A stretch of DNA of 64,000 nt, from NCBI GenBank assembly GCA_021818985.1, contig JAKASO010000003.1, forward strand, positions 1-64,000, given 5' to 3'. Every line of letters starts with the position of its first letter. The stretch's first letter is position 1. The notes under the pieces were generated by a model. That model searched no databases and was not told the origin of the DNA. It was given only the letters and a program-made list of their open reading frames with translations. Source of the DNA: a bacterium (GTDB lineage: Bacteria > SZUA-79 > Acidulodesulfobacterales > Acidulodesulfobacteraceae). The position numbers were made by a program, and so were the translations under genes. Below are positions 1-64,000 of this stretch, piece after piece.

Positions 1-429
1 CCGCAGAAGGCTTTCGTCCTTTTTTACCCGTTTTCTTTTTGTAGTAGTAAGAACTCGGGGAAAGGCCGACGTATTTAAGAACTTCGGCTATTTTATCTTT
101 GTATTTATTTGCTAATTCAACCTTGTTAGGTTTCTTAAGTAGAGTTTTTTTTAAAAGCTCGTCTTTTATCTTAAGCTCAAATTCCTTTTCACCTAAAAGG
201 CTTTTAAGCTTTTCGTTTTCATACTGAAGCTTTATACGCTTACGGATCCTTCTTGTTTTCTTTTAAAGCCGTAACACCGTTGCTAATGAATATCTTTTTC
301 CATTTATAGAAAAGGCTTTGTCCTATTTCGTATTTTCTTAAAGTCTTAAGGAACGCCATTTACCGTTCCTTCCTGCAGGATTGAAATCTTTTCCTCATCA
401 GTAAATTTTCTTCTTGTGTTTAGTCCCAT
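1..429 (-). pseudogene. IS3-family transposase, frameshifted and partial
   Basis: Translation starts at an ATG at 427-429 behind a good GGAGG (437-441) and reads MGLNTRRKFTDEEKISILQE, typical of the N-terminal helix-turn-helix of IS3-family OrfA. The frame stops at about 346-348. The protein resumes in another frame (KTLRKYEIGQSLFYKWKK) and a second frame change follows near 243-262. The rest then reads through a leucine-zipper-like stretch and into VLKYVGLSPSSYYYKKK, which resembles the start of OrfB. One shift could reflect the programmed OrfA/OrfB frameshift of the family, but two shifts this early, one inside OrfA, indicate decay. The catalytic DDE region would lie beyond the edge. Confidence 0.75.
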
Positions 430-481
430 TTTTTAACCTCCAATTGACTTAATTATAGTGTCTAATTTTATTCCAGTCAAT
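1..481 (-). mobile_element. IS3-family insertion sequence remnant, cut by window edge
   Basis: The left edge holds the transposase end of an IS3-type element on the minus strand. The coding part (1-429) is a broken OrfA with the beginning of an OrfB-like region. Upstream lies a Shine-Dalgarno (437-441), then a candidate terminal repeat at about 459-480, which read on the minus strand begins TGACTGGAATAAAATTAGAC. Octamers at 442-449 and 475-482 are inverted copies of each other. The outer boundary near 481 is inferred from similarity to IS3-type ends, and no target duplication can be checked because the other end is outside the window. Confidence 0.7.
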
Positions 482-602
482 TAGGGGGCTAATACATTAT
501 TATAATTTTACTATAATTTTGAGACGGGCTCAAAGTCCCGAATCCACCTATGGGAGTTGTATTAATTTATGGGTACATTATAAAACAAATAAATTATAAA
601 AA

Positions 603-866
603 TTAAAACTTTAGGCCTGACACAGAATTTTGAACGCTACCTTTTTTTACAAAAACTATATATTCGGGAGGATTAACTTCATAGGAAAGAAATTCATGAC
701 CGGTTTTTTTGCAGTAGCTTTTGAGATCTTCAATAATACCGTCATCCGATGCTGTTACTTTAAGAACTGAGCCGTCCGGAATGTTTTCAAATTCTTCTTT
801 GACCTTTAAGATAGGAACCGGACAACTCAGCCCAAAAGTATCAAGTTCATAATCGTAATCCATCAT
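603..866 (-). CDS. tusA: TusA-family sulfur carrier protein (first copy)
   Basis: This 87-residue protein has the TusA/SirA fold signature: LDTFGLSCPVPILK near the N-terminus, with the sulfur-carrying Cys15 in the CPxP motif, and a C-terminal strand ending in IVFVKK. TusA proteins carry persulfide sulfur from cysteine desulfurases or sulfur-oxidising enzymes to tRNA thiolation, molybdenum cofactor synthesis or dissimilatory sulfur enzymes. It is the last gene of an iscS-iscU-tusA run, with about 165 bp between iscU and tusA. Two ATGs stand in tandem at the start (866 or 863) and no strong ribosome site separates them. A second TusA lies at 52421-52660, so the two may have different partners. 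Which acceptor it serves cannot be read from the sequence. Confidence 0.88.
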   Translation of the reverse strand: MMDYDYELDTFGLSCPVPILKVKEEFENIPDGSVLKVTASDDGIIEDLKSYCKKTGHEFLSYEVNPPEYIVFVKKGSVQNSVSGLKF

Positions 867-1031
867 AGCGTATCAACCTATTATATCTATTATATTTTAT
901 ATTTCTTTTATATTTCCATATTTCACATCGCGACAGCCGCATTTTACGCATTTTAACGGGTGTATTTTAACGAAACAGGCAATAATTGCGTTCTTCGGCC
1001 GCCGTATTACGCATAAGCTTTTAAGCATGCG

Positions 1032-1472
1032 CTACAGAGCTTCAAGAACCTCGTCGTGATCGTGATCGCCCGTATCCACCTTGCCCACCGGTCCCTTCCC
1101 CGCTTTTCTTGACTTATAGTCTTCAATTGCAAGGTGAAGAGCATCTGCGGCCAAATTTGAGCAATGCATCTTAACAGGCGGTAAACCATCCAACGCTTCT
1201 GCAACGACCGCATTAGAAATACTTTCAGCTTCGTCTAATGTTCTGCCTTTAACAAGCTCTGTAACCATAGAGCTTGTAGCTATGGCAGCCCCGCACCCAA
1301 ATGTTTTAAATTTAACGTCCTGTATCTTTTCATCTTTGACTTTAATATAAATTTTCATTATGTCGCCGCATGTGGGGTTACCCAGTTCGCCTACGCCATT
1401 GGCATCGGCAATCTCGCCGACATTTCTCGGATGTTCAAAATGATCCATTACCTTTTCGGAATATATTGGCAT
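1032..1472 (-). CDS. iscU: IscU/NifU-type iron-sulfur cluster scaffold protein
   Basis: A 146-residue scaffold on which Fe-S clusters are built before transfer to apoproteins. The three ligand cysteines are present: Cys35 in GNPTCGD (with the Asp37 that makes clusters labile), Cys60 in FGCGAAIA and Cys104 in MHCSNLAADAL. The preceding LPPVK segment (97-101) is the chaperone HscA recognition motif in the family. The tail from about residue 121 is a short acidic, His-rich extension (GDHDHDEV). A strong AAGGAG lies 8 nt before the ATG. It follows iscS by about 195 bp, so the pair should act together. This matters because the partner IscS lacks the usual PLP lysine. Confidence 0.93.
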   Translation of the reverse strand: MPIYSEKVMDHFEHPRNVGEIADANGVGELGNPTCGDIMKIYIKVKDEKIQDVKFKTFGCGAAIATSSMVTELVKGRTLDEAESISNAVVAEALDGLPPVKMHCSNLAADALHLAIEDYKSRKAGKGPVGKVDTGDHDHDEVLEAL

Positions 1473-1666
1473 GTTTTCGTCTCCTTTTTATTTTTTTATT
1501 TTTATTTTCGATTATTTTCGATTATTTATTTATTCTCAATATAATCTCAGTCATACCGCCATTTAAAATTTTGCATTAAGTATATTATCCGTATTCGGCA
1601 TATTTACACACAACATATATAAACATAAATATAATATAATATTATTAATATGTTAATATGGCCGGA

Positions 1667-2869
1667 TTAAGCGCTTTGAGTTGCTTTTTGAGCTTCTTTT
1701 TGCTTTTTTACCTCTTCGTACAGAGGTGACATATTTCTTAATTTTTCAACTATCTGCGGAAGCTTTTCTACAAAATACTCCGCATCACCCATAGTATTGT
1801 CTTCTCCTAATGTAATTAAAAGCGAACCTTGGGCCAACGCAGGATCAATGCCTATAGCATTTAACACATGAGAAGATTTAAGTATTTTAGATGTGCAGGC
1901 AGACCCGCTTGCTACCATTATGCCATTATTATTAAGCCACATAAGTATTGATTCCCCTTCGATATATTTAATGACAAAATTGATATTATTAGGAAGCCTT
2001 TTTTCTGGATGCCCATTCAAATATACCTCATCCATCGAAGATAAAACACCGGAAATAATATGTTTCTGGATGGGGAAAAGATGCTCCTGCCTTGCTTTAA
2101 ACTCATTTTTTGCAAGCTCGCAGGCAACTCCGGCGCCAACTATGGCGGGAACATTTTCGGTGCCTGCCCTTCTGCCAAACTCCTGCACCCCGCCGTCTAT
2201 TAAAGGCATGATGCGCACGCCTTTTTTAAGGTAAAATATTCCGCTTCCCTTAGGCCCGTAAAACCTGTGCGGAGCGCATGAAAGCATATCAACATCAAGA
2301 TTTTTAACATCGGTTTCGATAAAACCGCATGAGGAATTGGCATCGGTATGTATAAATGCGCCGCCTTCATGGGCTATTTTAGATATATCTTTTATATTTT
2401 GAATAGTGCCTATTTCATTTGAAGCATGCGTAATGCTTACAAGAATCGTATCTTTTCTCATGGCTTTTTTGACATCGGCGGGATCAACAAATCCATACCT
2501 GTCAACAGGCACCTGAGTAAATTCAAAGCCAAGCCTTGCTAATGATTTTACAGCATTTAAAACGCTAAAGTGTTCAATAGACGAAGTTACGACATGTTTA
2601 CCCTTTTCGAGACGCGCAAAAGCTGTCCCTTTTATTGCAAGATTGTTAGACTCCGAACCGCTCGAGGTAAATATGACCTCTGCGCTTGAACAGTTCAGCA
2701 GGGAAGCCGCCTGATTCCTCGCCTTATCTAAAGCCTCCCTTGGAGCATCGCTAAGCGTGTGTATGCTTTGCGGATTGCCGTATTCTTGTTCAAAAAACGG
2801 ATCCATAGCTGTTTTTACTTCAGGTCTCATTTTCGTAGCGGCAAAATGATCTAAATTTATTATCTTCAT
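1667..2869 (-). CDS. iscS: IscS/NifS-like cysteine desulfurase with Arg at the PLP-lysine position
   Basis: A 400-residue class V aminotransferase-fold protein. The ATG at 2867-2869 is chosen because GGAGG lies 5 nt upstream; a longer frame beginning seven codons earlier lacks a ribosome site. Family features seen: SSGSESNNLA (69-78), His100 in IEHFSV, THASNEIGTI (148-156), the cofactor Asp177 in HTDA, GTENVPAIVG (236-245), and the mobile-loop cysteine Cys325 in SGSACTSK. The normally invariant SxHK lysine that binds PLP is Arg202 here (CAPHRFYGPKG), and the Gln that usually follows the HxDA motif is also replaced. Archaeoglobus fulgidus IscS is a known precedent: it lacks this lysine and forms clusters with IscU. 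This protein also shares its NGHPEKRLPNN and MSPLY segments as I recall them. It may therefore act as a structural partner or cysteine ligand in place of a true desulfurase. Confidence 0.9.
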   Translation of the reverse strand: MKIINLDHFAATKMRPEVKTAMDPFFEQEYGNPQSIHTLSDAPREALDKARNQAASLLNCSSAEVIFTSSGSESNNLAIKGTAFARLEKGKHVVTSSIEHFSVLNAVKSLARLGFEFTQVPVDRYGFVDPADVKKAMRKDTILVSITHASNEIGTIQNIKDISKIAHEGGAFIHTDANSSCGFIETDVKNLDVDMLSCAPHRFYGPKGSGIFYLKKGVRIMPLIDGGVQEFGRRAGTENVPAIVGAGVACELAKNEFKARQEHLFPIQKHIISGVLSSMDEVYLNGHPEKRLPNNINFVIKYIEGESILMWLNNNGIMVASGSACTSKILKSSHVLNAIGIDPALAQGSLLITLGEDNTMGDAEYFVEKLPQIVEKLRNMSPLYEEVKKQKEAQKATQSA

Positions 2870-2970
2870 AGTATCCTCCGATTTCTGCAATTAAGCCGGT
2901 TAAGTTAAAAAAAGCTTAAATTCAAATATCTTGTTTATAATAAATAATAAAATAATGTAAGTATAATATA

Positions 2971-2999
2971 AGTAAAACATACATTACTAAATTAGTCAA
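2971..2999 (-). promoter_or_regulatory. candidate sigma-70 promoter upstream of iscS-iscU-tusA
   Basis: On the minus strand TTGACT (plus 2994-2999) is separated by 17 nt from TTTACT (plus 2971-2976), about 100 nt before the iscS start. The -35 is good and the -10 is a weak match, so this is a plausible but unproven promoter. Confidence 0.35.
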
Positions 3000-3027
3000 G
3001 TATTATTAGAAAAAAAATTTGCTCTTT

Positions 3028-3082
3028 CAACATAATATCAACATAATATCAACATAATATCAACATAATATCAATATAATAT
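3028..3082. repeat. 11-bp tandem repeat, five units
   Basis: Four identical units of CAACATAATAT (3028-3071) are followed by a fifth with one change (CAATATAATAT, 3072-3082). The array sits in the spacer between the cytochrome c gene and iscS, about 30 bp upstream of the candidate iscS promoter. An 11-bp period is close to one helical turn, so it could bend DNA or bind a protein in register. It may equally be a slippage product. Confidence 0.9.
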
Positions 3083-3140
3083 TAATAATATTATAAGCAT
3101 TAAGCGAACTGCCGTTCCAAAGCGGAGAGCTTTTTAATAA

Positions 3141-3530
3141 TTATTTTAAAGAATCCAGATACGAAGCAAGCTCAAAAAGTTCTTTTTTAGAAAGCATCTT
3201 ATGGTCAGGCATAATGGCCATATAGGATTTTCCGTTAATTTTTATCATCGAACCGGATTTAAAATGCTTGTCCGGCGCCTTTATCTGAATTTCTATCCAG
3301 TGAATAGAATGTTTAAGAAGACCTTCTTTTGAAAGATCGGGTCCGATTGTCCCGCCTTTGCCGTCAATAGCGTGGCAGGCAAAACAGTCTATCCCTTTTT
3401 TATTGGAATGAATAAGCTGAAAGCCTAGCTGAGCCGCGCTGAGTTTAACAGGAGCCGTGATCGCACGGACGACGACATACCCTAAAATCACTACTAATAA
3501 AATAAAAATAAGCGTAAAAGTTTTTTTCAT
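3141..3530 (-). CDS. membrane-anchored monoheme cytochrome c
   Basis: A 129-residue class I cytochrome c. An N-terminal hydrophobic segment (residues 4-23) acts as signal or anchor and has no clear cleavage site, so the protein probably remains tethered to the periplasmic face of the inner membrane. The single heme site is Cys49-Cys52-His53 (CFACH), and Met107 or Met112 in MPDHKML could be the sixth ligand. The GxxxIGPDL segment after the heme site is typical of the small cytochrome c fold. Its ribosome site (GGGAGG 3 nt before the ATG) is strong. It stands alone between apt and the iscS run, so its redox partners are not evident. It could be a partner of a terminal oxidase or of a periplasmic dehydrogenase. 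Confidence 0.85.
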   Translation of the reverse strand: MKKTFTLIFILLVVILGYVVVRAITAPVKLSAAQLGFQLIHSNKKGIDCFACHAIDGKGGTIGPDLSKEGLLKHSIHWIEIQIKAPDKHFKSGSMIKINGKSYMAIMPDHKMLSKKELFELASYLDSLK

Positions 3531-3585
3531 AAACCTCCCTTAGAAGCATATAATATATAATAATAACGTAGCGTTTTATTTGAAT

Positions 3586-4119
3586 TTAATAACTTAAAAG
3601 AGAAAATACCGCATACGGCTTTAATTTTTCCCTGCCTTTTAAAAAAGTAAGTTCGGCTAAAAATGCCGTTTCCACAACAATAGCTCCAAAACCGGTTATC
3701 AGATCAATTGTAGCAAGAGCGGTTCCCCCCGTAGCAAGCACGTCGTCGGCAATTATCACCCGGTCTTTTTCTTTAAGAGCGTCTTTGTGTATCTCCAATG
3801 TCGCACTGCCGTATTCAAGATCGTAGCTTTTGTAATTACACTTTGCCGGCAGTTTGCCCTGTTTTCTGACTAATATGATGCCGGCTCCGAGCCTGTAAGC
3901 AAGAACCGAGCCTATAATAAAACCTCTTGCCTCGACCGAAACAACATAATCTATCCCTTCTTTAACATAGCGGTTTGCAAGCATATCAATAGCAAAACTA
4001 AATGCTTTCGCATCGGCAAGAAGGGTTGTAATATCTTTAAAGTTAATGCCTTTTTTGGGGAAATCTTTTATTTCGCGGATATACCGGCGCAAGTCCTCCA
4101 CTGTCTTAAGACTATTCAT
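3586..4119 (-). CDS. apt: adenine phosphoribosyltransferase
   Basis: Salvages adenine with PRPP to form AMP in the cytoplasm. The 177-residue length matches the family. The start [20 protein letters not shown] is the usual Apt opening, and the PRPP-binding loop [14 protein letters not shown] lies at about residues 121-134. [10 protein letters not shown], which contacts the base, lies at about 61-70. It is the last gene of the run with the upstream glycosyltransferases, about 100 bp after the GT2 gene. Together with mtnP at 55.5-56.4 kb, which releases adenine from methylthioadenosine, it would let the cell recover adenine made by polyamine or quorum-signal synthesis. Confidence 0.95.
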
Positions 4120-4217
4120 AAATATACCCTGTCCTTTACTTTAAATGCGGTTTACCTTAAATAATTTTATCAATTATAAAACAGCAAATTTTCAATGTCA
4201 ACCGTTTCTCCACAGGG

Positions 4218-4952
4218 TTATTTATATAGACCGAGCCTTAATCTTATGACCATAAAAAAGGCTTCAAAGATGATAGACTTTGACATTTTTGATCTTCCCA
4301 TAGTTCTTTCGTAAAATGTTATAGGGATTTCATCTATCCTGCATCCGGTTTTTTTCATTCTATACTTCATTTCTATCTGAAAGGCGTATCCTTTTGATTT
4401 TACGCCGTCTAAATTGATCTTTTTAAGGCAGGCGACATTATACATATTAAAACCACCGGTAAGGTCGGTTATCTTAAGCCCTGTTATTACCATTGAATAT
4501 ATGTTCGCAAAATAAGATATTAAAAGCCTTTTCATTTTCCAGTTCATTATCCTGATGCCGTCTTTATAACGGGAACCGACGATCATGCCAACGGCGTTAT
4601 TATTTATACGATTAACAAAATTTATAATCTCGGAAGGATCGTGGGAAAAATCACAGTCCATCGTGATTACATAATCGAATCCCTGTTCGATCGCAAACTT
4701 AAATCCTGCACGGTAAGCAGTCCCAAGCCCCATTTTTTTTTCTCTTTTTATCAAAAACAGCCTGTCTTTAAACTCTCCGTTCATCATTTTATCCGAAACA
4801 ACAGCCGAAGTTCCGTCAGGTGAATTATCATCAACCACTAAAAGACTGATACCCGCGTCCTTTTCTTTATGATCAAGGGTCAGAACCGAAATTATCATCT
4901 TCGCAATATTTTTTTTTTCGTTATATGTAGGTATTATCACTAAAATTTTCAT
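4218..4952 (-). CDS. GT2-family polyprenyl-phosphate glycosyltransferase (DPM1-like)
   Basis: A 244-residue cytoplasmic GT-A glycosyltransferase related to dolichyl-phosphate mannose synthase. It opens with IIPTYNEKKNI, has the nucleotide-binding VVDDNSPDGT, then GLGTAYRAGF and the metal-binding DCDFSHDP, and ends with TFYERTMGRSKMS, all characteristic of the DPM1-like group. No C-terminal transmembrane pair is present, so it is the soluble or peripheral type. The gene immediately upstream encodes a GT39-type membrane glycosyltransferase. The likely division of labour is that this enzyme charges a polyprenyl phosphate with a sugar and the GT39 enzyme transfers it to an acceptor. The sugar and the acceptor (lipid A, protein or polysaccharide) cannot be decided from sequence. 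Confidence 0.88.
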   Translation of the reverse strand: MKILVIIPTYNEKKNIAKMIISVLTLDHKEKDAGISLLVVDDNSPDGTSAVVSDKMMNGEFKDRLFLIKREKKMGLGTAYRAGFKFAIEQGFDYVITMDCDFSHDPSEIINFVNRINNNAVGMIVGSRYKDGIRIMNWKMKRLLISYFANIYSMVITGLKITDLTGGFNMYNVACLKKINLDGVKSKGYAFQIEMKYRMKKTGCRIDEIPITFYERTMGRSKMSKSIIFEAFFMVIRLRLGLYK

Positions 4953-5152
4953 GATAAACTATAGCTCAGATACTCTCGTATTTATATTTTTAAATGATCA
5001 TCATATACCATTATATATACCATTAATTATATAATAATATATAACCTAATAATCCCAAAATTACCGCAAGAAATTTCTTAATTCTTTAAACGGGCTGCCT
5101 TGACGCTGGTTGGGGCTTAATGAGGGTTTGACGGTTCGGCTTATATATTTAT

Positions 5153-6946
5153 TCAATACAATCTGTGCGTGAAATTTTTAGCGGCGGATCCGGCTTTAAA
5201 ATCCTTCATAAGATAAAGGTAAAAGACTCTCACGGGCCGCAGCTGCTTGTATATATCAAGCCTGCCTATCTTTTTGACCGATTTAAAAAACGGCGCGTAA
5301 GTCTTCACAGGGTATATCATATATTTATCATCCATTATGAACAGCGCGTCCCTTCCGTTGATCTTATTTAAATTCTGCCAGAGATCATACTGATTTAAAA
5401 AACCGGAAATATTATATATATTTACGGCAGGCTTCAAATTATCATAATAAACAAGTTCATCGCTAATGGCATAGTGATGCGTCATGACAAAAAGCAAAGG
5501 ATATTTCCTTTTGTAGCATTTATAAATAATGTTTATATAATGCGCGGATTGGCGCCAGCCGAACAGATCGTTTATAACATTTGCGGTTTCGGGTTTACCA
5601 GGGATATGCGGAATAAAGTCAAATATGCCGCCTTTATGCCGGAGCTGTTCTTGATCTATATATCTTATTATTTTACCTGACGGGATAAAATTGTAATATA
5701 TCTGATAATAAAGGGCTACGCTTAAAAATGCGCCCACAAACAGAGAAAAATATACATAAAATCTTAAAGAATTAAACCTTAACCGGTAAAAAAGAACTTT
5801 AATTTTAGAGCCTTCGCTTTTAATTTTTTCGTTTAATATTCGGGCGTTATCACTGAAAACAAATCCGGCAAGAGGAAAAGCCGTAATATAACCTATATCT
5901 GGCCAGTGAAGAAGTATAGTATGAGAATAGCCGTTTATTATAAAAAAAAGAAGCATAGGGGCCGACATAACAAGAGAAAATAAAGAACCTTCAGATGCTT
6001 TTTCAGATGCTTTAAAGCCGTTACCGATATCAAAACCTCTGCCTGAACCTGTATTATTTTTTAAGCCGCCTTGCCGCTCTAAACTATAATTACGGCTATA
6101 ACTATGGTTATTTTTTATCCAAAACTTAAAATAGCGAAAGGAGTATGTAAAGGAATAGACGATAAAAATATATATGAACGGGGTTATTACAAGAAATTGC
6201 CCGATCCACCCCTGCACAAACATTATAATGCCGGGTTTAGGAACCGAAAATCCGTGAGAAAGCTGAAATTTGAAAGAAATAAAATTATGAACGGCATTCC
6301 AGTATATAACCGGCGAAAATATAATGATTGCAATTAAAAGCGATAGATACGGATAAACGGCGGTAAGCAGGTTTCTGTTCTTTTTTGAGATTAAGAAATA
6401 AAGAAGAACGGAAGGAGGAATCAAAGCGGCGGTGTATTTACTTATAAAAGCAAGTCCTAAGAATATCCCCGTTAATATCCATAAAAGAATATTATTATTT
6501 TTATTTATAGCAAGGTATAAAAAAATTAAAAATACTATGTAAAAAAATAAAAGGGAACTATCAGGCAGTATCATGACAGAAAGGATCATGCCAAAAATGG
6601 GCGAACATATAAAAAAAAGAAAGGCAAAAAAAGAAGCTCTTTTATCTTTAAATAACAGTAAAGAAAGATAATAAATTGCTATACCGTCAAGAAATGAAAA
6701 AATTATAGCGCCTAATCTGACGGTTAGCTCATTTTTTCCAAAAACGTGGGTAAAAAAATATATAATATAAGCAACAAACGGGGCGTCATCTAAATATCCA
6801 AATAACGGTTTTAACGACCAGACATAATAATGGGCTTCGTCATTTCCAAGATTCAGGGTTGACGCAAGATGAATGTGGACAAAGAGCGCAAGAACCGATA
6901 AAGCTATCACAGCTATTTCATATTTGTAAGGTAATAATCTGCTCAC
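5153..6946 (-). CDS. GT39/ArnT-like integral-membrane glycosyltransferase
   Basis: A 597-residue polytopic protein with about ten hydrophobic segments in the first 400 residues and a large soluble C-terminal domain. The first loop carries the acidic NDEAHYYVW motif followed by FGYLDDAPFVAY, as in PMT_2/ArnT-type enzymes that move sugars from polyprenyl-phosphate donors on the periplasmic face. A hydrophilic low-complexity insert (about residues 278-320, with a KASEKASEG duplication) interrupts the membrane region. The start is GTG at 6944-6946, but the nearest GGAG is 16 nt away, so the start is uncertain. It pairs with the downstream GT2 enzyme, which probably makes its lipid-linked donor. 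Confidence 0.85.
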   Translation of the reverse strand: MSRLLPYKYEIAVIALSVLALFVHIHLASTLNLGNDEAHYYVWSLKPLFGYLDDAPFVAYIIYFFTHVFGKNELTVRLGAIIFSFLDGIAIYYLSLLLFKDKRASFFAFLFFICSPIFGMILSVMILPDSSLLFFYIVFLIFLYLAINKNNNILLWILTGIFLGLAFISKYTAALIPPSVLLYFLISKKNRNLLTAVYPYLSLLIAIIIFSPVIYWNAVHNFISFKFQLSHGFSVPKPGIIMFVQGWIGQFLVITPFIYIFIVYSFTYSFRYFKFWIKNNHSYSRNYSLERQGGLKNNTGSGRGFDIGNGFKASEKASEGSLFSLVMSAPMLLFFIINGYSHTILLHWPDIGYITAFPLAGFVFSDNARILNEKIKSEGSKIKVLFYRLRFNSLRFYVYFSLFVGAFLSVALYYQIYYNFIPSGKIIRYIDQEQLRHKGGIFDFIPHIPGKPETANVINDLFGWRQSAHYINIIYKCYKRKYPLLFVMTHHYAISDELVYYDNLKPAVNIYNISGFLNQYDLWQNLNKINGRDALFIMDDKYMIYPVKTYAPFFKSVKKIGRLDIYKQLRPVRVFYLYLMKDFKAGSAAKNFTHRLY

Positions 6947-6997
6947 CTTTAATTAAGGTTGTCTCCTTTTATCTTATTTTATTGCAGCAGCGTAATA

Positions 6998-8632
6998 TTA
7001 TATAAAGTATAAAGAAAGAAATTTATTTAAAACATAATTAAACCTGTCTTTTAACTCTAAAGAGGCATCTACGGCAATGACCGGTCCGTTATCCACAGCC
7101 GGCGGAACAAAATTCTTTTTTTGATTAAGATAGACGGCTTCGTCCGCATCGGAATAGTCTTTTTTTTCAAAATGGTTCCGTTTTCTTTTTCTGATCCTTT
7201 CAAGTATAATGTATTCTTTTTCGTCTTCTATTTTAGAATAAATAATAATAAAATTACAGTTAATTTTTTTGTAAGACTCTATAAAAAGAGCCCTGAATTC
7301 TTCTTTTAAAAAAGTGGCATCCAATATGACATTTTTTCCAGACAATACTAATCTTTGCCATTCTTTAAAGATATCATCATAAACCTTTTTTGTAACGGAC
7401 GGGGCATAAAGTTCTTTTTCATAGAACTTTTCTTTTCTTATTTTATCGGACGACAGAACTTCGGCGTCAAAATATCTTCCGAGCATAGCGGAAAGCTCGG
7501 TTTTGCCGGAACCGGCCAGACCCATATTTAAAATCGTAAGCGGCTTTCTTAAAATAATACTGTAAAACAGGCATAATCTTAAATACATTAAGGCGTCGCC
7601 GGTTTTATTCGATAGGACGGCAACTTTGGATCTGACAAATGCCCTGTAAGATTTAAAAAAGAACATAACCGCAAATTCATAATCTTTAAATTTATCGCCG
7701 GCGGCGCTATTAAAAAAACTCTTGTAATAACCAAAAAATTCGACAGATTCGTAAAAAAAACCATGATATTCAAAATCCATAAGCAGAAAAGCAATATCAA
7801 GGTAGATATCCTGCATCCTCAATTTCTCGTTAAATTCAACGCAGTCCATGATACATATATCGTTAATACAGCCGCGATCAAGAACAGCTATATGCTCCAT
7901 TCTCAGATCGCCGTGGCAATCCCTTATAAAGCCGCTTTTAATTCTCATATCAGCAAAATCCAAAAATTTTTGCGATTCAAGAAACGAAACATAAAAATCA
8001 TGTATATCAAGAACGCGCTCCCTGTATAATCCTTCCTTAAAGCTGTCAAAGAAATTCATAACCGCCTTAAAATTATCATCCCAGTTTTCTTTATAAACAT
8101 CTATACCGCCGTGCTTGGATATCTTCTTCGATGTCCTTGCGTTTTTATGAAATAAATAAACCCTTTTAGCAATTCTTTTCAGGATAGCATTTATGTCGTA
8201 TATTTTAAGGTGCCTACGCCCTCTAAGAAACTCATCGCTCAAATTAATATTAATATTAATTATGGAAATTAAAAAAACTTCATCGGGAATACGCCTCATC
8301 CTTACAAGAAAATCTACAATTTTTCCCCCTTTAAAACCGAGAAACACTTTATCTTTTTTTTTCCTAACCTCTAAAATATCAAGATAGACTCCGGAGCAGC
8401 TTCTCCGGTTTAAAGAAAGCTCCTCTCCGGAAAATTTTCTCCTGTTTTTCAAAGTAGTATAATCAACAAAACTAAAAGCGATATTCTTTTTTTGCTTATA
8501 AACGAATTTTGAGGAGATAAAAACCCTAGATATATGAGTTTCTATAACCCTTACAACGGACGGTGGGATGCCTTCAAAGCGGGAAATAGCGTTCAATAAA
8601 TCATCTATGCTAAAACCATTATTAATAGTCAT
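6998..8632 (-). CDS. bifunctional APH-like kinase and P-loop ATP-binding protein
   Basis: This 544-residue protein joins two domains. The N-terminal two-thirds resembles the aminoglycoside/choline kinase fold: FIRDCHGDLRMEHI carries the catalytic HGD, followed by CIMDCVEFN with the metal-binding Asp. The C-terminal part (from about residue 365) is a small P-loop kinase: NMGLAGSGKTELS is the Walker A motif and LSSDKIRKEKFY follows. This is the known COG2187-COG0645 arrangement found in many proteobacteria, whose substrate is unsettled; the family name does not imply antibiotic resistance. Phe, Tyr and Lys are abundant, as is usual for this AT-rich genome. It lies between the sigma factor and the glycosyltransferase pair. 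Confidence 0.82.
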   Translation of the reverse strand: MTINNGFSIDDLLNAISRFEGIPPSVVRVIETHISRVFISSKFVYKQKKNIAFSFVDYTTLKNRRKFSGEELSLNRRSCSGVYLDILEVRKKKDKVFLGFKGGKIVDFLVRMRRIPDEVFLISIINININLSDEFLRGRRHLKIYDINAILKRIAKRVYLFHKNARTSKKISKHGGIDVYKENWDDNFKAVMNFFDSFKEGLYRERVLDIHDFYVSFLESQKFLDFADMRIKSGFIRDCHGDLRMEHIAVLDRGCINDICIMDCVEFNEKLRMQDIYLDIAFLLMDFEYHGFFYESVEFFGYYKSFFNSAAGDKFKDYEFAVMFFFKSYRAFVRSKVAVLSNKTGDALMYLRLCLFYSIILRKPLTILNMGLAGSGKTELSAMLGRYFDAEVLSSDKIRKEKFYEKELYAPSVTKKVYDDIFKEWQRLVLSGKNVILDATFLKEEFRALFIESYKKINCNFIIIYSKIEDEKEYIILERIRKRKRNHFEKKDYSDADEAVYLNQKKNFVPPAVDNGPVIAVDASLELKDRFNYVLNKFLSLYFI

Positions 8633-8704
8633 TACACTAAGTAATCCGAAAAATAGACGATGAAAGATTGCGTTCGGGTAAATAGTAAATGCACAGAAAT
8701 TTAA

Positions 8705-9601
8705 CTAACCTGCTATTTTAGGATCTTCAGCCATTTTTTTCAGCTTGCCGATCGCCTTAACCTCGATTTGCCTGATTCTTTCTTTGGTAAGGTTAAAAAT
8801 CAGCCCTATCTCGTTCAATGTCATCGGTTTTTCGTAGTTCAAGCCGTATCTGAGGATCACTATCGTTCGCTCATTTTCAGAAAGGGATAAGAGCCATTTG
8901 TTTAATAATTGCAAGGTTTCGATCCTGTTTAATATATTGTAGGGGGATGTCTTTTCTTCATCGTCTTTTATTATGCTGGAAAGGGTTAAATTCTGGTCGT
9001 CTTCGTTTTGTGAAATTGGAAGATCTATAGAATATATGTTGGAAAAGGCATTCATGATCTTTTCAACCTTTGTTCTTTTCATGCCAATATAATCCGCTAT
9101 TTCTTCAATATACGGTTCTCTTTCGTTCTCGCTTCTAAGCTCCTTTGCGGCTTTGGAAAATTTGAAAAGGCCCTCAGAGATATGTATCGGAAGTCTTATT
9201 AACCTGCCGGAATTCAAAAGGCTGCGCTCTATAGCCTGTCTTATCCACCATACCGCATAAGTTGAGAATCTGAAGCCCTTATCCGGCTGGAATCTGTCAA
9301 CAGCCTTCATTAAGCCGATATTGCCCTCTTCTATAAGATCTTCAAAAGCAAGACCCCTGCCCAAAAATTTCTTTGCAACATTAATAACAAGGCCGAGATT
9401 TGATTTTATCATAAGATCGCGCGCGTTTTTATCGCCTTTTTGCGCCTGAAAAGATAAATCATATTCTTCTTCCTTTGTTAAAACGGGGTATTTACGAAGG
9501 TAGTTTAAATATTGCTTAGAAACGGTATTGTCATTTGAAGCAGGACTTTTTTCGGCTTCGTTGGAAGCATCCGACTTATTTTTATCTTTTTTTTTTCTCA
9601 A
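8705..9601 (-). CDS. rpoS: RpoS-like group 2 sigma-70 factor
   Basis: A 298-residue sigma factor with region 1.2 (QYLNYLRKYPVLTKEEE), region 2 (LGLVINVAKKFLGRGLAFEDL, then FSTYAVWWIRQAIERS for -10 recognition), region 3 and region 4 ending in LTKERIRQIEVKAIGKL. It lacks the long region 1.1 of RpoD, which places it in group 2. The start is TTG at 9599-9601: GGGGAG lies 7 nt upstream and no nearby ATG fits. The N-terminal 25 residues are charged linker. The surE-pcm-sigma order is the same as the surE-pcm-(nlpD)-rpoS cluster of gammaproteobacteria, minus nlpD, which supports the RpoS assignment. Stress or starvation control is inferred from the family. Confidence 0.85.
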   Translation of the reverse strand: MRKKKDKNKSDASNEAEKSPASNDNTVSKQYLNYLRKYPVLTKEEEYDLSFQAQKGDKNARDLMIKSNLGLVINVAKKFLGRGLAFEDLIEEGNIGLMKAVDRFQPDKGFRFSTYAVWWIRQAIERSLLNSGRLIRLPIHISEGLFKFSKAAKELRSENEREPYIEEIADYIGMKRTKVEKIMNAFSNIYSIDLPISQNEDDQNLTLSSIIKDDEEKTSPYNILNRIETLQLLNKWLLSLSENERTIVILRYGLNYEKPMTLNEIGLIFNLTKERIRQIEVKAIGKLKKMAEDPKIAG

Positions 9602-9692
9602 AATTTTTCTCCCCTATAAAATTAAATTTAAATATTAAGGAGATAAAAAATATATCGCAATATCTATCCGCCCTTAACTGGTTTTAACTATT

Positions 9693-9731
9693 ATTAATCA
9701 ATATTAATCAATCTATCAATAATCTATCAAT
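9693..9731. repeat. two adjacent short tandem duplications
   Basis: ATTAATCAAT occurs twice in tandem (9693-9702, 9703-9712), and AATCTATCAAT twice (9710-9720, 9721-9731). They fill the spacer between pcm and the sigma factor gene. No hairpin or protein site is evident. Confidence 0.9.
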
Positions 9732-9756
9732 GTGAATTACCTAAATCTAATTGATG

Positions 9757-10401
9757 TTAACTGCCGAAACCGGATTTTCCGATCAATTTTACAAAGTTGG
9801 CAGGAGCAATGATTTTTTGATTTATTTTACCATTTTTTTTTCTAACTATAAAAATATTTTGCGCCGAATTATTTTCTAACGGTATTACCATGATCCCGCC
9901 TTCTTTAAGCTGATTTAACAGGGCGGGCGGCATAGCGGGGGAGCAGGCCGTTACAATTATTCTGTCATAAGGCGCAAATTCGCTGCATCCGATAGTGCCG
10001 TCCCCTATAATAAAAGTAATATTTCTAAAATCAAGGCGCTCTAATATTTTTCTGGCTCTTAATGACAGATCTCTGATGCGCTCTATAGTAAAAACTTTAG
10101 AAGCAAGCTTTGCCAGAATAGCGGTTTGATAACCGGAACCTGTGCCTATTTCTAAAACTCTTGAATTTTTGTCAAGCTCCAGAGCGCTTGTCATTAAAGC
10201 GGCTGTATAAACGCCTGAAATTGTCTGTTTATGACCGATGGGGAGCGGCAAATCGGAATAGCTAAGCTCCATAAAGGCTTCTTCGACAAAAACATGCCTT
10301 GGCAAACTTCTAAGCGCCTCGATAACATTTTTGTCGTTTATGCCTTTTGCCAGAATTTGAGATCTAATCATTTTTTCGATTAAGTTTTTAAAATTCGGCA
10401 T
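9757..10401 (-). CDS. pcm: protein-L-isoaspartate O-methyltransferase
   Basis: A repair enzyme that methylates L-isoaspartyl residues in aged proteins using S-adenosylmethionine. The SAM-binding motif is LEIGTGSGYQTAIL. The family substrate loop is visible as LPIGHKQTIS, preceded by FVEEAFMELSYSDLPL. I start it at ATG 10399-10401 (214 residues); a TTG three codons upstream is possible and neither has a clear ribosome site. It is 24 nt from surE, and the two are probably cotranscribed. surE and pcm are neighbours in many bacteria and both serve survival in stationary phase. The sigma factor gene follows after about 155 bp, and that spacer contains two short tandem duplications. Confidence 0.93.
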   Translation of the reverse strand: MPNFKNLIEKMIRSQILAKGINDKNVIEALRSLPRHVFVEEAFMELSYSDLPLPIGHKQTISGVYTAALMTSALELDKNSRVLEIGTGSGYQTAILAKLASKVFTIERIRDLSLRARKILERLDFRNITFIIGDGTIGCSEFAPYDRIIVTACSPAMPPALLNQLKEGGIMVIPLENNSAQNIFIVRKKNGKINQKIIAPANFVKLIGKSGFGS

Positions 10402-10425
10402 GGCAGGCAAATAGATTTATCGTAT

Positions 10426-11223
10426 TTATTTTACGGAAAAATCAATCCCTTTTAATTTTTCTATTGCGGAATAATTTGTCAAATCGAGTTGGATCGGCGT
10501 TATAGAAATAAGCCCACCGTGAACAGCCTCGTAATCGCTGTTTTTTATATCGTCAAACTTTATATTCTTGCCCCATATCCAATAATATTTCCTACCTCTC
10601 GGATCAATCTTTTCCACAACAAAATCCTCAAAATATCTTTTTCCCTGTTTTGTTATTTTATAATCGAAACCAGGATTTTTTATTATTGTCGAAGGAATAT
10701 TTACGTTTAGGAAGGTAAATTTCGGAAGTTCTATTTTATTTAAAACCAAGGCAAGATTAGCCGTAAATTTAGCCGCTTTTTTAAAGGAAAGCTCAAGATT
10801 TTCTTCAGATGAAGGATCACCCGGCAGGTATCCTCCGCCTTTATTCACAACAAGCGAGACCGACATTGATTTAATCCCTATTATTGCCCCTTCCATCGCG
10901 GCTGAAACGGTCCCCGAATATGTTATATCGTCGCACATATTGCCGCCATAATTTATGCCTGATATCACCATATCCGGCTTATATTTTAAAATACTGTGGA
11001 CAGCTATATTAACGGTATCGGTAGGAGTTCCGTCAACAGAATAGACATTCGGCTTAATTTCCTGCACTCGCAACGGCCTGTCAATAGTAAGGGAATGAGA
11101 GCTTCCGCTCCTTTCCCTGTCCGGAGCGACAATAACTACATTAGCAATACTTTTAAGTTCGTCAAAAAGGATATTTAATCCGGTTGCAAACACTCCATCA
11201 TCGTTCGAAAGAAGTATATTCAT
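10426..11223 (-). CDS. surE: 5'/3'-nucleotidase SurE
   Basis: A 265-residue metal-dependent phosphatase acting on nucleoside monophosphates. The N-terminal MNILLSNDDG carries the metal-binding Asp pair. VVAPDRERSGSSHSLT (phosphate-binding serines) and VISGINYGGNMCDDITYSGTVSAA (active site, with Asn and Ser ligands) follow in the usual order. SVDGTPTD sits between them. The length matches the family. It starts the surE-pcm pair and lies about 110 bp downstream of merR. The nearby RpoS-like sigma factor suggests a role in stationary-phase survival, as in other bacteria with this order. Confidence 0.95.
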   Translation of the reverse strand: MNILLSNDDGVFATGLNILFDELKSIANVVIVAPDRERSGSSHSLTIDRPLRVQEIKPNVYSVDGTPTDTVNIAVHSILKYKPDMVISGINYGGNMCDDITYSGTVSAAMEGAIIGIKSMSVSLVVNKGGGYLPGDPSSEENLELSFKKAAKFTANLALVLNKIELPKFTFLNVNIPSTIIKNPGFDYKITKQGKRYFEDFVVEKIDPRGRKYYWIWGKNIKFDDIKNSDYEAVHGGLISITPIQLDLTNYSAIEKLKGIDFSVK

Positions 11224-11335
11224 AAAAATAAAAACAGCAAAGAAAAGAGAACCGCACTTATTCAGTTAAAAGAGACAGGCGCCGAGGCAAGTTAAAAACA
11301 TTAAAGATTTAGTTTCTGAAATTTAGTTTTCAAAA

Positions 11336-11677
11336 TTAACCGTTTGAATTATCCGGCTTTTTTGATAAAATGGTTTTTACCGCTCTTAATTCTTCCAAAG
11401 TTTTATTTAGGAGTTCAGTATTCTTGTTTCCGACTTGGGAAGTAAATAAAGCCTTTTTTGCGCCCTTGACGGTAAACTTTTTATTATAAAGAAAATCCTT
11501 TATCTTTAGCAGTTTTTCTATATCGTTTTTAGAATAAAGCTTGTGAGAACCTTTAGTTCTGATCGGCCTTATAGACGAAAACTCAGTCTCCCAGTATCGT
11601 ATCACATAAGGTTCAACCTGAACGATTCTCGATACTTCCCCAATTTTATAGTAAAGCTTTTCACCGGGCAGATCCAT
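11336..11677 (-). CDS. MerR-family transcriptional regulator
   Basis: A 113-residue regulator with one MerR-type winged helix: YYKIGEVSRIVQVEPYVIRYWE is the helix-turn-helix and FSSIRPIRTKGSHKLYS the wing. A short coiled helix follows (residues 50-110). There is no ligand or metal-binding domain, so it belongs to the small MerR_1 type often found directly after ihfA in deltaproteobacteria. Its target is unknown. The spacing of 8 nt from ihfA means the two are cotranscribed. Confidence 0.88.
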   Translation of the reverse strand: MDLPGEKLYYKIGEVSRIVQVEPYVIRYWETEFSSIRPIRTKGSHKLYSKNDIEKLLKIKDFLYNKKFTVKGAKKALFTSQVGNKNTELLNKTLEELRAVKTILSKKPDNSNG

Positions 11678-11685
11678 TCTTTTTA

Positions 11686-11973
11686 TTAAGGCTTTTTATT
11701 AAGCTCAGCTCTTAAAACATTAGACGGCTTAAATCGAAGAACTTTCCTTTCTTTTATATATAATGTTTTTCCGTTTTTTGGATTTCTTCCTTTCCGTTTT
11801 GATTTCTCTTTTACTATAAAACTTCCAAAACCGGAAAATTTTAATATACCATATTTTTCGGATTCAATTTTAACGAGTTCAAAAAAAGAATTGACATATT
11901 GAAGAGATTCGGCACAGGTCAACCCAACCTTTTCATGTACTTTTGAGGTTAAATCAGATTTAGTTAAAGACAT
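11686..11973 (-). CDS. ihfA: integration host factor subunit alpha (HU/IHF family)
   Basis: A 95-residue DNA-bending protein. It begins MSLTKSDLTSKVHEKVGLT, then has the dimerisation helix, FSGFGSFIVKEKSKRKGRNPKNG with the arm that includes the intercalating proline, and ends at VLRFKPSNVLRAELN. This matches IHF alpha more than HU. It follows rplT and precedes merR, the same order seen in the infC-rpmI-rplT-(pheST)-ihfA region of many proteobacteria, but pheST is absent here. The protein would help recombination, replication and promoter architecture; no partner beta subunit lies in this window. Confidence 0.9.
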   Translation of the reverse strand: MSLTKSDLTSKVHEKVGLTCAESLQYVNSFFELVKIESEKYGILKFSGFGSFIVKEKSKRKGRNPKNGKTLYIKERKVLRFKPSNVLRAELNKKP

Positions 11974-12032
11974 GATTACCGTAAAAATAGAAATGATATA
12001 AATAAATAATACGGGCTGCCAAAGTAAAAAGC

Positions 12033-12377
12033 TTAGGAAACTTTTTTTACAATTGAGGAAAAGGCGGCCGGATCCGAATTCGCAAGTTCGGAAAGAACCT
12101 TTCTGTTAAGCGAATAACCTTTTTTATTGAAAGCATTTATAAACGCAGAATATGATATGCCGTTCATCCTGCAAGCCGCATTTATTCTAACTATCCAAAG
12201 CGCCCTGAACTGTCTTTTTTTAACTTTCCTGTCTCTATAAGAATATTTTAAAGCTTTATTAACAGCTTCCCGAGCAGACTTAAAAAGCCTGCTTCTTGCT
12301 CCATAGTATCCTTTTGCCGCCTTAAGAACCCTCTTATGTCTTTTTTTAACTAAAATTCCCCTTTTAACTCTGGACAT
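12033..12377 (-). CDS. rplT: 50S ribosomal protein L20
   Basis: A 114-residue protein of the large ribosomal subunit that binds 23S rRNA early in assembly. It starts with the conserved [20 protein letters not shown] and contains [21 protein letters not shown] and [11 protein letters not shown], all diagnostic. GAGG lies five bases before the ATG. It is the third gene of infC-rpmI-rplT. In many bacteria L20 represses this operon by binding its own leader mRNA; I did not identify a matching pseudoknot here. Confidence 0.98.
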
Positions 12378-12450
12378 TTAAACCTCGAAATTTTCTTTAT
12401 TTTTATTAGCTTAATTTAATTAATTTATTTTAAATAATTATTAATAATTA

Positions 12451-12471
12451 TTCATTATTCGTTATTCGTTA
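12451..12471 (-). repeat. 7-bp tandem repeat spanning the rpmI stop codon
   Basis: Read on the minus strand, TAACGAA TAACGAA TAATGAA begins exactly at the rpmI stop codon. Because the unit is 7 bp, it places TAA codons in all three frames within 17 nt. Compare the same arrangement at the ends of larC, secF, mreD, recX and tsaC. Confidence 0.85.
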
Positions 12472-12675
12472 TCTTTCATAAGGTAAAAGCTTTTTTATAT
12501 TTAGAGTATCCGCAGACAAAATGACACTATTGCGGCGCAGACGTCTTTTCCTCTTCCGGTTTTTAGTCGTTAAAATATGGCTTTTATTGGCTTTAAAATG
12601 GGTTATTTTCCCGCTCCCGGTAACCTTAAATCTTTTTTTTGCGCCTTTATTTGTTTTGATTTTTATATTTGCCAT
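12469..12675 (-). CDS. rpmI: 50S ribosomal protein L35
   Basis: A 68-residue basic ribosomal protein that starts with [20 protein letters not shown], the usual L35 opening. The ATG at 12673-12675 is chosen because GGGAG lies 8 nt upstream; an upstream in-frame TTG has no ribosome site. The [13 protein letters not shown] stretch is the rRNA-binding part. It lies between infC and rplT, as in almost all bacteria. Its stop codon is part of a 7-bp tandem repeat. Confidence 0.97.
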
Positions 12676-12689
12676 TATAAAAACTCCCA

Positions 12690-12705
12690 ATGAATTTATG
12701 AATTT
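12690..12705. repeat. 8-bp tandem duplication upstream of rpmI
   Basis: ATGAATTT occurs twice in tandem (12690-12697, 12698-12705) between infC and the rpmI ribosome-binding site. Confidence 0.85.
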
Positions 12706-12715
12706 CTTTATTTTT

Positions 12716-13234
12716 TTATTTGGTTTTTACCGGGACTATTATCGTGCTGAAAGTCTTTCTCGCATCAGGCTTTATAGGAGATTCTGGAACCCCATATTCC
12801 TTTACATCTTCAATCGCCCTTAAAATTACTTTAATGCCTAACTCGGTATGAACAATTTCCCTGCCTTTAAAAGCCACGGTAAGCTTGACTTTATTACCAT
12901 CCCTAAGAAAAGAGATTATGTTTTTTAACTTAAACAGGTAATCATGTTCGTCCGTATTAGGCCTGAATTTAATTTCTTTCGTATGAATAACAACTTGTTT
13001 CCTTTTTGCCTCCTGAAGTTTTTTATTTTGCTCATATCTAAATTTTCCGTAGTCCATTATGCGGCATACGGGAGTATCTGAATCTTTTGATACCATTACA
13101 AGATCAAGCGATATTCCACGGGCAATTTTTAATGCTTCTTTTAATGGCATTATACCTAACTGGGCGCCATCTTCAGCAATAACTCTGACATCTTTTGCCT
13201 TGATGCCCTCATTAATATCAAATGATTTCTGGAT
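12716..13234 (-). CDS. infC: translation initiation factor IF-3, probable AUC start
   Basis: IF-3 binds the 30S subunit and checks the start codon. From the first in-frame ATG (13148-13150) the protein would begin at MPLKEAL, deep inside the N-terminal domain. Reading upstream in the same frame gives [20 protein letters not shown] and DGAQLGI, the conserved IF-3 opening. The only codon in initiation position is ATC (plus 13232-13234), 8 nt after the strong AAGGAG (plus 13243-13248). This makes a 172-residue protein of normal length. Escherichia coli infC uses the rare AUU start for autoregulation, since IF-3 rejects non-standard starts, so an AUC start here would preserve that control. It heads infC-rpmI-rplT. 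Confidence 0.92.
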
Positions 13235-13368
13235 GCTAGTCTCTCCTTAACTTAAATTTCTTAAATTTAATGATTTCTATGTAATATATATACATGTAGG
13301 AGAAAAATTATTGCATAAGATCGTGTTTGTGTCAAGTTTAAAATTAAACCGCTTTTTAAATTTTTAAA

Positions 13369-14136
13369 CTACATCAGCCTTTTTGCATACACGGTTAAGG
13401 GATATTTCGTAAGAAGCAAATGTTTATATTTTAATTCCATTTTTTGATTGTTTAAAGACCTGTAACATAATACAAGGTAATACAATGTTTTCGGGATTAT
13501 AGGCAAATCATGATATTGCTTCAACACGATCTTATATATATAAGCCGCCTGTTTCCACATGCCTGCATTAAAATAATAAAGCCCCGTAAAAAACGTATTT
13601 TTAGAAAGATGAATATCTATAAGCTTTATTAATTTAAGGGCTTTTTTCGAGTATTTAGAAGAAGGATATTTCGAGACCAGTTTTTCGAATTCCTGTTTAG
13701 CCTTCTTGGCTGCAGTCTGCGTCCTGCCGACGGGTTCTATTCTTTTATAATAGCTCACTCCAGTATAATACATGGCAAAAGGGACACTTTTTGCCCTCGG
13801 ATGAAGCTTTATAAAATCGAGATATGCCGCCCCCGCTTCGATATATTTGCCTTCGAGATAATAAATATCGGCTAATTTAACCTCTGCCATTTTGGTATAA
13901 CGGTATGAAGGGTAATTTGATATAAGCTCTTTAAAGTTTTTTGCCGCTTGAGGATAATTCTTCTTAAGGGAATAATACCGGGCCTTTTTATAATATACGC
14001 CAGGAGGTAATAATTTTTTAGTGCTTTTATTGTTGGTTGCGCATCCCGGCAACAAGAAAGACATGCTTAAAACAGCCACCACTATTATAAATATAATGGA
14101 TATTCTAACACGAGATTTTTTCATTGATTTTATCAT
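13369..14136 (-). CDS. bamD: outer-membrane assembly lipoprotein BamD
   Basis: A 255-residue lipoprotein with a signal peptide and lipobox LLPGC (Cys32), followed by tetratricopeptide-like repeats (YYKKARYYSLKKNYPQAAK, then a second YYLEGKYIEAGAAY). The repeat that ends in YPSSKYSKKA is the YfiO/BamD pattern. BamD is the essential lipoprotein of the beta-barrel assembly machine and contacts BamA in the periplasm. No bamA gene lies in the window. It follows the LolB-like lipoprotein gene by 19 bp, so the two form an envelope-biogenesis pair. The start codon is uncertain because neither M1 nor M5 has a strong ribosome site. Confidence 0.87.
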   Translation of the reverse strand: MIKSMKKSRVRISIIFIIVVAVLSMSFLLPGCATNNKSTKKLLPPGVYYKKARYYSLKKNYPQAAKNFKELISNYPSYRYTKMAEVKLADIYYLEGKYIEAGAAYLDFIKLHPRAKSVPFAMYYTGVSYYKRIEPVGRTQTAAKKAKQEFEKLVSKYPSSKYSKKALKLIKLIDIHLSKNTFFTGLYYFNAGMWKQAAYIYKIVLKQYHDLPIIPKTLYYLVLCYRSLNNQKMELKYKHLLLTKYPLTVYAKRLM

Positions 14137-14155
14137 AATTTTATTTTTATAAGGT

Positions 14156-14917
14156 TTAGTTTCCGGTAAAAACGGCGCTTTTTTCTGAGATCCTCATGCT
14201 TATCTTAACATTATAAAGATAATCATCAACACTAATTTTTAATGGTATAAAAACGCCGTTCTTTTTAATATACTTTTTAAAACGAACGACATCAAATTTT
14301 CTGCCATTTTTAACCATTATTATATTATCTACTAAGTATAAACTATTTACGCTTATATAATAATCATAGTTCTTTCCATTATATTCAAAAAAATAGCCAT
14401 ATTCGGTATCATAAAAAATATCGGCCCTTTTTAATTTATAAATGCTGTCCATATTTAATAATATCTTTAATGATTTAAAGATTCTCTTAAAAGAATTAAG
14501 TTTATTATCATACATCTTTTTAAAAATCTTTTTAAAAAGAACTGTATGCTCTGAACCGTCTTTGGGCGAAAGAAACGTTGCGTTGTTTTTTGTTATCTTT
14601 CCAAAAAAAACAACATTTCCATACGCATCGGTGGTAACGAACTTAATATAACTTCCCCTGCTGTATTTATAAAGCCCTGGAATCTCGAAAGACCTGCCAT
14701 TATGGAAAAATATCACGTTTACCCTTCCCGACATTCGCTTAAAACCTCCGTAGTTTTTTGCAAGTCTTTTTAAAACGACACTTTTGGGAGCATATACTAA
14801 TTTTGGCTTAATATATGTTAGCGCAGGTTTAACATAATTGTAAGCACAGCCGGCAAAACTCGCCGAAATTAATATTATAAAAAAGAAAACGGCTGTGTTT
14901 TTAAAATATATTGTCAT
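14156..14917 (-). CDS. LolB-like outer-membrane lipoprotein (DUF4292-type)
   Basis: A 253-residue lipoprotein whose signal peptide ends in the lipobox SFAGC (Cys24). After a linker, the sequence GGFKRMSGRVNVIFFHNGRSFE starts a beta-rich domain with alternating hydrophobic strands to the end. This is the pattern of the LolA/LolB/DUF4292 fold, which binds lipoprotein acyl chains or lipids. LolB itself usually has an equivalent first strand and a protruding loop. The gene directly precedes bamD, which supports a role in outer-membrane biogenesis. I assign the fold group and not a specific function; it is rich in Lys, Phe and Tyr. Confidence 0.6.
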   Translation of the reverse strand: MTIYFKNTAVFFFIILISASFAGCAYNYVKPALTYIKPKLVYAPKSVVLKRLAKNYGGFKRMSGRVNVIFFHNGRSFEIPGLYKYSRGSYIKFVTTDAYGNVVFFGKITKNNATFLSPKDGSEHTVLFKKIFKKMYDNKLNSFKRIFKSLKILLNMDSIYKLKRADIFYDTEYGYFFEYNGKNYDYYISVNSLYLVDNIIMVKNGRKFDVVRFKKYIKKNGVFIPLKISVDDYLYNVKISMRISEKSAVFTGN

Positions 14918-14965
14918 CTATAATTATAATTATATTATTTTTATATTTTTTATATTATTTATGTA

Positions 14966-15205
14966 TTACATAATTAAGGTTATATCCAGATCTTCTACGG
15001 AAATTACTTTATCATGTTCATCGAGTATTAAAGGGATTTCAGGATTTTCAGCGAGATTTCCAGTTAGTTTTAAAAACTTTTCATAAACCGGTCCCTCATT
15101 TTCAATATTAAAAAGCTCGAAACTAAGCCTTTTAAGGATAAGTTGCCTTATAAGATTGGCACATTCTTTTGAATCCGGCTTGCCATATATTTTAATTCCG
15201 GTCAT
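14966..15205 (-). CDS. glutaredoxin-like thioredoxin-fold protein
   Basis: A 79-residue protein with a thioredoxin-like pattern: GIKIYGKPDSKECANLI (strand, then a PxxxEC active-site region with one Cys15), a helix, FELFNI (strand), and IPLILDEHDKVISVEDL, in which the Pro of IPLI is at the cis-proline position and the GVD-like motif is replaced by VEDL. It has a single cysteine, so a dithiol mechanism is excluded; a monothiol or structural role is possible. It lies between alaS (25 bp) and the LolB-like gene. The family assignment is by pattern only. Confidence 0.6.
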   Translation of the reverse strand: MTGIKIYGKPDSKECANLIRQLILKRLSFELFNIENEGPVYEKFLKLTGNLAENPEIPLILDEHDKVISVEDLDITLIM

Positions 15206-15230
15206 TTTTTAATATAGTTTTCCTTTTATT

Positions 15231-17879
15231 TTAAAATGAGCTTACCCTTTTTAAATCGCCTTTAATCGCTTTTAGCGCAAAGGCATTAAATTGAGAAAAT
15301 TTCGATAAATCGGAAGAACCCCCCTGAGCAAAATCATGCCTGCCGCCGCCTTTTCCGTTTAACTCACCCGATATTGCTTTGATAATTTTTGCAGCATCGG
15401 CCCGCCCGCTTGCAAAACATATATAAACTATTTTTTCGTTTTTATAAACAGAGGCAAATATGACAATACTGTCGCCTTCAGGATAATCATGCCTTGATAT
15501 CAGAATATTCGCCAATTTTTTAAGCTCTTCTTCAGACATGTTATCGAATTGTTTTATTAAAAATGATAAACTACCGCTTTTTTTAAACTCTCCGATAAAC
15601 TTTTCCGACTCAAGCAAAAATACCGAATGTTGAAGTTCCTTATTAGCTTTTTCAATATATTTATAATCATAATAAAGTTTTATAATCTTGTTATAAATCT
15701 CGGATCTCGATGATTCGAGGAGAGATATTATATTGTCTAAATTGTCTTCATTAATGCGGAGTATATTAAGATAGTTATAGCCTGTAACGGCTTCGATTCT
15801 TCTTATGCCGGAGGCTACCGACGACTCGGCGGTTATCTTAAAAAATCCGATGGAACCTGTTTTCTCCACATGGGTCCCGCCGCAGAACTCTTTCGAAAAA
15901 TCGCCAATCGAAACAATCCTCACTTCGCCTTCATATTTTTCCTCGAAAAAATGTAACGCTCCGGAACTTAAGGCTGTTTCCAAGTCCTTTACCTCTGTAA
16001 CAACCGGCAGATTGGAAAAGATAATATCGTTTGCGATTTCTTCCACCTTTCGAATTTCTTCTTTAGAAAGCGGTTTTGAACATGAAAAATCGAATTTTAA
16101 TTTCTCGAAATCAACATAAGAACCCTGCTGAGACACTGATGAACCTAAAACTTTTCTTAACGCGCCGTGTAAAATATGGGTCGCGCTGTGATTGGCGGCA
16201 ATTTTTTTTCTTTGCTTTCTATCCACTATAAACATGGCTTGGACAGGAATTTCGAGTTTGCCAGCTATCCTTCCGTGGTGGAGTATAACCCCGTTTTTAG
16301 TCTTCAAGGTCGAACTAACCGTAAAACTGCCTTCATCCCATTTTATAATACCGGCGTCGCCTTTTTGTCCGCCGCCTTCGGGATAAAAAGGCGTTCTATC
16401 GGAAATTATAAAACCCTCTGATTCTTCCCTTTGATTTTCGACAATGCCAGAATTGTCGCTTATAAAACCTATAATATTTGCCGTTATTTCTAACTTTTCA
16501 TATCCGTTAAAATTTGTCGGCAAAAAATCAGGCTCTATTTTAGATAGATCGGCTTTGCTTTTTTTAGGCTTTGAATAAAGCCTCTGATTTTCCATCAATC
16601 TTTCAAACCCGTCAATATCAAGTGATAAGTTACTTTCTGAAGCAGCATCAACGGTCAGATCTATCGGAAACCCATAAGTATCATATAATTTAAAAATAAA
16701 CCCGCCATTTATCGTCTTGATGTTTCCAATCTTTAACCTTTCTATTTCGTCTTCCAAAAGCTTTATGCCGGAACTTAAAGTGCCTTTAAATTTTTCGAAT
16801 TCATCGGCTATTATTTTCTCATAAACCATAAAACTTTCCCCGATCTCGGGATAAAATACGCCCATTGCCATAACAACGGTATTTCCGAGGTATATCAAAT
16901 TATCTTTATTTAAATTCAATTTCAACGAGTATCTGATGAGCCTTCTGAGTATCCGTCTAAAAACATAGCCCCTTCCTTCATTAGACGGAAAGATAGATTC
17001 GGATGAAAGAAAGACGGCGGTTCTTATGTGATCGCTTATTACACGCACGGCGGTATCATATGTTTCATCCCCGCCATTGTATCTTTTTCCTGTCAGATTA
17101 TCTATCTCTTGAATATAAGGTTGGAAAACATCGGTATCATAATTAGACCTAACATTTTGAAGGATCCTCGCCACGCGTTCGAGACCCATGCCGGTATCTA
17201 TTGATAGCAGGGGAAGCGTATGGAGATTTCCCCCGGCGTCTTTATTGAACTGCATAAAAACAAGATTCCATATCTCTAAATACCTTCCGCAATCACAAGT
17301 CAAATTACAATTCTCATGCCCGGATTCCGAATATCCCATATCATAAAAAATTTCACTACAGTAACCGCACGGACCTGTATCACCCATTTGCCAAAAATTT
17401 GCTTCATCGCCGGTTTTAAAGATCCTTTTTTCGACAATTTTTATCAGATTACTCCATATGGCGTAACTTTCATCGTCTTTTTCATGAACGGTAATATAAA
17501 GCTTTTTTTCATCAAGCTCAAGGTTCTCCGTTAAAAACTCCCACGCAAATTCTATCGCCTCTTTTTTAAAATAATCTCCGAAAGAAAAATTTCCTAACAT
17601 TTCAAAAAATGTATGATGCCTTGTGGTTTTACCAACATTTTCAAGGTCGTTATGTTTTCCACCGGCACGCACGCATTTTTGCACGCTTACCGCCCTTAAA
17701 AAGGGCGGCTTCACTACCCCGGTAAAGTATTCTTTAAATTGAACCATCCCCGCATTTGTAAACATGATGGTTTCATCGCCGGCAGGAATCAATGAAGAAC
17801 TTTGAACTATACTATGCCGTTTTTGTTTAAAAAAATTAAGAAATTGCTCTCTCAGGCTGTTGAATGACAAATATTTCAT
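15231..17879 (-). CDS. alaS: alanine-tRNA ligase
   Basis: Charges tRNA-Ala and edits mischarged Ser or Gly. The 882-residue length is normal. The catalytic core starts with LREQFLNFFKQKRHSIVQSS and has KTTRHHTFFEMLGNFSFGDYF. The editing domain has the zinc-binding HSATH (about 561-565) and CGGTH (about 665-669), and the C-terminal domain ends in NGKGGGRHDFAQGG. All the expected domains are present without a break. It lies 27 bp after recX and 25 bp before the glutaredoxin-like gene. recA-recX-alaS order is common in proteobacteria; the pilT-type gene is the insertion. Confidence 0.98.
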   Translation of the reverse strand: MKYLSFNSLREQFLNFFKQKRHSIVQSSSLIPAGDETIMFTNAGMVQFKEYFTGVVKPPFLRAVSVQKCVRAGGKHNDLENVGKTTRHHTFFEMLGNFSFGDYFKKEAIEFAWEFLTENLELDEKKLYITVHEKDDESYAIWSNLIKIVEKRIFKTGDEANFWQMGDTGPCGYCSEIFYDMGYSESGHENCNLTCDCGRYLEIWNLVFMQFNKDAGGNLHTLPLLSIDTGMGLERVARILQNVRSNYDTDVFQPYIQEIDNLTGKRYNGGDETYDTAVRVISDHIRTAVFLSSESIFPSNEGRGYVFRRILRRLIRYSLKLNLNKDNLIYLGNTVVMAMGVFYPEIGESFMVYEKIIADEFEKFKGTLSSGIKLLEDEIERLKIGNIKTINGGFIFKLYDTYGFPIDLTVDAASESNLSLDIDGFERLMENQRLYSKPKKSKADLSKIEPDFLPTNFNGYEKLEITANIIGFISDNSGIVENQREESEGFIISDRTPFYPEGGGQKGDAGIIKWDEGSFTVSSTLKTKNGVILHHGRIAGKLEIPVQAMFIVDRKQRKKIAANHSATHILHGALRKVLGSSVSQQGSYVDFEKLKFDFSCSKPLSKEEIRKVEEIANDIIFSNLPVVTEVKDLETALSSGALHFFEEKYEGEVRIVSIGDFSKEFCGGTHVEKTGSIGFFKITAESSVASGIRRIEAVTGYNYLNILRINEDNLDNIISLLESSRSEIYNKIIKLYYDYKYIEKANKELQHSVFLLESEKFIGEFKKSGSLSFLIKQFDNMSEEELKKLANILISRHDYPEGDSIVIFASVYKNEKIVYICFASGRADAAKIIKAISGELNGKGGGRHDFAQGGSSDLSKFSQFNAFALKAIKGDLKRVSSF

Positions 17880-17894
17880 ACAATCGTCCGCAAC

Positions 17895-17920
17895 TATATG
17901 TCAAAATTATATGTCGAAAA
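17895..17920. repeat. 13-bp imperfect tandem duplication at the recX stop codon
   Basis: TATATGTCAAAAT and TATATGTCGAAAA follow one another. The recX stop (plus 17907-17909) lies at the junction. Downstream the minus strand also offers TGA in the same frame and TAG in another within 16 nt. Confidence 0.75.
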
Positions 17921-18368
17921 GTTTTTCATTTAAAAGATCTTCAACGATCCGGGATGAAAATCCTTTTCTCTGCAAAAAATCGTAAAGCTTTTTTTTATAT
18001 GCTAGCTCGTTTTCCATATATTTCATAAGCGAAACTTTTTTTTTATTAAGCGCCTTAATCGCTATAGCCCTTTCTTCTTCATCCGAGTAAAACCTTTGTA
18101 TAAGCCCGTCTATAAGCTGCCTGTCCAGCCCCTTTTTATGCATTTCATACGCCGTTCTTGCTTTTCCCCTATATTTCAGCTTTCCATGTCTTATCATATT
18201 TTCGCCATAAGTTTCATCGTTAATAAAACTTAGCTCTTTTAATTTTTTTATGGTTTGGCTTACCTGCGATGTTGAAAACCCTTTTCTTATAAGCTTTTCA
18301 GCCATTGAACTTTCTGAATAAGACCTCATAGAAAGCAATTTAAGGGTATAATCCAATGGAGTTTTCAT
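17907..18368 (-). CDS. recX: RecA regulator RecX
   Basis: A modulator that lines the RecA filament and inhibits it. The sequence has three tandem three-helix repeats: LDYTLKLLSMRSYSESSMAE opens the first, FINDETYGENMIRHGKLKYRG the second, and a last helix block ends in GFSSRIVEDLL. I start it at ATG 18366-18368 because the LDYTLKLLS opening then begins close to the N-terminus; a GTG eight codons upstream (18392) is possible. It is about 120 bp downstream of the PilT/PilU ATPase gene, which separates it from recA. The stop codon is in a short tandem duplication. Confidence 0.9.
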   Translation of the reverse strand: MKTPLDYTLKLLSMRSYSESSMAEKLIRKGFSTSQVSQTIKKLKELSFINDETYGENMIRHGKLKYRGKARTAYEMHKKGLDRQLIDGLIQRFYSDEEERAIAIKALNKKKVSLMKYMENELAYKKKLYDFLQRKGFSSRIVEDLLNEKLFDI

Positions 18369-18490
18369 TGTGCTATTCCGGGAAATCTTCACTTTATATG
18401 GCCACCGTCAAACGTAAAACAAACTAAAGCAAACATAAAGTTTTCTCCTATGAGAAATCGGCAAGACTCAGCGCCATTTTTTTGGTCAAG

Positions 18491-19624
18491 TTAATCACTT
18501 TTATCTGTTGTCCAGGCAAATTGCGAGCTGACCGACGAAGAATCCACTCCCGAAATTAAAAGAGCAAGATCATTGGGGGTTGTGGACTGGGCCAATGCTT
18601 CTTCATAAGTTATTATATTATTTTTATAAAAATTATACAAAGACTGGTCAAATGTTTGCATTTCATATTGAAGATTGCCGTTTTTTATATAATCCCTTAT
18701 GCTTAAGGTTTTATCTTCATCCAGAATACACTCTTTTATTAACGCGGTGTTTATTAAAATCTCCGCCGCAGGAACACGCCCCTGTTTATCCGATCTTATA
18801 ATAAGACGCTGAGAGATAATAGCTGAAATCACCGATGCAAGCTGAATTCTGATCTGTTTCTGTTGGTGCGACGGAAAAACGGCAACGATCCTATTGATCG
18901 TTTCCTGCGCATCAAGCGTATGAAGCGTGCTCATAATAAGATGTCCGGTTTCCGCAGCTAAAATGGCGGTCTCTATCGTTTCATGATCTCTCATCTCTCC
19001 GATGAGTATAATATCCGGATCCTGTCTTAAAGCCTCCCTCAAACCATGGGAAAACGAATATACATCCATGCCCATCTCTCTTTGTTCTATTATGGACTTA
19101 TTATCTTTATAAAGATACTCTATCGGGTCTTCTATTGTTATTATGTGTGCCGATTTATTGGAATTAATATAATCTATCATGGAAGCGAGGGTTGTAGATT
19201 TTCCGCTTCCGGTCACGCCTGTTACAAGTATCAAACCCTTCTTCTTCAAGGAAATCGTCTTTATTACTTTGGGAAGATTAAGCGACTCAAAGGAAGGAAT
19301 GCTAAAAGGTACATACCTCATTTCAATACTTATCGAATTTCTTTGAGAAAAAATATTTACCCTAAACCGCCCAATACTCGGAAGGCTGTATGCCAGATCC
19401 ACATCTTTATTTTCCTGAAAAACTTGCACCTGATACTTATACATCATACTTGCAGCGATCTTATCAAGGTTATCTTTAGACACTATGCCAAAATCCGGCT
19501 GAGGGTAAAGTTCCCCGTTAATTCTAAAAATGGGCAAAGAATTGGCTTTTAAGTGGACATCGGATGCCTTATTTTCAACAGAAACACGAAGCAGATTTTC
19601 TATGAAACCGGTTTGTTCATTCAT
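18491..19624 (-). CDS. pilT: type IV pilus retraction ATPase, PilT/PilU family
   Basis: A 377-residue cytoplasmic hexameric ATPase. The N-terminal PAS-like domain contains SDVHLKA (21-27), the Walker A is GVTGSGKST (136-144), the Asp box is ITIEDPIEYLY, Walker B lies in DPDIILIGEMRD, and the His box is STLHT. The C-terminal segment MQTFDQSLYNFYKNN with EEALAQ resembles PilU more than classic PilT, whose C-terminal AIRNLI helix is only partly matched here by IRDYIKNG. It would retract pili, with PilMNOPQ and PilW/F encoded elsewhere in this window. A good AGGAG lies before the ATG. Its location between recA and recX is unusual. Confidence 0.9.
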   Translation of the reverse strand: MNEQTGFIENLLRVSVENKASDVHLKANSLPIFRINGELYPQPDFGIVSKDNLDKIAASMMYKYQVQVFQENKDVDLAYSLPSIGRFRVNIFSQRNSISIEMRYVPFSIPSFESLNLPKVIKTISLKKKGLILVTGVTGSGKSTTLASMIDYINSNKSAHIITIEDPIEYLYKDNKSIIEQREMGMDVYSFSHGLREALRQDPDIILIGEMRDHETIETAILAAETGHLIMSTLHTLDAQETINRIVAVFPSHQQKQIRIQLASVISAIISQRLIIRSDKQGRVPAAEILINTALIKECILDEDKTLSIRDYIKNGNLQYEMQTFDQSLYNFYKNNIITYEEALAQSTTPNDLALLISGVDSSSVSSQFAWTTDKSD

Positions 19625-19644
19625 TATAAGTTCTCCTCATTAAT

Positions 19645-20712
19645 TTAAACAGACTTCAGATTAAAATGCTCAAGTATCTTCGCCTTTATTTCGTCACGAA
19701 CGCCGGGATTGGCTTTAAGATATTCCTTTGCCGCTTCCCTGCCCTGACCAAGCCGTTCCTTGCCGTAACTGAACCACGTCCCTGCTTTTTCTATTATGCC
19801 GCTTACAGCCCCGAGATCGACAATATCGCCTTCAACAGAGATACCTTCCGAATACAATATATCAAATTCAGCTTCTTTAAACGGCGGAGCTATCTTATTT
19901 TTAACTATCTTTGCTTTCGTCCTCGAGCCGACGATATCTTCGCCCTTTTTTATCTGTCCTATTCTTCTAATATCTATGCGAACCGACGAATAAAATTTAA
20001 GGGCGTTCCCGCCGGTGGTAGTTTCCGGAGAACCAAACATCACTCCGATCTTCATTCTAATTTGATTTATAAAAATTACGGCCGTCATTGATTTTGATAT
20101 AGCCGCCGTCAATTTTCTAAGAGCCTGAGACATAAGCCTTGCTTGAAGTCCCAAATGGGCATCGCCCATTTCTCCTTCGATCTCAGCCTTAGGAACAAGA
20201 GCTGCGACAGAGTCAATGACAAGAACATCAAGCGCCCCCGATCTAACGAGAACCTCCGCTATCTCTAAAGCCTGCTCTCCCGTGTCAGGCTGAGACACTA
20301 AAAGTTCGTCCACATTAACCCCGATCTTTTTAGCATAATTAAGGTCAAGAGCATGTTCGGCATCTATAAATGCTGCAGAGCCGCCCTTTTTTTGCGCCTC
20401 CGCTACTATCTGAAGGGTAAGCGTCGTCTTGCCGGAGGATTCCGGACCAAATATCTCTATCACCCTGCCCCTTGGAATACCGCCAATTCCCAGAGCAATA
20501 TCCAAAGACAGCGAGCCAGTCGGTATTGACTGAATATTCTCAACGGGATGGTTTAAGCCTAATTTCATGATAGCGCCTGCTCCAAACTGCTTTTCTATCT
20601 GGGTAACAGCAAATTCCAGCGCCTTTTCTTTCTGTTCATTCCTGAGTTTTATTGCCTGCGTATTCTTTTCTTTGACATCTTTTTCGCTTACCCCGTCGGA
20701 TCTCACTGCCAT
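19645..20712 (-). CDS. recA: recombinase RecA
   Basis: A 355-residue recombinase. The ATG at 20710-20712 is chosen because AAGGAG lies 8 nt upstream; an upstream in-frame ATG (20749-20751) has no ribosome site and adds 13 unrelated residues. Walker A is GPESSGKT (89-96). [20 protein letters not shown], the L1 and L2 DNA-binding loops and [19 protein letters not shown] follow in order. The protein drives homologous recombination and LexA self-cleavage. A short stem-loop (20733-20751) lies in the leader. The pilT-type gene starts 20 bp downstream and may be cotranscribed with it. Confidence 0.98.
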
Positions 20713-20732
20713 AACATTTTCTCCTTGTTCGC

Positions 20733-20751
20733 ATACCGGCAAAACCGGCAT
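20733..20751 (-). promoter_or_regulatory. stem-loop in the recA leader
   Basis: On the minus strand ATGCCGG-TTTTG-CCGGTAT can form a 7-bp stem (one G-U pair) with a 5-base loop, ending 20 nt before the recA start codon. It could be an operator or a mild leader structure. It does not match the classic CTGT-N8-ACAG or GAAC-N4-GTTC LexA boxes, so a role in SOS control is only a guess. Confidence 0.35.
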
Positions 20752-20838
20752 ATGGAATTATTTTTGTTTTTTTATTGCATTTTTTATTTTATGATTAATT
20801 ATATATTTTGCTTTCCACGAAATCAAAAACGTTTAGAT

Positions 20839-22089
20839 TTAGATATAATTATACTTATCTTTTAGATATCTGTAAATCCAAAACAATGACATTTTAGAAG
20901 TGTATGTTTTTATATCGGTTCTTGAACCGGGAAAATTATATTTTCTTACCTCTTTTATAGAGCTTGCGGCCAGCGCAATAAAAACAGTCCCCACAGGAAA
21001 GTTGTCTTCCTCCCTTTTGGGGCCTGCAAAACCGGTAACGGCCAAGCCTATATCGGAAGACGCTTTTTTTCTAACGTTTTCCGCCATTGAAATGGCGCAC
21101 TCCTTTGAAACGGCGCCGTATTTTTCTATTATCCCTTTATCCACTCCAAGAATGTCTATCTTTGCGGAGGTAGCGTAAACAATCCCTCCGTAAAGAAAAT
21201 AAGCCGAGGCGCCGGGCAGATCCGTCATCTTGTTTGAAATATAGCCTCCCGTGATGGATTCGGCAAGCGAAACTGTAACTTTTGTTTTTTTAAGAACTCT
21301 GGCGCATACGGTTTCAAGCTCATCGCAGTCATAACCATAAATATAGTTTTTAAAACAGGAATTAATAATATCGTCAACTAATTTTATATTATCCTGCAGT
21401 TTTTGCGTCGAAATACCGTTAAGGTAAACGCTTAATACCGTTTCGCCATAAGAAAACCCGTAAAAATAACGAAAGTCTTTGATCTTATCCTTTACCTGAG
21501 CGATTAAATTTTCAAATTCATTTTCTTTCAATCCAAAAAGCTTATAATTCCTTTTTTTAATAAAATAAGTTATTCCTAACTTTCCCAGCATTTTACCGAG
21601 AACGTGATTTTTAAACATGGATTGAACGTTTTCCGGTTCTAACGGAATAGCGGCAAAAAAAACGGGCTCCGTAAGATAAAATCCGGCAAGCCCCGTGTTT
21701 TGATTTGGGATGATGAACGAATTTTCTGGAAAATAACAAGATTTTTCGCAAGAAGGACTTAACACTATTCCCTTCGATTCATAAACAAGCTTCATAAGAT
21801 CCATCGCATCTTTATTCCTCACAAGCTCTTTTTTAAAAACATTGGAAGCCGTGTTCTGAGTAATTCCGCCACCTTTTTCCATGCCGCCGCATACTATAAC
21901 GGCGGATGAATCACCTCCAGCCATATAAGACATAACTTTATAAATGCTTTCATTGGAGTCGCCCGGTAAAACGACGACCTCTTTAAATTTCAGATTATAA
22001 TCCTCAAGTATTCCGGATAAGCTTTTAAGAACCTCGCCCGCCTTTTTAAAATTATAATCGTCCGCAATTATAAGCGCCTTTATATCCAT
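20839..22089 (-). CDS. cinA: CinA-family protein with degenerate N-terminal domain
   Basis: The C-terminal third (about 265-416) is a well conserved CinA/PncC domain (NMN amidohydrolase in the family): VSLAESITGGYISN, LYGGIVYATSAKI, GVDKGIIEKYGAVSKE and GLAVTGFAGP. The N-terminal two-thirds has the length of the MoCF-type domain, which splits ADP-ribose in other CinA proteins, but lacks its motifs. The usual GDELL and GLGPTxDD sites appear as DDYNFKK and GGMEKGGGIT, and the FPNPVG loop as IPNQNTG. The second activity is therefore doubtful. cinA precedes recA by about 125 bp and follows pgpA, a common order. Confidence 0.82.
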   Translation of the reverse strand: MDIKALIIADDYNFKKAGEVLKSLSGILEDYNLKFKEVVVLPGDSNESIYKVMSYMAGGDSSAVIVCGGMEKGGGITQNTASNVFKKELVRNKDAMDLMKLVYESKGIVLSPSCEKSCYFPENSFIIPNQNTGLAGFYLTEPVFFAAIPLEPENVQSMFKNHVLGKMLGKLGITYFIKKRNYKLFGLKENEFENLIAQVKDKIKDFRYFYGFSYGETVLSVYLNGISTQKLQDNIKLVDDIINSCFKNYIYGYDCDELETVCARVLKKTKVTVSLAESITGGYISNKMTDLPGASAYFLYGGIVYATSAKIDILGVDKGIIEKYGAVSKECAISMAENVRKKASSDIGLAVTGFAGPKREEDNFPVGTVFIALAASSIKEVRKYNFPGSRTDIKTYTSKMSLFWIYRYLKDKYNYI

Positions 22090-22121
22090 AATATTAAAAA
22101 TATTAAAAAATTATAGCCGGA

Positions 22122-22607
22122 TTAGAGCCCCGCTATGACTATCATAAGAAACCTTATAAAAAACGCGGTATAAATAGCCGCCGCAATATCATCCAACATT
22201 ATACCCACTCCGCCCTTTATATTTTTGTCCATATATCTGATCGGAAACGGCTTTAGTATATCAAATATCCTGAATGCCAAAAAACCGAGTACGGCACGCT
22301 CTATCGTAAAAGACAGCCCAAACATCGCAACAAAGTAGCCAAGAACCTCGTCTATTACTACCTGTGGCGGATCGCCAGCACCCAATAATTTTTCCGCCCT
22401 TGAAGAAAAATAAACGCCGGATATAAATAAAATAACGCAAAAGATAATATATGAGAGCGGCTTAAGATTATGAAAGAACGCCAGATAAAGAATAAAAGCC
22501 GCAAAAGTCCCCCCTGTTCCTGGTGCGTACGGCACGTAACCCACATAGAAAAATGTCGAAAACAAGATAGAAAGAAAATCCATAATTTTGTTTTTCAATT
22601 GAAACAC
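22122..22607 (-). CDS. pgpA: phosphatidylglycerophosphatase A
   Basis: A 161-residue membrane phosphatase that removes phosphate from phosphatidylglycerophosphate to give phosphatidylglycerol. YVPYAPGTGGTFAAF is the family opening, and DPPQVVIDEVLGYFVAM carries the DExxG-type acidic motif. DILKPFPIRYMDKNIKGGVGIMLDDIAAAIY has the second acidic motif. Four hydrophobic segments are evident. The start is GTG at 22607 or an ATG eight codons later (22583); neither has a clear ribosome site. pgpA-cinA-recA is a common order. Confidence 0.92.
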   Translation of the reverse strand: MFQLKNKIMDFLSILFSTFFYVGYVPYAPGTGGTFAAFILYLAFFHNLKPLSYIIFCVILFISGVYFSSRAEKLLGAGDPPQVVIDEVLGYFVAMFGLSFTIERAVLGFLAFRIFDILKPFPIRYMDKNIKGGVGIMLDDIAAAIYTAFFIRFLMIVIAGL

Positions 22608-22629
22608 CAGATAGTTATATATTGTTTTA

Positions 22630-22656
22630 TTTCAATTATTTCAACTATTTCAACTA
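22630..22656. repeat. 9-bp tandem repeat, three units
   Basis: TTTCAATTA TTTCAACTA TTTCAACTA lies in the spacer between rodA and pgpA and runs up to the rodA 3' end. The first unit differs by one base. Confidence 0.9.
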
Positions 22657-23769
22657 TGCGGATTGAAATTTATACCTTCTCATAGAGATATTTAAAAGCA
22701 GCGCAACGGCAGACGAATCTACTAAAAGCGAAGTGCCTCCGTAACTAAAAAAGGGTAGCGGCACCCCCACTACCGGCAGTATCCCGATCGCCATACAAAT
22801 ATTTATGATGGTATGAAGGATAAGTATGGACAACGCCCCTGCGCCGACCAGAAAACCCTGAAGTTTTTTTGTTTTGGAAACTATCTGAAATCCCCTTATT
22901 ACCAATACAAAATAGAGGCTAATTAGCAATAGGGAACCCAAAAAACCGAACTGCTGGGCAAAAGTGGAAAAAATAAAATCGGTATGTTTTGCCGGCAAAA
23001 AATTCAGAAGACTCTGTGAGCCGTTTCCGAAACCATTTCCAATCAATCCGCCAGCTCCTACCGCTATTTTTGACTGAATTATATTGTATCCCGCGCCAAG
23101 ATAGTCTTTAGAAGGGCGAAGGAATACAAGGAGCCTCTCTTTCTGGTATGCTTTAAGATGCATCCATATAAACGGCATAAATACAAGCACCGTTAGGGCC
23201 GCTATTATGATCGAATTTCTTTTCATTCCAGCAAGATAAATAATGATAAAGCCAAGAAAAAAAACTATTAAAGCGGTACCAAGGTCGGGTTCTTTTGCTA
23301 TCAAAAATGCCGGAACTAGTATTAAGAAAAACGGCACAATAAGGTCGCGGATCCGGTAGCCGTTTTTTTTATCGAAAGCCGTAAAAAATTTTGCCAGGGC
23401 AAGGATCAGCGTTATTTTGACTAATTCGGAAGGCTGAAATGTTACAATGCCAAATGAGAACCATCTTTCAGCCCCGTGCGTTATTCTGCCTTTTATCAAA
23501 ATTACAAGAAGAAGAACAAATACAACCGCATATATATAATATGCGATCTCTATAATGGTATTATAGTCTATTGAAATAATAATGAACATTATAAAATACG
23601 AGATCAAGAGCCATATTACCTGTTTAACGACAAAAGGATCCGAAAAACTTCTATGATCAAGGCTTAAAGACCCGTATAGATTAAGAATGCCCAGAACGGA
23701 TATAAAGATAACCGTAAAAAGCATTATAAAATCAAAATTTTTAAAATATTCATGATCTAATAGTTTCAT
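22654..23769 (-). CDS. rodA: peptidoglycan glycosyltransferase RodA
   Basis: A 371-residue SEDS-family polymerase of the elongasome. It has ten hydrophobic segments. Conserved loops are RWFSFGIVTFQPSELVKI (the QPSE motif), KEPDLGTALI, then KIAVGAGGLIGNGFGNG and HTDFIFSTFAQQFGF, and VPLPFFSYGGTSLL close to the C-terminus. These are the SEDS signature. It lies 52 bp after mrdA, its partner transpeptidase, and the two form the wall-building pair. Confidence 0.95.
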   Translation of the reverse strand: MKLLDHEYFKNFDFIMLFTVIFISVLGILNLYGSLSLDHRSFSDPFVVKQVIWLLISYFIMFIIISIDYNTIIEIAYYIYAVVFVLLLVILIKGRITHGAERWFSFGIVTFQPSELVKITLILALAKFFTAFDKKNGYRIRDLIVPFFLILVPAFLIAKEPDLGTALIVFFLGFIIIYLAGMKRNSIIIAALTVLVFMPFIWMHLKAYQKERLLVFLRPSKDYLGAGYNIIQSKIAVGAGGLIGNGFGNGSQSLLNFLPAKHTDFIFSTFAQQFGFLGSLLLISLYFVLVIRGFQIVSKTKKLQGFLVGAGALSILILHTIINICMAIGILPVVGVPLPFFSYGGTSLLVDSSAVALLLNISMRRYKFQSA

Positions 23770-23820
23770 GGTAAACTACTCTTCCATAGAGCGAAGAGCT
23801 TTTTTTAAAGAAAGCGTATA

Positions 23821-25719
23821 TTAAAAACTTGTATAAATAAAACTTGGAAGTTTTTCCTTTTTGTGAACCTTTTTTTTAATAAGGAGGGGCTTCCACAGAC
23901 CTTTTTGTTCTAAATATTTTTCTACAATCTTTTTTGCTATCACCGCTGCATGGGCTCCAAGAAATTTAGCATGCATATCAAAAACGACAACGGCTATCTT
24001 AGGGCTTCCAGACGGCGCATAACCCACAAACCATGCATTATCCCTATATCTTTTGGGAATGGATTTTGCATTATATATAGAATAGATCTTTGAAATGATC
24101 TGAGCAGTACCGGTCTTGCCGCAAAATGTTATCCCCGGTATTACGGCGTTCGTAGCCGTTCCGTAATTTTTATTGACCACATCGCACAAACCTTTTTTTA
24201 CGGCTTTAATGTAGGTTTTTTTTATTCCGATATATTTTTTTACTTTGCTGCGAATAACCTTAAGCACCACGCCCTTTCTTGAAACGATCTTATGCACTAT
24301 ATACGGCCTGTATAAATATCCTCCGTTAGCGATAGCGCTGTATATGCTTACAAGCTGAATAGGCGTTACAAGCACATAACTTTGACCTATTATAGACGAA
24401 AGGGTCGAGCCTTTATACCAGCGGCGGTGAAAGAGCTTGTAAACAAGCTTTTTAGTAGGTATAAAGCCGGAATTTTCTCCGGGCAGGTCTATTCCCGTTT
24501 TGCTTCCAAATCCCAATTTATGCGCAAATCCGGCTAACTCCCCTATATTCATCTTCAGCGCAAGGGGATAAAAATAAGTATCAACGGATTCTGCAATGGC
24601 TCTATAAAGATTAATCTTCGAATGTTGATGCGGGTTCCAATTATAAAAAACGGCGTTTCCCAATTTAAATGTAGGACCGGCGTATATCCTTTCACTGGGG
24701 GTTATTAAATGCAATGTAAGAGCTGCCAGCGCGCCCGTGATCTTAAATGTCGAACCAGGAGCCACTGCATTCTGAACAGCTTTATTTTGAAGCGGATGTT
24801 CTTTATTTATAATTATTTTCTGCCATTCACTACTTGTAATGCCTCTAGAAAAATAAAAAGGGTTAAAAGAAGGTGTAGATACCATAGCAAGAATTTTTCC
24901 GCTATTTGGATCAATAGCTACGACTGCGCCTTCTTTTTTTTTCATAAGTTTATACGCAAGCTTTTCTAACGGCAGATCAATGGTAGTATATATATTGGCA
25001 CCCATGTCCGGTTTTTTAATTACGACCTTACCCGCCGCGGTTCCCCGTGAATTAACAATTATGCGTTCTTCCCCGTCTTTTCCGTGGAGATACTTCTGAT
25101 AATAATATTCCAATCCTGTTTTTCCGACTATATCGAAAGAATTAAGATACGAATACTTTTTTTCTTTAAGCTGCTTTTCGGAAACTAGCCCGACGTAGCC
25201 AAATATCTGAGCACCTATATCGCCGTTCAGATAATGTCTTATCGGTATATTCTCTATAAAAAAGCCGGGCAGAAAAAGCTTATTAACTTCAAAAATGGAA
25301 AGATCCTTTATTGAAACGTTCCTCAGTATAATTATGGATTCGTAAGAGGGAAGAAACGCTTCACTTTTAACTCTTTTGTAAAATTTACGGTAATTTTTAT
25401 GCAATATCTTTGCTAAAAATGCAAGTTCTTTTTTCAGATCCTTTACGTGGACAAGCGTTAAGGCTATATTAAATGACGATTCATTGTCGACGAGAATTTT
25501 TCCATTACCTGAAAGTATATCCCCCCTGGGTGCGGGAAGGTATATCACCCTTGTGGCATTATTTGCAGCTAAAGAGTAATAATAACCCCCTCTTATTACC
25601 TGAAGATAAAAAAGCCTTGCCAATATAAAAAATATTACAACGGCAAACAGCAGGGCAAGTAAACTTAATCTTTTTCTTTGATTTTCCAGTATGCCATTTT
25701 CATTGTATAAAGACGACAT
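23821..25719 (-). CDS. mrdA: penicillin-binding protein 2
   Basis: The 632-residue transpeptidase of the rod-shape system. An N-terminal transmembrane segment (about 18-40) is followed by a pedestal domain and the transpeptidase domain. The active-site SxxK is in APGSTFKI at about residue 325, SVD matches the SxN motif (ESVDTYFYPL), and KTG is in CGKTGTAQ. The D-loop sequence DNAWFVGYAP follows. It makes peptide crosslinks while RodA makes glycan strands. suhB precedes it by 8 bp. Confidence 0.95.
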   Translation of the reverse strand: MSSLYNENGILENQRKRLSLLALLFAVVIFFILARLFYLQVIRGGYYYSLAANNATRVIYLPAPRGDILSGNGKILVDNESSFNIALTLVHVKDLKKELAFLAKILHKNYRKFYKRVKSEAFLPSYESIIILRNVSIKDLSIFEVNKLFLPGFFIENIPIRHYLNGDIGAQIFGYVGLVSEKQLKEKKYSYLNSFDIVGKTGLEYYYQKYLHGKDGEERIIVNSRGTAAGKVVIKKPDMGANIYTTIDLPLEKLAYKLMKKKEGAVVAIDPNSGKILAMVSTPSFNPFYFSRGITSSEWQKIIINKEHPLQNKAVQNAVAPGSTFKITGALAALTLHLITPSERIYAGPTFKLGNAVFYNWNPHQHSKINLYRAIAESVDTYFYPLALKMNIGELAGFAHKLGFGSKTGIDLPGENSGFIPTKKLVYKLFHRRWYKGSTLSSIIGQSYVLVTPIQLVSIYSAIANGGYLYRPYIVHKIVSRKGVVLKVIRSKVKKYIGIKKTYIKAVKKGLCDVVNKNYGTATNAVIPGITFCGKTGTAQIISKIYSIYNAKSIPKRYRDNAWFVGYAPSGSPKIAVVVFDMHAKFLGAHAAVIAKKIVEKYLEQKGLWKPLLIKKKVHKKEKLPSFIYTSF

Positions 25720-25727
25720 AAGAGACC

Positions 25728-26516
25728 TTACCTGCAGAGGATTTGAGAAAGATATTTGTGAATACGGGCGTTGGAGGCAAGTATTTTTCCATCATAAAGA
25801 TTAAAAGACTTTCCACAAAAATCAGTTACCATACCTCCCGCCTCCTTGACCATTAAATAACCCGAAGCCATATCCCACGGTTTCAAATTGAGTTCCCAAT
25901 ATCCGTCGATAAAACCGGCTGCGCAGTAACAAAGATCCAAAACGGCGGAACCAAGCCTCCTGATACCTTTTACATGCAAAGATATATCTCTAAAGTGATC
26001 AAAGTTATTATCGGGATTCACCCTTTTATTATATGGAAAACCGGTTGACAAAAGGCTCTTTTCAAAGACTTCCGCCTCCGATACCTTAATTTTTTTATTG
26101 TTAAAAAATGACCCGCCGCCTTTTGATGAATAAAATAGTTCACCTAAAACCGGATTATAGGCACAGCCTATAACTATTATAGAATCTATTTCAAGTGCGG
26201 CCGAAAAACAGAATACAGGCACTCCATGAGCATAGTTAGTCGTTCCGTCAAGCGGATCTATTATCCACTTAAATTTAGACCGGCCAGATCTAATATTTAT
26301 ATCTTCTTCTTCCGCCAGAATGGAATGATCTGGAAAAGCCTTCGTAATGGTATCTATTGCCATTTTCTGGCATTTTATATCAACCTCCGTTACGATATCT
26401 ACAGGCCCTTTATACTTTACGGTGTGCGGTTTTCTGAAAGAATCAAGCTGAATCTTGCCTGCTTTTTTGGAAAGACTAACCGCAAAATCAAGGAATTTGT
26501 TAAGGTCAAGACTCAT
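25728..26516 (-). CDS. suhB: inositol monophosphatase family protein (SuhB-like)
   Basis: A 262-residue magnesium-dependent phosphatase. The three metal sites are visible: ILAEEEDIN (Glu), IDPLDGTTNYAHG (Asp-Asp) and KPWDMASGYLMVKEAGG (third Asp). The family dephosphorylates inositol phosphates and some nucleotides; SuhB also helps ribosomal RNA transcription in Escherichia coli. Its start overlaps the larE stop by 4 nt (ATGA), so the two are translationally coupled. The cluster with larE and mrdA gives no clear functional hint. Confidence 0.92.
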   Translation of the reverse strand: MSLDLNKFLDFAVSLSKKAGKIQLDSFRKPHTVKYKGPVDIVTEVDIKCQKMAIDTITKAFPDHSILAEEEDINIRSGRSKFKWIIDPLDGTTNYAHGVPVFCFSAALEIDSIIVIGCAYNPVLGELFYSSKGGGSFFNNKKIKVSEAEVFEKSLLSTGFPYNKRVNPDNNFDHFRDISLHVKGIRRLGSAVLDLCYCAAGFIDGYWELNLKPWDMASGYLMVKEAGGMVTDFCGKSFNLYDGKILASNARIHKYLSQILCR

Positions 26517-27319
26517 AAATTCAAGCCGCTGTGGTTCATTCCTTCCAAATCAAGCGCAACGGACTTAAAACCTATTTCTTTTATTTTTTTGATCAGCTCA
26601 GATAAAAACCCGCAGTTTAAAATATCGCCTACACTTTTGGCAGGCACTTCTATTTTGGCAAGTTTTCCGTAATGGCGAACCCTGACATCAATAAAACCTT
26701 TTTCCCTCAGAACATCTTCGGCCATGCTTACCATTCTTATTTTTTCTTCCGTAACTATACTGCCGAACGGGATCCTCGAAGCAAGGCATGCCATTTGCGG
26801 CTTATCCCATGTATCAAGCTCAAAATATTTCGATGCCGCCCTGATATCATTCTTAAAGAACAATGTTTCCTTTAAAGGCGCCATTACGTCAAATTCCTTT
26901 TCCGCCATCATACCCGGTCTATCTTGAGAACGGGCGGCATCATCGGCATTCGTTCCAACTGCGATGCCATATTCATCAGGGACATAAGACCTGATCATTT
27001 TAAAAAGCGATATTTTGCAAAAATAACATCTTTGGTAGCCATTTTTAATATATGATTCGTCCAAGTACTCCTGTGTCTTCACAACTAAATGCTTTATATC
27101 CCACTCCGTAGCCTTTTTTTTACAAAATTCGATCTCGCGCAAAGGTACAGTAAAAGAATTGCCCGTGATCGCCATTATATTATCCCTCCCAAGAACCTTT
27201 TTTGCCACAAACAGCAGAAAAGTCGAATCAACCCCTCCGCTGAACGCCACCGCAATCTTGTTCTGCCTGCCGACAAAAAATTCCAGATCTTCTATTTTAT
27301 TCTTTAAAGCATCATCCAT
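26513..27319 (-). CDS. larE: LarE, sulfur-transfer enzyme for the nickel-pincer cofactor
   Basis: A 268-residue PP-loop ATPase: SGGVDSTF (27-34) is the pyrophosphate-binding loop. It has VGTNADDAAR and PQMACLASRIPFG, typical of LarE. LarE adenylates the pyridinium-dicarboxylate nucleotide made by LarB and adds sulfur to make the dithiolate. Cys178 in the ACLASR motif corresponds to the sulfur donor of the sacrificial type. Cys98 and Cys101 (RCYFCK) add two more cysteines; the [4Fe-4S] type of LarE uses a three-cysteine site, so this could be the catalytic type. larB and larC lie within 8 kb, and no larA is in the window. Confidence 0.93.
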   Translation of the reverse strand: MDDALKNKIEDLEFFVGRQNKIAVAFSGGVDSTFLLFVAKKVLGRDNIMAITGNSFTVPLREIEFCKKKATEWDIKHLVVKTQEYLDESYIKNGYQRCYFCKISLFKMIRSYVPDEYGIAVGTNADDAARSQDRPGMMAEKEFDVMAPLKETLFFKNDIRAASKYFELDTWDKPQMACLASRIPFGSIVTEEKIRMVSMAEDVLREKGFIDVRVRHYGKLAKIEVPAKSVGDILNCGFLSELIKKIKEIGFKSVALDLEGMNHSGLNL

Positions 27320-27331
27320 AATAAATTTTAA

Positions 27332-28357
27332 TTAAAATTTAAGAGCTTTTTTGTTTATCTTAATATCTGCTTTCGATTCAAGATAACCGACATAGTCGTC
27401 CAAAAACTCGGACTGCCTTGAGAACATGTACGTTCTGGTAAAAGATATCTTTTCCTCTTTTGAAACAGGGGCGCCCGGGAATTTGATCTTTTTTACTTTT
27501 ATTACCGCAAAACCAGAGATTAAAGGGACAGGTTCTGTAGAAACCGCACCAACCTGCTGGGAAAAGGCTGCATCAACAACATTTTGATTAAACCCGTATT
27601 TTTTATAACCACTTGATAAGATAAGTCCAGCACTTGAAACAAAAGGAAATTTAACCGCTTTTCCGTTATATTTTCCGCTAAGCGGCATAAATCCGCTATT
27701 TAAAAAAAGAGCTTTTTTAATAAACCGTTCCGCATCTGCCTTAGACTTAAAAACAGCCGCTTCAAAAGATACAGACCTGTTTTGTATCTTATAATCATCA
27801 ATTATCTGTTCGTTTGTGACGAGAAGAGACCTTTGGATAATCTCCCGCATGAAAGACCTTGTTATTTCGCTGTTATAACGCCTTTCAAAAATGGAAGGTG
27901 TTAAATGGTTTTGCTGAAGGACCAAATTAAACAGCCTGTCGCTAAATTCCCCTTTATGCTGAAAACCGGGAATTGCGGCAATTTTACCGGCGAGATAGCC
28001 TTTTGAAATTGCAACTCCGAAAGTGCTGGCCCGTCCCTCAAGAACTTTACCGGCAATTAAAGATGATAGAGCCTCACCTTTAAGATTAAGCTCTTTTATC
28101 TTTTTTTCGGTAAGAGAAGCGCCGTAAAGACGCCGGTAAAAACTTTCGAGATTATTATAATACAAATTGAATTCATTCATCGAGATCGCTTTTCCGTTGA
28201 CGGTTGCTATATTTTGAGGAGAGATGTTAGCCCTGCCCAGACCGCCGCCCATTAAATAAGGCAAAAAACTAAAACCGACGATGAACAAAAAACCGACAAG
28301 AATGGTAACCGCCTTCCCCAACGCCGAACCGTAAAACCTTCTTAAAAACTCCAACAT
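27332..28357 (-). CDS. PpiD/SurA-like membrane-anchored periplasmic chaperone
   Basis: A 341-residue protein from ATG 28355-28357 (GGGAG lies 9 nt upstream; an upstream TTG is too close to it). It has one N-terminal transmembrane helix (about 15-36), then a SurA_N-like helical domain that starts IATVNGKAISMNEFNLYY and contains LIAGKVLEGRASTFGVAIS. The later part (from about 190) has only weak similarity to a parvulin-type PPIase, so activity is doubtful. PpiD proteins help newly exported proteins fold at the SecYEG exit. It lies 12 bp before larE in the same direction. Confidence 0.8.
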   Translation of the reverse strand: MLEFLRRFYGSALGKAVTILVGFLFIVGFSFLPYLMGGGLGRANISPQNIATVNGKAISMNEFNLYYNNLESFYRRLYGASLTEKKIKELNLKGEALSSLIAGKVLEGRASTFGVAISKGYLAGKIAAIPGFQHKGEFSDRLFNLVLQQNHLTPSIFERRYNSEITRSFMREIIQRSLLVTNEQIIDDYKIQNRSVSFEAAVFKSKADAERFIKKALFLNSGFMPLSGKYNGKAVKFPFVSSAGLILSSGYKKYGFNQNVVDAAFSQQVGAVSTEPVPLISGFAVIKVKKIKFPGAPVSKEEKISFTRTYMFSRQSEFLDDYVGYLESKADIKINKKALKF

Positions 28358-28506
28358 AAACAAAAACTCCCAAAAATAGCAAAAACTTAACGGCTTTTAC
28401 ATTTGAAATATAAATGAAAGTAAGTTATGATATTTTATATTTTTATATATTATAAATATTTTATACAGCTTCAAAGTTTTATGCAAATAAAAAATAAAAT
28501 AAGCAA

Positions 28507-29190
28507 ATGGAACCCTTAAACAAAAACGGATATATTGATATAAACTTTGCAAAATTAGATATAAACAGATTAAAAAGAACCAATAAACCGGAGGCAATCC
28601 TGTGCGAGGGAAAAAGCAAAAGCGAGATCTTAAAGATTGCCCTCTGTCTTGAAAATACCGCGCAGAACATAATATTTACAAGGGCTAACGAAGAGATAAA
28701 AAGGCTGCTTCTCTCAAGATGCAAAAATGCGGTTTATCATCATAAAGCAAAAATAGTTGTCGTCAATCCGGTTAAACCAACTGCAAATGAAGGAAATATA
28801 CTGGTAGTAACAGGCGGAACCTCCGACATACCGGTTGCCGAAGAAGCTTGCGTTACCGCAGATATACTCGGAAACAACGTATCTAAGATCTATGATATAG
28901 GGGTGGCGGGCGTCCACAGGGTTTTCGACAATCTCGATAAGATCGAATCGGCAAAGGTAATAATTGCTATAGCCGGAATGGACGGCATTCTTCCCACTTT
29001 AATAGCGGGTCTTGCCCCCGTTCCCGTCATAGCGGTTCCCTCATCCACGGGTTACGGGGCAAATTTTAACGGCATGGCGGCACTCCTCACGATGCTTAAC
29101 AGCTGCGCGGGGGGTATCCTGACGGTCAATATAAATAACGGATTTGGAGCGGCTTTAGCCGCAAACCTTATAAACAAACAAAATAAATAA
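28507..29190 (+). CDS. larB: LarB, NaAD carboxylase/hydrolase for the nickel-pincer cofactor
   Basis: A 227-residue AIR-carboxylase-like enzyme that carboxylates the pyridinium ring of nicotinate adenine dinucleotide and releases AMP, the first step of the nickel-pincer nucleotide pathway. The core reads ILVVTGGTSDIPVAEEA, then GVAGVHR, AIAGMDGILPTLIAGL, PVIAVPSSTGYGANFNG and TVNINNGFGAAL, all family motifs that resemble PurE. It is on the plus strand, divergent from the PpiD-like gene (149 bp spacer) and convergent with mreD. No strong ribosome site precedes the ATG. Confidence 0.95.
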   Translation: MEPLNKNGYIDINFAKLDINRLKRTNKPEAILCEGKSKSEILKIALCLENTAQNIIFTRANEEIKRLLLSRCKNAVYHHKAKIVVVNPVKPTANEGNILVVTGGTSDIPVAEEACVTADILGNNVSKIYDIGVAGVHRVFDNLDKIESAKVIIAIAGMDGILPTLIAGLAPVPVIAVPSSTGYGANFNGMAALLTMLNSCAGGILTVNINNGFGAALAANLINKQNK

Positions 29191-29236
29191 TAAATAAATC
29201 TGACAGGCATTAAAGCTATTTAACTTAACTTATATG

Positions 29237-29264
29237 TTATATGGCTATGCTTATATGGCTATGC
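29237..29264. repeat. 14-bp perfect tandem duplication spanning the mreD stop
   Basis: TTATATGGCTATGC is present twice (29237-29250, 29251-29264). The minus-strand stop of mreD is at 29259-29261, inside the second copy. The duplication puts a TAG and TAA in other frames just after the stop. Confidence 0.95.
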
Positions 29265-29813
29265 AGTAATTTTTCCTGTTCTTTTTCCGCTTCCAAAAAC
29301 CGAATCTATCTTTTTGAACAGATAAAATATAAACGGAGAAGCTAATGCTGTGGTTATACATACGGGGAGCATATAAATTAGTAGGAAATGCAAAAAATTA
29401 TATCTAAATTTAAAAAAATAAAAGGCTATAAAAAAGACGGTAATATAATAGACCATTACCGAAATCAAAGTGGTGATAAGTTCGTATATAATATTATCTG
29501 CCATAAATTGCTTCCAGAAATAAAATGAAACGGCAAATGCAATAACGCCCGCCAGCGCAAAAGCTGCAGGATTTAAAGTCGTAAGCGAACCGTATATATA
29601 AAACAGGGCATAAGAGGCAACCGCTCCGGCAAAAAGTTCCATATAAAAGGAAAAATAGATCAAAGCAATAAGTGGCAAGTTCGGAAAAAAAACGGCATCA
29701 TGGTAAAAGGCCGAAAATATAACCCTTATAACTACCAAAATAATTGCGAAAACTAACAAATATAAGATTCTGCTGGTTTCACTTTTCAGTATAAGATTTA
29801 ATGGCGAGGACAT
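29259..29813 (-). CDS. mreD: rod shape-determining protein MreD
   Basis: A 184-residue polytopic protein with about five hydrophobic segments and little conserved sequence, as is usual for MreD. Its identity rests on position directly after mreC and on size and topology. Its start overlaps the end of mreC by 35 nt, with no ribosome site, indicating coupling. It anchors the MreBC-RodA-PBP2 elongasome. Its 3' end lies in a 14-bp tandem duplication that includes the stop codon. Confidence 0.85.
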   Translation of the reverse strand: MSSPLNLILKSETSRILYLLVFAIILVVIRVIFSAFYHDAVFFPNLPLIALIYFSFYMELFAGAVASYALFYIYGSLTTLNPAAFALAGVIAFAVSFYFWKQFMADNIIYELITTLISVMVYYITVFFIAFYFFKFRYNFLHFLLIYMLPVCITTALASPFIFYLFKKIDSVFGSGKRTGKITA

Positions 29814-30612
29814 ATTTTGAATTAAATAAATTTTTATGCGGTTTTATTATGATCTTTTTAAAAATATTATAACTTTTACTTTTTACGGATATAACACGCC
29901 CTACCAGCAAGCCTGCGGTAAAAATCCCCCCAAGTCCCGATGTCAATATCTTATCGCGGAGATTCACCTTCTGGGAAGAAAAAACGAATTTCATTTTTAG
30001 ATAACCGTTCCCTATGCCTTCGGCTATACCCATAACCCTGGTTTTTGCATCAATAACGGAAAAGGCGCATTTCGGGTTTGTAATCGGAATAACTTTAGAG
30101 GAGTGCGTGTAGGTCGCAATAACTCTTCCAAGTACGCCGCCATAAGAGACCACGCCGTCTCCGGCGCTTATCCCGTTCTTTTTACCTTTATTTATGTAAA
30201 AACTTCCGAACCATGACTGGATCCCGTGCATCGTAATGGCAGCGGCAACAGTTTTATGCGATATAATATTCCTTATGTTAAGAAGCTTTTTAAGATCCCT
30301 GTTCTCAATCTCTAAAGCCTTATCTTTGTTAAGATTGTATTTTAATGTGCTTACTTCGCCCTTAAGTTTTTCATTGGTTTTTTTTACCGAAATAAGATAA
30401 ATGTAATGCCTAAAAATATTGGAGGAAAATTCAAAGGGGTAATCTATAACTTTTGAAACATAATAGGTGGACCCTGATATAAAACCGGAAAATGCCCCTT
30501 TATATTGATCCCTGTTTGAAGAAATAAAAAAGATCAGGGCGGCTACCGCCATTACTATCAATATAATGATCAAATCCATATATTTACGGATCTTTTTAAA
30601 AGTTCTACCCAT
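29779..30612 (-). CDS. mreC: rod shape-determining protein MreC
   Basis: A 277-residue protein with a short cytoplasmic N-terminus, one transmembrane helix (about 12-32), a coiled coil (about 75-105, KKTNEKLKGEVSTLKYNL), and a periplasmic double beta-barrel domain that starts at IISHKTVAAAITMHG and has INKGKKNGISAGDGVVSYGGVLGRV. These are the MreC features. It couples MreB filaments to PBP2. It lies between mreB and mreD. Confidence 0.95.
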   Translation of the reverse strand: MGRTFKKIRKYMDLIIILIVMAVAALIFFISSNRDQYKGAFSGFISGSTYYVSKVIDYPFEFSSNIFRHYIYLISVKKTNEKLKGEVSTLKYNLNKDKALEIENRDLKKLLNIRNIISHKTVAAAITMHGIQSWFGSFYINKGKKNGISAGDGVVSYGGVLGRVIATYTHSSKVIPITNPKCAFSVIDAKTRVMGIAEGIGNGYLKMKFVFSSQKVNLRDKILTSGLGGIFTAGLLVGRVISVKSKSYNIFKKIIIKPHKNLFNSKYVLAIKSYTEK

Positions 30613-30662
30613 CTATTATATATTTATATATTATATATATTTTCATATATATTTTCATAAGT

Positions 30663-31736
<1,074 letters not shown>

Positions 31737-31770
31737 TTACGCCTATAATACATATTAACATACATATTAT

Positions 31771-31790
31771 AATCTAATATAATCTAATAT
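31771..31790. repeat. 10-bp perfect tandem duplication upstream of mreB
   Basis: AATCTAATAT occurs twice (31771-31780, 31781-31790) in the spacer between mreB and the divergent YhaM-like gene, about 70 bp from the mreB start. It may overlap promoter elements, but none is clear. Confidence 0.9.
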
Positions 31791-31895
31791 GTTATATCAA
31801 ATTAACGTTATCTTTAGCAACAAAAAAATAAAAATTTAACTCTGTCATATCAAGCCTTTGATTTTTAAATTATTATTTGTTAATATAATAATTAA

Positions 31896-32948
31896 ATGGA
31901 CAAGATATTCGTATCTTCGATAAAAGACAATGAAAAGATAGATTCTGTTTTTCTTGTAAAAACTAAGACTGTTCAAACCGGTAAAACAGGAAAACCGTAT
32001 ATCTTCCTTAAGTTATCCGATATGACCGGCGATATTAAGGGCAATGTATGGGATAACGTCCAGAAATACATCAATCTTTTTGAAGAAGGCGACCTTGTTC
32101 ATATCAAGTCAAGATCGCTTATGTTCCAAAACGAGCCTCAGCTTAATATTTCTGAAATCCGGAAGGTTCAAGTCCCGCCGTTTGAATTAAACTTTTTCTT
32201 AAAAACTACAAAATTTAATGCCGAAGACATGTTCACCGAGCTTTCTTCGATATTAAGGAAAAACATAGACGACAAATACGTAAAGGAACTGGTAGAACTT
32301 TTTTTGCATGATACCGAATATGTGTCAAAATTAAAAATACTCCCGGCGGCAAAATCAATTCATCATGCTTATATAGGCGGCCTTCTCGAACATACCCTAA
32401 GCATGGCAAAAGCCGGCCTTTTACTTTCTAAACATTATGAAAGCATCGTCAATAAAGATATTATTCTTGCGGGCATACTCCTGCACGATGTGGGAAAGCT
32501 CGAAGAAATAAAATTTGAAAAAAATATAGCAAAGTATTCCGATAAAGGAAGATTAATAGGTCATATTGTTCTAGGAGTGAATCTTATAGATAAAAAGATA
32601 GACATGATAAAAGACTTCCCAAATGAATTAAGGGTTATGATACTGCACGTTGTCCTTGCGCATCACGGAGAACTGGAGTTTGGTTCTCCAAAAAAGCCGA
32701 AAACAGTCGAAGCGCTTTTACTCCATTTTATTGACAATATGGATGCCAAGATAAACCAGTTTGCTGCGATAACGGGCGGGCAGAATTCAGTATGGAGCAG
32801 CTATTCCAAGCAACTTGACAGATATATATTAAATACAAAAATATTTATGTCAAAAACCGGCGATAATGATAATGTAAATAAGACGGAAAACAATGATATG
32901 GAAGCGGAAGAAAACGGTATACCGAAAGAAACGGGGGAACTATTTTAA
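31896..32948 (+). CDS. YhaM-like 3'-5' exoribonuclease (OB-fold plus HD domain)
   Basis: A 350-residue protein. The N-terminal OB domain (about 15-90) has GKPYIFLKLSDMTGDIKGNVWD, and the HD domain (about 155-300) has HHAYIGGLLEHTLSM, ILLHDVGKLEEI and ILHVVLAHHGELEFGSP, which carry the metal-binding His and Asp residues. This OB-HD arrangement is that of YhaM/Cbf1, which degrades single-stranded RNA or DNA from the 3' end. The last 30 residues are acidic, low complexity and probably disordered. It is divergent from mreB and convergent with larC. Confidence 0.85.
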   Translation: MDKIFVSSIKDNEKIDSVFLVKTKTVQTGKTGKPYIFLKLSDMTGDIKGNVWDNVQKYINLFEEGDLVHIKSRSLMFQNEPQLNISEIRKVQVPPFELNFFLKTTKFNAEDMFTELSSILRKNIDDKYVKELVELFLHDTEYVSKLKILPAAKSIHHAYIGGLLEHTLSMAKAGLLLSKHYESIVNKDIILAGILLHDVGKLEEIKFEKNIAKYSDKGRLIGHIVLGVNLIDKKIDMIKDFPNELRVMILHVVLAHHGELEFGSPKKPKTVEALLLHFIDNMDAKINQFAAITGGQNSVWSSYSKQLDRYILNTKIFMSKTGDNDNVNKTENNDMEAEENGIPKETGELF

Positions 32949-32952
32949 TCTC

Positions 32953-32985
32953 CGTTATTCTTTCGTTATTCCTACGTTATTCATA
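32953..32985. repeat. 11-bp tandem repeat, three units, spanning the larC stop
   Basis: CGTTATTC recurs at 32953, 32964 and 32975. The units are 11 bp with variable last 3 bases. On the minus strand each carries TAA, starting at the larC stop (plus 32977-32979). The offsets 0, 11 and 22 place stops in all three frames. Confidence 0.85.
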
Positions 32986-34206
32986 TTCCCATTTATCAAT
33001 ACAATCTTGAACTATTCTATACACTTCTTTTAAAGGAATTTTCTTGGCACCGGCTATTTTTTTAAGCTCATCATATTCCGGTTTTCTGTTCACAACCTTG
33101 CCGTTTAAAGTGGCGACTTTTATACCCAGCGTGCCAAATGGAGTTTTCAGATTCATTGTGCGCCTTTTTAAGCATATCTTATCCATCTTTGATATCCTTA
33201 ATCCAAGGGATGATGTTTCTTCTAAAACGGCGTTTGAAATTTTTTCTACGCTTGATGCTTCGCAAAGAATCGTTAATAATACACCGGGTCTGCTTTTTTT
33301 CATAACCACCGGAGTTAAAAATACATCTAAAGCGCCGTTTGCAACCAGTTTTTCTATAACATAATCGTAAATCTCCGGGTTCATATCGTCAATATTGGTT
33401 TTAATCTCATAAATCTCCCCGCGGTTTATATCATTCCTGTTGCCGCTACTATTATTATCGCTTTTTAACGGCCTGCCGTAAAATACCCGTAACACATTCG
33501 CCATTGTATTTAACTCTTTCATACCGCACCCGTGCCCTTCCGATATTATCTCCATAGCGGGAAACCCTTTTGGAAACCTTTTAGCGTAATACTTCAAAAT
33601 GGCTGCACCGGTAGGAGTGGTCAGTTCTTCCGCATCTCCCCAGGAATATACCGGAATTTCTTTTAATATAAAAGACACGGCTGGCGGCGGAACTATCAAA
33701 CGGCCGTGTGCGACATCAATAAAACCAGAACCTAAATTAACATCGGAACACGTGATATCGTTAACTTTAAGCCTGCTGATTAAAAAAGCGCATAGCGATA
33801 TATCCAAAACGGTATCTATGCTTGCAAGCTCATGTAGATGCAGTTTGTCAAAGGAGTTGCCGTGAACGGCACTTTCGGCTTCGATAAGTATATCGTATAT
33901 AAGGTGAATGTCGTTTTTGATCCTTGGTTTTAAGTCAAATAAATCAATCCGGCGATTTATTTCGGAAACGGTTTTAAATTGTATTTTAGCTTTTCTGCCA
34001 TCAACATGAAAAAATAACCCAGCTAAACCAAGCCTTTTAACTTTTTTAAAAGAAATATCCGCATACGAAAAATCCTTAATGTTCAATCTGCCGATAAATT
34101 CTGCAATTTCCTTTTCTTTTATCAGAGATAGATCATAAAGGGCGCTGACAAATTTATCACCGGAAATGCCGCTTGAGCAGTCTATATAAAGAATTTTATC
34201 CTGCAT
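32977..34206 (-). CDS. larC: LarC, nickel insertion enzyme for the nickel-pincer cofactor
   Basis: A 409-residue CTP-dependent nickel-insertase that completes the cofactor. It opens ILYIDCSSGISGDKF and has HLHELASIDTVLDI (His and Asp metal site), YSWGDAEELTTPTGAAI, then VFYGRPL and TNIDDMNPEIYDYV. LarC is split into larC1 and larC2 joined by a programmed frameshift in Lactiplantibacillus plantarum; here both halves are in one frame. It follows the TatD-radical SAM gene by 5 nt (AGGA is 8 nt before the ATG). The stop codon starts a tandem repeat. Confidence 0.95.
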   Translation of the reverse strand: MQDKILYIDCSSGISGDKFVSALYDLSLIKEKEIAEFIGRLNIKDFSYADISFKKVKRLGLAGLFFHVDGRKAKIQFKTVSEINRRIDLFDLKPRIKNDIHLIYDILIEAESAVHGNSFDKLHLHELASIDTVLDISLCAFLISRLKVNDITCSDVNLGSGFIDVAHGRLIVPPPAVSFILKEIPVYSWGDAEELTTPTGAAILKYYAKRFPKGFPAMEIISEGHGCGMKELNTMANVLRVFYGRPLKSDNNSSGNRNDINRGEIYEIKTNIDDMNPEIYDYVIEKLVANGALDVFLTPVVMKKSRPGVLLTILCEASSVEKISNAVLEETSSLGLRISKMDKICLKRRTMNLKTPFGTLGIKVATLNGKVVNRKPEYDELKKIAGAKKIPLKEVYRIVQDCIDKWEYE

Positions 34207-34211
34207 GCGAT

Positions 34212-35633
34212 CTATCCTATATCGTTATATTGCCTTAACTTAAACCTCACGCCTTTTTCGAGGGCTACTTTCCGAACCGCCTCCACGTCAAGACCTTCAA
34301 GTCCAACCGCAGTAACAACGACATCTTTTATACTTTTTCTGGACTCGTCTATAAAATCCAACACGGAACTATAAGGATCAAGCCCTTTTTTTAAGCGGGG
34401 CTTGCATATTTCGTTATAATAACTGCTGTTATGGGCATTTAAACTGACGCTCACGCTGTCAATGTATTCCCCCAGTTCTTTCACGACATTACGCCCGTAA
34501 ACGGCGTTTGCAAGCCCGTCGGTATCAAGCCTTACTCTAATCCCTTTATTTTTCAAATGTATAGCCGTTTTTTTTAAGGTATCCAACCTCAGCGTCGGTT
34601 CACCCAGACCGCAAAAAACCACCTCTTTAAAGTTATAATAGCGAAAGACGGAAGAAATGACTTCTTCAAAATCAGGTTCCTTTTTTAGTTCAAGGTTATA
34701 GCCTTTAACATTGTAGTTATTCTTACCGTCCCAGTATTTGGGGCAGAAGCCGCATTCGTTCGTGCATCTATTTGTAAGGTTGACATATACACCAGCGCCT
34801 ATTTTATATGCAACGGCAGGAAAAAATCCGGCAACATCCGTCACTCCAAAAAGATTTACGGTATTTTCAACCGTCAATTCTTTAAATTGTTCCAGATCAA
34901 CGTCTTTCTGAGCGGCTATCACCTCTGCTACAAACCGGACATAAGACGGCTCATTTCTTTTCCCCCTGAATTTTTGCGGAGCAAGATACGGGCTATCAGT
35001 TTCTATTAATATCTTTTCGTCGGGTATATCTTTGGCAATCTGCCTTAAGTATGAATTTTTCTTATATGTTATATTACCCGAAAAAGATATAAAAAATCCA
35101 AGATCAATAAAATCCTGCGCCGTTTTAAACTCCTCGGCCGAAAAACAGTGAATTACTCCGCCATAAAAACCGCCCGAAGATCCCGCATAACTTCTTAATA
35201 CCTCTAAAGCATCTTTATACGCATCCCGGATGTGGATAATTAATGGAAGTTTGTGTAAAAGCGCAAGCTCGATCTGAAATTTAAAAAGCTCCTTCTGGGC
35301 TTTTTTCTCTATATCACCGAGGCTATCCGGAAAATAATCAAGTCCCGTCTCCCCGACTGCAATAATTCTTTCTTTATGTTCCGCATAGTATTTTTTAAAC
35401 AATCTTTCAATATCGTTAAAGCTTTTATACGGGCTTTTAGGATGAACCCCAAGCGTCGTCCAGATGTTGCCGTTATTCGAAAGAATTTTGAATGTTCGTT
35501 CTATCCGGTCATTTTTGGCAAGGGAACCGATAGAAACAGCATGCGTTATACCGTTTTTACCCATTCTTTCAAGCACGGCGCTTAGATCACCGTCAAAATC
35601 CGGCATCTCTAAATGGCAGTGAGAATCTATCAT
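34212..35633 (-). CDS. TatD-family hydrolase fused to a radical SAM domain
   Basis: A 473-residue fusion. Residues 1-265 are a TatD metallohydrolase: His5 and His7 (DSHCHL), Glu95 (AVGETGLDY), His134 (IIHIRDA), His162 (VIHCFS) and Asp213 (IETDSPYLAP) make the metal site. Residues 277-473 are a radical SAM domain with Cys290, Cys294, Cys297 (RCTNECGFC), the CX3CX2C cluster motif, then FCGLGEPTLR as the SAM-binding loop. TatD-linked radical SAM proteins are a known but uncharacterised family. The gene lies between metG (6 nt) and larC (5 nt). Function is unknown; a DNA or tRNA repair role is a guess. Confidence 0.88.
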   Translation of the reverse strand: MIDSHCHLEMPDFDGDLSAVLERMGKNGITHAVSIGSLAKNDRIERTFKILSNNGNIWTTLGVHPKSPYKSFNDIERLFKKYYAEHKERIIAVGETGLDYFPDSLGDIEKKAQKELFKFQIELALLHKLPLIIHIRDAYKDALEVLRSYAGSSGGFYGGVIHCFSAEEFKTAQDFIDLGFFISFSGNITYKKNSYLRQIAKDIPDEKILIETDSPYLAPQKFRGKRNEPSYVRFVAEVIAAQKDVDLEQFKELTVENTVNLFGVTDVAGFFPAVAYKIGAGVYVNLTNRCTNECGFCPKYWDGKNNYNVKGYNLELKKEPDFEEVISSVFRYYNFKEVVFCGLGEPTLRLDTLKKTAIHLKNKGIRVRLDTDGLANAVYGRNVVKELGEYIDSVSVSLNAHNSSYYNEICKPRLKKGLDPYSSVLDFIDESRKSIKDVVVTAVGLEGLDVEAVRKVALEKGVRFKLRQYNDIG

Positions 35634-35639
35634 TTTTAT

Positions 35640-37319
35640 TTATACCTTTAAGCGGGGAAAGAGAGTGATTTGTTCATCCGCGATCTTAAAACCGTCCGTA
35701 AATATATTATCCGGTTCTATAAAGCGTTTATTTGAAGAAAAAGATTCTATATTCAATGCGGCATTAATCCTGCCGGACGTCTCGGGCATAAACGGATAGA
35801 TGAAATACGATATATAATATAGCGATATTATGGATGTTCTTAAAACAGTATTTAAAAAATACTCCTTGCCCTGTATTTCTTTAATCAATTCAGGTTCCGG
35901 CTGTTTATTCCCTTTTTTTTCTTTTATTCCTAAGTCTATCTTCCATGGAGCGCTGTCGTTAATATACTTATTAACTCTATTTATAAACTGAAAAATATCT
36001 TCGAGTATTCTTGAAAATTCAAAATTATCGTATCTTTCCTCAAGAGAAGTTTTTAAATTTACCCAATAATCCGACAATCTCCGGTCTAATTGAGCGCATA
36101 ATGGAACAAAACCGTTTTTGTATTTTTTTATCATGGTTAAAAGCCTTGAAAGTAAATTGCCAAGGTCATTTGCCAGTTCGGCATTATATCTGGAAATAAA
36201 ATTTTTCATCGCAAAATCGCCGTCGAGCCCGAATGTAACCTCTCTCATTAAGAAAAAACGCAGCGGATCCGCCCCATATGCATCTATAAATTCTACCGGA
36301 TCAACTACATTGCCGAACGATTTTGACATCTTTTTACCATCCATTAACCACCAGCCGTGGGCAAATATCGTCTTTGGAAGTGGCAAATCAAGGGCAAACA
36401 ACATAATAGGCCAGTAAACAGCATGGAATTTAAGTATATCTTTTCCTATTATATGGCGGACATTGCTAAAATAGTTTAGGAAATCCTTGCCGGTTTTATT
36501 TTCAAAGATATAACCGGAGTATTTTGAATATTCTTTCATGCCGGAAGATAACAATAGCGCATACGTAAAGTCTTCTTTGGCTTCGCCGGTATATTTTAAA
36601 TATCCCGCACCGGTTATGTAATTGACAAGCGCATCGAACCAGACATATATAATATGTTTTTCGTTCCCGGGAACGGGTATGCCCCATTTTAAAGAGGTCC
36701 TGGATATACTGAGGTCGTTAAGCCCCTCCCTGATAAAACCGGTAACCTCGTTCCTCCTAAAAGAAGGTTTTATAAAATCCGGGTTATTTTCGATGTGATT
36801 TATTAAGCGTTTTTCGTATTTCTTCAAGCAAAAAAAATAGCTTTCTTCTTTGAGCTTTTCGACAGGTCTGCCACATTCTGGACAATTGCCGTCCACTAAG
36901 GCTTTTTCCGTTAAAAATGTTTCGCACGGTATGCAATACCAGTCTTCATAATGAGAAAGATATATATCACCCTTTTCTAGAAGCTTTGAAAAAACCGTCT
37001 TAACAGTTTCTTCGTGATCTTTATCCGTAGTTCTTATAAACCTGTCGTAAGAAATGGAAAGCCGGCGAAAAAGCTCCTTGAATTTTATATGGACGCTATC
37101 TACAAGCTCATCGGTGGTTATTTTGCGCGAAAGAGCCTCTTTTTCGATTTTAAGGCCGTGCTCATCCGTTCCTGTCACAAAAAGGACATTATAACCGGAT
37201 AGCCTTTTATATCTTGCAAGTATATCGGCGGAGATGGTCGAATACGCATGACCGATATGCGGAAGGTCATTCACATAGTAAATAGGCGTTGTAACGTAAA
37301 AAAAATTTTTATTTGCCAT
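35640..37319 (-). CDS. metG: methionine-tRNA ligase
   Basis: A 559-residue class I synthetase. I start it at ATG 37317-37319 (MANKNFFYVTTPIYYVNDLP, the normal opening). A longer frame would run 43 codons through the 3' end of ricT. HIGH is at residues 21-24, KMSKS at about 328-332 (GKKMSKSFGN), and the zinc-knuckle cysteines are in CIPCETFLTE and CPECG. The C-terminal tRNA-binding (Trbp111-like) domain of many MetG proteins is absent. The start overlaps ricT by 11 nt, so coupling is likely. Confidence 0.96.
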   Translation of the reverse strand: MANKNFFYVTTPIYYVNDLPHIGHAYSTISADILARYKRLSGYNVLFVTGTDEHGLKIEKEALSRKITTDELVDSVHIKFKELFRRLSISYDRFIRTTDKDHEETVKTVFSKLLEKGDIYLSHYEDWYCIPCETFLTEKALVDGNCPECGRPVEKLKEESYFFCLKKYEKRLINHIENNPDFIKPSFRRNEVTGFIREGLNDLSISRTSLKWGIPVPGNEKHIIYVWFDALVNYITGAGYLKYTGEAKEDFTYALLLSSGMKEYSKYSGYIFENKTGKDFLNYFSNVRHIIGKDILKFHAVYWPIMLFALDLPLPKTIFAHGWWLMDGKKMSKSFGNVVDPVEFIDAYGADPLRFFLMREVTFGLDGDFAMKNFISRYNAELANDLGNLLSRLLTMIKKYKNGFVPLCAQLDRRLSDYWVNLKTSLEERYDNFEFSRILEDIFQFINRVNKYINDSAPWKIDLGIKEKKGNKQPEPELIKEIQGKEYFLNTVLRTSIISLYYISYFIYPFMPETSGRINAALNIESFSSNKRFIEPDNIFTDGFKIADEQITLFPRLKV

Positions 37320-38076
37320 TTGCAGGATTATCAGGATTATCAAAAAATTCGCCTTGACACTCGTCTTGACGCCCGCAAACATCGTTCTTTTCCGCTGCTG
37401 CATCAACAGGCAGGGAGTTAAAATTATAATCCCTGTTGCAGGTTTCAAAGCCAGGCGAACAAAAAGACAAACAACATAAAAGCCTTCCGCAAGAACCGGT
37501 CAACCTTCCTGAAGTCTGATTTATCCCCTGAGGCTTTGCCGCTTTAAGACTAACGGGCGCAAGCTCTTTCATGAAGGCGTTGCAGCAGCACGGCCTTCCG
37601 CACATACCAAGCCCTCCTAATAGCTTGTATTCATCCCGTATATTGATCTGGCGCATTTCTATTCTCAAGTGAAACCTTCCAGCCAGCACCTTTACAAGAT
37701 CGCGGAAATCAACCCTTTCTTCCGCGCTGTAATAAAAGATCATCTTATTTTCCTGAGAAAGATATTTAACCCGAAGAAGTTTCATGGGTATCCCCAGTTC
37801 TTCGATATTTTTCTTACAGAAATAAAAGCCGTCATCTTCTTGGGGATAATACCTAAAGCCGTTTTCGCTTTCAAAATTACTTAATTTCCTTAATATCAAA
37901 GGCATATCGTTAAGAATTCCGCTATCGTCAATCCTTGCGGCCCCAGCAATAAGCCCCAAAACAATCCGGTCATTGTTTTTTACAAGCACTCGATCGTTGA
38001 TTGTCAGGTTTAAAGCCCCCGCGTTGGAATCTTCAATAGCGCCCCCTTCATATAACCTTACCCCTATAATTCTCAT
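37309..38076 (-). CDS. ricT: RicT/PSP1-domain protein (YaaT-like)
   Basis: A 255-residue PSP1-domain protein. GGLGMCGRPCCC (153-165) and CGRLLCCLSF (196-205) contain the cysteines that hold Fe-S clusters in the RicAFT complex of Bacillus subtilis, which controls RNase Y and competence. VDFRDLVKVLAGRFHLRIEMRQIN is the conserved core before the cysteines. An additional C-terminal tail (about 220-255) has two more cysteines. In many proteobacteria ricT lies beside holB, as here: its start overlaps the holB stop by 4 nt. Which nuclease it would regulate is unclear, as no rny is in the window. Confidence 0.85.
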   Translation of the reverse strand: MRIIGVRLYEGGAIEDSNAGALNLTINDRVLVKNNDRIVLGLIAGAARIDDSGILNDMPLILRKLSNFESENGFRYYPQEDDGFYFCKKNIEELGIPMKLLRVKYLSQENKMIFYYSAEERVDFRDLVKVLAGRFHLRIEMRQINIRDEYKLLGGLGMCGRPCCCNAFMKELAPVSLKAAKPQGINQTSGRLTGSCGRLLCCLSFCSPGFETCNRDYNFNSLPVDAAAEKNDVCGRQDECQGEFFDNPDNPANGK

Positions 38077-39164
38077 TTTGCACTTATATCCTTTAAAAGA
38101 CGCACAAAATAACCGTCCGTTGCGATAGTCCTGTTTAAATTATAATTTATTTTATTAATATATGCCGCCGTAAGTTCGATCATCTGCATAATCATATTTC
38201 CGTTAAGTCCGGCATTTTTTATGATTTCCTTTATTTTGCCGCTAATATCAATATTATACAATAATTTCTCGTTTTTAGTCATAAAATAAACGAATATATC
38301 CCTTAAAATCAGAAGCAGTGTTTCAAATAAGAATTTTTCCGTTCCCTGCGGGTCGTCTTCCGAATTTTTCATGATCCTGTTAAATTTTTCAGACATTATA
38401 TAGCCGTAAGAAAGCGAGCCACTATAAAATAATCCATTGGAAAAAAGCTCTGTAATATCGTTTCTGTATTCAAGGTAATTGCCTGTAACAAGTTTTTCAA
38501 GCGTTGAACAGCTTCCACGAGAAAGCCTCGAATAAACGTCTAACGTTCTTTTATCCACATCTTTAAATCTATCGCAGGCGTATTTTGCCAGCAAGTCTTC
38601 TGAAAGCGGCTTAAATTCCAGTACCTGACACCTTGATATTATCGTCGGCAAAATAGAACCCATGCTTGTCGTAATTAAAATAAAGACCGATCTTTCTGGC
38701 GGTTCCTCCAGCATTTTTAAAAGAGCGTTGGCGGCGCTCGCGTTCATTTTTGAAGCGTTGTCTATTATTACAAACCTGTAATTATCATAAAAAGGGGTTA
38801 ACGACATATAGGAATTAAGTTCGTGTATTTTTTCGATCCTTATGGAATCATCTTTAGGTTCGATAAAGATAAAATTACTGTTCGTGCCGTTCAGTATGCC
38901 CCTGCATGCGGGACATTCGCCGCATGGACCGGACGGGCTATTCCCTTCCCGTTCAAGACCTAAGTTAAGATCCTTGCACAACATTTCTGCCGCAAACGAA
39001 AAAGCGACCGACCTTTTCCCAATCCCTTCGGGACCGTAAAACAAGAACCCGGCAGGAATCCTATCGTTTAAAGCCAGATTTTTCAAAAAATGAACTGCCT
39101 TTTCATGTCCGGCAATGTTTAAGAAACTATACTTATAATCTTTTAACCTTTCATTTTTTATCAT
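38073..39164 (-). CDS. holB: DNA polymerase III subunit delta prime
   Basis: A 363-residue clamp-loader subunit. Its Walker A-like loop is GPEGIGKRS; the zinc-binding module has CGECPACRG (two cysteines earlier). IDNASKMNASAANALLKMLEEPPE is the sensor region typical of DnaX/HolB. It loads the sliding clamp in the cytoplasm with the tau and delta subunits. It lies 79 bp after tmk; tmk-holB-ricT-metG-tatD is a conserved order across many bacteria, which makes the radical SAM fusion part of a normal operon. Confidence 0.9.
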   Translation of the reverse strand: MIKNERLKDYKYSFLNIAGHEKAVHFLKNLALNDRIPAGFLFYGPEGIGKRSVAFSFAAEMLCKDLNLGLEREGNSPSGPCGECPACRGILNGTNSNFIFIEPKDDSIRIEKIHELNSYMSLTPFYDNYRFVIIDNASKMNASAANALLKMLEEPPERSVFILITTSMGSILPTIISRCQVLEFKPLSEDLLAKYACDRFKDVDKRTLDVYSRLSRGSCSTLEKLVTGNYLEYRNDITELFSNGLFYSGSLSYGYIMSEKFNRIMKNSEDDPQGTEKFLFETLLLILRDIFVYFMTKNEKLLYNIDISGKIKEIIKNAGLNGNMIMQMIELTAAYINKINYNLNRTIATDGYFVRLLKDISAK

Positions 39165-39243
39165 CTTATCTTATATTATATTATCATTATGATCATTATG
39201 TTATGGCACCGCCTTCTTTTTCGCTTGTAAATTTTGCCGGCAA

Positions 39244-39999
39244 CTATTCCATGCCTCCTTTTTGCAGATTAAGAAGCGGGGTAATATCTTCGATCAGATT
39301 TTCAAGAACCGCTTCTTTATTTTTACCGGCATCTATTACCCTTATCCTTTCAGGGAATTTTTCCGCAAGAAACAGATATCTTTTTCTCACGCGTTCAAAA
39401 AAATCACGCGATTTAAAATCAAAAGAGCTTTTATCGAATTTTTGCGATATTCTTAAAAACGCCAGAACAGGATCAATATCAAATAGATATGTCCTGTCAA
39501 CTCTTAAATTTTGAAGCTTAAGAATAAGACTGTTCAGATCGAGGATCAATTTTTCAAAACCTTCAAAACTTTGATATGCAAATGTTGAATCAACGAACCT
39601 ATCGCAGATGATAACCTCGTAATATTTTAATTTCTTTGACAGCTCATCCGTGTGGATAACCCTGTCGGCGGAAAATAAAAGCAGGCATGCAAGTTCATAA
39701 GAACCCTTATCTAAAGCATTTATTGAAGATAAATGTAAAGATAAAGAAGCGTCTGGTGCGGAAGCAAAAATAGAAGTATCCGCCGGCAAAATATCCGGTA
39801 AACCGCTTGCACCGTCCGTCCGGTTTTCTTTTTCGGATTTTAGAATATAATCTTTAATGAATTTTCCTATTATAAAATCTGAAGGCTCCTGGGTAAATAA
39901 AACCCTTCTGCCTTCTTTTTCAAGGCGGTCTGCAAGTTTTTTGCCTGCGGTCGTTTTCCCGCTTCCGTCAATGCCCTCTAAGGTTATAAATAAACTCAT
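39244..39999 (-). CDS. tmk: thymidylate kinase
   Basis: Phosphorylates dTMP to dTDP. The P-loop is EGIDGSGKTT (8-17), the FTQEPS motif is at 35-40, and CDRFVDSTFAYQ is the DR(Y/F/H) site that binds dTMP. RVDRTYLFDIDP follows. The 251-residue length is longer than the usual 205-215 because of a Ser/Ala-rich insert at about residues 55-98, between the P-loop half and ELACLLLFSADR. The insert looks disordered and has no known role. It opens the tmk-holB-ricT-metG-tatD/rSAM-larC run. Confidence 0.93.
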   Translation of the reverse strand: MSLFITLEGIDGSGKTTAGKKLADRLEKEGRRVLFTQEPSDFIIGKFIKDYILKSEKENRTDGASGLPDILPADTSIFASAPDASLSLHLSSINALDKGSYELACLLLFSADRVIHTDELSKKLKYYEVIICDRFVDSTFAYQSFEGFEKLILDLNSLILKLQNLRVDRTYLFDIDPVLAFLRISQKFDKSSFDFKSRDFFERVRKRYLFLAEKFPERIRVIDAGKNKEAVLENLIEDITPLLNLQKGGME

Positions 40000-40196
40000 C
40001 CTCTTCTAATTAAATAAAGTTATCAGATAAAGTTATAGATTAAAACAAAAAATACTGATTAAATTACAAATTGCAATAGTTTTTTAATATTTTTCTAATA
40101 ATATATAATAATATAATATATACAATATATAAAAAACTTTCAATGTGAATTGTTTTTTAATATGCAATTTATATATATATTATAATAAGAAATAAA

Positions 40197-41327
40197 ATGG
40201 ACATAAAAGAATTCGGCTATCAGTTCGATAAAGATTTAATAGCAAAGCACCCATTAAATAAAAGGGATGAGTCCAAGCTTCTTGTTGTTGACGTAAAAAA
40301 CTTAAATGTGGAACATAAAAGATTTTACGAACTGGTGGATTATATAGAACCGGGCGATGTAATAGTCATTAATAATTCGTATGTAAAAAAAGCGCGCATA
40401 TTTGGAAAAAGGAATACCGGTGGCAAAGTAGAAATATTTATCGTAGATTTTCCCTATACGCCTGATTTTAATATTTATCCCTTAAAATTACGATCACTCA
40501 TCCGCTCCCATAAAAAGATAAAAGAAAATGAAAAGATAATAATTTCACCGTTCGGCGATAATGACAAAGAAATTAGAAACGAAGATAAATACGCCGGTAT
40601 TAAAATTAAAAATCAAAAAACTTGCATGATTACCGCAAAAAAGCATTACGGCGGCGGAATTTGGGATATTTTAATAAATTCCAAAGAGGATTGCGACTAC
40701 ATATTTAATCACTGCGCCGGCATACCGCTTCCCCCTTATATAAAAAGACAAACGAATAAAAATGATGAAATTTTCTATCAAACCATTTATGCGAATAAAA
40801 ACGCCGGTTATTCCGTAGCCGCTCCCACTGCGGGACTACATTTTACAGATACTTTGATTAAAAACATTAAAAAAAAAGGCGCCGTATTTGCGAAAATCAC
40901 TTTAAATATCGGCCTTGGGACATTTATGCCGGTCAGAAAAAGAGATATAACAAAGCATGTAATGCATGATGAGCGTTACACCATAACCGAACAAACTGCC
41001 CAAATCATCAATGAGGCTAAAAAAAACAATAAAAAAGTGATCATAACCGGAACATCGTCGGTAAGATGTTTGGAGTCTTCGACGGACAAAGGCGGAACGG
41101 TCATGCCCGTAACGGACGGAGTAACATCGTTATATATATATCCGGGTTATAAATTCAAGATTACCGGTAATCTTATCACAAATTTTCACCAACCCGAATC
41201 CTCGCTTTTTATAATGATCTCTGCTTTAGTGGGACTTAATACTGCAAAGAAAATATACAAAAAGGGATTGGATAACAAGTACTCGCTGTTCAGCTACGGA
41301 GATGCTATGTTCTTATATAACATATAA
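40197..41327 (+). CDS. queA: S-adenosylmethionine:tRNA ribosyltransferase-isomerase
   Basis: Converts preQ1 at tRNA position 34 to epoxyqueuosine using S-adenosylmethionine. It starts MDIKEFGYQFDKDLIAKHP, and has GDVIVINNSYV, KRQTNKNDEIFYQTIYANK and SVAAPTAGLHFT, the standard QueA segments. The 376-residue length is about 30 over average, from insertions in the middle (100-150). It is the first gene of the plus-strand run queA-tgt-yajC-secD-secF-recJ. A TATAAT at 40181-40186 lies only ten bases before the start, so a -10 there would give a nearly leaderless message. Confidence 0.95.
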   Translation: MDIKEFGYQFDKDLIAKHPLNKRDESKLLVVDVKNLNVEHKRFYELVDYIEPGDVIVINNSYVKKARIFGKRNTGGKVEIFIVDFPYTPDFNIYPLKLRSLIRSHKKIKENEKIIISPFGDNDKEIRNEDKYAGIKIKNQKTCMITAKKHYGGGIWDILINSKEDCDYIFNHCAGIPLPPYIKRQTNKNDEIFYQTIYANKNAGYSVAAPTAGLHFTDTLIKNIKKKGAVFAKITLNIGLGTFMPVRKRDITKHVMHDERYTITEQTAQIINEAKKNNKKVIITGTSSVRCLESSTDKGGTVMPVTDGVTSLYIYPGYKFKITGNLITNFHQPESSLFIMISALVGLNTAKKIYKKGLDNKYSLFSYGDAMFLYNI

Positions 41328-41435
41328 TATATTATAATATGACAATAATATTATGATTATGACAATTTTTACGACAGGGTGCATTTTGAAAAATATAAAT
41401 TTAAAAAATAAAAATTTTAAGCTATAATCGTTTAA

Positions 41436-42572
41436 ATGTTTAAAATATTAAATAACGACAAAAATACCGGGGCAAGGTCCGCAGAACTCTTTACCAAAAC
41501 TAATAGTATCGAAACTCCCGTTTTCATGCCGATCGGCACGCTGGGAACCGTTAAATCGGTTTCCCCGTTCGAATTATATGACGAAGGATTTAAGATAATC
41601 CTTTCAAATACCTATCATCTTTTTTTACGGCCAGGCATAGATGTAATCGAAAAATTCGGGTCACTGCGTAATTTCATTAATTATAAAGGTTCTATCCTTA
41701 CCGATTCCGGCGGATTTCAAATTTTCAGCCTCGCTAAATTCGCAAAACCGAACGGCGACGGCGTTGAATTTATGTCCCATATAGACGGCAACCGCCACTT
41801 TTTCACTCCCGAAAAGGTCATTAAATTACAGGAAACCTTCGACTCCGATATCATGATGCCTTTAGACATTTTTTCCGGTCCGGAAGCAAGCCGGTCAAAA
41901 GCACACTCGGATCTTTCTATTACTATTAGCTGGGCTAAAAGATCGCTCGAAGCCAGAACGAAAAAAGAAAACTTGTTATTTTTGATAACGCAGGGAAATT
42001 TTTTTGAAGACCTAAGAATAAATTGCGCGGCGGCACTTGCGGATCTCGATGCCGACGGCTATGCAATAGGCGGCCTTGCGGTGGGCGAAGATAAAGAAAT
42101 CATGTTCAAAATGTTAAATTGTTCAATTTCAAAACTTCCGGAGCTAAAGCCGCGATATCTTATGGGCGTGGGAACCCCAGAGGATATATTAAATGCAATC
42201 GGATGCGGGGTTGATATGTTTGACTGCGTCCTGCCGACAAGAAACGCAAGGAACGGATTTGCATTTACGGCAAAAGGAAACTTAAATATTAAAAATGCTA
42301 TTTACAGGGACGATACAGAGCCTATAGACGCCGAATGTTTATGTTTTTGCTGTTCAAACTTTTCAAAAGCGTATGTGCGCCATGCTTTTATGAGCCGCGA
42401 GATCTTCTCTCAGCGGCTTCTTACTATTCACAATCTTCATTTTTACGAAAAAATGATCCTTAATACCAGAAAAGCGATAAAAGAAGGCTATTTTGAAAGT
42501 TATAAAAATAAATTCATCAAATTAAGAAAAACGGGGGAGGAACATAATGAAAACATTACTCAATTTCTTTAA
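41436..42572 (+). CDS. tgt: queuine tRNA-ribosyltransferase (TGT)
   Basis: Exchanges guanine for preQ1 in tRNA. The 378-residue protein has the preQ1-binding LTDSGGFQIFS, the nucleophilic Asp in VDMFDCVLPTRNARNG, and the zinc site CLCFCC with a following HNLHFY His. The length and order are normal. QueA, encoded just upstream, acts next on the product. The last 26 nt overlap with the beginning of yajC. Confidence 0.97.
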   Translation: MFKILNNDKNTGARSAELFTKTNSIETPVFMPIGTLGTVKSVSPFELYDEGFKIILSNTYHLFLRPGIDVIEKFGSLRNFINYKGSILTDSGGFQIFSLAKFAKPNGDGVEFMSHIDGNRHFFTPEKVIKLQETFDSDIMMPLDIFSGPEASRSKAHSDLSITISWAKRSLEARTKKENLLFLITQGNFFEDLRINCAAALADLDADGYAIGGLAVGEDKEIMFKMLNCSISKLPELKPRYLMGVGTPEDILNAIGCGVDMFDCVLPTRNARNGFAFTAKGNLNIKNAIYRDDTEPIDAECLCFCCSNFSKAYVRHAFMSREIFSQRLLTIHNLHFYEKMILNTRKAIKEGYFESYKNKFIKLRKTGEEHNENITQFL

Positions 42573-42903
42573 TTCGTTCAATGTCAAAAATGTCTATGCA
42601 GCGGCAAATGCAGGAGCAAGCGGCGGCTCTGCCTCGGGTTGGCAGACGGAGTTCTGGAGTTTTGCCCCATTGATTGCCATAATAGTCATATTTTACTTGC
42701 TCGTGATAATGCCGCAGCAAAAAAGAACTAAGGAACATAAAAACATGATAGAATCCTTAAAGACCGGCGACGAAGTAATTACGACCGGTGGTGTTTACGG
42801 TACTATTACGGGCGTGGCGGACAAGGTATTTACATTAGAAATTGCAAAGGATGTTAAAATTAAGATAAATAGAACCATGATAGCAGGTAAAGTTTCTAAA
42901 TAA
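42547..42903 (+). CDS. yajC: Sec translocon accessory protein YajC
   Basis: A 118-residue single-span membrane protein. The N-terminal 30 residues are Ala/Gly/Ser-rich, the transmembrane helix is at about 36-56 (FAPLIAIIVIFYLLVIMPQQ) and the C-terminal cytoplasmic domain has KTGDEVITTGGVYGTITGV. It forms a complex with SecD and SecF, whose genes follow. GGAGG lies 8 nt before the ATG, inside tgt. Confidence 0.95.
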   Translation: MKTLLNFFNSFNVKNVYAAANAGASGGSASGWQTEFWSFAPLIAIIVIFYLLVIMPQQKRTKEHKNMIESLKTGDEVITTGGVYGTITGVADKVFTLEIAKDVKIKINRTMIAGKVSK

Positions 42904-42953
42904 CTCTATAGATAACTCTTAAAATCTTTTAATAAATAAGGTGATTAAGCGCT

Positions 42954-44528
42954 ATGATCAAAGAAGTAAAAACGAGAGTAATCCTTATCCTCGTTTTAAT
43001 TGCCGTATCAATATTTTCTATAGTTCCATCACTTTATAAAAATACCCCCGGGTGGTGGAAAGGCGTCCTGGGCAATACCTCGATGCATCTCGGCTTAGAT
43101 CTTCAAGGCGGGTTATATCTGATAGAAAAGGTCGAAACGAACAAAGCCATTAAAGAAAAATTATACAAGGACTATACCGACATTATATCTTATACGGTTA
43201 AAAAAGGGTTTAATAAACGCGATATAGTATTTAAAAATCAGCATGTCAAAATTTCCGGCAAGCTTTTAAAAAATCCTTCCAGCCTTCATGATTATATCCG
43301 GCATCACCATTCATCTTTGAAGCTTGCAGGAGATAAAATATTTTTTAAACCATCAACACTTGCCCTTTATAAAAAAGAAGCGGTCAGTGGGGCATTGGAA
43401 GTAATGAGGAACAGGATTGACCAGTTCGGGCTTATATCTCCCGTAATTGCAAGGCAGGGAAAAAATCTGATAGTTCTGGAACTTCCGGGGGTTAAAAACG
43501 TGAAACAGGCCGTCAGGTTGATAGGTAAAACCGCACGGCTTACATTCCAACTTTTAGACGATACGCCAAGTGCAGTAAAATCATTAAAAAAAGGCATCGT
43601 CCCAAAAGGCGACGAGATTCTTTACCATTCCAAATACAATAAATATACACATAAAATTACGGAGAAAATTCCCTATCTTGTTAAAAAAAATATCCTGATG
43701 AGCGGAGTGAACATTTCAAGCACAAGTGTTCAGGTAAACCAGTATAATCAACCTATAGTAGCTATTTCATTTAATTCAAAAGGAACGATAGAATTTGCAA
43801 ATATAACGACGAAATATACAGGTAAAAGGCTTGCCATTATTCTTGACCATAACGTATATTCGGCTCCCGTGATAGAAGAACCCATATTAGGCGGACAAGC
43901 AACAATATCGGGAAATTTTACCATTGCAAAAGCCAACAACCTTGCTATTGCCCTCAGATCTGGTGCGCTCCCCGCACCTGTAAAAATATTGCAGGATGTA
44001 ACCGTCGGACCCACACTCGGCGCCGATTCAATTCATGATGGTATCATAGCAGCCGTAATCGGCAGCATTCTTGTCATCGGCTTTATGATATTTTACTACG
44101 GATTATCCGGCTTGATTGCGGATTTCGCACTTTTAGAAAACATCCTTTTTCTTATGGCAGCGCTGTCCTTATTCGGTGCAACATTGACACTGCCTGGAAT
44201 TGCGGGCATAATCCTCACCATTGGTATGGGTGTGGATGCAAACGTCCTTATTTTTGAAAGAATAAGAGAGGAATTAAGAGAGAATAAGCCTATACCCATT
44301 GCTATTGACAACGGCTATAATAAAGCATTCTTTACCATACTTGATTCTCACGTAACGGCTCTTATCACGGCGGCAGTCCTGTTTTACTTCGGTTCAGGAC
44401 CGATAAAAGGCTTTGCTATAACTTTATCGCTCGGCATTATTATAAACCTTTTTACATCGCTCGTAGGAACTAAAGTTATCTTTGATATAATACAAAACAG
44501 GAAAAATCTAAAAAAATTAAGTATTTAA
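42954..44528 (+). CDS. secD: protein translocase subunit SecD
   Basis: A 524-residue RND-type protein that uses proton flow to pull proteins across the membrane. The first helix (about 9-27) is followed by LGLDLQGGLYLI, the P1 periplasmic domain, and six transmembrane segments in total. The C-terminal block contains IAGIILTIGMGVDANVLIFERIREEL with the proton-relay Asp, which is the SecD signature. Order yajC-secD-secF is standard. Confidence 0.97.
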   Translation: MIKEVKTRVILILVLIAVSIFSIVPSLYKNTPGWWKGVLGNTSMHLGLDLQGGLYLIEKVETNKAIKEKLYKDYTDIISYTVKKGFNKRDIVFKNQHVKISGKLLKNPSSLHDYIRHHHSSLKLAGDKIFFKPSTLALYKKEAVSGALEVMRNRIDQFGLISPVIARQGKNLIVLELPGVKNVKQAVRLIGKTARLTFQLLDDTPSAVKSLKKGIVPKGDEILYHSKYNKYTHKITEKIPYLVKKNILMSGVNISSTSVQVNQYNQPIVAISFNSKGTIEFANITTKYTGKRLAIILDHNVYSAPVIEEPILGGQATISGNFTIAKANNLAIALRSGALPAPVKILQDVTVGPTLGADSIHDGIIAAVIGSILVIGFMIFYYGLSGLIADFALLENILFLMAALSLFGATLTLPGIAGIILTIGMGVDANVLIFERIREELRENKPIPIAIDNGYNKAFFTILDSHVTALITAAVLFYFGSGPIKGFAITLSLGIIINLFTSLVGTKVIFDIIQNRKNLKKLSI

Positions 44529-44541
44529 GGAGTATATAAAG

Positions 44542-45453
44542 GTGGAATTCATAAGAAACACCCATTTCGACTTTCTCGGAAAAAAAAAATATTCTTTCGT
44601 AATATCGTCCGTCCTCGTCATCCTCGGCATAATTGAGGTTATCATGATGGTTCTGGGTCTTGCCAGAATAGGAATTGACTTTACCGGCGGATTATCCATG
44701 CAGCTTCTGTTTAAACACAAAATAGCCTTGCCGGTTGTCAGAAAAGCGCTTGCTTCCGGCGGATTTAAGGATGTCAAGATTATTAAATTCACGGGAAAGA
44801 ATGAGATCATAATTAAAACAAAGGCTGCGAACAGCAATATAAGAAAATATGCGAAAGACCTGCAGACGGTCGTCAAAAAAAGCATGCCGGGCAATGTTTT
44901 TAAAGTGATAAGCAGGGAGGAAGTCGGTCCGTCGGTTGGAAGAAGTCTTACAAGAGATGCTATAGTTGCCATCATTATAGCTATAGTAGCCATTATCGTA
45001 TATATAACATGGAGGTTCGAGTTCAGGTTCGGGCTTGCAGCCGGTATAGGACTTGCCCATGACGTATTAGCCCTTCTCGGCATCATATTTATTTTCGACA
45101 AGGAGATAACCCTTCTTGTTATTACCGCGCTTTTAACGGTAGCAGGCTATTCGCTAACTGACAAGGTAGTTGTTTTTGACAGAATAAGGGAAAACTTGCG
45201 CCTTGCCAAAGAAAAAAATAAAGCGATTAACTTAGTGAATCTCGTAAACAAAAGCATTAACGAGGTTCTGACAAGAACGGTCGTTACTGCTTTAACGGTC
45301 TTTTTAGTCGTTCTTTCGCTTTTCTTTCTTGGAGGATTAGTTCTTCATGATTTTGCTTTTACCCTTCTTTCCGGCATATTAATAGGAACTTATTCTTCAA
45401 TGTTCATTGCAAGTCCAGTGATGGTGGCGCTTAATAAAAAATACTATTCATAA
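44542..45453 (+). CDS. secF: protein translocase subunit SecF
   Basis: A 303-residue partner of SecD with six transmembrane segments. It opens with FIRNTHFDFLGKKKYSF, then GIDFTGGLSMQLLF, and the C-terminal half has AGYSLTDKVVVFDRIREN and NEVLTRTVVTALTVFLVV, the SecF motifs. It starts at GTG (44542-44544) with AAGGAG about 9 nt upstream. The stop codon lies in a 10-bp tandem duplication. Confidence 0.97.
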   Translation: MEFIRNTHFDFLGKKKYSFVISSVLVILGIIEVIMMVLGLARIGIDFTGGLSMQLLFKHKIALPVVRKALASGGFKDVKIIKFTGKNEIIIKTKAANSNIRKYAKDLQTVVKKSMPGNVFKVISREEVGPSVGRSLTRDAIVAIIIAIVAIIVYITWRFEFRFGLAAGIGLAHDVLALLGIIFIFDKEITLLVITALLTVAGYSLTDKVVVFDRIRENLRLAKEKNKAINLVNLVNKSINEVLTRTVVTALTVFLVVLSLFFLGGLVLHDFAFTLLSGILIGTYSSMFIASPVMVALNKKYYS

Positions 45454-45465
45454 AAATTCATAAAA
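45446..45465. repeat. 10-bp perfect tandem duplication at the secF stop
   Basis: ATTCATAAAA occurs twice (45446-45455, 45456-45465). The secF stop TAA is at 45451-45453, and the second copy supplies another TAA one frame over. Confidence 0.95.
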
Positions 45466-45485
45466 GTAGCTGGGAAACTGCCGTA

Positions 45486-47294
45486 ATGCATGATCCTATA
45501 AGAGATTTAATAAAAAATAATCTAAAAAAATTCTCGTTCGACCCTTATGTTGAATCTATAATTTCAAGAAGGCTTGCTTCCCAGCTTATTTTCGATCCAG
45601 TCTTTACCTTTAATACGCCCATGGTGCATCCGGATGACATGGCCCTTTTTTTAAATAATTGGACGTCCAATTATCTAAATCCGTCCTTAAGGTGCCTTCA
45701 CGACCCCTTCTTAATGAAAGATATGAATAAAGCGGCAGATCGTATTATTGCAGGCCTTTTAAATAACGAAAAAATATGCGTTTACGGAGATTATGATGTT
45801 GACGGCATAACTTCAATATCCTTTCTCGTCCTTTTTTTAAGAGAACTAAAAAACCATATTGCCGGTATGAAAAACACGCCGCCGGAAGAACAGATTATTT
45901 ATAAGATACCCGATAGAATCAAGCACGGATACGGGCTCGGGATCGAACCGATTAACGAAGTTATCTTTAATAACGATAACGGCGGTAAAACCGTTTCTTT
46001 GATCGTTACAGTAGATCTGGGCATTACAAATGTCGAAAGTGTGGCGTATGCAAACTCAAGAAATATTGACGTTATTATATGCGACCACCATGAAATTCCT
46101 GAAAAACTGCCGGAGGCTTATGCGATACTCAATCCAAAACAGCCTGACGACAAGTTTCCGTTCAAATTCCTGCCGGGCGCTGGCATAGCATTTAATCTTG
46201 CAATAGCCCTTCGCAAAAAAATGGTATATGGCGGCATAATAAAAACATACCCTAATCTTAAAAACTTTCTTGATATAGTCTGCCTTGGCATTATTGCCGA
46301 CATTGTTCCAATGTATGATGAAAACAGGATATTGGTTCATCACGGTTTGAAAAAAATAAACGATAGTCCCAGAACCGGCATAAAGGCTTTAAAAAAAATA
46401 TGCGGTCTGCATTTCGATAATGTCAATGAATTCGATGTCGCATGGAAAATGGCGCCAAGAATAAACTCTGCCGGAAGAATCGGCGATCCTTCCATAGCCG
46501 TGGAACTGCTGATCTCAGATACCCCCGAAAATGCAAAAATGTATGCGGAAAAAATAGAATTGTTCAATAAGAAAAGACAGGAGTTAGAAAATGATTGTTT
46601 TTCTACGGCATTAAAAAAAGCGGAAACCCGATTGACCGAACATGATAACTTTCTCATTTTGTGCGATGATTCATGGCACCCAGGCGTTACGGGAATTGCA
46701 TCCTCCAAGCTTGCCGAACATTTTAAAAGGCCGGTTTTACTTCTATCAGGCTTTAAGCCGGGTATATTTATAGGTTCTGCAAGAACTTACGGTGATATTG
46801 ATATTTATGGATTTTTAAAAAATTTTGATCAATTCTACCTGAAGTTCGGGGGGCATAAAACGGCATGCGGTTTAACTTTAAGTAGGGATATTTTCAGTAA
46901 ATTTTTAGAAGGGGCAAGTCATTATCTCAAAACTCAAAATAGCATGCAGGTAACGGAAAAAAAGGCAGATTATGAAGAAGAAATTAACCTTAAAAATATA
47001 AAAAAGGAGTTAATATCGGGTATAAAAATTATGGCGCCTTTCGGAAACCTTAACGAACGACCAAAATTCTTAATGAGAAACGTCATCCTTGAAAATATAA
47101 AGAATTCCGCTAACACCCATTTTACCTGCGATGTACTTAACGATCGTCTTAAATCGAAAGCGTTTCTTTTTTCTAAAGGCGACCTTTTAAAAAACAGCTA
47201 TACGGGATCAAATAATTTGAATCAGATGCGGGTAAACGGCATAATATTCGAATTTTTCAATGATTATATAAAAATATTAAACATTTTGACATAA
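45486..47294 (+). CDS. recJ: single-stranded-DNA-specific exonuclease RecJ
   Basis: A 602-residue DHH-family 5'-3' exonuclease for recombination and mismatch repair. KICVYGDYDVDGITS carries the first metal Asp residues, VTVDLGI the second, and IICDHHEIPE the DHH motif. The DHHA1 region has KFGGHKTACGLTL. An OB domain completes the C-terminus. It lies 33 bp after secF and 80 bp before pilM. Both recJ and recA are in this window. Confidence 0.95.
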   Translation: MHDPIRDLIKNNLKKFSFDPYVESIISRRLASQLIFDPVFTFNTPMVHPDDMALFLNNWTSNYLNPSLRCLHDPFLMKDMNKAADRIIAGLLNNEKICVYGDYDVDGITSISFLVLFLRELKNHIAGMKNTPPEEQIIYKIPDRIKHGYGLGIEPINEVIFNNDNGGKTVSLIVTVDLGITNVESVAYANSRNIDVIICDHHEIPEKLPEAYAILNPKQPDDKFPFKFLPGAGIAFNLAIALRKKMVYGGIIKTYPNLKNFLDIVCLGIIADIVPMYDENRILVHHGLKKINDSPRTGIKALKKICGLHFDNVNEFDVAWKMAPRINSAGRIGDPSIAVELLISDTPENAKMYAEKIELFNKKRQELENDCFSTALKKAETRLTEHDNFLILCDDSWHPGVTGIASSKLAEHFKRPVLLLSGFKPGIFIGSARTYGDIDIYGFLKNFDQFYLKFGGHKTACGLTLSRDIFSKFLEGASHYLKTQNSMQVTEKKADYEEEINLKNIKKELISGIKIMAPFGNLNERPKFLMRNVILENIKNSANTHFTCDVLNDRLKSKAFLFSKGDLLKNSYTGSNNLNQMRVNGIIFEFFNDYIKILNILT

Positions 47295-47373
47295 ACCGCT
47301 CTTTAAAATACAATATAATTTTAATTAAAACAGCTTTTTATCTTATTTTACCTTATATGATTTATATGATATT

Positions 47374-48384
47374 ATGATATTTCACAAAGTCTTAACAGCC
47401 GTAGAAATCGAACGGGGGTCTGTAAAGATCCTCGAAGTGGAAAAGAAAAAAAACGGTTATCTCTTAAATAATTTCTTAAATAACACGATCGCTGGAGCAG
47501 AACCCCGGGAAATTTCAATTGAGCTTAATAATATTTTTTTAAAGAATAAAATCCGCAGAAAAAACGTCTATACGAATATCAAAGATAATTCCGTTTGGAC
47601 ATATCATCTTTTGCTTCCAGAAATGCCGGAAAACGACCTTATAAAAGCCGTAGAATATGAAATTAAAAAAAAACTGCCATTTCCTGTGTCTTCCGCAACC
47701 TTTGATTATATTTACACATATTCCTTAAATCCCGACACGTCAAAAAATATTAAAATAACCGTTTTTGTTACAAAAAAAGAGGATATTGACCTATTAAATG
47801 CTATCTTTACAAATTCGGGAATAAAGTTAAAATCGATCGAATGTAAAACGACGTCAATTTTTAATGCTTATCTGTATGTTCATGGAAACAGGAAAGGACA
47901 TTACCTTTTATGCGACATAAATTCTTCCGTCGCCAGAATCATGATTATTTATGATAATTCCACGTCCTTTGAAAGAATTTTAGAGGACCCGGCAATAGCC
48001 GAACACGCCATAAATAAGTTAGGTAACATCATAGGAAGCGAAATTAAAAAAACCGTAGATTTTTACTATGCAGGAAAATCAATCGAACCCATAGAAAATA
48101 TTTATCTTTCTGGGATTTACTCTTACGCTCCCGAATTTATAAAAAACGTATCAAGCATTGCGGAACTGCCTGTTAAAACCGATGGCATTATAAATTTAAT
48201 GAATCGTGGTCTTACTTCCGGCGTGGCAGGCAAAATGCCTTTTATTCCTTCAGGTAAAAAACTGCTCAATAATAATCATAATGACGATTACGATAATAAT
48301 ACCTTACTCCTATCGGAAATAGACGAACAGTTTATACCGTTAACGGATATGTGGACGACATTCGGTCTTATTGCAAACAGATAA
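47374..48384 (+). CDS. pilM: type IV pilus inner-membrane platform protein PilM
   Basis: A 336-residue actin-like cytoplasmic protein. It opens with LTAVEIERGSVKILEVEK, the phosphate-1-like loop, and has YEIKKKLPFPVSSATFDYIY and FVTKKEDIDLLNAIF, typical of the PilM/Pil ATPase fold. The next gene encodes PilN, whose conserved NLLPYE motif binds PilM. It begins the pilMNOPQ operon. It ends after a low-complexity Asn-rich loop (NNNHNDDYDNN). Confidence 0.9.
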   Translation: MIFHKVLTAVEIERGSVKILEVEKKKNGYLLNNFLNNTIAGAEPREISIELNNIFLKNKIRRKNVYTNIKDNSVWTYHLLLPEMPENDLIKAVEYEIKKKLPFPVSSATFDYIYTYSLNPDTSKNIKITVFVTKKEDIDLLNAIFTNSGIKLKSIECKTTSIFNAYLYVHGNRKGHYLLCDINSSVARIMIIYDNSTSFERILEDPAIAEHAINKLGNIIGSEIKKTVDFYYAGKSIEPIENIYLSGIYSYAPEFIKNVSSIAELPVKTDGIINLMNRGLTSGVAGKMPFIPSGKKLLNNNHNDDYDNNTLLLSEIDEQFIPLTDMWTTFGLIANR

Positions 48385-48427
48385 AAATAATCGCGCTGCC
48401 GGTTCACGGGCGTAAAAGAAAAAATAT

Positions 48428-49021
48428 ATGCGAATAACAAAAAAAACAAAAAAGAACAAAACCAGAATTAATTTACTGCCTTATGAGGACCGGATAAAAA
48501 TATTAAACGCAAAAAAAAGGCTTATTATACTTATAATAATAGCAGCCTATATAATATTACTTGCAGTCTCGGACATCGGCTTCTACATGGCCTCGGTATC
48601 AAAAGGCAACATAATAGCGAAATTAAACGAGCGCTTGTTGGTACTGCGCAGTAAAAATATATTATACAAAAATATGAACAATGTAATTTTAAAAAAAGAA
48701 AAATTGCAGGGCATTTTAAAAAAAGAGATAAGCGCCATTGAAAAGTTAGGAGCCATGAAAACAAACTGGAGCGGAAAATTGATAAAAATAGTCGGGGCAT
48801 CGCCGAACGGCGTCTGGCTTAACGGTATTTCGGCAGGAAAAGGAACGCTTAATATAAATGGCAACAGCCTGTCTTTAATTAATATTTCCGAATACATTAA
48901 AAACTTAAAGGCAACCGGATTTCTAAAAAAACTTTATTTAAAAAGCGTAGGAAGAAAGTCTGTTAAGGGAAATACTTATTATTCATTTGTTATAGAAGGC
49001 GTTTTAACTATGCGAACCTAA
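48428..49021 (+). CDS. pilN: type IV pilus alignment protein PilN
   Basis: A 197-residue bitopic membrane protein. RINLLPYEDRI (15-25) is the PilM-binding motif, one transmembrane helix follows (about 35-57), then a coiled coil and a ferredoxin-like fold ending GKLIKIVGASPNGVWLNG and beyond. It pairs with PilO in the periplasm. It lies 43 bp downstream of pilM. Confidence 0.92.
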   Translation: MRITKKTKKNKTRINLLPYEDRIKILNAKKRLIILIIIAAYIILLAVSDIGFYMASVSKGNIIAKLNERLLVLRSKNILYKNMNNVILKKEKLQGILKKEISAIEKLGAMKTNWSGKLIKIVGASPNGVWLNGISAGKGTLNINGNSLSLINISEYIKNLKATGFLKKLYLKSVGRKSVKGNTYYSFVIEGVLTMRT

Positions 49022-49073
49022 ATCCGGATGTAGATCGTCCACCATAATCATAATATTGAATATTGAGTAAAAG

Positions 49074-49679
49074 ATGAATTTCTTTGAAAAATTAAAACAA
49101 TTGCTTTACTATTTGGGCCATAATAAGACCCTCTTGGTGGTAGGAATGCTTTTTATCTTTATTTTTCTGGTAAATGAAGATATCTTCATGAACAGAATAA
49201 ATAAAAACATATCGAATGAGCATATAAGGCTGAAAAAAATTGCTTTGGAACTCAAAAAACTTAAAAAACAGTCGGCCTCTTTAAATATCGAAAAAAAGCG
49301 CCTATTTAATGTCCAAAGATCTGCGCTCGCATTAAAAAATAAACTTAAAGAAGAGGAAAAAATGCTTCCCAGAACATTTAAAATATCGGAATTAATCCGC
49401 CAGATATCAGAATCCACGCCAAAAACGAATTTCATAATCGAAACAGTTGTTTTTGGCAAGCCTGTCTTTAAGAAAAAATTTAGCGAACTGCCATTGGAAA
49501 TATCCCTGATAAGCGGCTTCAACAAAGCCCTTATATTTATAAAAAATATAAATTCCCTAAAAAGAATTTTTTTAATTAATACTATACATATCTCGCCGGA
49601 TAAAAAATTCTTTCCCAACGTAAAAATCGTTGTAAAAGGCAAAGTTTTTGCATTAAATTTATTAAAGTATTATCATTAA
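49074..49679 (+). CDS. pilO: type IV pilus alignment protein PilO
   Basis: A 201-residue bitopic protein: N-terminal cytoplasmic part, a transmembrane helix (about 18-36), a long coiled coil (45-105) and a periplasmic domain that includes ESTPKTNFIIETVVFGKP. The general layout matches PilO. It forms a dimer with PilN and links PilM to PilP-PilQ. The sequence is rather diverged from model PilO and its identity rests on operon position and topology. Confidence 0.85.
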   Translation: MNFFEKLKQLLYYLGHNKTLLVVGMLFIFIFLVNEDIFMNRINKNISNEHIRLKKIALELKKLKKQSASLNIEKKRLFNVQRSALALKNKLKEEEKMLPRTFKISELIRQISESTPKTNFIIETVVFGKPVFKKKFSELPLEISLISGFNKALIFIKNINSLKRIFLINTIHISPDKKFFPNVKIVVKGKVFALNLLKYYH

Positions 49680-49761
49680 TATATTAAATGTATTATTATA
49701 TTTTATATTTAAGATATTTTTAAAATACATTATTTTTAAGGAGATGTTTTGAAACAGTTAA

Positions 49762-50124
49762 ATGAAATATAATAAAAAAACAGTTTTAAAATGGCTTTTA
49801 GCCTCTTTTTTATATATTTTAATTATAATTATAACGGCTACGGCTGGGATATCATACGGCATAAAAAATCCTTTTATCCCGCCTTTTAAACAAAAACAGA
49901 TAAAAAGCGCAAGCAAATTCGGCGATCTTGATTTGCAGGGAATAATCACGGGTTCAAGGCAGATGCGCAACATTGCAATAATAAACGGAAAACCTTATTA
50001 TAAAGACTCGAAGATCGCAAACGGCATTATCGTTAAAATAACAACCGCCTCTGTAACAATTAAAGAAAAGAACGGAAAAATTATAAAATTAGAATTAAAA
50101 AAATATGAAGGTTTTACAAATTGA
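49762..50124 (+). CDS. pilP: PilP-like protein with a membrane anchor in place of a lipobox
   Basis: A 120-residue protein with an N-terminal transmembrane helix (about 10-32) then NPFIPP (36-41), and a small beta-domain: DLDLQGIITGSRQMRNIAIING, then YYKDSKI and a lysine-rich end. This is the PilP/GspC homology-region pattern. PilP is normally a lipoprotein with a lipobox cysteine, but none is present here, so the anchor helix must replace it. It connects PilN-PilO with the secretin encoded next. Confidence 0.78.
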   Translation: MKYNKKTVLKWLLASFLYILIIIITATAGISYGIKNPFIPPFKQKQIKSASKFGDLDLQGIITGSRQMRNIAIINGKPYYKDSKIANGIIVKITTASVTIKEKNGKIIKLELKKYEGFTN

Positions 50125-50158
50125 AACAAATTAATCAAAATAATCAAGGTAAAAATTA

Positions 50159-51484
50159 ATGAAAATTAGAATTATTACGATATGCGTCTTTTTATCAGTT
50201 TTTTTTATGTTTGGGTATACAGGCACAGCATCCGGCTCCATAAATAAAAACATACCCAAAATGTATTATAATTTTTACGGGGTTAAATTGCCAAAAACAA
50301 AAATAACGATAAGCGGCGACAATATTCCTTTGAGATCTTTAATAATCGGATTAGCCCATGAATTTCATATCAATTATGCTTTAAGCAATACCGTTAAAGG
50401 CACCGTAACGTTACATATCGCCAAAGTTCCGTTGAATGCCGCACTGGGTATAATATTTGCGGCCGGTAATTTAAACTTTAGTGTAGAAAACGGCATTATT
50501 TTCATAGGCACGGGGTCGTCCCTAAAGAACAGTTATGCCGCATATAATATCAAGCTTAAGAATATACAGGCTAAAACCGTCCTTCCCGTAATAACGCCTA
50601 TTTTACCTGCCGGCGCAAAGGCAATACCGTCTCCCCACGGCAATTCCATACTGGTTTATGATCTATCTTCCAACATAAATAAGATTAAAAAAATTATAAA
50701 AGGATTCGACATTAAGAAAAAGACCGTCCTTCTAAAGGCCCAAATCGTTGATGTCAGCGATAACTTTACCAGAAATCTGGGGGTATCATGGTCTTTTTCG
50801 CCATACAATAACAGCACGATCACTTCATCGTCTTCAAATATCACAGGTTTCAGTATCCCGACAACCCTTTCCACAAATACCATGAACATAAATATAGGCA
50901 CCTCATTGCTAAATTTCGGGCTTATATCCGCCCAATTATCCATGGGTCAACAATTAGGGTGGGACAAAATAATATCCTCTCCCAATGTTTCGGTTCTGAG
51001 CGGCAAGTCTGCCACAATAAATTCGGGCATAACTATGTATTATTTAGCATATACTTCGTCTTCCGCCGGCGGGGTTTCAACTCCAACATCCCCGACAAGC
51101 GGGGTAACATTAGTAACGCAGCAGCCCATAACTTCAACGCTTCAAACGATCACCCTCGGACTGACGCTGACCGTAACGCCTATCGTTGAAAGCAAAAATA
51201 ACATTCTTTTAGATATTACCGTATCCAATTCGCAGCCAAATTTTGCACAGCAGGTTGATGGATTTCCTACCACGAACAGCAAAAGCGTTACCACGACCGT
51301 AGTTGTTAAAAACCGCTCTACTCTGGTTATAGGAGGGATTTTGAGCACCCAGAAATCACGTTCCAATAATGGAGTGCCATTTTTATCCACATTACCTGTG
51401 ATAGGCTATCTTTTTTCTTCCAGACAGAAAAGTGTGATAAAAGAACAGCTTATGGTCTTTATTTCGCCCGAAATTATCAAATAA
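50159..51484 (+). CDS. pilQ: type IV pilus secretin PilQ (compact)
   Basis: A 441-residue outer-membrane secretin. A signal peptide (about 1-27) is followed by an STN-type region (SGDNIPLRSLIIGLA), then one N1-like domain with PVITPILPAGAKAIPSPHGN, and the secretin core with VLLKAQIVDVSDNFTRNLGVSW. The last part contains GGILSTQKSRSNNGVPFL and the secretin end GYLFSSRQKSVIKEQLMVFISPEII. It lacks the AMIN domains of longer PilQ proteins (about 700 residues). A Ser/Thr/Pro-rich stretch (300-320) lies in the channel region. Confidence 0.93.
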   Translation: MKIRIITICVFLSVFFMFGYTGTASGSINKNIPKMYYNFYGVKLPKTKITISGDNIPLRSLIIGLAHEFHINYALSNTVKGTVTLHIAKVPLNAALGIIFAAGNLNFSVENGIIFIGTGSSLKNSYAAYNIKLKNIQAKTVLPVITPILPAGAKAIPSPHGNSILVYDLSSNINKIKKIIKGFDIKKKTVLLKAQIVDVSDNFTRNLGVSWSFSPYNNSTITSSSSNITGFSIPTTLSTNTMNINIGTSLLNFGLISAQLSMGQQLGWDKIISSPNVSVLSGKSATINSGITMYYLAYTSSSAGGVSTPTSPTSGVTLVTQQPITSTLQTITLGLTLTVTPIVESKNNILLDITVSNSQPNFAQQVDGFPTTNSKSVTTTVVVKNRSTLVIGGILSTQKSRSNNGVPFLSTLPVIGYLFSSRQKSVIKEQLMVFISPEIIK

Positions 51485-51569
51485 AACCGGTTCCTATCAA
51501 AAAACCCGTTAATTATTATAAAGTATTATAAAGACTATATATAAAGGTATCCATTTATTTATTTTATTT

Positions 51570-52412
51570 ATGAAAAAAAATAATCCGAATGACGATTCAA
51601 AGATGTCTTTTTTAGAGCATTTTATCGAGCTTAGAAAAAGGATTATTTATATATTTATAGCTATTGTTATAGGGATGGGGCTTTCATGGCATTTATCATA
51701 CACCGCGATACACTTTATTGAATTGCCGTTAGAAAAACCGACATATATCACATATTTTTCGGGAATGCTAAAAAAGGCTATAAAGAAAAAATTGCCGGCG
51801 GCATATTATGCTTTCGGTCTTAATAAAACGCCAAAAAAGTTTGTAAGGCATATCCTGCACTACTCAAAACCTTTAGAGCCGTTTTTTATGCAGGTAAAGG
51901 CTTCAATAGTTATGGGATTTATGATAGCGCTTCCCTTTATACTTTTTGAAATATGGCAATTCATAAAACCGGGACTATCAAAAAAAGAAAGACGATATAT
52001 ATTTCCTTTTATGTTCTTTGGGACAATATTTTTTATCGCCGGTATGATATTTATGATACTTTATATATGGCCGGCGGTAATAAACTTCTCCTTAAGTTAC
52101 CAGAGTCCAAATCTATCCCCTCTTATTAACCTGACCCACTATATAAATTTTGCTTTAAGGCTTAGCCTGATATTTGGGATAATATTTGAACTTCCTGTCC
52201 TTTCGGCATTGTTATCGTTTGCAGGTATAATAAAACCCGGGTTTCTAAAAAAATACAGGAAGTACGCCCTTATATTAAGTCTTATAATAGCCGCATTCCA
52301 CGCTGACATAGTAACAATGTTCTTTATTGCGGTGCCGCTTTATTCCATGTATGAAGTAAGCATATTAATTTCACGCCTTATATGGGGCATGAAAAATGTA
52401 AAGCATATTTAG
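51570..52412 (+). CDS. tatC: twin-arginine translocase subunit TatC
   Basis: A 280-residue protein with six transmembrane segments. MSFLEHFIELRKRI (12-25) is the TatC opening, and SLIFGIIFELPVLSALLSFAG is a conserved block. Compared with the usual 240-260 residues it has about 30 extra in the first periplasmic loop (about 52-100, lysine-rich). It receives folded twin-arginine substrates. No tatA or tatB lies in the window. It is the last gene of the plus-strand run. Confidence 0.95.
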   Translation: MKKNNPNDDSKMSFLEHFIELRKRIIYIFIAIVIGMGLSWHLSYTAIHFIELPLEKPTYITYFSGMLKKAIKKKLPAAYYAFGLNKTPKKFVRHILHYSKPLEPFFMQVKASIVMGFMIALPFILFEIWQFIKPGLSKKERRYIFPFMFFGTIFFIAGMIFMILYIWPAVINFSLSYQSPNLSPLINLTHYINFALRLSLIFGIIFELPVLSALLSFAGIIKPGFLKKYRKYALILSLIIAAFHADIVTMFFIAVPLYSMYEVSILISRLIWGMKNVKHI

Positions 52413-52420
52413 AAGAAAGA

Positions 52421-52660
52421 CTATATTATGCTTTTTTTTACATAAAATTTAAACTTTCCTCCTTCTTCAAGGGATTCGAGTAGTTCATTGCCAGTTCTTT
52501 TGCACCATGCAATCATATCGTTTTTAGAACCCGGATCGGTGGAAATAACCTCAAGTATTTGTCCTCCGCCCATTATATCAATCTCTTTTTTTGTCTTAAC
52601 AATAGGCAACGGACAGGATAAACCGCTCGCATCAAGGGTTTTGTTTGCAACTACAGCCAT
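52421..52660 (-). CDS. tusA: TusA-family sulfur carrier protein (second copy)
   Basis: A 79-residue TusA protein with LDASGLSCPLPIVKTKKEI (Cys16 in CPxP) and a final FYVKK strand. It differs clearly from the copy at 603-866 in length and side sequence. AGGAGG lies upstream of the ATG. It is convergent with tatC and alone in its transcription unit. It can carry persulfide sulfur, but its donor and acceptor are unknown. Confidence 0.9.
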   Translation of the reverse strand: MAVVANKTLDASGLSCPLPIVKTKKEIDIMGGGQILEVISTDPGSKNDMIAWCKRTGNELLESLEEGGKFKFYVKKSII

Positions 52661-52754
52661 AACGACCTCCTTTGGACTTTATTAGATTAACAACTTTAAC
52701 AATTTTACTACTATATTATTAAATTTTAAAAAAGTCAACATTGTGAAAATTTCC

Positions 52755-52815
52755 TGTCAAGGCAATTTAGAAATGTCCGCTTCTTAGCAATTTAGAAATG
52801 TCCGCTTTTGGTTAA
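52755..52815. mobile_element. IS21-type terminal fragment (solo end)
   Basis: GCAATTTAGAAATGTCCGCTT occurs at 52762-52782 and 52787-52807 (25-bp period). It is preceded by TGTCAAG, which looks like the outermost end. The TTTAGAAATGTCC motif with multiple direct copies is what IS21-family termini have, as I recall. No istA or istB is nearby, so this is a remnant or a MITE-like relic. Confidence 0.5.
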
Positions 52816-52886
52816 AATTAATATTAATATTAAATGGTTTTTAAAATCTTTTTTAATTTAATTAATATTGCCTGTCGGGGTGGAAG

Positions 52887-52940
52887 AAAACCCTAAGCAA
52901 TACTCTTGAAGCGAAGCGAAAAGAGTTTGCTTAGGGGTTC
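52887..52940 (-). terminator. Rho-independent terminator downstream of rodZ
   Basis: On the minus strand, AACCCCTAAGCAAACTCTT pairs with AAGAGTATTGCTTAGGGTT across a loop of about 13 bases, and a T-rich tail (TTTTCTT) follows. The stem starts right at the rodZ stop codon. Confidence 0.75.
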
Positions 52941-53667
52941 ATTTTTTTGGAAAGCTCAATGTTATAACCTGCCTTTCGTGTCCAAGTTTTCCTAAACGTT
53001 TTCCGTTATATGTAAGATGTATCCCTCCTGCATTGCCTATTTTTATCCATAAGAATCTTTTTGCCTTCCAGAGCTTTATAGTTCCAGGATAAAGCATATA
53101 GGTGGACGGCTTCTTATTGTCTATTACGACTTCGATCCATGTTCTTCTTACCACGCTCCCTTTAAGTATGACCCTGTCCTTTATTCCTGCTATTCTTTCT
53201 TTAACGCCGTTTTTATGAAAAGGGCTTGTTATCAGGCTTTTGCCATTTAAAGATATTTTGTGTCCTGAAAATTTTTTCGAAAGACTTGTAAATAAATAAA
53301 AAAATGCAAAAAATAGAATAATGATCAACACCGCGATAAGTATTTTGAATCTTAAAACCTTGATTCTCCGGCGCTCTTCGATCATTTTTTGTTTTACGAT
53401 ATCTTTATGGGGCGGAATAACCCAGTTTTTTGCAACCGAATCAAATAACCGCAGAGCGTATGTTTCATCGGCTTTAATAGCCGATGCGATATATTTGATA
53501 TAGCCTCTTATGATAAGAAGCGAAGGAAAATCCGAGAACTCGTCCGATTCGATGGCATTAATATAATGAAGGCGGATCCTCGTTATTTTAGACAGGCTCT
53601 CTTTCGAAATGTTTTGTTTCTCCCTTTCGGATCTTAAATATTTACCAACGGTTTCACCTGTTCCCAT
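52939..53667 (-). CDS. rodZ: RodZ-like helix-turn-helix cytoskeletal protein
   Basis: A 242-residue protein with an N-terminal helix-turn-helix (1-80; GKYLRSEREKQNISKESLSKITRI), a transmembrane helix (about 105-127) and a periplasmic DUF4115 domain (TWIEVVIDNKKPSTYMLYPG). RodZ links MreB to the wall-synthesis machinery. The cytoplasmic part has the MreB-binding HTH fold. The gene lies 24 bp downstream of the pilW/F gene, in the same operon. Confidence 0.88.
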   Translation of the reverse strand: MGTGETVGKYLRSEREKQNISKESLSKITRIRLHYINAIESDEFSDFPSLLIIRGYIKYIASAIKADETYALRLFDSVAKNWVIPPHKDIVKQKMIEERRRIKVLRFKILIAVLIIILFFAFFYLFTSLSKKFSGHKISLNGKSLITSPFHKNGVKERIAGIKDRVILKGSVVRRTWIEVVIDNKKPSTYMLYPGTIKLWKAKRFLWIKIGNAGGIHLTYNGKRLGKLGHERQVITLSFPKK

Positions 53668-53691
53668 AAGATATTCTGCAATTTAACGAAC

Positions 53692-54480
53692 TTAATGCAA
53701 TAGCTTTTTTATTTTAAGCAGGTAATCGTGCGACTCTACGCCTAATGGGGCAGTTTGGTTTATTTGATATACTTTTTTAAACATCGCCGCAGACTTTTTA
53801 TAATTTTTTAATTCGAAATATATCAATGCTTCCTTGAACATTGCCGGGGTATAATAAATGTCCAACTCAAGAACCTTCTTATAATTAATAAGGGCGAAGT
53901 TAAGCCTTCCTTTTTTAAAATAATAATCGCCGAAATAATAATATGTTAAAAAATATTTTTTGTTAAGAGCTTCAGAAACCAGCAGGTATTTCCTTGCTTT
54001 AACAAGATTATTTTCTATAAGATAAATTTTGGCAAGCTGCGTGTAACTTTCATATGGATCGTTATAAAATGGGTTGGAAAGGGCATTTTTCAAATTAATG
54101 GCTGCCTTTTTGTATTGTTTCTTTTTGATGTAAATAAGCGATAAATTATAGTATGCGTACGAAAATTCATGATTAATAGCGATTGCTCGTTTAAAATTCT
54201 TAACAGCCTTGTTTTGCCTGTGGGTAAGCATATAAACCATGCCGATCGCATTATAATTTTTCGCCGAAACGGGATTAAGGGTTTTAGCCCTAATAAATTC
54301 CTGCATTGCTTTAACATAATTCCCGTTAGAAAAATATCCTGCGCCCAATCTATAATAAAGATTGGATTTAAGCTTATTTGTTTTTGAGACCTGACCTAAT
54401 CCGCAACCGTAAAGAAAGATAGACAAACCCGTGCATATCGAAAAAAGAATAAATATTTTAATGTTAATGCGCTGCTTCAT
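53692..54480 (-). CDS. pilW: tetratricopeptide lipoprotein of type IV pilus biogenesis (PilW/PilF)
   Basis: A 262-residue lipoprotein with lipobox LYGCG (Cys26) and about six TPR motifs, for example LYYRLGAGYFSNGNYVKAMQ and AYYNLSLIYIKKKQYKKAAI. The layout matches PilF/PilW, which targets the PilQ secretin to the outer membrane and helps it form multimers. In other proteobacteria pilW/F lies beside rodZ, as here. The start overlaps the pfkB stop by 4 nt (ATGA). pilQ is about 2.2 kb away on the other strand. Confidence 0.85.
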   Translation of the reverse strand: MKQRINIKIFILFSICTGLSIFLYGCGLGQVSKTNKLKSNLYYRLGAGYFSNGNYVKAMQEFIRAKTLNPVSAKNYNAIGMVYMLTHRQNKAVKNFKRAIAINHEFSYAYYNLSLIYIKKKQYKKAAINLKNALSNPFYNDPYESYTQLAKIYLIENNLVKARKYLLVSEALNKKYFLTYYYFGDYYFKKGRLNFALINYKKVLELDIYYTPAMFKEALIYFELKNYKKSAAMFKKVYQINQTAPLGVESHDYLLKIKKLLH

Positions 54481-55385
54481 TCTAATTCCCCAAAATAAGT
54501 CATATTTCTGAATTTATTAAATCTTGATTTTATTTCACCGGCGTTTATGGATAAAAGCCTGTCCACACCAAAAGATTCGACCGCAAATGACGCCATAATA
54601 TTGCCGAAAACTAAGGCTTTTTTCAGGTTTACATCGCTAAAATCCCCGCTATTATCGAGATAACCGAGAAAACCTCCCGCAAACGAATCTCCTGCGCCGG
54701 TAGGATCAATCACGTTTTCCAGCGGATATGCCGGAATCATAAAAAATAAGCTATCCGTAAACATCGTTGCGCCGTATGCTCCCCTTTTTAAAACTAATAT
54801 TCTGGCGCCGAATTCGAATATCTTTTTAGCTGCCGAAAATATCGAAGACTCCCCCGTCAAAAGTCTTACTTCCGATTCATTTATAATAAAAACATCGGAC
54901 TTCTCTATCACTTTTATAAGCCTGTTCTTTTTTTTCTCTATCCAGAAATTCATAGTATCTAATGCGATTAATTTAGGAGCTTTCATCTGTTTTAAAACAT
55001 CAAGCTGGATATCTGGGTCTATATTTGCAAGAAAAAGCGTATCATTTTTAAACAAATGGGGGACAGACGGTTTAAAATCCATAAAAACGCCAAGCTCCGT
55101 GTTTAAAGTAACCGGATCCGACAGATCGTAATTGTAGCTGCCTTCCCAATGAAATGTCCTGCCGTCTTTAACAACAATGTTGCTTATATCAACATTTTTT
55201 TCGTTCAGAATATTTAAGAACCTTTCATCGAAATCCCTTCCGACAACCCCTATTATTCTAACATCGGTCAGATAGGACGACGCTAAGGAAAAAAATGAGG
55301 CGGAACCCCCTAAGATATTTTCCTTCTTATCAAACGGGGTAATTACATTATCAATGGCAATAGATCCAACGACGGTTATAGACAT
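54477..55385 (-). CDS. PfkB-family carbohydrate kinase
   Basis: A 302-residue ribokinase-fold enzyme. The N-terminal glycine motif is GGSASFFSLASSYL and the C-terminal signature IDPTGAGDSFAGGFLGYL carries the catalytic Asp. The fold is common to ribokinases, adenosine kinases and sugar kinases and substrate cannot be assigned from sequence. The proximity of mtnP (143 bp) hints at nucleoside or methylthioribose-type substrates, but the pilW gene overlaps it, so the link is weak. Confidence 0.9.
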   Translation of the reverse strand: MSITVVGSIAIDNVITPFDKKENILGGSASFFSLASSYLTDVRIIGVVGRDFDERFLNILNEKNVDISNIVVKDGRTFHWEGSYNYDLSDPVTLNTELGVFMDFKPSVPHLFKNDTLFLANIDPDIQLDVLKQMKAPKLIALDTMNFWIEKKKNRLIKVIEKSDVFIINESEVRLLTGESSIFSAAKKIFEFGARILVLKRGAYGATMFTDSLFFMIPAYPLENVIDPTGAGDSFAGGFLGYLDNSGDFSDVNLKKALVFGNIMASFAVESFGVDRLLSINAGEIKSRFNKFRNMTYFGELE

Positions 55386-55528
55386 TATGATATATATAAA
55401 TAAAATAAGATAATAATATTAAACTATGACTACTACCTAGTATAATTTAATAATTATATTATTTATACTATTATTTTATTTGCAAAAGTTCTATTACGCG
55501 GTAGAATTACGCAGTAAAATTAATTATA

Positions 55529-56407
55529 TTAATTATAAAGGTTAAATATTGACAATTTTTTTAATGTTTCTTCCGGAACATCTTTTTTTGCCGTAATTAT
55601 TGCCTTATCAAGCGACAAATGACACCCACAGCCTTTATTTGAAAAATCAATATATTTAATAGCATCCCTTATAATATTTTTAGCCTTTTCGGCATTTTCG
55701 TTCAGTATTTTTAGTATCATGCCGGCCGTAACGTTGTCCTCTTCTTCGTGCCAGCAGTCGTAATCGGTGGACATTGCAATAGTGGTATAACACAAGCCCG
55801 CTTCCCTAGCAAGCTTTGCCTCTGTGGCATTGGTCATTCCTATAATGTCAAGACCGCTGTTTTTAAAAAATACTGACTCGGCTTTGGAAGAAAATTGCGG
55901 ACCCTCGATGCAAAAATAGGTTCCTTTAGCATGATATTTAATTTCCAAGCGTTTGCAGGAATTGACCGTTATGCTCCTTAAGTAAGGGCAGACGGGTTCA
56001 GCCATAGATACGTGCGCAACAATGCCGCTGCCAAAAAAAGTATTTTTTCTGTTTTTTGTAAAATCAAAGAATTGATCTACTATAACTATGTCACCTGGCT
56101 TTATATTTGTTTTCAGGCTGCCCACGGCGCTTACCGATATAATTTTCGTAACTCCTGCCGCCTTAAGCGCATATATATTGGCGGCATAATTTACCTCCTG
56201 CGGAAGTATTTTGTGCCCCCTTGCATGTCTTGGAATAAATATAAGTTCTTTGCCGTCTATTTCACCGTATACAAGACTATCCGAAGGCTTGCCGAAGGGC
56301 GTATTCACCGAAACCTCCCTTAATTTTTTCAGACCTTCCATCCGATATAGCCCGCTGCCGCCGATAATACCAAGAATATTTTTATTAATATCTTTTTTTT
56401 TCGGCAC
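55529..56407 (-). CDS. mtnP: S-methyl-5'-thioadenosine phosphorylase
   Basis: A 292-residue purine phosphorylase. The start GTG at 56405-56407 is chosen because GGAGG lies 10 nt upstream; the TTG three codons earlier is too close. IIGGSGLYRMEGLKK is the phosphate-binding opening, RHARGHKILPQEVNY and ISVSAVGSL follow, and CIEGPQFSSKAES, IIGMTNATEAKLAREAG and MSTDYDCWHEE form the active site. It cleaves methylthioadenosine to adenine and methylthioribose phosphate. apt at 3.6-4.1 kb can reuse the adenine. Confidence 0.95.
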   Translation of the reverse strand: MPKKKDINKNILGIIGGSGLYRMEGLKKLREVSVNTPFGKPSDSLVYGEIDGKELIFIPRHARGHKILPQEVNYAANIYALKAAGVTKIISVSAVGSLKTNIKPGDIVIVDQFFDFTKNRKNTFFGSGIVAHVSMAEPVCPYLRSITVNSCKRLEIKYHAKGTYFCIEGPQFSSKAESVFFKNSGLDIIGMTNATEAKLAREAGLCYTTIAMSTDYDCWHEEEDNVTAGMILKILNENAEKAKNIIRDAIKYIDFSNKGCGCHLSLDKAIITAKKDVPEETLKKLSIFNLYN

Positions 56408-56507
56408 TTTAAACAAACCTCCGGTTCTTTTTATTATATAGCATTAATTATCATTACATTAATATATTTAATATATTTATATATAATATATATATCCATC
56501 TATCTAT

Positions 56508-56537
56508 CAGCGGTTAATATTTCAGCGGTTAATATTT
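56508..56537. repeat. 15-bp perfect tandem duplication spanning the tsaC stop
   Basis: CAGCGGTTAATATTT occurs twice (56508-56522, 56523-56537). The tsaC stop is at 56522-56524, and the 15-bp unit places a second in-frame TGA behind it. Confidence 0.95.
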
Positions 56538-57172
56538 TTTATATAACACAAAAACCTTTCTTTTATATTGTTTTCTCCCGCCCTTACGATATTTACCCTG
56601 TCTTTTTCGACTTTAATTATCGTAGATGCCCCGCCGTCTAAAGTGCCAGCATCCACCGCTATTACCCTATTTTTAAATTCATCGCGAATACCGGAAAAAC
56701 TCTCAACCGCTTCTTTAAGACTATTACAGCCGGTTTCACCGGAAATATTAGCACTTGTTGAAACTAAAGGAAAATCTATTTCTTTAAATAACTGCTCGAT
56801 AAACGGATGAGAAGAGATTCTTGCGCCTATAAGTCCGGAACCTTGATTGAACAAATACCGTTTTATAAGCTTTGATTCAAAAAGAATAGTTAATGGTCCG
56901 GGCCAAAATATAGAAATTATATCCTCCTCTTGTCTTTTCACTAAAACCATGGAGGTAAGCATCTTTAAATCCCTGATCACAACGGGCAACGGCTTCGATC
57001 CATCCCGTTTTTTAATTTCATATACCATGCCTACCGCATTATCGTCAAGTGCGTTGACACCAACCGCATAAGACGTTTCGGTAGGATAAATAATAAGCCC
57101 CGAACCTTCTAAATGCCTTTTTATATCTTTATAATCATTTTCTAAAATGTCTTCAAAATTATATATCTTCAC
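56522..57172 (-). CDS. tsaC: L-threonylcarbamoyladenylate synthase (TsaC/Sua5-type YrdC)
   Basis: A 216-residue YrdC-domain protein. GLIIYPTETSYAVGVNA, KKRDGSKPLPVVIRDL, FWPGPLTILFES and PLVSTSANISGETG are the usual motifs. It makes threonylcarbamoyl-AMP for the t6A modification of tRNA. It starts at GTG (57170-57172), 3 nt past the purE stop, so it is probably coupled with purE. Its last two codons and stop are copied by a tandem duplication. Confidence 0.93.
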   Translation of the reverse strand: MKIYNFEDILENDYKDIKRHLEGSGLIIYPTETSYAVGVNALDDNAVGMVYEIKKRDGSKPLPVVIRDLKMLTSMVLVKRQEEDIISIFWPGPLTILFESKLIKRYLFNQGSGLIGARISSHPFIEQLFKEIDFPLVSTSANISGETGCNSLKEAVESFSGIRDEFKNRVIAVDAGTLDGGASTIIKVEKDRVNIVRAGENNIKERFLCYIKNINR

Positions 57173-57175
57173 GAA

Positions 57176-57670
57176 TCACTTTATGGTATTATTAAGATTA
57201 AGATCGGATTTTACAACCTTTCCTTCAAGTTCTTTCCTGTATTTTTTAAGTTTATTTAAAAGAGCCGGGTTATTTAATGAGAGTATGGAAACTGCAAGAA
57301 GGGCTGCGTTCAAAGCCCCGCTTTTCCCTATAGCGGTAGTGGCAACGGGAATGCCGCCAGGCATCTGCACTATGGATAAAAGACTGTCAAGGCCGTTTAA
57401 TGATGAAGACGGGATAGGAACCCCTATTACTGGCAATATGGAGCATGCCGCCGCTATTCCTGGTAAATGAGCGCTCATTCCGGCAGCGGCTATAATAATT
57501 TTAAATCCTTTACTTTCAGCCCGTTCAAAAATATCCACCGTTCTTTTTATACTTCTGTGGGCAGAAGATACGTGCATTTCATAACTAACATCAAACTTCT
57601 TTAAGATTTGAACCAGCCCGTCCATTTCAGAAACATCATTTTCTGAGCCGACGACAATCAGTATGTCCAT
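57176..57670 (-). CDS. purE: N5-carboxyaminoimidazole ribonucleotide mutase
   Basis: A 164-residue PurE class I protein. VGSENDVSEMD is the phosphate-binding opening, VSSAHRSIKRT contains the active His, IIAAAGMSAHLPGIAA and PVIGVPIPSSSLNGLDSLLSIVQMPGGIPVAT follow. It shares fold and the GMxxxLP pattern with LarB, which is encoded 28 kb away. It is in the purH-purD-purE-tsaC run. No purK is in the window. Confidence 0.97.
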   Translation of the reverse strand: MDILIVVGSENDVSEMDGLVQILKKFDVSYEMHVSSAHRSIKRTVDIFERAESKGFKIIIAAAGMSAHLPGIAAACSILPVIGVPIPSSSLNGLDSLLSIVQMPGGIPVATTAIGKSGALNAALLAVSILSLNNPALLNKLKKYRKELEGKVVKSDLNLNNTIK

Positions 57671-57727
57671 AAATTTACCCCTCTTAACCAGTATGGATTT
57701 TTGATCCGGCAGATAAACCGCCGGGGA

Positions 57728-59017
57728 TCAAGGCATCCATACATTTCTCCCTATATCATTTCTAAAATAAGCATTTTTAAAATGTATTTTTTCTGCAGCA
57801 TTATAAACCGTGTTGATTATATGGGGGATATTAGAACCTTTAGCGCACAAATTCAGAACTCTTCCGCCCGCCGTCCAGTATTTTCCGTCTTTTTTTTTAG
57901 TTCCCGCATGAAAAATAAAAAAATTTTTATCATTATAAATATCTGCGGTACTGCTCCCGACACCGTCAAAATCTATCTCGTAGCCTGTTTCATAGTTCGA
58001 CGGGTAACCGGACGAAGCCATAACAAGGCAGATAGAGTTATTTTCTTCAAACTCGAGATCGTAAGCGTCAAGCTTTCCGTCTATGCACGATTCAAAAAGT
58101 TCGACAATGTTGGATTTCAGCCTTATAAGAATTGACTGGGTTTCCGGATCTCCAAATCTGACATTGAATTCAAGAACGTAAATATCGTTATCTTTTATCA
58201 TAAGACCGGCATAAAGAACGCCTTTATAAACAGTCCCCTCTTTTTTAAGGGAATTTAAAACCGGATCTATTACCGTTCTCTTTATACTTTCCTCAAGATC
58301 ACGGGAAATTAAAGGATGTGGGGAAATAGAGCCCATTCCGCCGGTATTTTCTCCTTTATCGCCATCATGCGCCTTTTTGTAATCCATAGTTGTAGCAAGG
58401 GATTTATAGACATTGCCGTCGGTAACGATCATATAAGAAAGCTCTATCCCATTGATATAATCTTCGACAATAACGGTTTCGCCAGCTTCCCCAAAAATCT
58501 TTTTATTTAAAATAAGATCAAGATATTTTTTTGATTCCGCGATGCTTTTAGAAATAAAAACGCCCTTTCCAGCGGCAAGCCCGTTTGCTTTAATGACGGC
58601 AGGATGAGGTTTATTTTCAACAAAACCCATGGCAGCATCAAAACTTGTAAAAGATCTATAGCCGGCAGTCTTTATACCGTTCCTTTGAAGGAAAGCCTTT
58701 GCGTACTGCTTGGAAGATTCAAGAAGGGATGATGATCTATCCGGACCGAATATCCTTAAACCATTGGCATTAAATTCATCGACTATACCCAAAGACAACG
58801 GAAGTTCTGGACCTACCACCGTTAGATTTATTTTTTCGGATTTTGCAAAACCGGCTAATCCGCCAATATCGTCCTGTTTTATAGGAACGGTGCGAGCAAT
58901 ATCGGAAATTCCACCATTTCCGGGAGCACAGTAAATTTCGGCATCAGGCTTTGAACGCACTATAGCACTTATGATCGCATGCTCCCTGCCGCCCGAACCG
59001 ACAACTAAGATTTTCAT
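57728..59017 (-). CDS. purD: phosphoribosylamine-glycine ligase
   Basis: A 429-residue ATP-grasp enzyme. It opens MKILVVGSGGREHAI, and has GPELPLSLGIVDEF, IKANGLAAGKGVFIS, TGGMGSISPHPLI and FNVRFGDPETQ, all PurD marks. It makes glycinamide ribonucleotide in purine synthesis. An 8-bp direct duplication (TTCATGTA, 59013-59028) overlaps its start codon and runs into the spacer to purH. Confidence 0.97.
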   Translation of the reverse strand: MKILVVGSGGREHAIISAIVRSKPDAEIYCAPGNGGISDIARTVPIKQDDIGGLAGFAKSEKINLTVVGPELPLSLGIVDEFNANGLRIFGPDRSSSLLESSKQYAKAFLQRNGIKTAGYRSFTSFDAAMGFVENKPHPAVIKANGLAAGKGVFISKSIAESKKYLDLILNKKIFGEAGETVIVEDYINGIELSYMIVTDGNVYKSLATTMDYKKAHDGDKGENTGGMGSISPHPLISRDLEESIKRTVIDPVLNSLKKEGTVYKGVLYAGLMIKDNDIYVLEFNVRFGDPETQSILIRLKSNIVELFESCIDGKLDAYDLEFEENNSICLVMASSGYPSNYETGYEIDFDGVGSSTADIYNDKNFFIFHAGTKKKDGKYWTAGGRVLNLCAKGSNIPHIINTVYNAAEKIHFKNAYFRNDIGRNVWMP

Positions 59018-59028
59018 GTATTCATGTA
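59013..59028. repeat. 8-bp tandem duplication at the purD start
   Basis: TTCATGTA occurs twice (59013-59020, 59021-59028). On the minus strand it gives two ATG triplets, the second of which (59015-59017) is the purD start; the first is out of frame. Confidence 0.9.
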
Positions 59029-59032
59029 TTAA

Positions 59033-60652
59033 TTAATGTCTAAAATGTCTTATCCCTGTAAATATAAGCGCAATATTCGATTTTTCCGCTTCTTCTACAA
59101 CCTCATTGTCCCGCATCGAACCCCCCGGTTCGATTATCGCGGAAACCCCTATCTTTTTCGCATATTCGACAGAATCCTTGAAAGGAAAAAAACCGTCCGA
59201 TGCCATAACAAAACCATTTTTTCCTTCACCGTAAGCGCCAAGCATTTTCTCGAAAGCAAATTTAGCGCTGTCTATCCTCGACATCTGACCGGCGCCGATA
59301 CCGAACGTTACACCGTCTTTAGCATATATGACGGCATTTGATTTAACATGTTTTGCAACCTTCCATGCAAATACGAGATCGCTCCACTCTGCTTCATTGG
59401 GCGTTTTACGGGTAACAACCCTGAAGGCGGACACATCGTCTTTTTTATAATCTTTTTCCTGCACAAGCATGCCGCCGGCAGCCGACCTATAATAATAGAT
59501 ACCTTCTTTTGAAATAAGACCTTTATCAAGCCTTATTATGATGGTATTCTTTTTTGTCTTTAATATCTCAAGGGCTAAAGGATCATAATCGGGGGCAATT
59601 ATGATCTCTAAAAACAACGGCTTTAATTCTTTGGCCGTAACCGGATCAACGGTTCTATTAAAGCCGGCAATGCCTCCAAATGACGAGATCTCATCCGCCT
59701 TTCTGGCTTTAATGAATGCGTCTTTTAAATTTAAAGCACTTAAAGCGGCTCCGCAGGGATTTGTATGTTTTATTATAAAAGAAAAGTATCCGTCCTCATC
59801 TGCGTAAAAATCGCGTATAAAATCAATCGCAGAGTCAATATCCAAGAGATTATTATATGATATTTCCTTGCCCGAAAGCTTCTCAAAGCCGCGATAATTT
59901 GCTTTTTCGGGTGACGCCTCCGATACATAAGAGGCATAAAACGAGGCTTTCTGATGCGGATTTTCCCCGTATCTTAAATCATCTATTTTATGCAATCTGA
60001 TATCAAGCCGGTTTTTAAGATCGCTATCTTTATGCTTGTTATTGTTATTATTATTATTATTATTTATAATTTCGCCTTTTTCGCTTAAAAATGCGCATAT
60101 GTCGCGGTCGTATTCACTTGTCAGCCGGAAAACATGGGTTGAGAGGTTCTTTTTAAACCCTTCTGGCACTTCCTGCCCACTTTTAAGAAAAGGAATTATG
60201 CCGGAGTATTGTTCCGGATTTGAAAGAACGGTAACATATTTAAAATTCTTAGCAGCCGCCCTGAGAAGCGAAACTCCGCCGATATCAATAAATTCCAGCT
60301 TTTCTTCAAAAGAGATATTTTTTTGTTTCATTTCTTCAAAAGGATAAAGATTGACCGCGACGATATCTATAAAATTAATGTGGTTATTTTCAAGATCCTT
60401 TATATGGTCGTTATTATCCCTTAAAGCAAGTATCCCCCCGAATATTGCCGGATGGAGCGTTTTAACCCTTCCACCCAAAATTTCCGAAAAACCGGTTATC
60501 TCACCGATTTTTCTCAGACCGGCTAGTCTAATCTTTTTTAAATAGTTATATGTGTTGCCGGTGGCTATTATGGTATAACCCGCCTCGTTCATGAAACGGG
60601 CAAGTTCGTCAATACCGGTCTTATCGTAAACAGAGATGATAGCATAACGCAT
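59033..60652 (-). CDS. purH: bifunctional AICAR transformylase/IMP cyclohydrolase
   Basis: A 539-residue enzyme of the last two steps of IMP synthesis. The N-terminal IMP cyclohydrolase has ISVYDKTGIDELARF, GGRVKTLHPAIFGG and IDIGGVSLLRAAAKN. The C-terminal transformylase has KHTNPCGAAL, SSFGGIAGFN and GAGQMSRIDSAKFA. Nine Asn residues in a row (197-205) lie in the linker between the domains, coded by a short AAT/AAC microsatellite. The gene is the first of purH-purD-purE-tsaC. Confidence 0.97.
   Translation of the reverse strand: MRYAIISVYDKTGIDELARFMNEAGYTIIATGNTYNYLKKIRLAGLRKIGEITGFSEILGGRVKTLHPAIFGGILALRDNNDHIKDLENNHINFIDIVAVNLYPFEEMKQKNISFEEKLEFIDIGGVSLLRAAAKNFKYVTVLSNPEQYSGIIPFLKSGQEVPEGFKKNLSTHVFRLTSEYDRDICAFLSEKGEIINNNNNNNNNKHKDSDLKNRLDIRLHKIDDLRYGENPHQKASFYASYVSEASPEKANYRGFEKLSGKEISYNNLLDIDSAIDFIRDFYADEDGYFSFIIKHTNPCGAALSALNLKDAFIKARKADEISSFGGIAGFNRTVDPVTAKELKPLFLEIIIAPDYDPLALEILKTKKNTIIIRLDKGLISKEGIYYYRSAAGGMLVQEKDYKKDDVSAFRVVTRKTPNEAEWSDLVFAWKVAKHVKSNAVIYAKDGVTFGIGAGQMSRIDSAKFAFEKMLGAYGEGKNGFVMASDGFFPFKDSVEYAKKIGVSAIIEPGGSMRDNEVVEEAEKSNIALIFTGIRHFRH
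60038..60064. repeat. trinucleotide microsatellite coding for nine Asn in PurH
   Basis: Nine consecutive AAT or AAC codons on the minus strand (seven AAT, two AAC) code for residues 197-205 of PurH. Changes in unit number would keep the frame. Confidence 0.95.
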
Positions 60653-60731
60653 AATTTTATCTTTAATACAACATTAAGATATAATAAAATTACATGAAAT
60701 TTCTATTGTATTATATAAAATTTTAATATAT

Positions 60732-60826
60732 AATTTCAACGTTTATTTGTATAAGGAATACTTCTTGGCGTTGGAGCCGGGGATGAAAAAAAGCCGGAAT
60801 TTCAACGTTTATTTGTATAAGGAATA
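60732..60826. repeat. 29-bp direct repeat, two copies, in the leader of a small lipoprotein gene
   Basis: The 29-bp segment from 60732-60760 recurs exactly at 60798-60826, a 66-bp period. Each copy ends in the Shine-Dalgarno-like TAAGGAATA. The second copy places it upstream of the lipoprotein ATG, the first before a TTG-started out-of-frame reading. It looks like a leader duplication. Confidence 0.92.
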
Positions 60827-60831
60827 TGACT

Positions 60832-61032
60832 ATGAAAAAAATTGGCTTGACAAACAGCAACGGTTCATTAAAAAAATATATTTTTTTAATTATTTTAATT
60901 ATTGCTGTAATAAATTTTTTGAGCGGCTGCGCTCTTCTTTTAGTGGGCGGACTTGCGGGAACCACAGGCTATCTTGCGGCAAAGCAAGGTTACACGGTTC
61001 AGTCCCCTATCAAAAAACAAAGCAATAAATAG
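60832..61032 (+). CDS. small lipoprotein of unknown function
   Basis: A 66-residue protein: a positively charged N-terminus, a hydrophobic signal (16-31), and lipobox LSGC with Cys33. The mature part (about 33 residues) is small and begins CALLLVGGLAGTTGYLAAKQ, with a polar end. I choose the ATG at 60832-60834 since AAGGA lies 8 nt upstream; the ATG two codons earlier is too close. I do not recognise a family. Neighbours are purH (divergent) and an EmrE/ArnE-like gene, followed by gmhA. Confidence 0.65.
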   Translation: MKKIGLTNSNGSLKKYIFLIILIIAVINFLSGCALLLVGGLAGTTGYLAAKQGYTVQSPIKKQSNK

Positions 61033-61107
61033 CACATTAGCCTGCATGCCGCAATAAAAGTCAATAAAAGTAGTTATATATATTAATATATTATATATAT
61101 TATTTAT

Positions 61108-61488
61108 ATGGATTCAACGAGAACATTCCTGTATATTTATTTAGGCATATCTATTATTACCAGCGTTTTTGCCCAACTTACGATGAAATACGGAATGCAG
61201 GGTTTCGGCGAACCAAAAAATTTAGTTTCTATAATATTTATGTTTTTAAATCCTTATATATTGGCGGGGATTTTTCTTTATCTGTTTTCAATGTTCTTCT
61301 GGATTAACGTCCTTTCTAAAATCGAACTTTCAGCGGCATATCCTTTTGCAAGTCTCGGAATTATTTTAACCGTAATACTTTCATCATTAATACTTTCCGA
61401 AAATATACCCCTTATAAGATGGATAGGAATATTAACCGTCCTTTCCGGTGTATATCTTATTGTTTCATCGCATAAAGTAAAAGACTAA
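61108..61488 (+). CDS. EmrE/ArnE-like small membrane transporter
   Basis: A 126-residue protein with four hydrophobic helices (about 8-28, 40-65, 73-90, 100-118). PFASLGIILTVILSSLILSE resembles the EamA/SMR superfamily, in particular the ArnE/ArnF type of undecaprenyl-linked sugar flippases more than the drug efflux proteins. AQLTMKYGMQ is similar to the first helix of the SMR fold, with a Gln in the place of the EmrE Glu14, which speaks against proton-coupled drug efflux. It lies 20 bp before gmhA, so it could serve lipopolysaccharide synthesis. Confidence 0.75.
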   Translation: MDSTRTFLYIYLGISIITSVFAQLTMKYGMQGFGEPKNLVSIIFMFLNPYILAGIFLYLFSMFFWINVLSKIELSAAYPFASLGIILTVILSSLILSENIPLIRWIGILTVLSGVYLIVSSHKVKD

Positions 61489-61508
61489 TATAATAAGAGA
61501 TATGAAAT

Positions 61509-62096
61509 ATGAAAATAGACAGGATAATTATAGACAGGCTGGAAGAGTCGGCAAAGTTAAACCGGCTGATCGTTAAAAATGCCGGTTTGATCTCTTCCGT
61601 AAAAGAAACGGCAGAGTTAATTATAAATACTTATAAAAACGGCGGAAGACTCTTTATAGCCGGTAATGGCGGCTCTGCCGCCGATAGCCAGCACATTGCG
61701 ACAGAGTTTGTGTCAAGATTTTACAAGGAAAGAGCCGCGCTCTCAGCCGAAAGCCTAACGGCAAATACGTCTAATTTAACCGCAATCTCAAATGATTATG
61801 ATTTTGCCGTGGTCTTTTCAAGACAACTTGAAGCAAGCGGGATGGAAGGTGATATTTTTTGGGGAATTTCAACTTCTGGTAATTCTAAAAATATTATAAA
61901 AGCACTTGAAAAGGCAAAGGAAATGAAAATAAAAACCATCGGCTTTACAGGTCAAAACAGCGGGAAAATGGCGGACTTATGCAATGTCCTTATTTCGATC
62001 CCGTCAAAAAATACCCCGAGAATACAGGAATATCACATAACCATAGCTCATATTATATGCGAACTGGTCGAATCAACCCTGTTTCCAAACAAATAA
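61509..62096 (+). CDS. gmhA: sedoheptulose-7-phosphate isomerase
   Basis: A 195-residue SIS-domain enzyme that makes D-glycero-D-manno-heptose 7-phosphate for the lipopolysaccharide inner core. FIAGNGGSAADSQHIATEF is the substrate loop, GISTSGNSKNIIKAL the SIS motif, and IQEYHITIAHIICELVE the conserved end. The gene follows the small transporter gene in the same operon. It shows that the organism makes heptose, and thus LPS or a heptose-containing surface polysaccharide. Confidence 0.95.
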   Translation: MKIDRIIIDRLEESAKLNRLIVKNAGLISSVKETAELIINTYKNGGRLFIAGNGGSAADSQHIATEFVSRFYKERAALSAESLTANTSNLTAISNDYDFAVVFSRQLEASGMEGDIFWGISTSGNSKNIIKALEKAKEMKIKTIGFTGQNSGKMADLCNVLISIPSKNTPRIQEYHITIAHIICELVESTLFPNK

Positions 62097-62193
62097 CCAA
62101 TTTTCATGGAAGGAAACTTATAGGTATAATATTAGTATAACATGATATAACATGACAATGATTGATCGAATGATTGATCGTTGGAGATGAGCG

Positions 62194-62913
62194 TTAGTTG
62201 ACAATCTTTTTCAGTGTTTTGTCAAGAGCATTATACGGCTCAAAACCACGGATTGTTTTTACAAGTTTAAGACCTTTATATATATAAAACATCGGGGTTC
62301 CGGTAACACCAAGCATTGTCCCTCTATGCATATCTCCTCTTATTAAGGGAACCATCGTTCTATTTTGAACGCATGCCTGTTCTTTTTTCATATTAATGAT
62401 TTTGCGGGCTTTTTTATGTAAAAAATAGTAAATATTTCCCATAACGCTCCAGAATGCCTGATATTTATAAAGAAGCTTCCTTACCTCAAGATATTTACCC
62501 TGAAGCGCTGAACAGTCGGCATACTCAGCTGCTTTAAAAGCAAACTTATGCATTAATGTCAACGGAAAATCACGGTATATTATGAGAACTTTGCCAGTAT
62601 CAACATAATTTTTAATAAACAAAGGGAGGTCGTCCATTTCAAAACGCCTGCACCAGGGACATTGGTAATCGCTGTATTCTACTATTGTAACATTTGCATT
62701 TAAGTTCCCCTGTATTCTTTGTTTATTTACGATTTTCCTAATTGCCGTTCGATAAGTCGCTGATGTGCTCGCATACGTTTTTTTTGCGTTTGCGGATATT
62801 AAGACCGTCAAAATCAAGATCAATACAAAGATAAGAAAGGAAAAAATTGCAACGGCAGGTAACGACGGTTTAAAAACCAAATTCCGCTTGTTTCCGGATA
62901 CACCCTTTAGCAT
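62194..62913 (-). CDS. DsbA-family thioredoxin-fold oxidoreductase
   Basis: A 239-residue periplasmic protein with an N-terminal transmembrane or signal segment (about 20-41). IVEYSDYQCPWCRRFEMDD carries the active-site Cys85-Cys88 (CPWC), and GVTGTPMFYIY contains the cis-Pro. The insertion of helices in between is the DsbA-type pattern (Thioredoxin_4). It probably forms or rearranges disulfides in exported proteins. GAGG lies upstream of the ATG. It is convergent with gmhA and has an extra pair of direct repeats upstream. Confidence 0.88.
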   Translation of the reverse strand: MLKGVSGNKRNLVFKPSLPAVAIFSFLIFVLILILTVLISANAKKTYASTSATYRTAIRKIVNKQRIQGNLNANVTIVEYSDYQCPWCRRFEMDDLPLFIKNYVDTGKVLIIYRDFPLTLMHKFAFKAAEYADCSALQGKYLEVRKLLYKYQAFWSVMGNIYYFLHKKARKIINMKKEQACVQNRTMVPLIRGDMHRGTMLGVTGTPMFYIYKGLKLVKTIRGFEPYNALDKTLKKIVN

Positions 62914-62988
62914 AAATCACCTCTTAATTAAATTAAATTGAATATATTTCCTATTGCCATTAACCCTTTTTCTAATCCCATATCTAAT

Positions 62989-63069
62989 ATAATATCCCTA
63001 TTTTGTGTTGTCAACTTTTAATTTGTCTATTGAATTTAACTTTTAATTTGTCATAATATCCCTATTTTG
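62989..63069. repeat. nested direct repeats in the order A-B-B-A
   Basis: A 17-bp block ATAATATCCCTATTTTG is at 62989-63005 and 63053-63069; a 15-bp block AACTTTTAATTTGTC is at 63013-63027 and 63038-63052. The array is in the promoter region of the DsbA-like gene. All copies are in the same orientation, so this is not a palindrome. Confidence 0.9.
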
Positions 63070-63144
63070 ATGCGATTATATCTTTTAATCATTAATCATG
63101 CGATTAAGATTAAGGCATTATTTTAAGGTATCAGTTTCCATAAT

Positions 63145-64000
63145 CTATAATTTTTCGATTATAAGCGAATACAAAAGCGGCAGCATTATTTCATGATGAC
63201 CCGTAAAAGAAAAAAACCTTCCCGCTTTTTGGGTCGGTCTTTCAAGCACATTTGCAGCCGGCCTATAATGCTGCAAAAAATCCATATTTACGGTTATTAT
63301 ATCGTCTACGGTATAACCTAAATTTCTTGCAAGGGTCAAGGCTTTGAGAAAGACTTCGGGCATTATAACGGCAGAGCCTATATTTAAATATGCCCCTTTT
63401 TCAAGTTTTGATACAACGGATGTAAATATCTTAAAATCAATAAGGCTTGATCTTCCAATAGCGTCGCCGTCGGCTGAGGGATGCATATGAATAATATCCG
63501 AACCTATGGAAACATGAACTGTAACCGGAATCCCAAGTTCATAGGCCCTTCCTATAATGCTTAGGTCTTTGTGCTTGAAATCGGAACCGGAAATAAATCT
63601 TCCTATTGATTCGCCGATACCTTTTTTTTCCTTTGCCCCAACTCCGATAGCACTATTCAGCATATCGGCGGTATCTTTTGCCATGCCGAACACGCCGTTA
63701 TCCATCTCTGCGGATACATCTTCGGACGTTTTTCCGCAGTAGCTTATTTCAAAGTCATGTATTATACCGGCGCCGTTTAAAGAAAGGCTATTAACAAACC
63801 CAAGCTCCATAAGATGGATTAATACCGGAGAAAGTCCGACTTTTATAACATGGGCGCCCATGCCGATCGCGATTATTCCGTTGTTTTTATGACGCCTGAT
63901 AAGTTCGCCGGCAAGCTCTATTAAGTCTTTTGAAGCAAGAAAATCCGGAAGACCGCTTATAAATTCAAAAAAAGACCCTCCTTTTGTCCATCTTTTAGTA
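63145..64000 (-). CDS. conserved protein, possibly deoxyhypusine synthase-like, 5' end beyond the window
   Basis: The frame is open from the stop at 63145 to the right edge without a start that would fit; an ATG at 63859-63861 lies in the middle of the conserved GMGAHVIKVGLSPVL. Upstream the translation continues, with GGSFFEFISGLPDFLASKDL. The core includes NGAGIIHDFEISYCGKTSED, VHVSIGSDIIHMHPSADG and LNIGSAVIMPEVFLKAL, then HYRPAANVLERPT and FSFTGHHEIMLPLL. These resemble a conserved bacterial family of about 300 residues. It may have the NAD-binding fold of deoxyhypusine synthase, but the function is unknown. Confidence 0.7.
   Translation of the reverse strand, partial: TKRWTKGGSFFEFISGLPDFLASKDLIELAGELIRRHKNNGIIAIGMGAHVIKVGLSPVLIHLMELGFVNSLSLNGAGIIHDFEISYCGKTSEDVSAEMDNGVFGMAKDTADMLNSAIGVGAKEKKGIGESIGRFISGSDFKHKDLSIIGRAYELGIPVTVHVSIGSDIIHMHPSADGDAIGRSSLIDFKIFTSVVSKLEKGAYLNIGSAVIMPEVFLKALTLARNLGYTVDDIITVNMDFLQHYRPAANVLERPTQKAGRFFSFTGHHEIMLPLLYSLIIEKL

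Follow-up and report, generated by a model that had tools for sequence, protein, structure and literature searches.

The window, by which we mean the whole 64,000-nucleotide stretch of DNA that was analysed, encodes an IscS/NifS homologue in which arginine stands at the position of the lysine that forms the aldimine with pyridoxal phosphate (PLP), and in which two further catalytic residues have been replaced while the cysteine of the mobile loop is kept (Table 1). The loss of the catalytic residues with retention of this cysteine suggests that clusters are made from sulfide or from sulfur carried by TusA, and we consider it probable that the protein is an IscS fold without desulfurase activity that acts as an obligate partner of IscU, with sulfide or TusA persulfide as the sulfur input.

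Table 1. Features of the lysine-less iscS locus (window positions) and of the lysine-bearing NifS found elsewhere in the genome (last line)
Feature	Position	Strand	Basis or context
Lysine-less IscS/NifS homologue	1667..2869	minus	Pfam Aminotran_5, 231 bits
AGG codon, Arg202, where E. coli IscS has the PLP-aldimine Lys206	2264..2266	minus	alignment
Ser where E. coli IscS has the PLP-contacting Gln183	2333..2335	minus	alignment
Leu where E. coli IscS has the substrate-binding-site residue Arg354 (substrate Arg)	1817..1819	minus	alignment; A. fulgidus IscS also has Leu
Mobile-loop Cys325 (E. coli Cys328), kept, SGSAC	1895..1897	minus	27/27 orthologues; 43/43 compared homologues
IscU/NifU-type scaffold	1032..1472	minus	NCBIfam TIGR03419, 214 bits, above cut-off
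TusA-type sulfur carrier, CPVP catalytic cysteine	603..866	minus	Pfam TusA, 73 bits; aligned to E. coli TusA
Small cytochrome-c-like protein, CFACH (CxxCH)	3141..3530	minus	no Pfam match at 1e-8
Lysine-bearing NifS, intact HK	G000:C83:78407-79513 (L001)		order cysE - rrf2 - nifS - mnmA

The open reading frame called by the program runs from 1667 to 2890 and opens with an upstream TTG at 2890; the true start is most likely the ATG at 2869-2867, which is preceded by GGAGG and yields a protein of 400 residues. The protein has the class-V aminotransferase fold and domain (Pfam and an AlphaFold2 model), and the model (pLDDT 84.6) adopts the IscS/Nfs1 fold, its nearest structural matches being IscS/Nfs1-IscU complexes, that of Archaeoglobus fulgidus among them. 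Residue 202, counted from the ATG, lies in the motif SCAPHRFYGPKG, for which the E. coli IscS counterpart is SFSGHKIYGPKG. The first-pass annotation had reported the arginine at this site, the loss of the glutamine that follows HxDA, the retention of Cys325, and the order iscS-iscU-tusA on the minus strand, and each of these was borne out. It had overlooked the third loss, at the substrate arginine, where E. coli IscS reads SSIRFS and the present protein GSLLITLG. The equivalents of His104, Asp180, and Asn155 are kept.

In E. coli IscS the single changes K206A, Q183E, and H104Q each abolish desulfurase activity (PMC9978102). Its sequence makes it very unlikely that the lysine-less protein acts as a desulfurase. 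With canonical IscS/NifS (E. coli IscS, TIGR03402) it shares the fold, the domain, the loop cysteine, and the genetic link to IscU, but it misses three catalytic residues and scores 452.5 bits against NCBIfam NifS TIGR03402, under the equivalog cut-off of 530.75; because of the three residues and the curated score, it should not, on present sequence grounds, be classed as the cysteine desulfurase NifS. PLP binding by the purified protein had been put forward as a refutation of the non-desulfurase idea, but it would not be decisive, because E. coli K206A retains some PLP binding and forms intermediates (PMC9978102), and the structure of A. fulgidus IscS is drawn with PLP (PMC9769115, Fig. 1). 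PLP may likewise still bind the present protein non-covalently, given the remaining equivalents of His104, Asp180, and Asn155. These retained PLP contacts, together with the behaviour of K206A, also bear on the idea that catalysis proceeds without lysine by way of an external aldimine, either His201 or Arg202 serving as the base, and yields a desulfurase that is slow or altered, or else another reaction altogether. Other PLP enzymes do use histidine in the role of the lysine. Position 206, however, is R, H, S, Q, or D in related lineages and some members have Gln or Leu for the preceding histidine, which, with the loss of Gln183 and Arg354, resembles a relaxed site, and we regard such catalysis as improbable.

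The searches at family, order, and phylum level covered the same 30 genomes, all of phylum SZUA-79 (Ca. Acidulodesulfobacteriota), which we equate with the group published under the name Ca. Acidulodesulfobacterales (PMC6776010). Alignment with these relatives, a check proposed in the first-pass annotation, placed arginine at the lysine position in all 27 full-length orthologues, each from a distinct genome (16 with AGA and 11 with AGG), and the loop cysteine was likewise invariant among them. The Gln183 position holds Ser, Thr, or Ala within the phylum, with Thr or Ala in sister species. The median pairwise dN/dS of the 27 sequences was 0.055, which indicates strong purifying selection on the lysine-less protein across the phylum. 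A sequencing error, a recent pseudogene, or neutral decay could in principle produce such a codon; no point in support of that reading was found, and the presence of arginine in every genome through two codons, the low dN/dS, the open frames, and the conserved synteny rule out error, pseudogene, and chance so firmly that we give it practically no credence.

A motif census of 386 genomes, whose statements outside the phylum rest on the matches listed, gave almost only HK outside the phylum among those matches. The NifS homologues without HK among the matches listed were those of G115 (HS), G258 (HR), G314 (HQ), and G113 (HL); motif matches in G268 and G385 proved not to be NifS. The phylum of G258 contained five more lysine-less proteins, one with HR (G386) and four with His at the lysine position (G120, G389, G390, and G391). 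The class of G115 yielded G255, with an ND motif like that of A. fulgidus; this bacterial IscS (L127 / L135) reads SANDLYGPKG and is adjoined by tusA. In a residue comparison of 43 homologues, A. fulgidus IscS included, 26 kept the lysine, Gln183, and Arg354, 16 lacked all three, and the protein of G113 lacked the lysine only. The three residues are thus lost together, in 16/16 triple-loss sequences from several lineages vs 0/26 lysine-bearing homologues, and the triple loss extends to A. fulgidus IscS and, among bacteria, to two or more further phyla. The G113 protein is a case separate from the triple-loss proteins. Its gene (L096, G113:C35, 8781-10454, minus strand) lies in a full isc operon, rrf2-iscS-iscU-iscA-hscB-hscA-fdx, and encodes Leu for the PLP lysine and Gln for His104 with Gln183 and Arg354 kept; a second NifS gene, with HK, lies 6 kb away.

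Trees were built with every active-site column removed and, separately, on all columns. With the active-site columns removed, the proteins of the phylum, those of the G258 phylum, and those of G115 and G314 formed one clade (97/93), and A. fulgidus IscS and G255 formed another (98/95); a tree that forces all 16 triple-loss proteins into a single clade was not rejected (p-AU 0.53). Since the loss runs through the whole phylum and belongs to a larger bacterial clade, it is not a private adaptation. Because the trait has only about three origins, which leaves too few independent pairs for a phylogeny-corrected test, its associations with TusA and among the residues cannot reach phylogeny-corrected significance.

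The closest parallel is A. fulgidus IscS, which has no desulfurase activity and gives a cysteine ligand to the IscU cluster (PMC7585200, PMC9769115). The first-pass annotation had drawn this comparison from the lysine, which is Asp in the archaeal protein, and the likeness goes further: in its structures (PDB 4EB5/4EB7/4HVK) Lys199 is replaced by Asp, Gln183 by Ala, and the substrate arginine by Leu, the same three sites as are lost here. The two proteins are about 45% identical when aligned by structure and have in common the kept loop cysteine, the IscU partner, and a sulfidic lifestyle, so far as the last can be read from members of the order, which reduce sulfate in acid mine drainage and encode dsrAB, dsrL, dsrEFH, and sqr, as published for the order and not read from this genome (PMC6776010). 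They differ in that the A. fulgidus protein is archaeal, carries ND vs HR here, and groups with G255 outside the clade of the present protein, although a single clade was not rejected. In its sequence features the present protein thus matches the A. fulgidus type of lysine-less IscS. A second archaeal example, IscS1 of Methanosarcina acetivorans (MA0808), is likewise without the catalytic lysine and has an IscU as its partner (PMC7585200); its host, which possesses SufBC as well, carries three IscS copies in all. Lysine-less IscS as a kind is already known from Archaea through two proteins in the open-licence literature searched, in which we did not find a bacterial form that spans a phylum, is linked to TusA, and occurs where no SUF is detected.

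The window IscU has its Cys, Asp, Cys, LPPVK, and Cys elements all present, and so keeps its cluster ligands. Throughout the phylum the lysine-less iscS keeps its linkage to iscU and tusA, for which two gene orders occur, one genome (L050) being an exception with tusA and no iscU nearby; the gene for the cytochrome-like protein lies upstream of iscS in many phylum members but not in every one. An insertion-sequence-like remnant whose transposase-like frame is apparently broken lies downstream of tusA, at the edge of the window (1-440, minus strand). In all 12 long phylum loci tusA lay within about 2 kb of the lysine-less iscS, and it adjoined the lysine-less genes of G258, G386, G120, G389, G390, and G255. 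It was not adjacent to those of G115, G314, or G113, and it was near none of the 16 lysine-bearing control loci. No clear covariation emerged among residues of the IscS-TusA interface. Homologues of SufB, SufD, or SmsB were found in none of 22 phylum genomes and in all of 14 control genomes. Transcripts of nifU, nifS/iscS (copy unspecified), sirA (tusA), and suf are among the order's most abundant in acid mine drainage (PMC6776010); if the absence of SufB/D also holds for the genomes of that study, the "suf" reported there cannot be SufB/D.

The genome, estimated to be 100% complete, holds one lysine-bearing NifS, with the motif SFSGHKFYAPKG, and so answers the first-pass call for a second HK desulfurase. 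Its gene sits between an Rrf2-type regulator and mnmA, no iscU was found beside it (C83), and relatives occur in most phylum members; from this context the enzyme likely serves tRNA thiolation. Its presence means that cysteine-derived persulfide is still available to the cell. The first-pass annotation had reasoned that TusA in the same run would need another source of persulfide: TusA is indeed there, but this recurrent neighbour of lysine-less IscS may be the donor and not a client without a source. The main rival explanation starts from the lysine-bearing NifS. In it, persulfide made by that enzyme passes to TusA and on to lysine-less IscS and IscU, so that the lysine-less protein is only a docking relay and cysteine is the sulfur source. 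That E. coli IscS hands persulfide to TusA (PMC2854127) and that this genome and most phylum members carry a canonical HK NifS speak for such a relay. Against it, that NifS gene lies next to mnmA with no iscU found there, which fits tRNA thiolation, and in E. coli IscU and TusA are competitors for IscS (PMC11302665). Neither objection is decisive, and we judge the relay unlikely.

For the preferred reading, an inactive IscS fold as partner of IscU, the steps would be as follows. The lysine-less protein would dimerise and dock IscU, and Cys325 would be offered to the nascent cluster as a ligand, as a persulfide carrier, or as both. No sulfur would be taken from cysteine by the protein and no PLP chemistry would take place; sulfur would arrive as sulfide or as persulfide from the linked TusA, delivery by TusA being the less certain half of the proposal. 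The first-pass suggestion of a scaffold partner that is not a desulfurase gains from the triple loss combined with the kept loop cysteine and IscU linkage, as in A. fulgidus IscS; the absent activity, the cluster ligation, and the sulfur source are what we infer from this pattern. Known minimal systems differ from such a module. SMS (SmsCB) builds clusters from sulfide without a desulfurase (PMC12192291), but the present module consists of TusA, IscU, and a protein of IscS fold, and the 22 phylum genomes yielded no SufB/SmsB homologue. MIS, which is IscS and IscU without carriers, is defined with a working desulfurase, whereas here an IscS-fold protein that has lost the desulfurase residues accompanies IscU.

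We tentatively put forward a wider proposal, in which an ancient family of inactive IscS proteins that spans both domains constitutes a third way of feeding IscU, the loop cysteine receiving sulfide or TusA-borne persulfide without any PLP chemistry, and in which TusA, lysine-less IscS, and IscU form the main Fe-S machinery of the whole phylum, without SUF or SMS. The usual view is that sulfur always enters ISC-type cluster assembly through a cysteine desulfurase. If the proposal is true, sulfide or carrier persulfide can sustain ISC assembly, in a clade of several phyla with one phylum fixed for it and no SUF seen there; the finding would bear on how early, sulfide-rich cells made clusters, and in sulfidic microbes the NifS/IscS label may be wrong for many genes. 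The three-residue signature allows such genes to be recognised. Elsewhere in the window, an open reading frame at 34212-35633 on the minus strand fuses a TatD DNase domain with a radical SAM domain.
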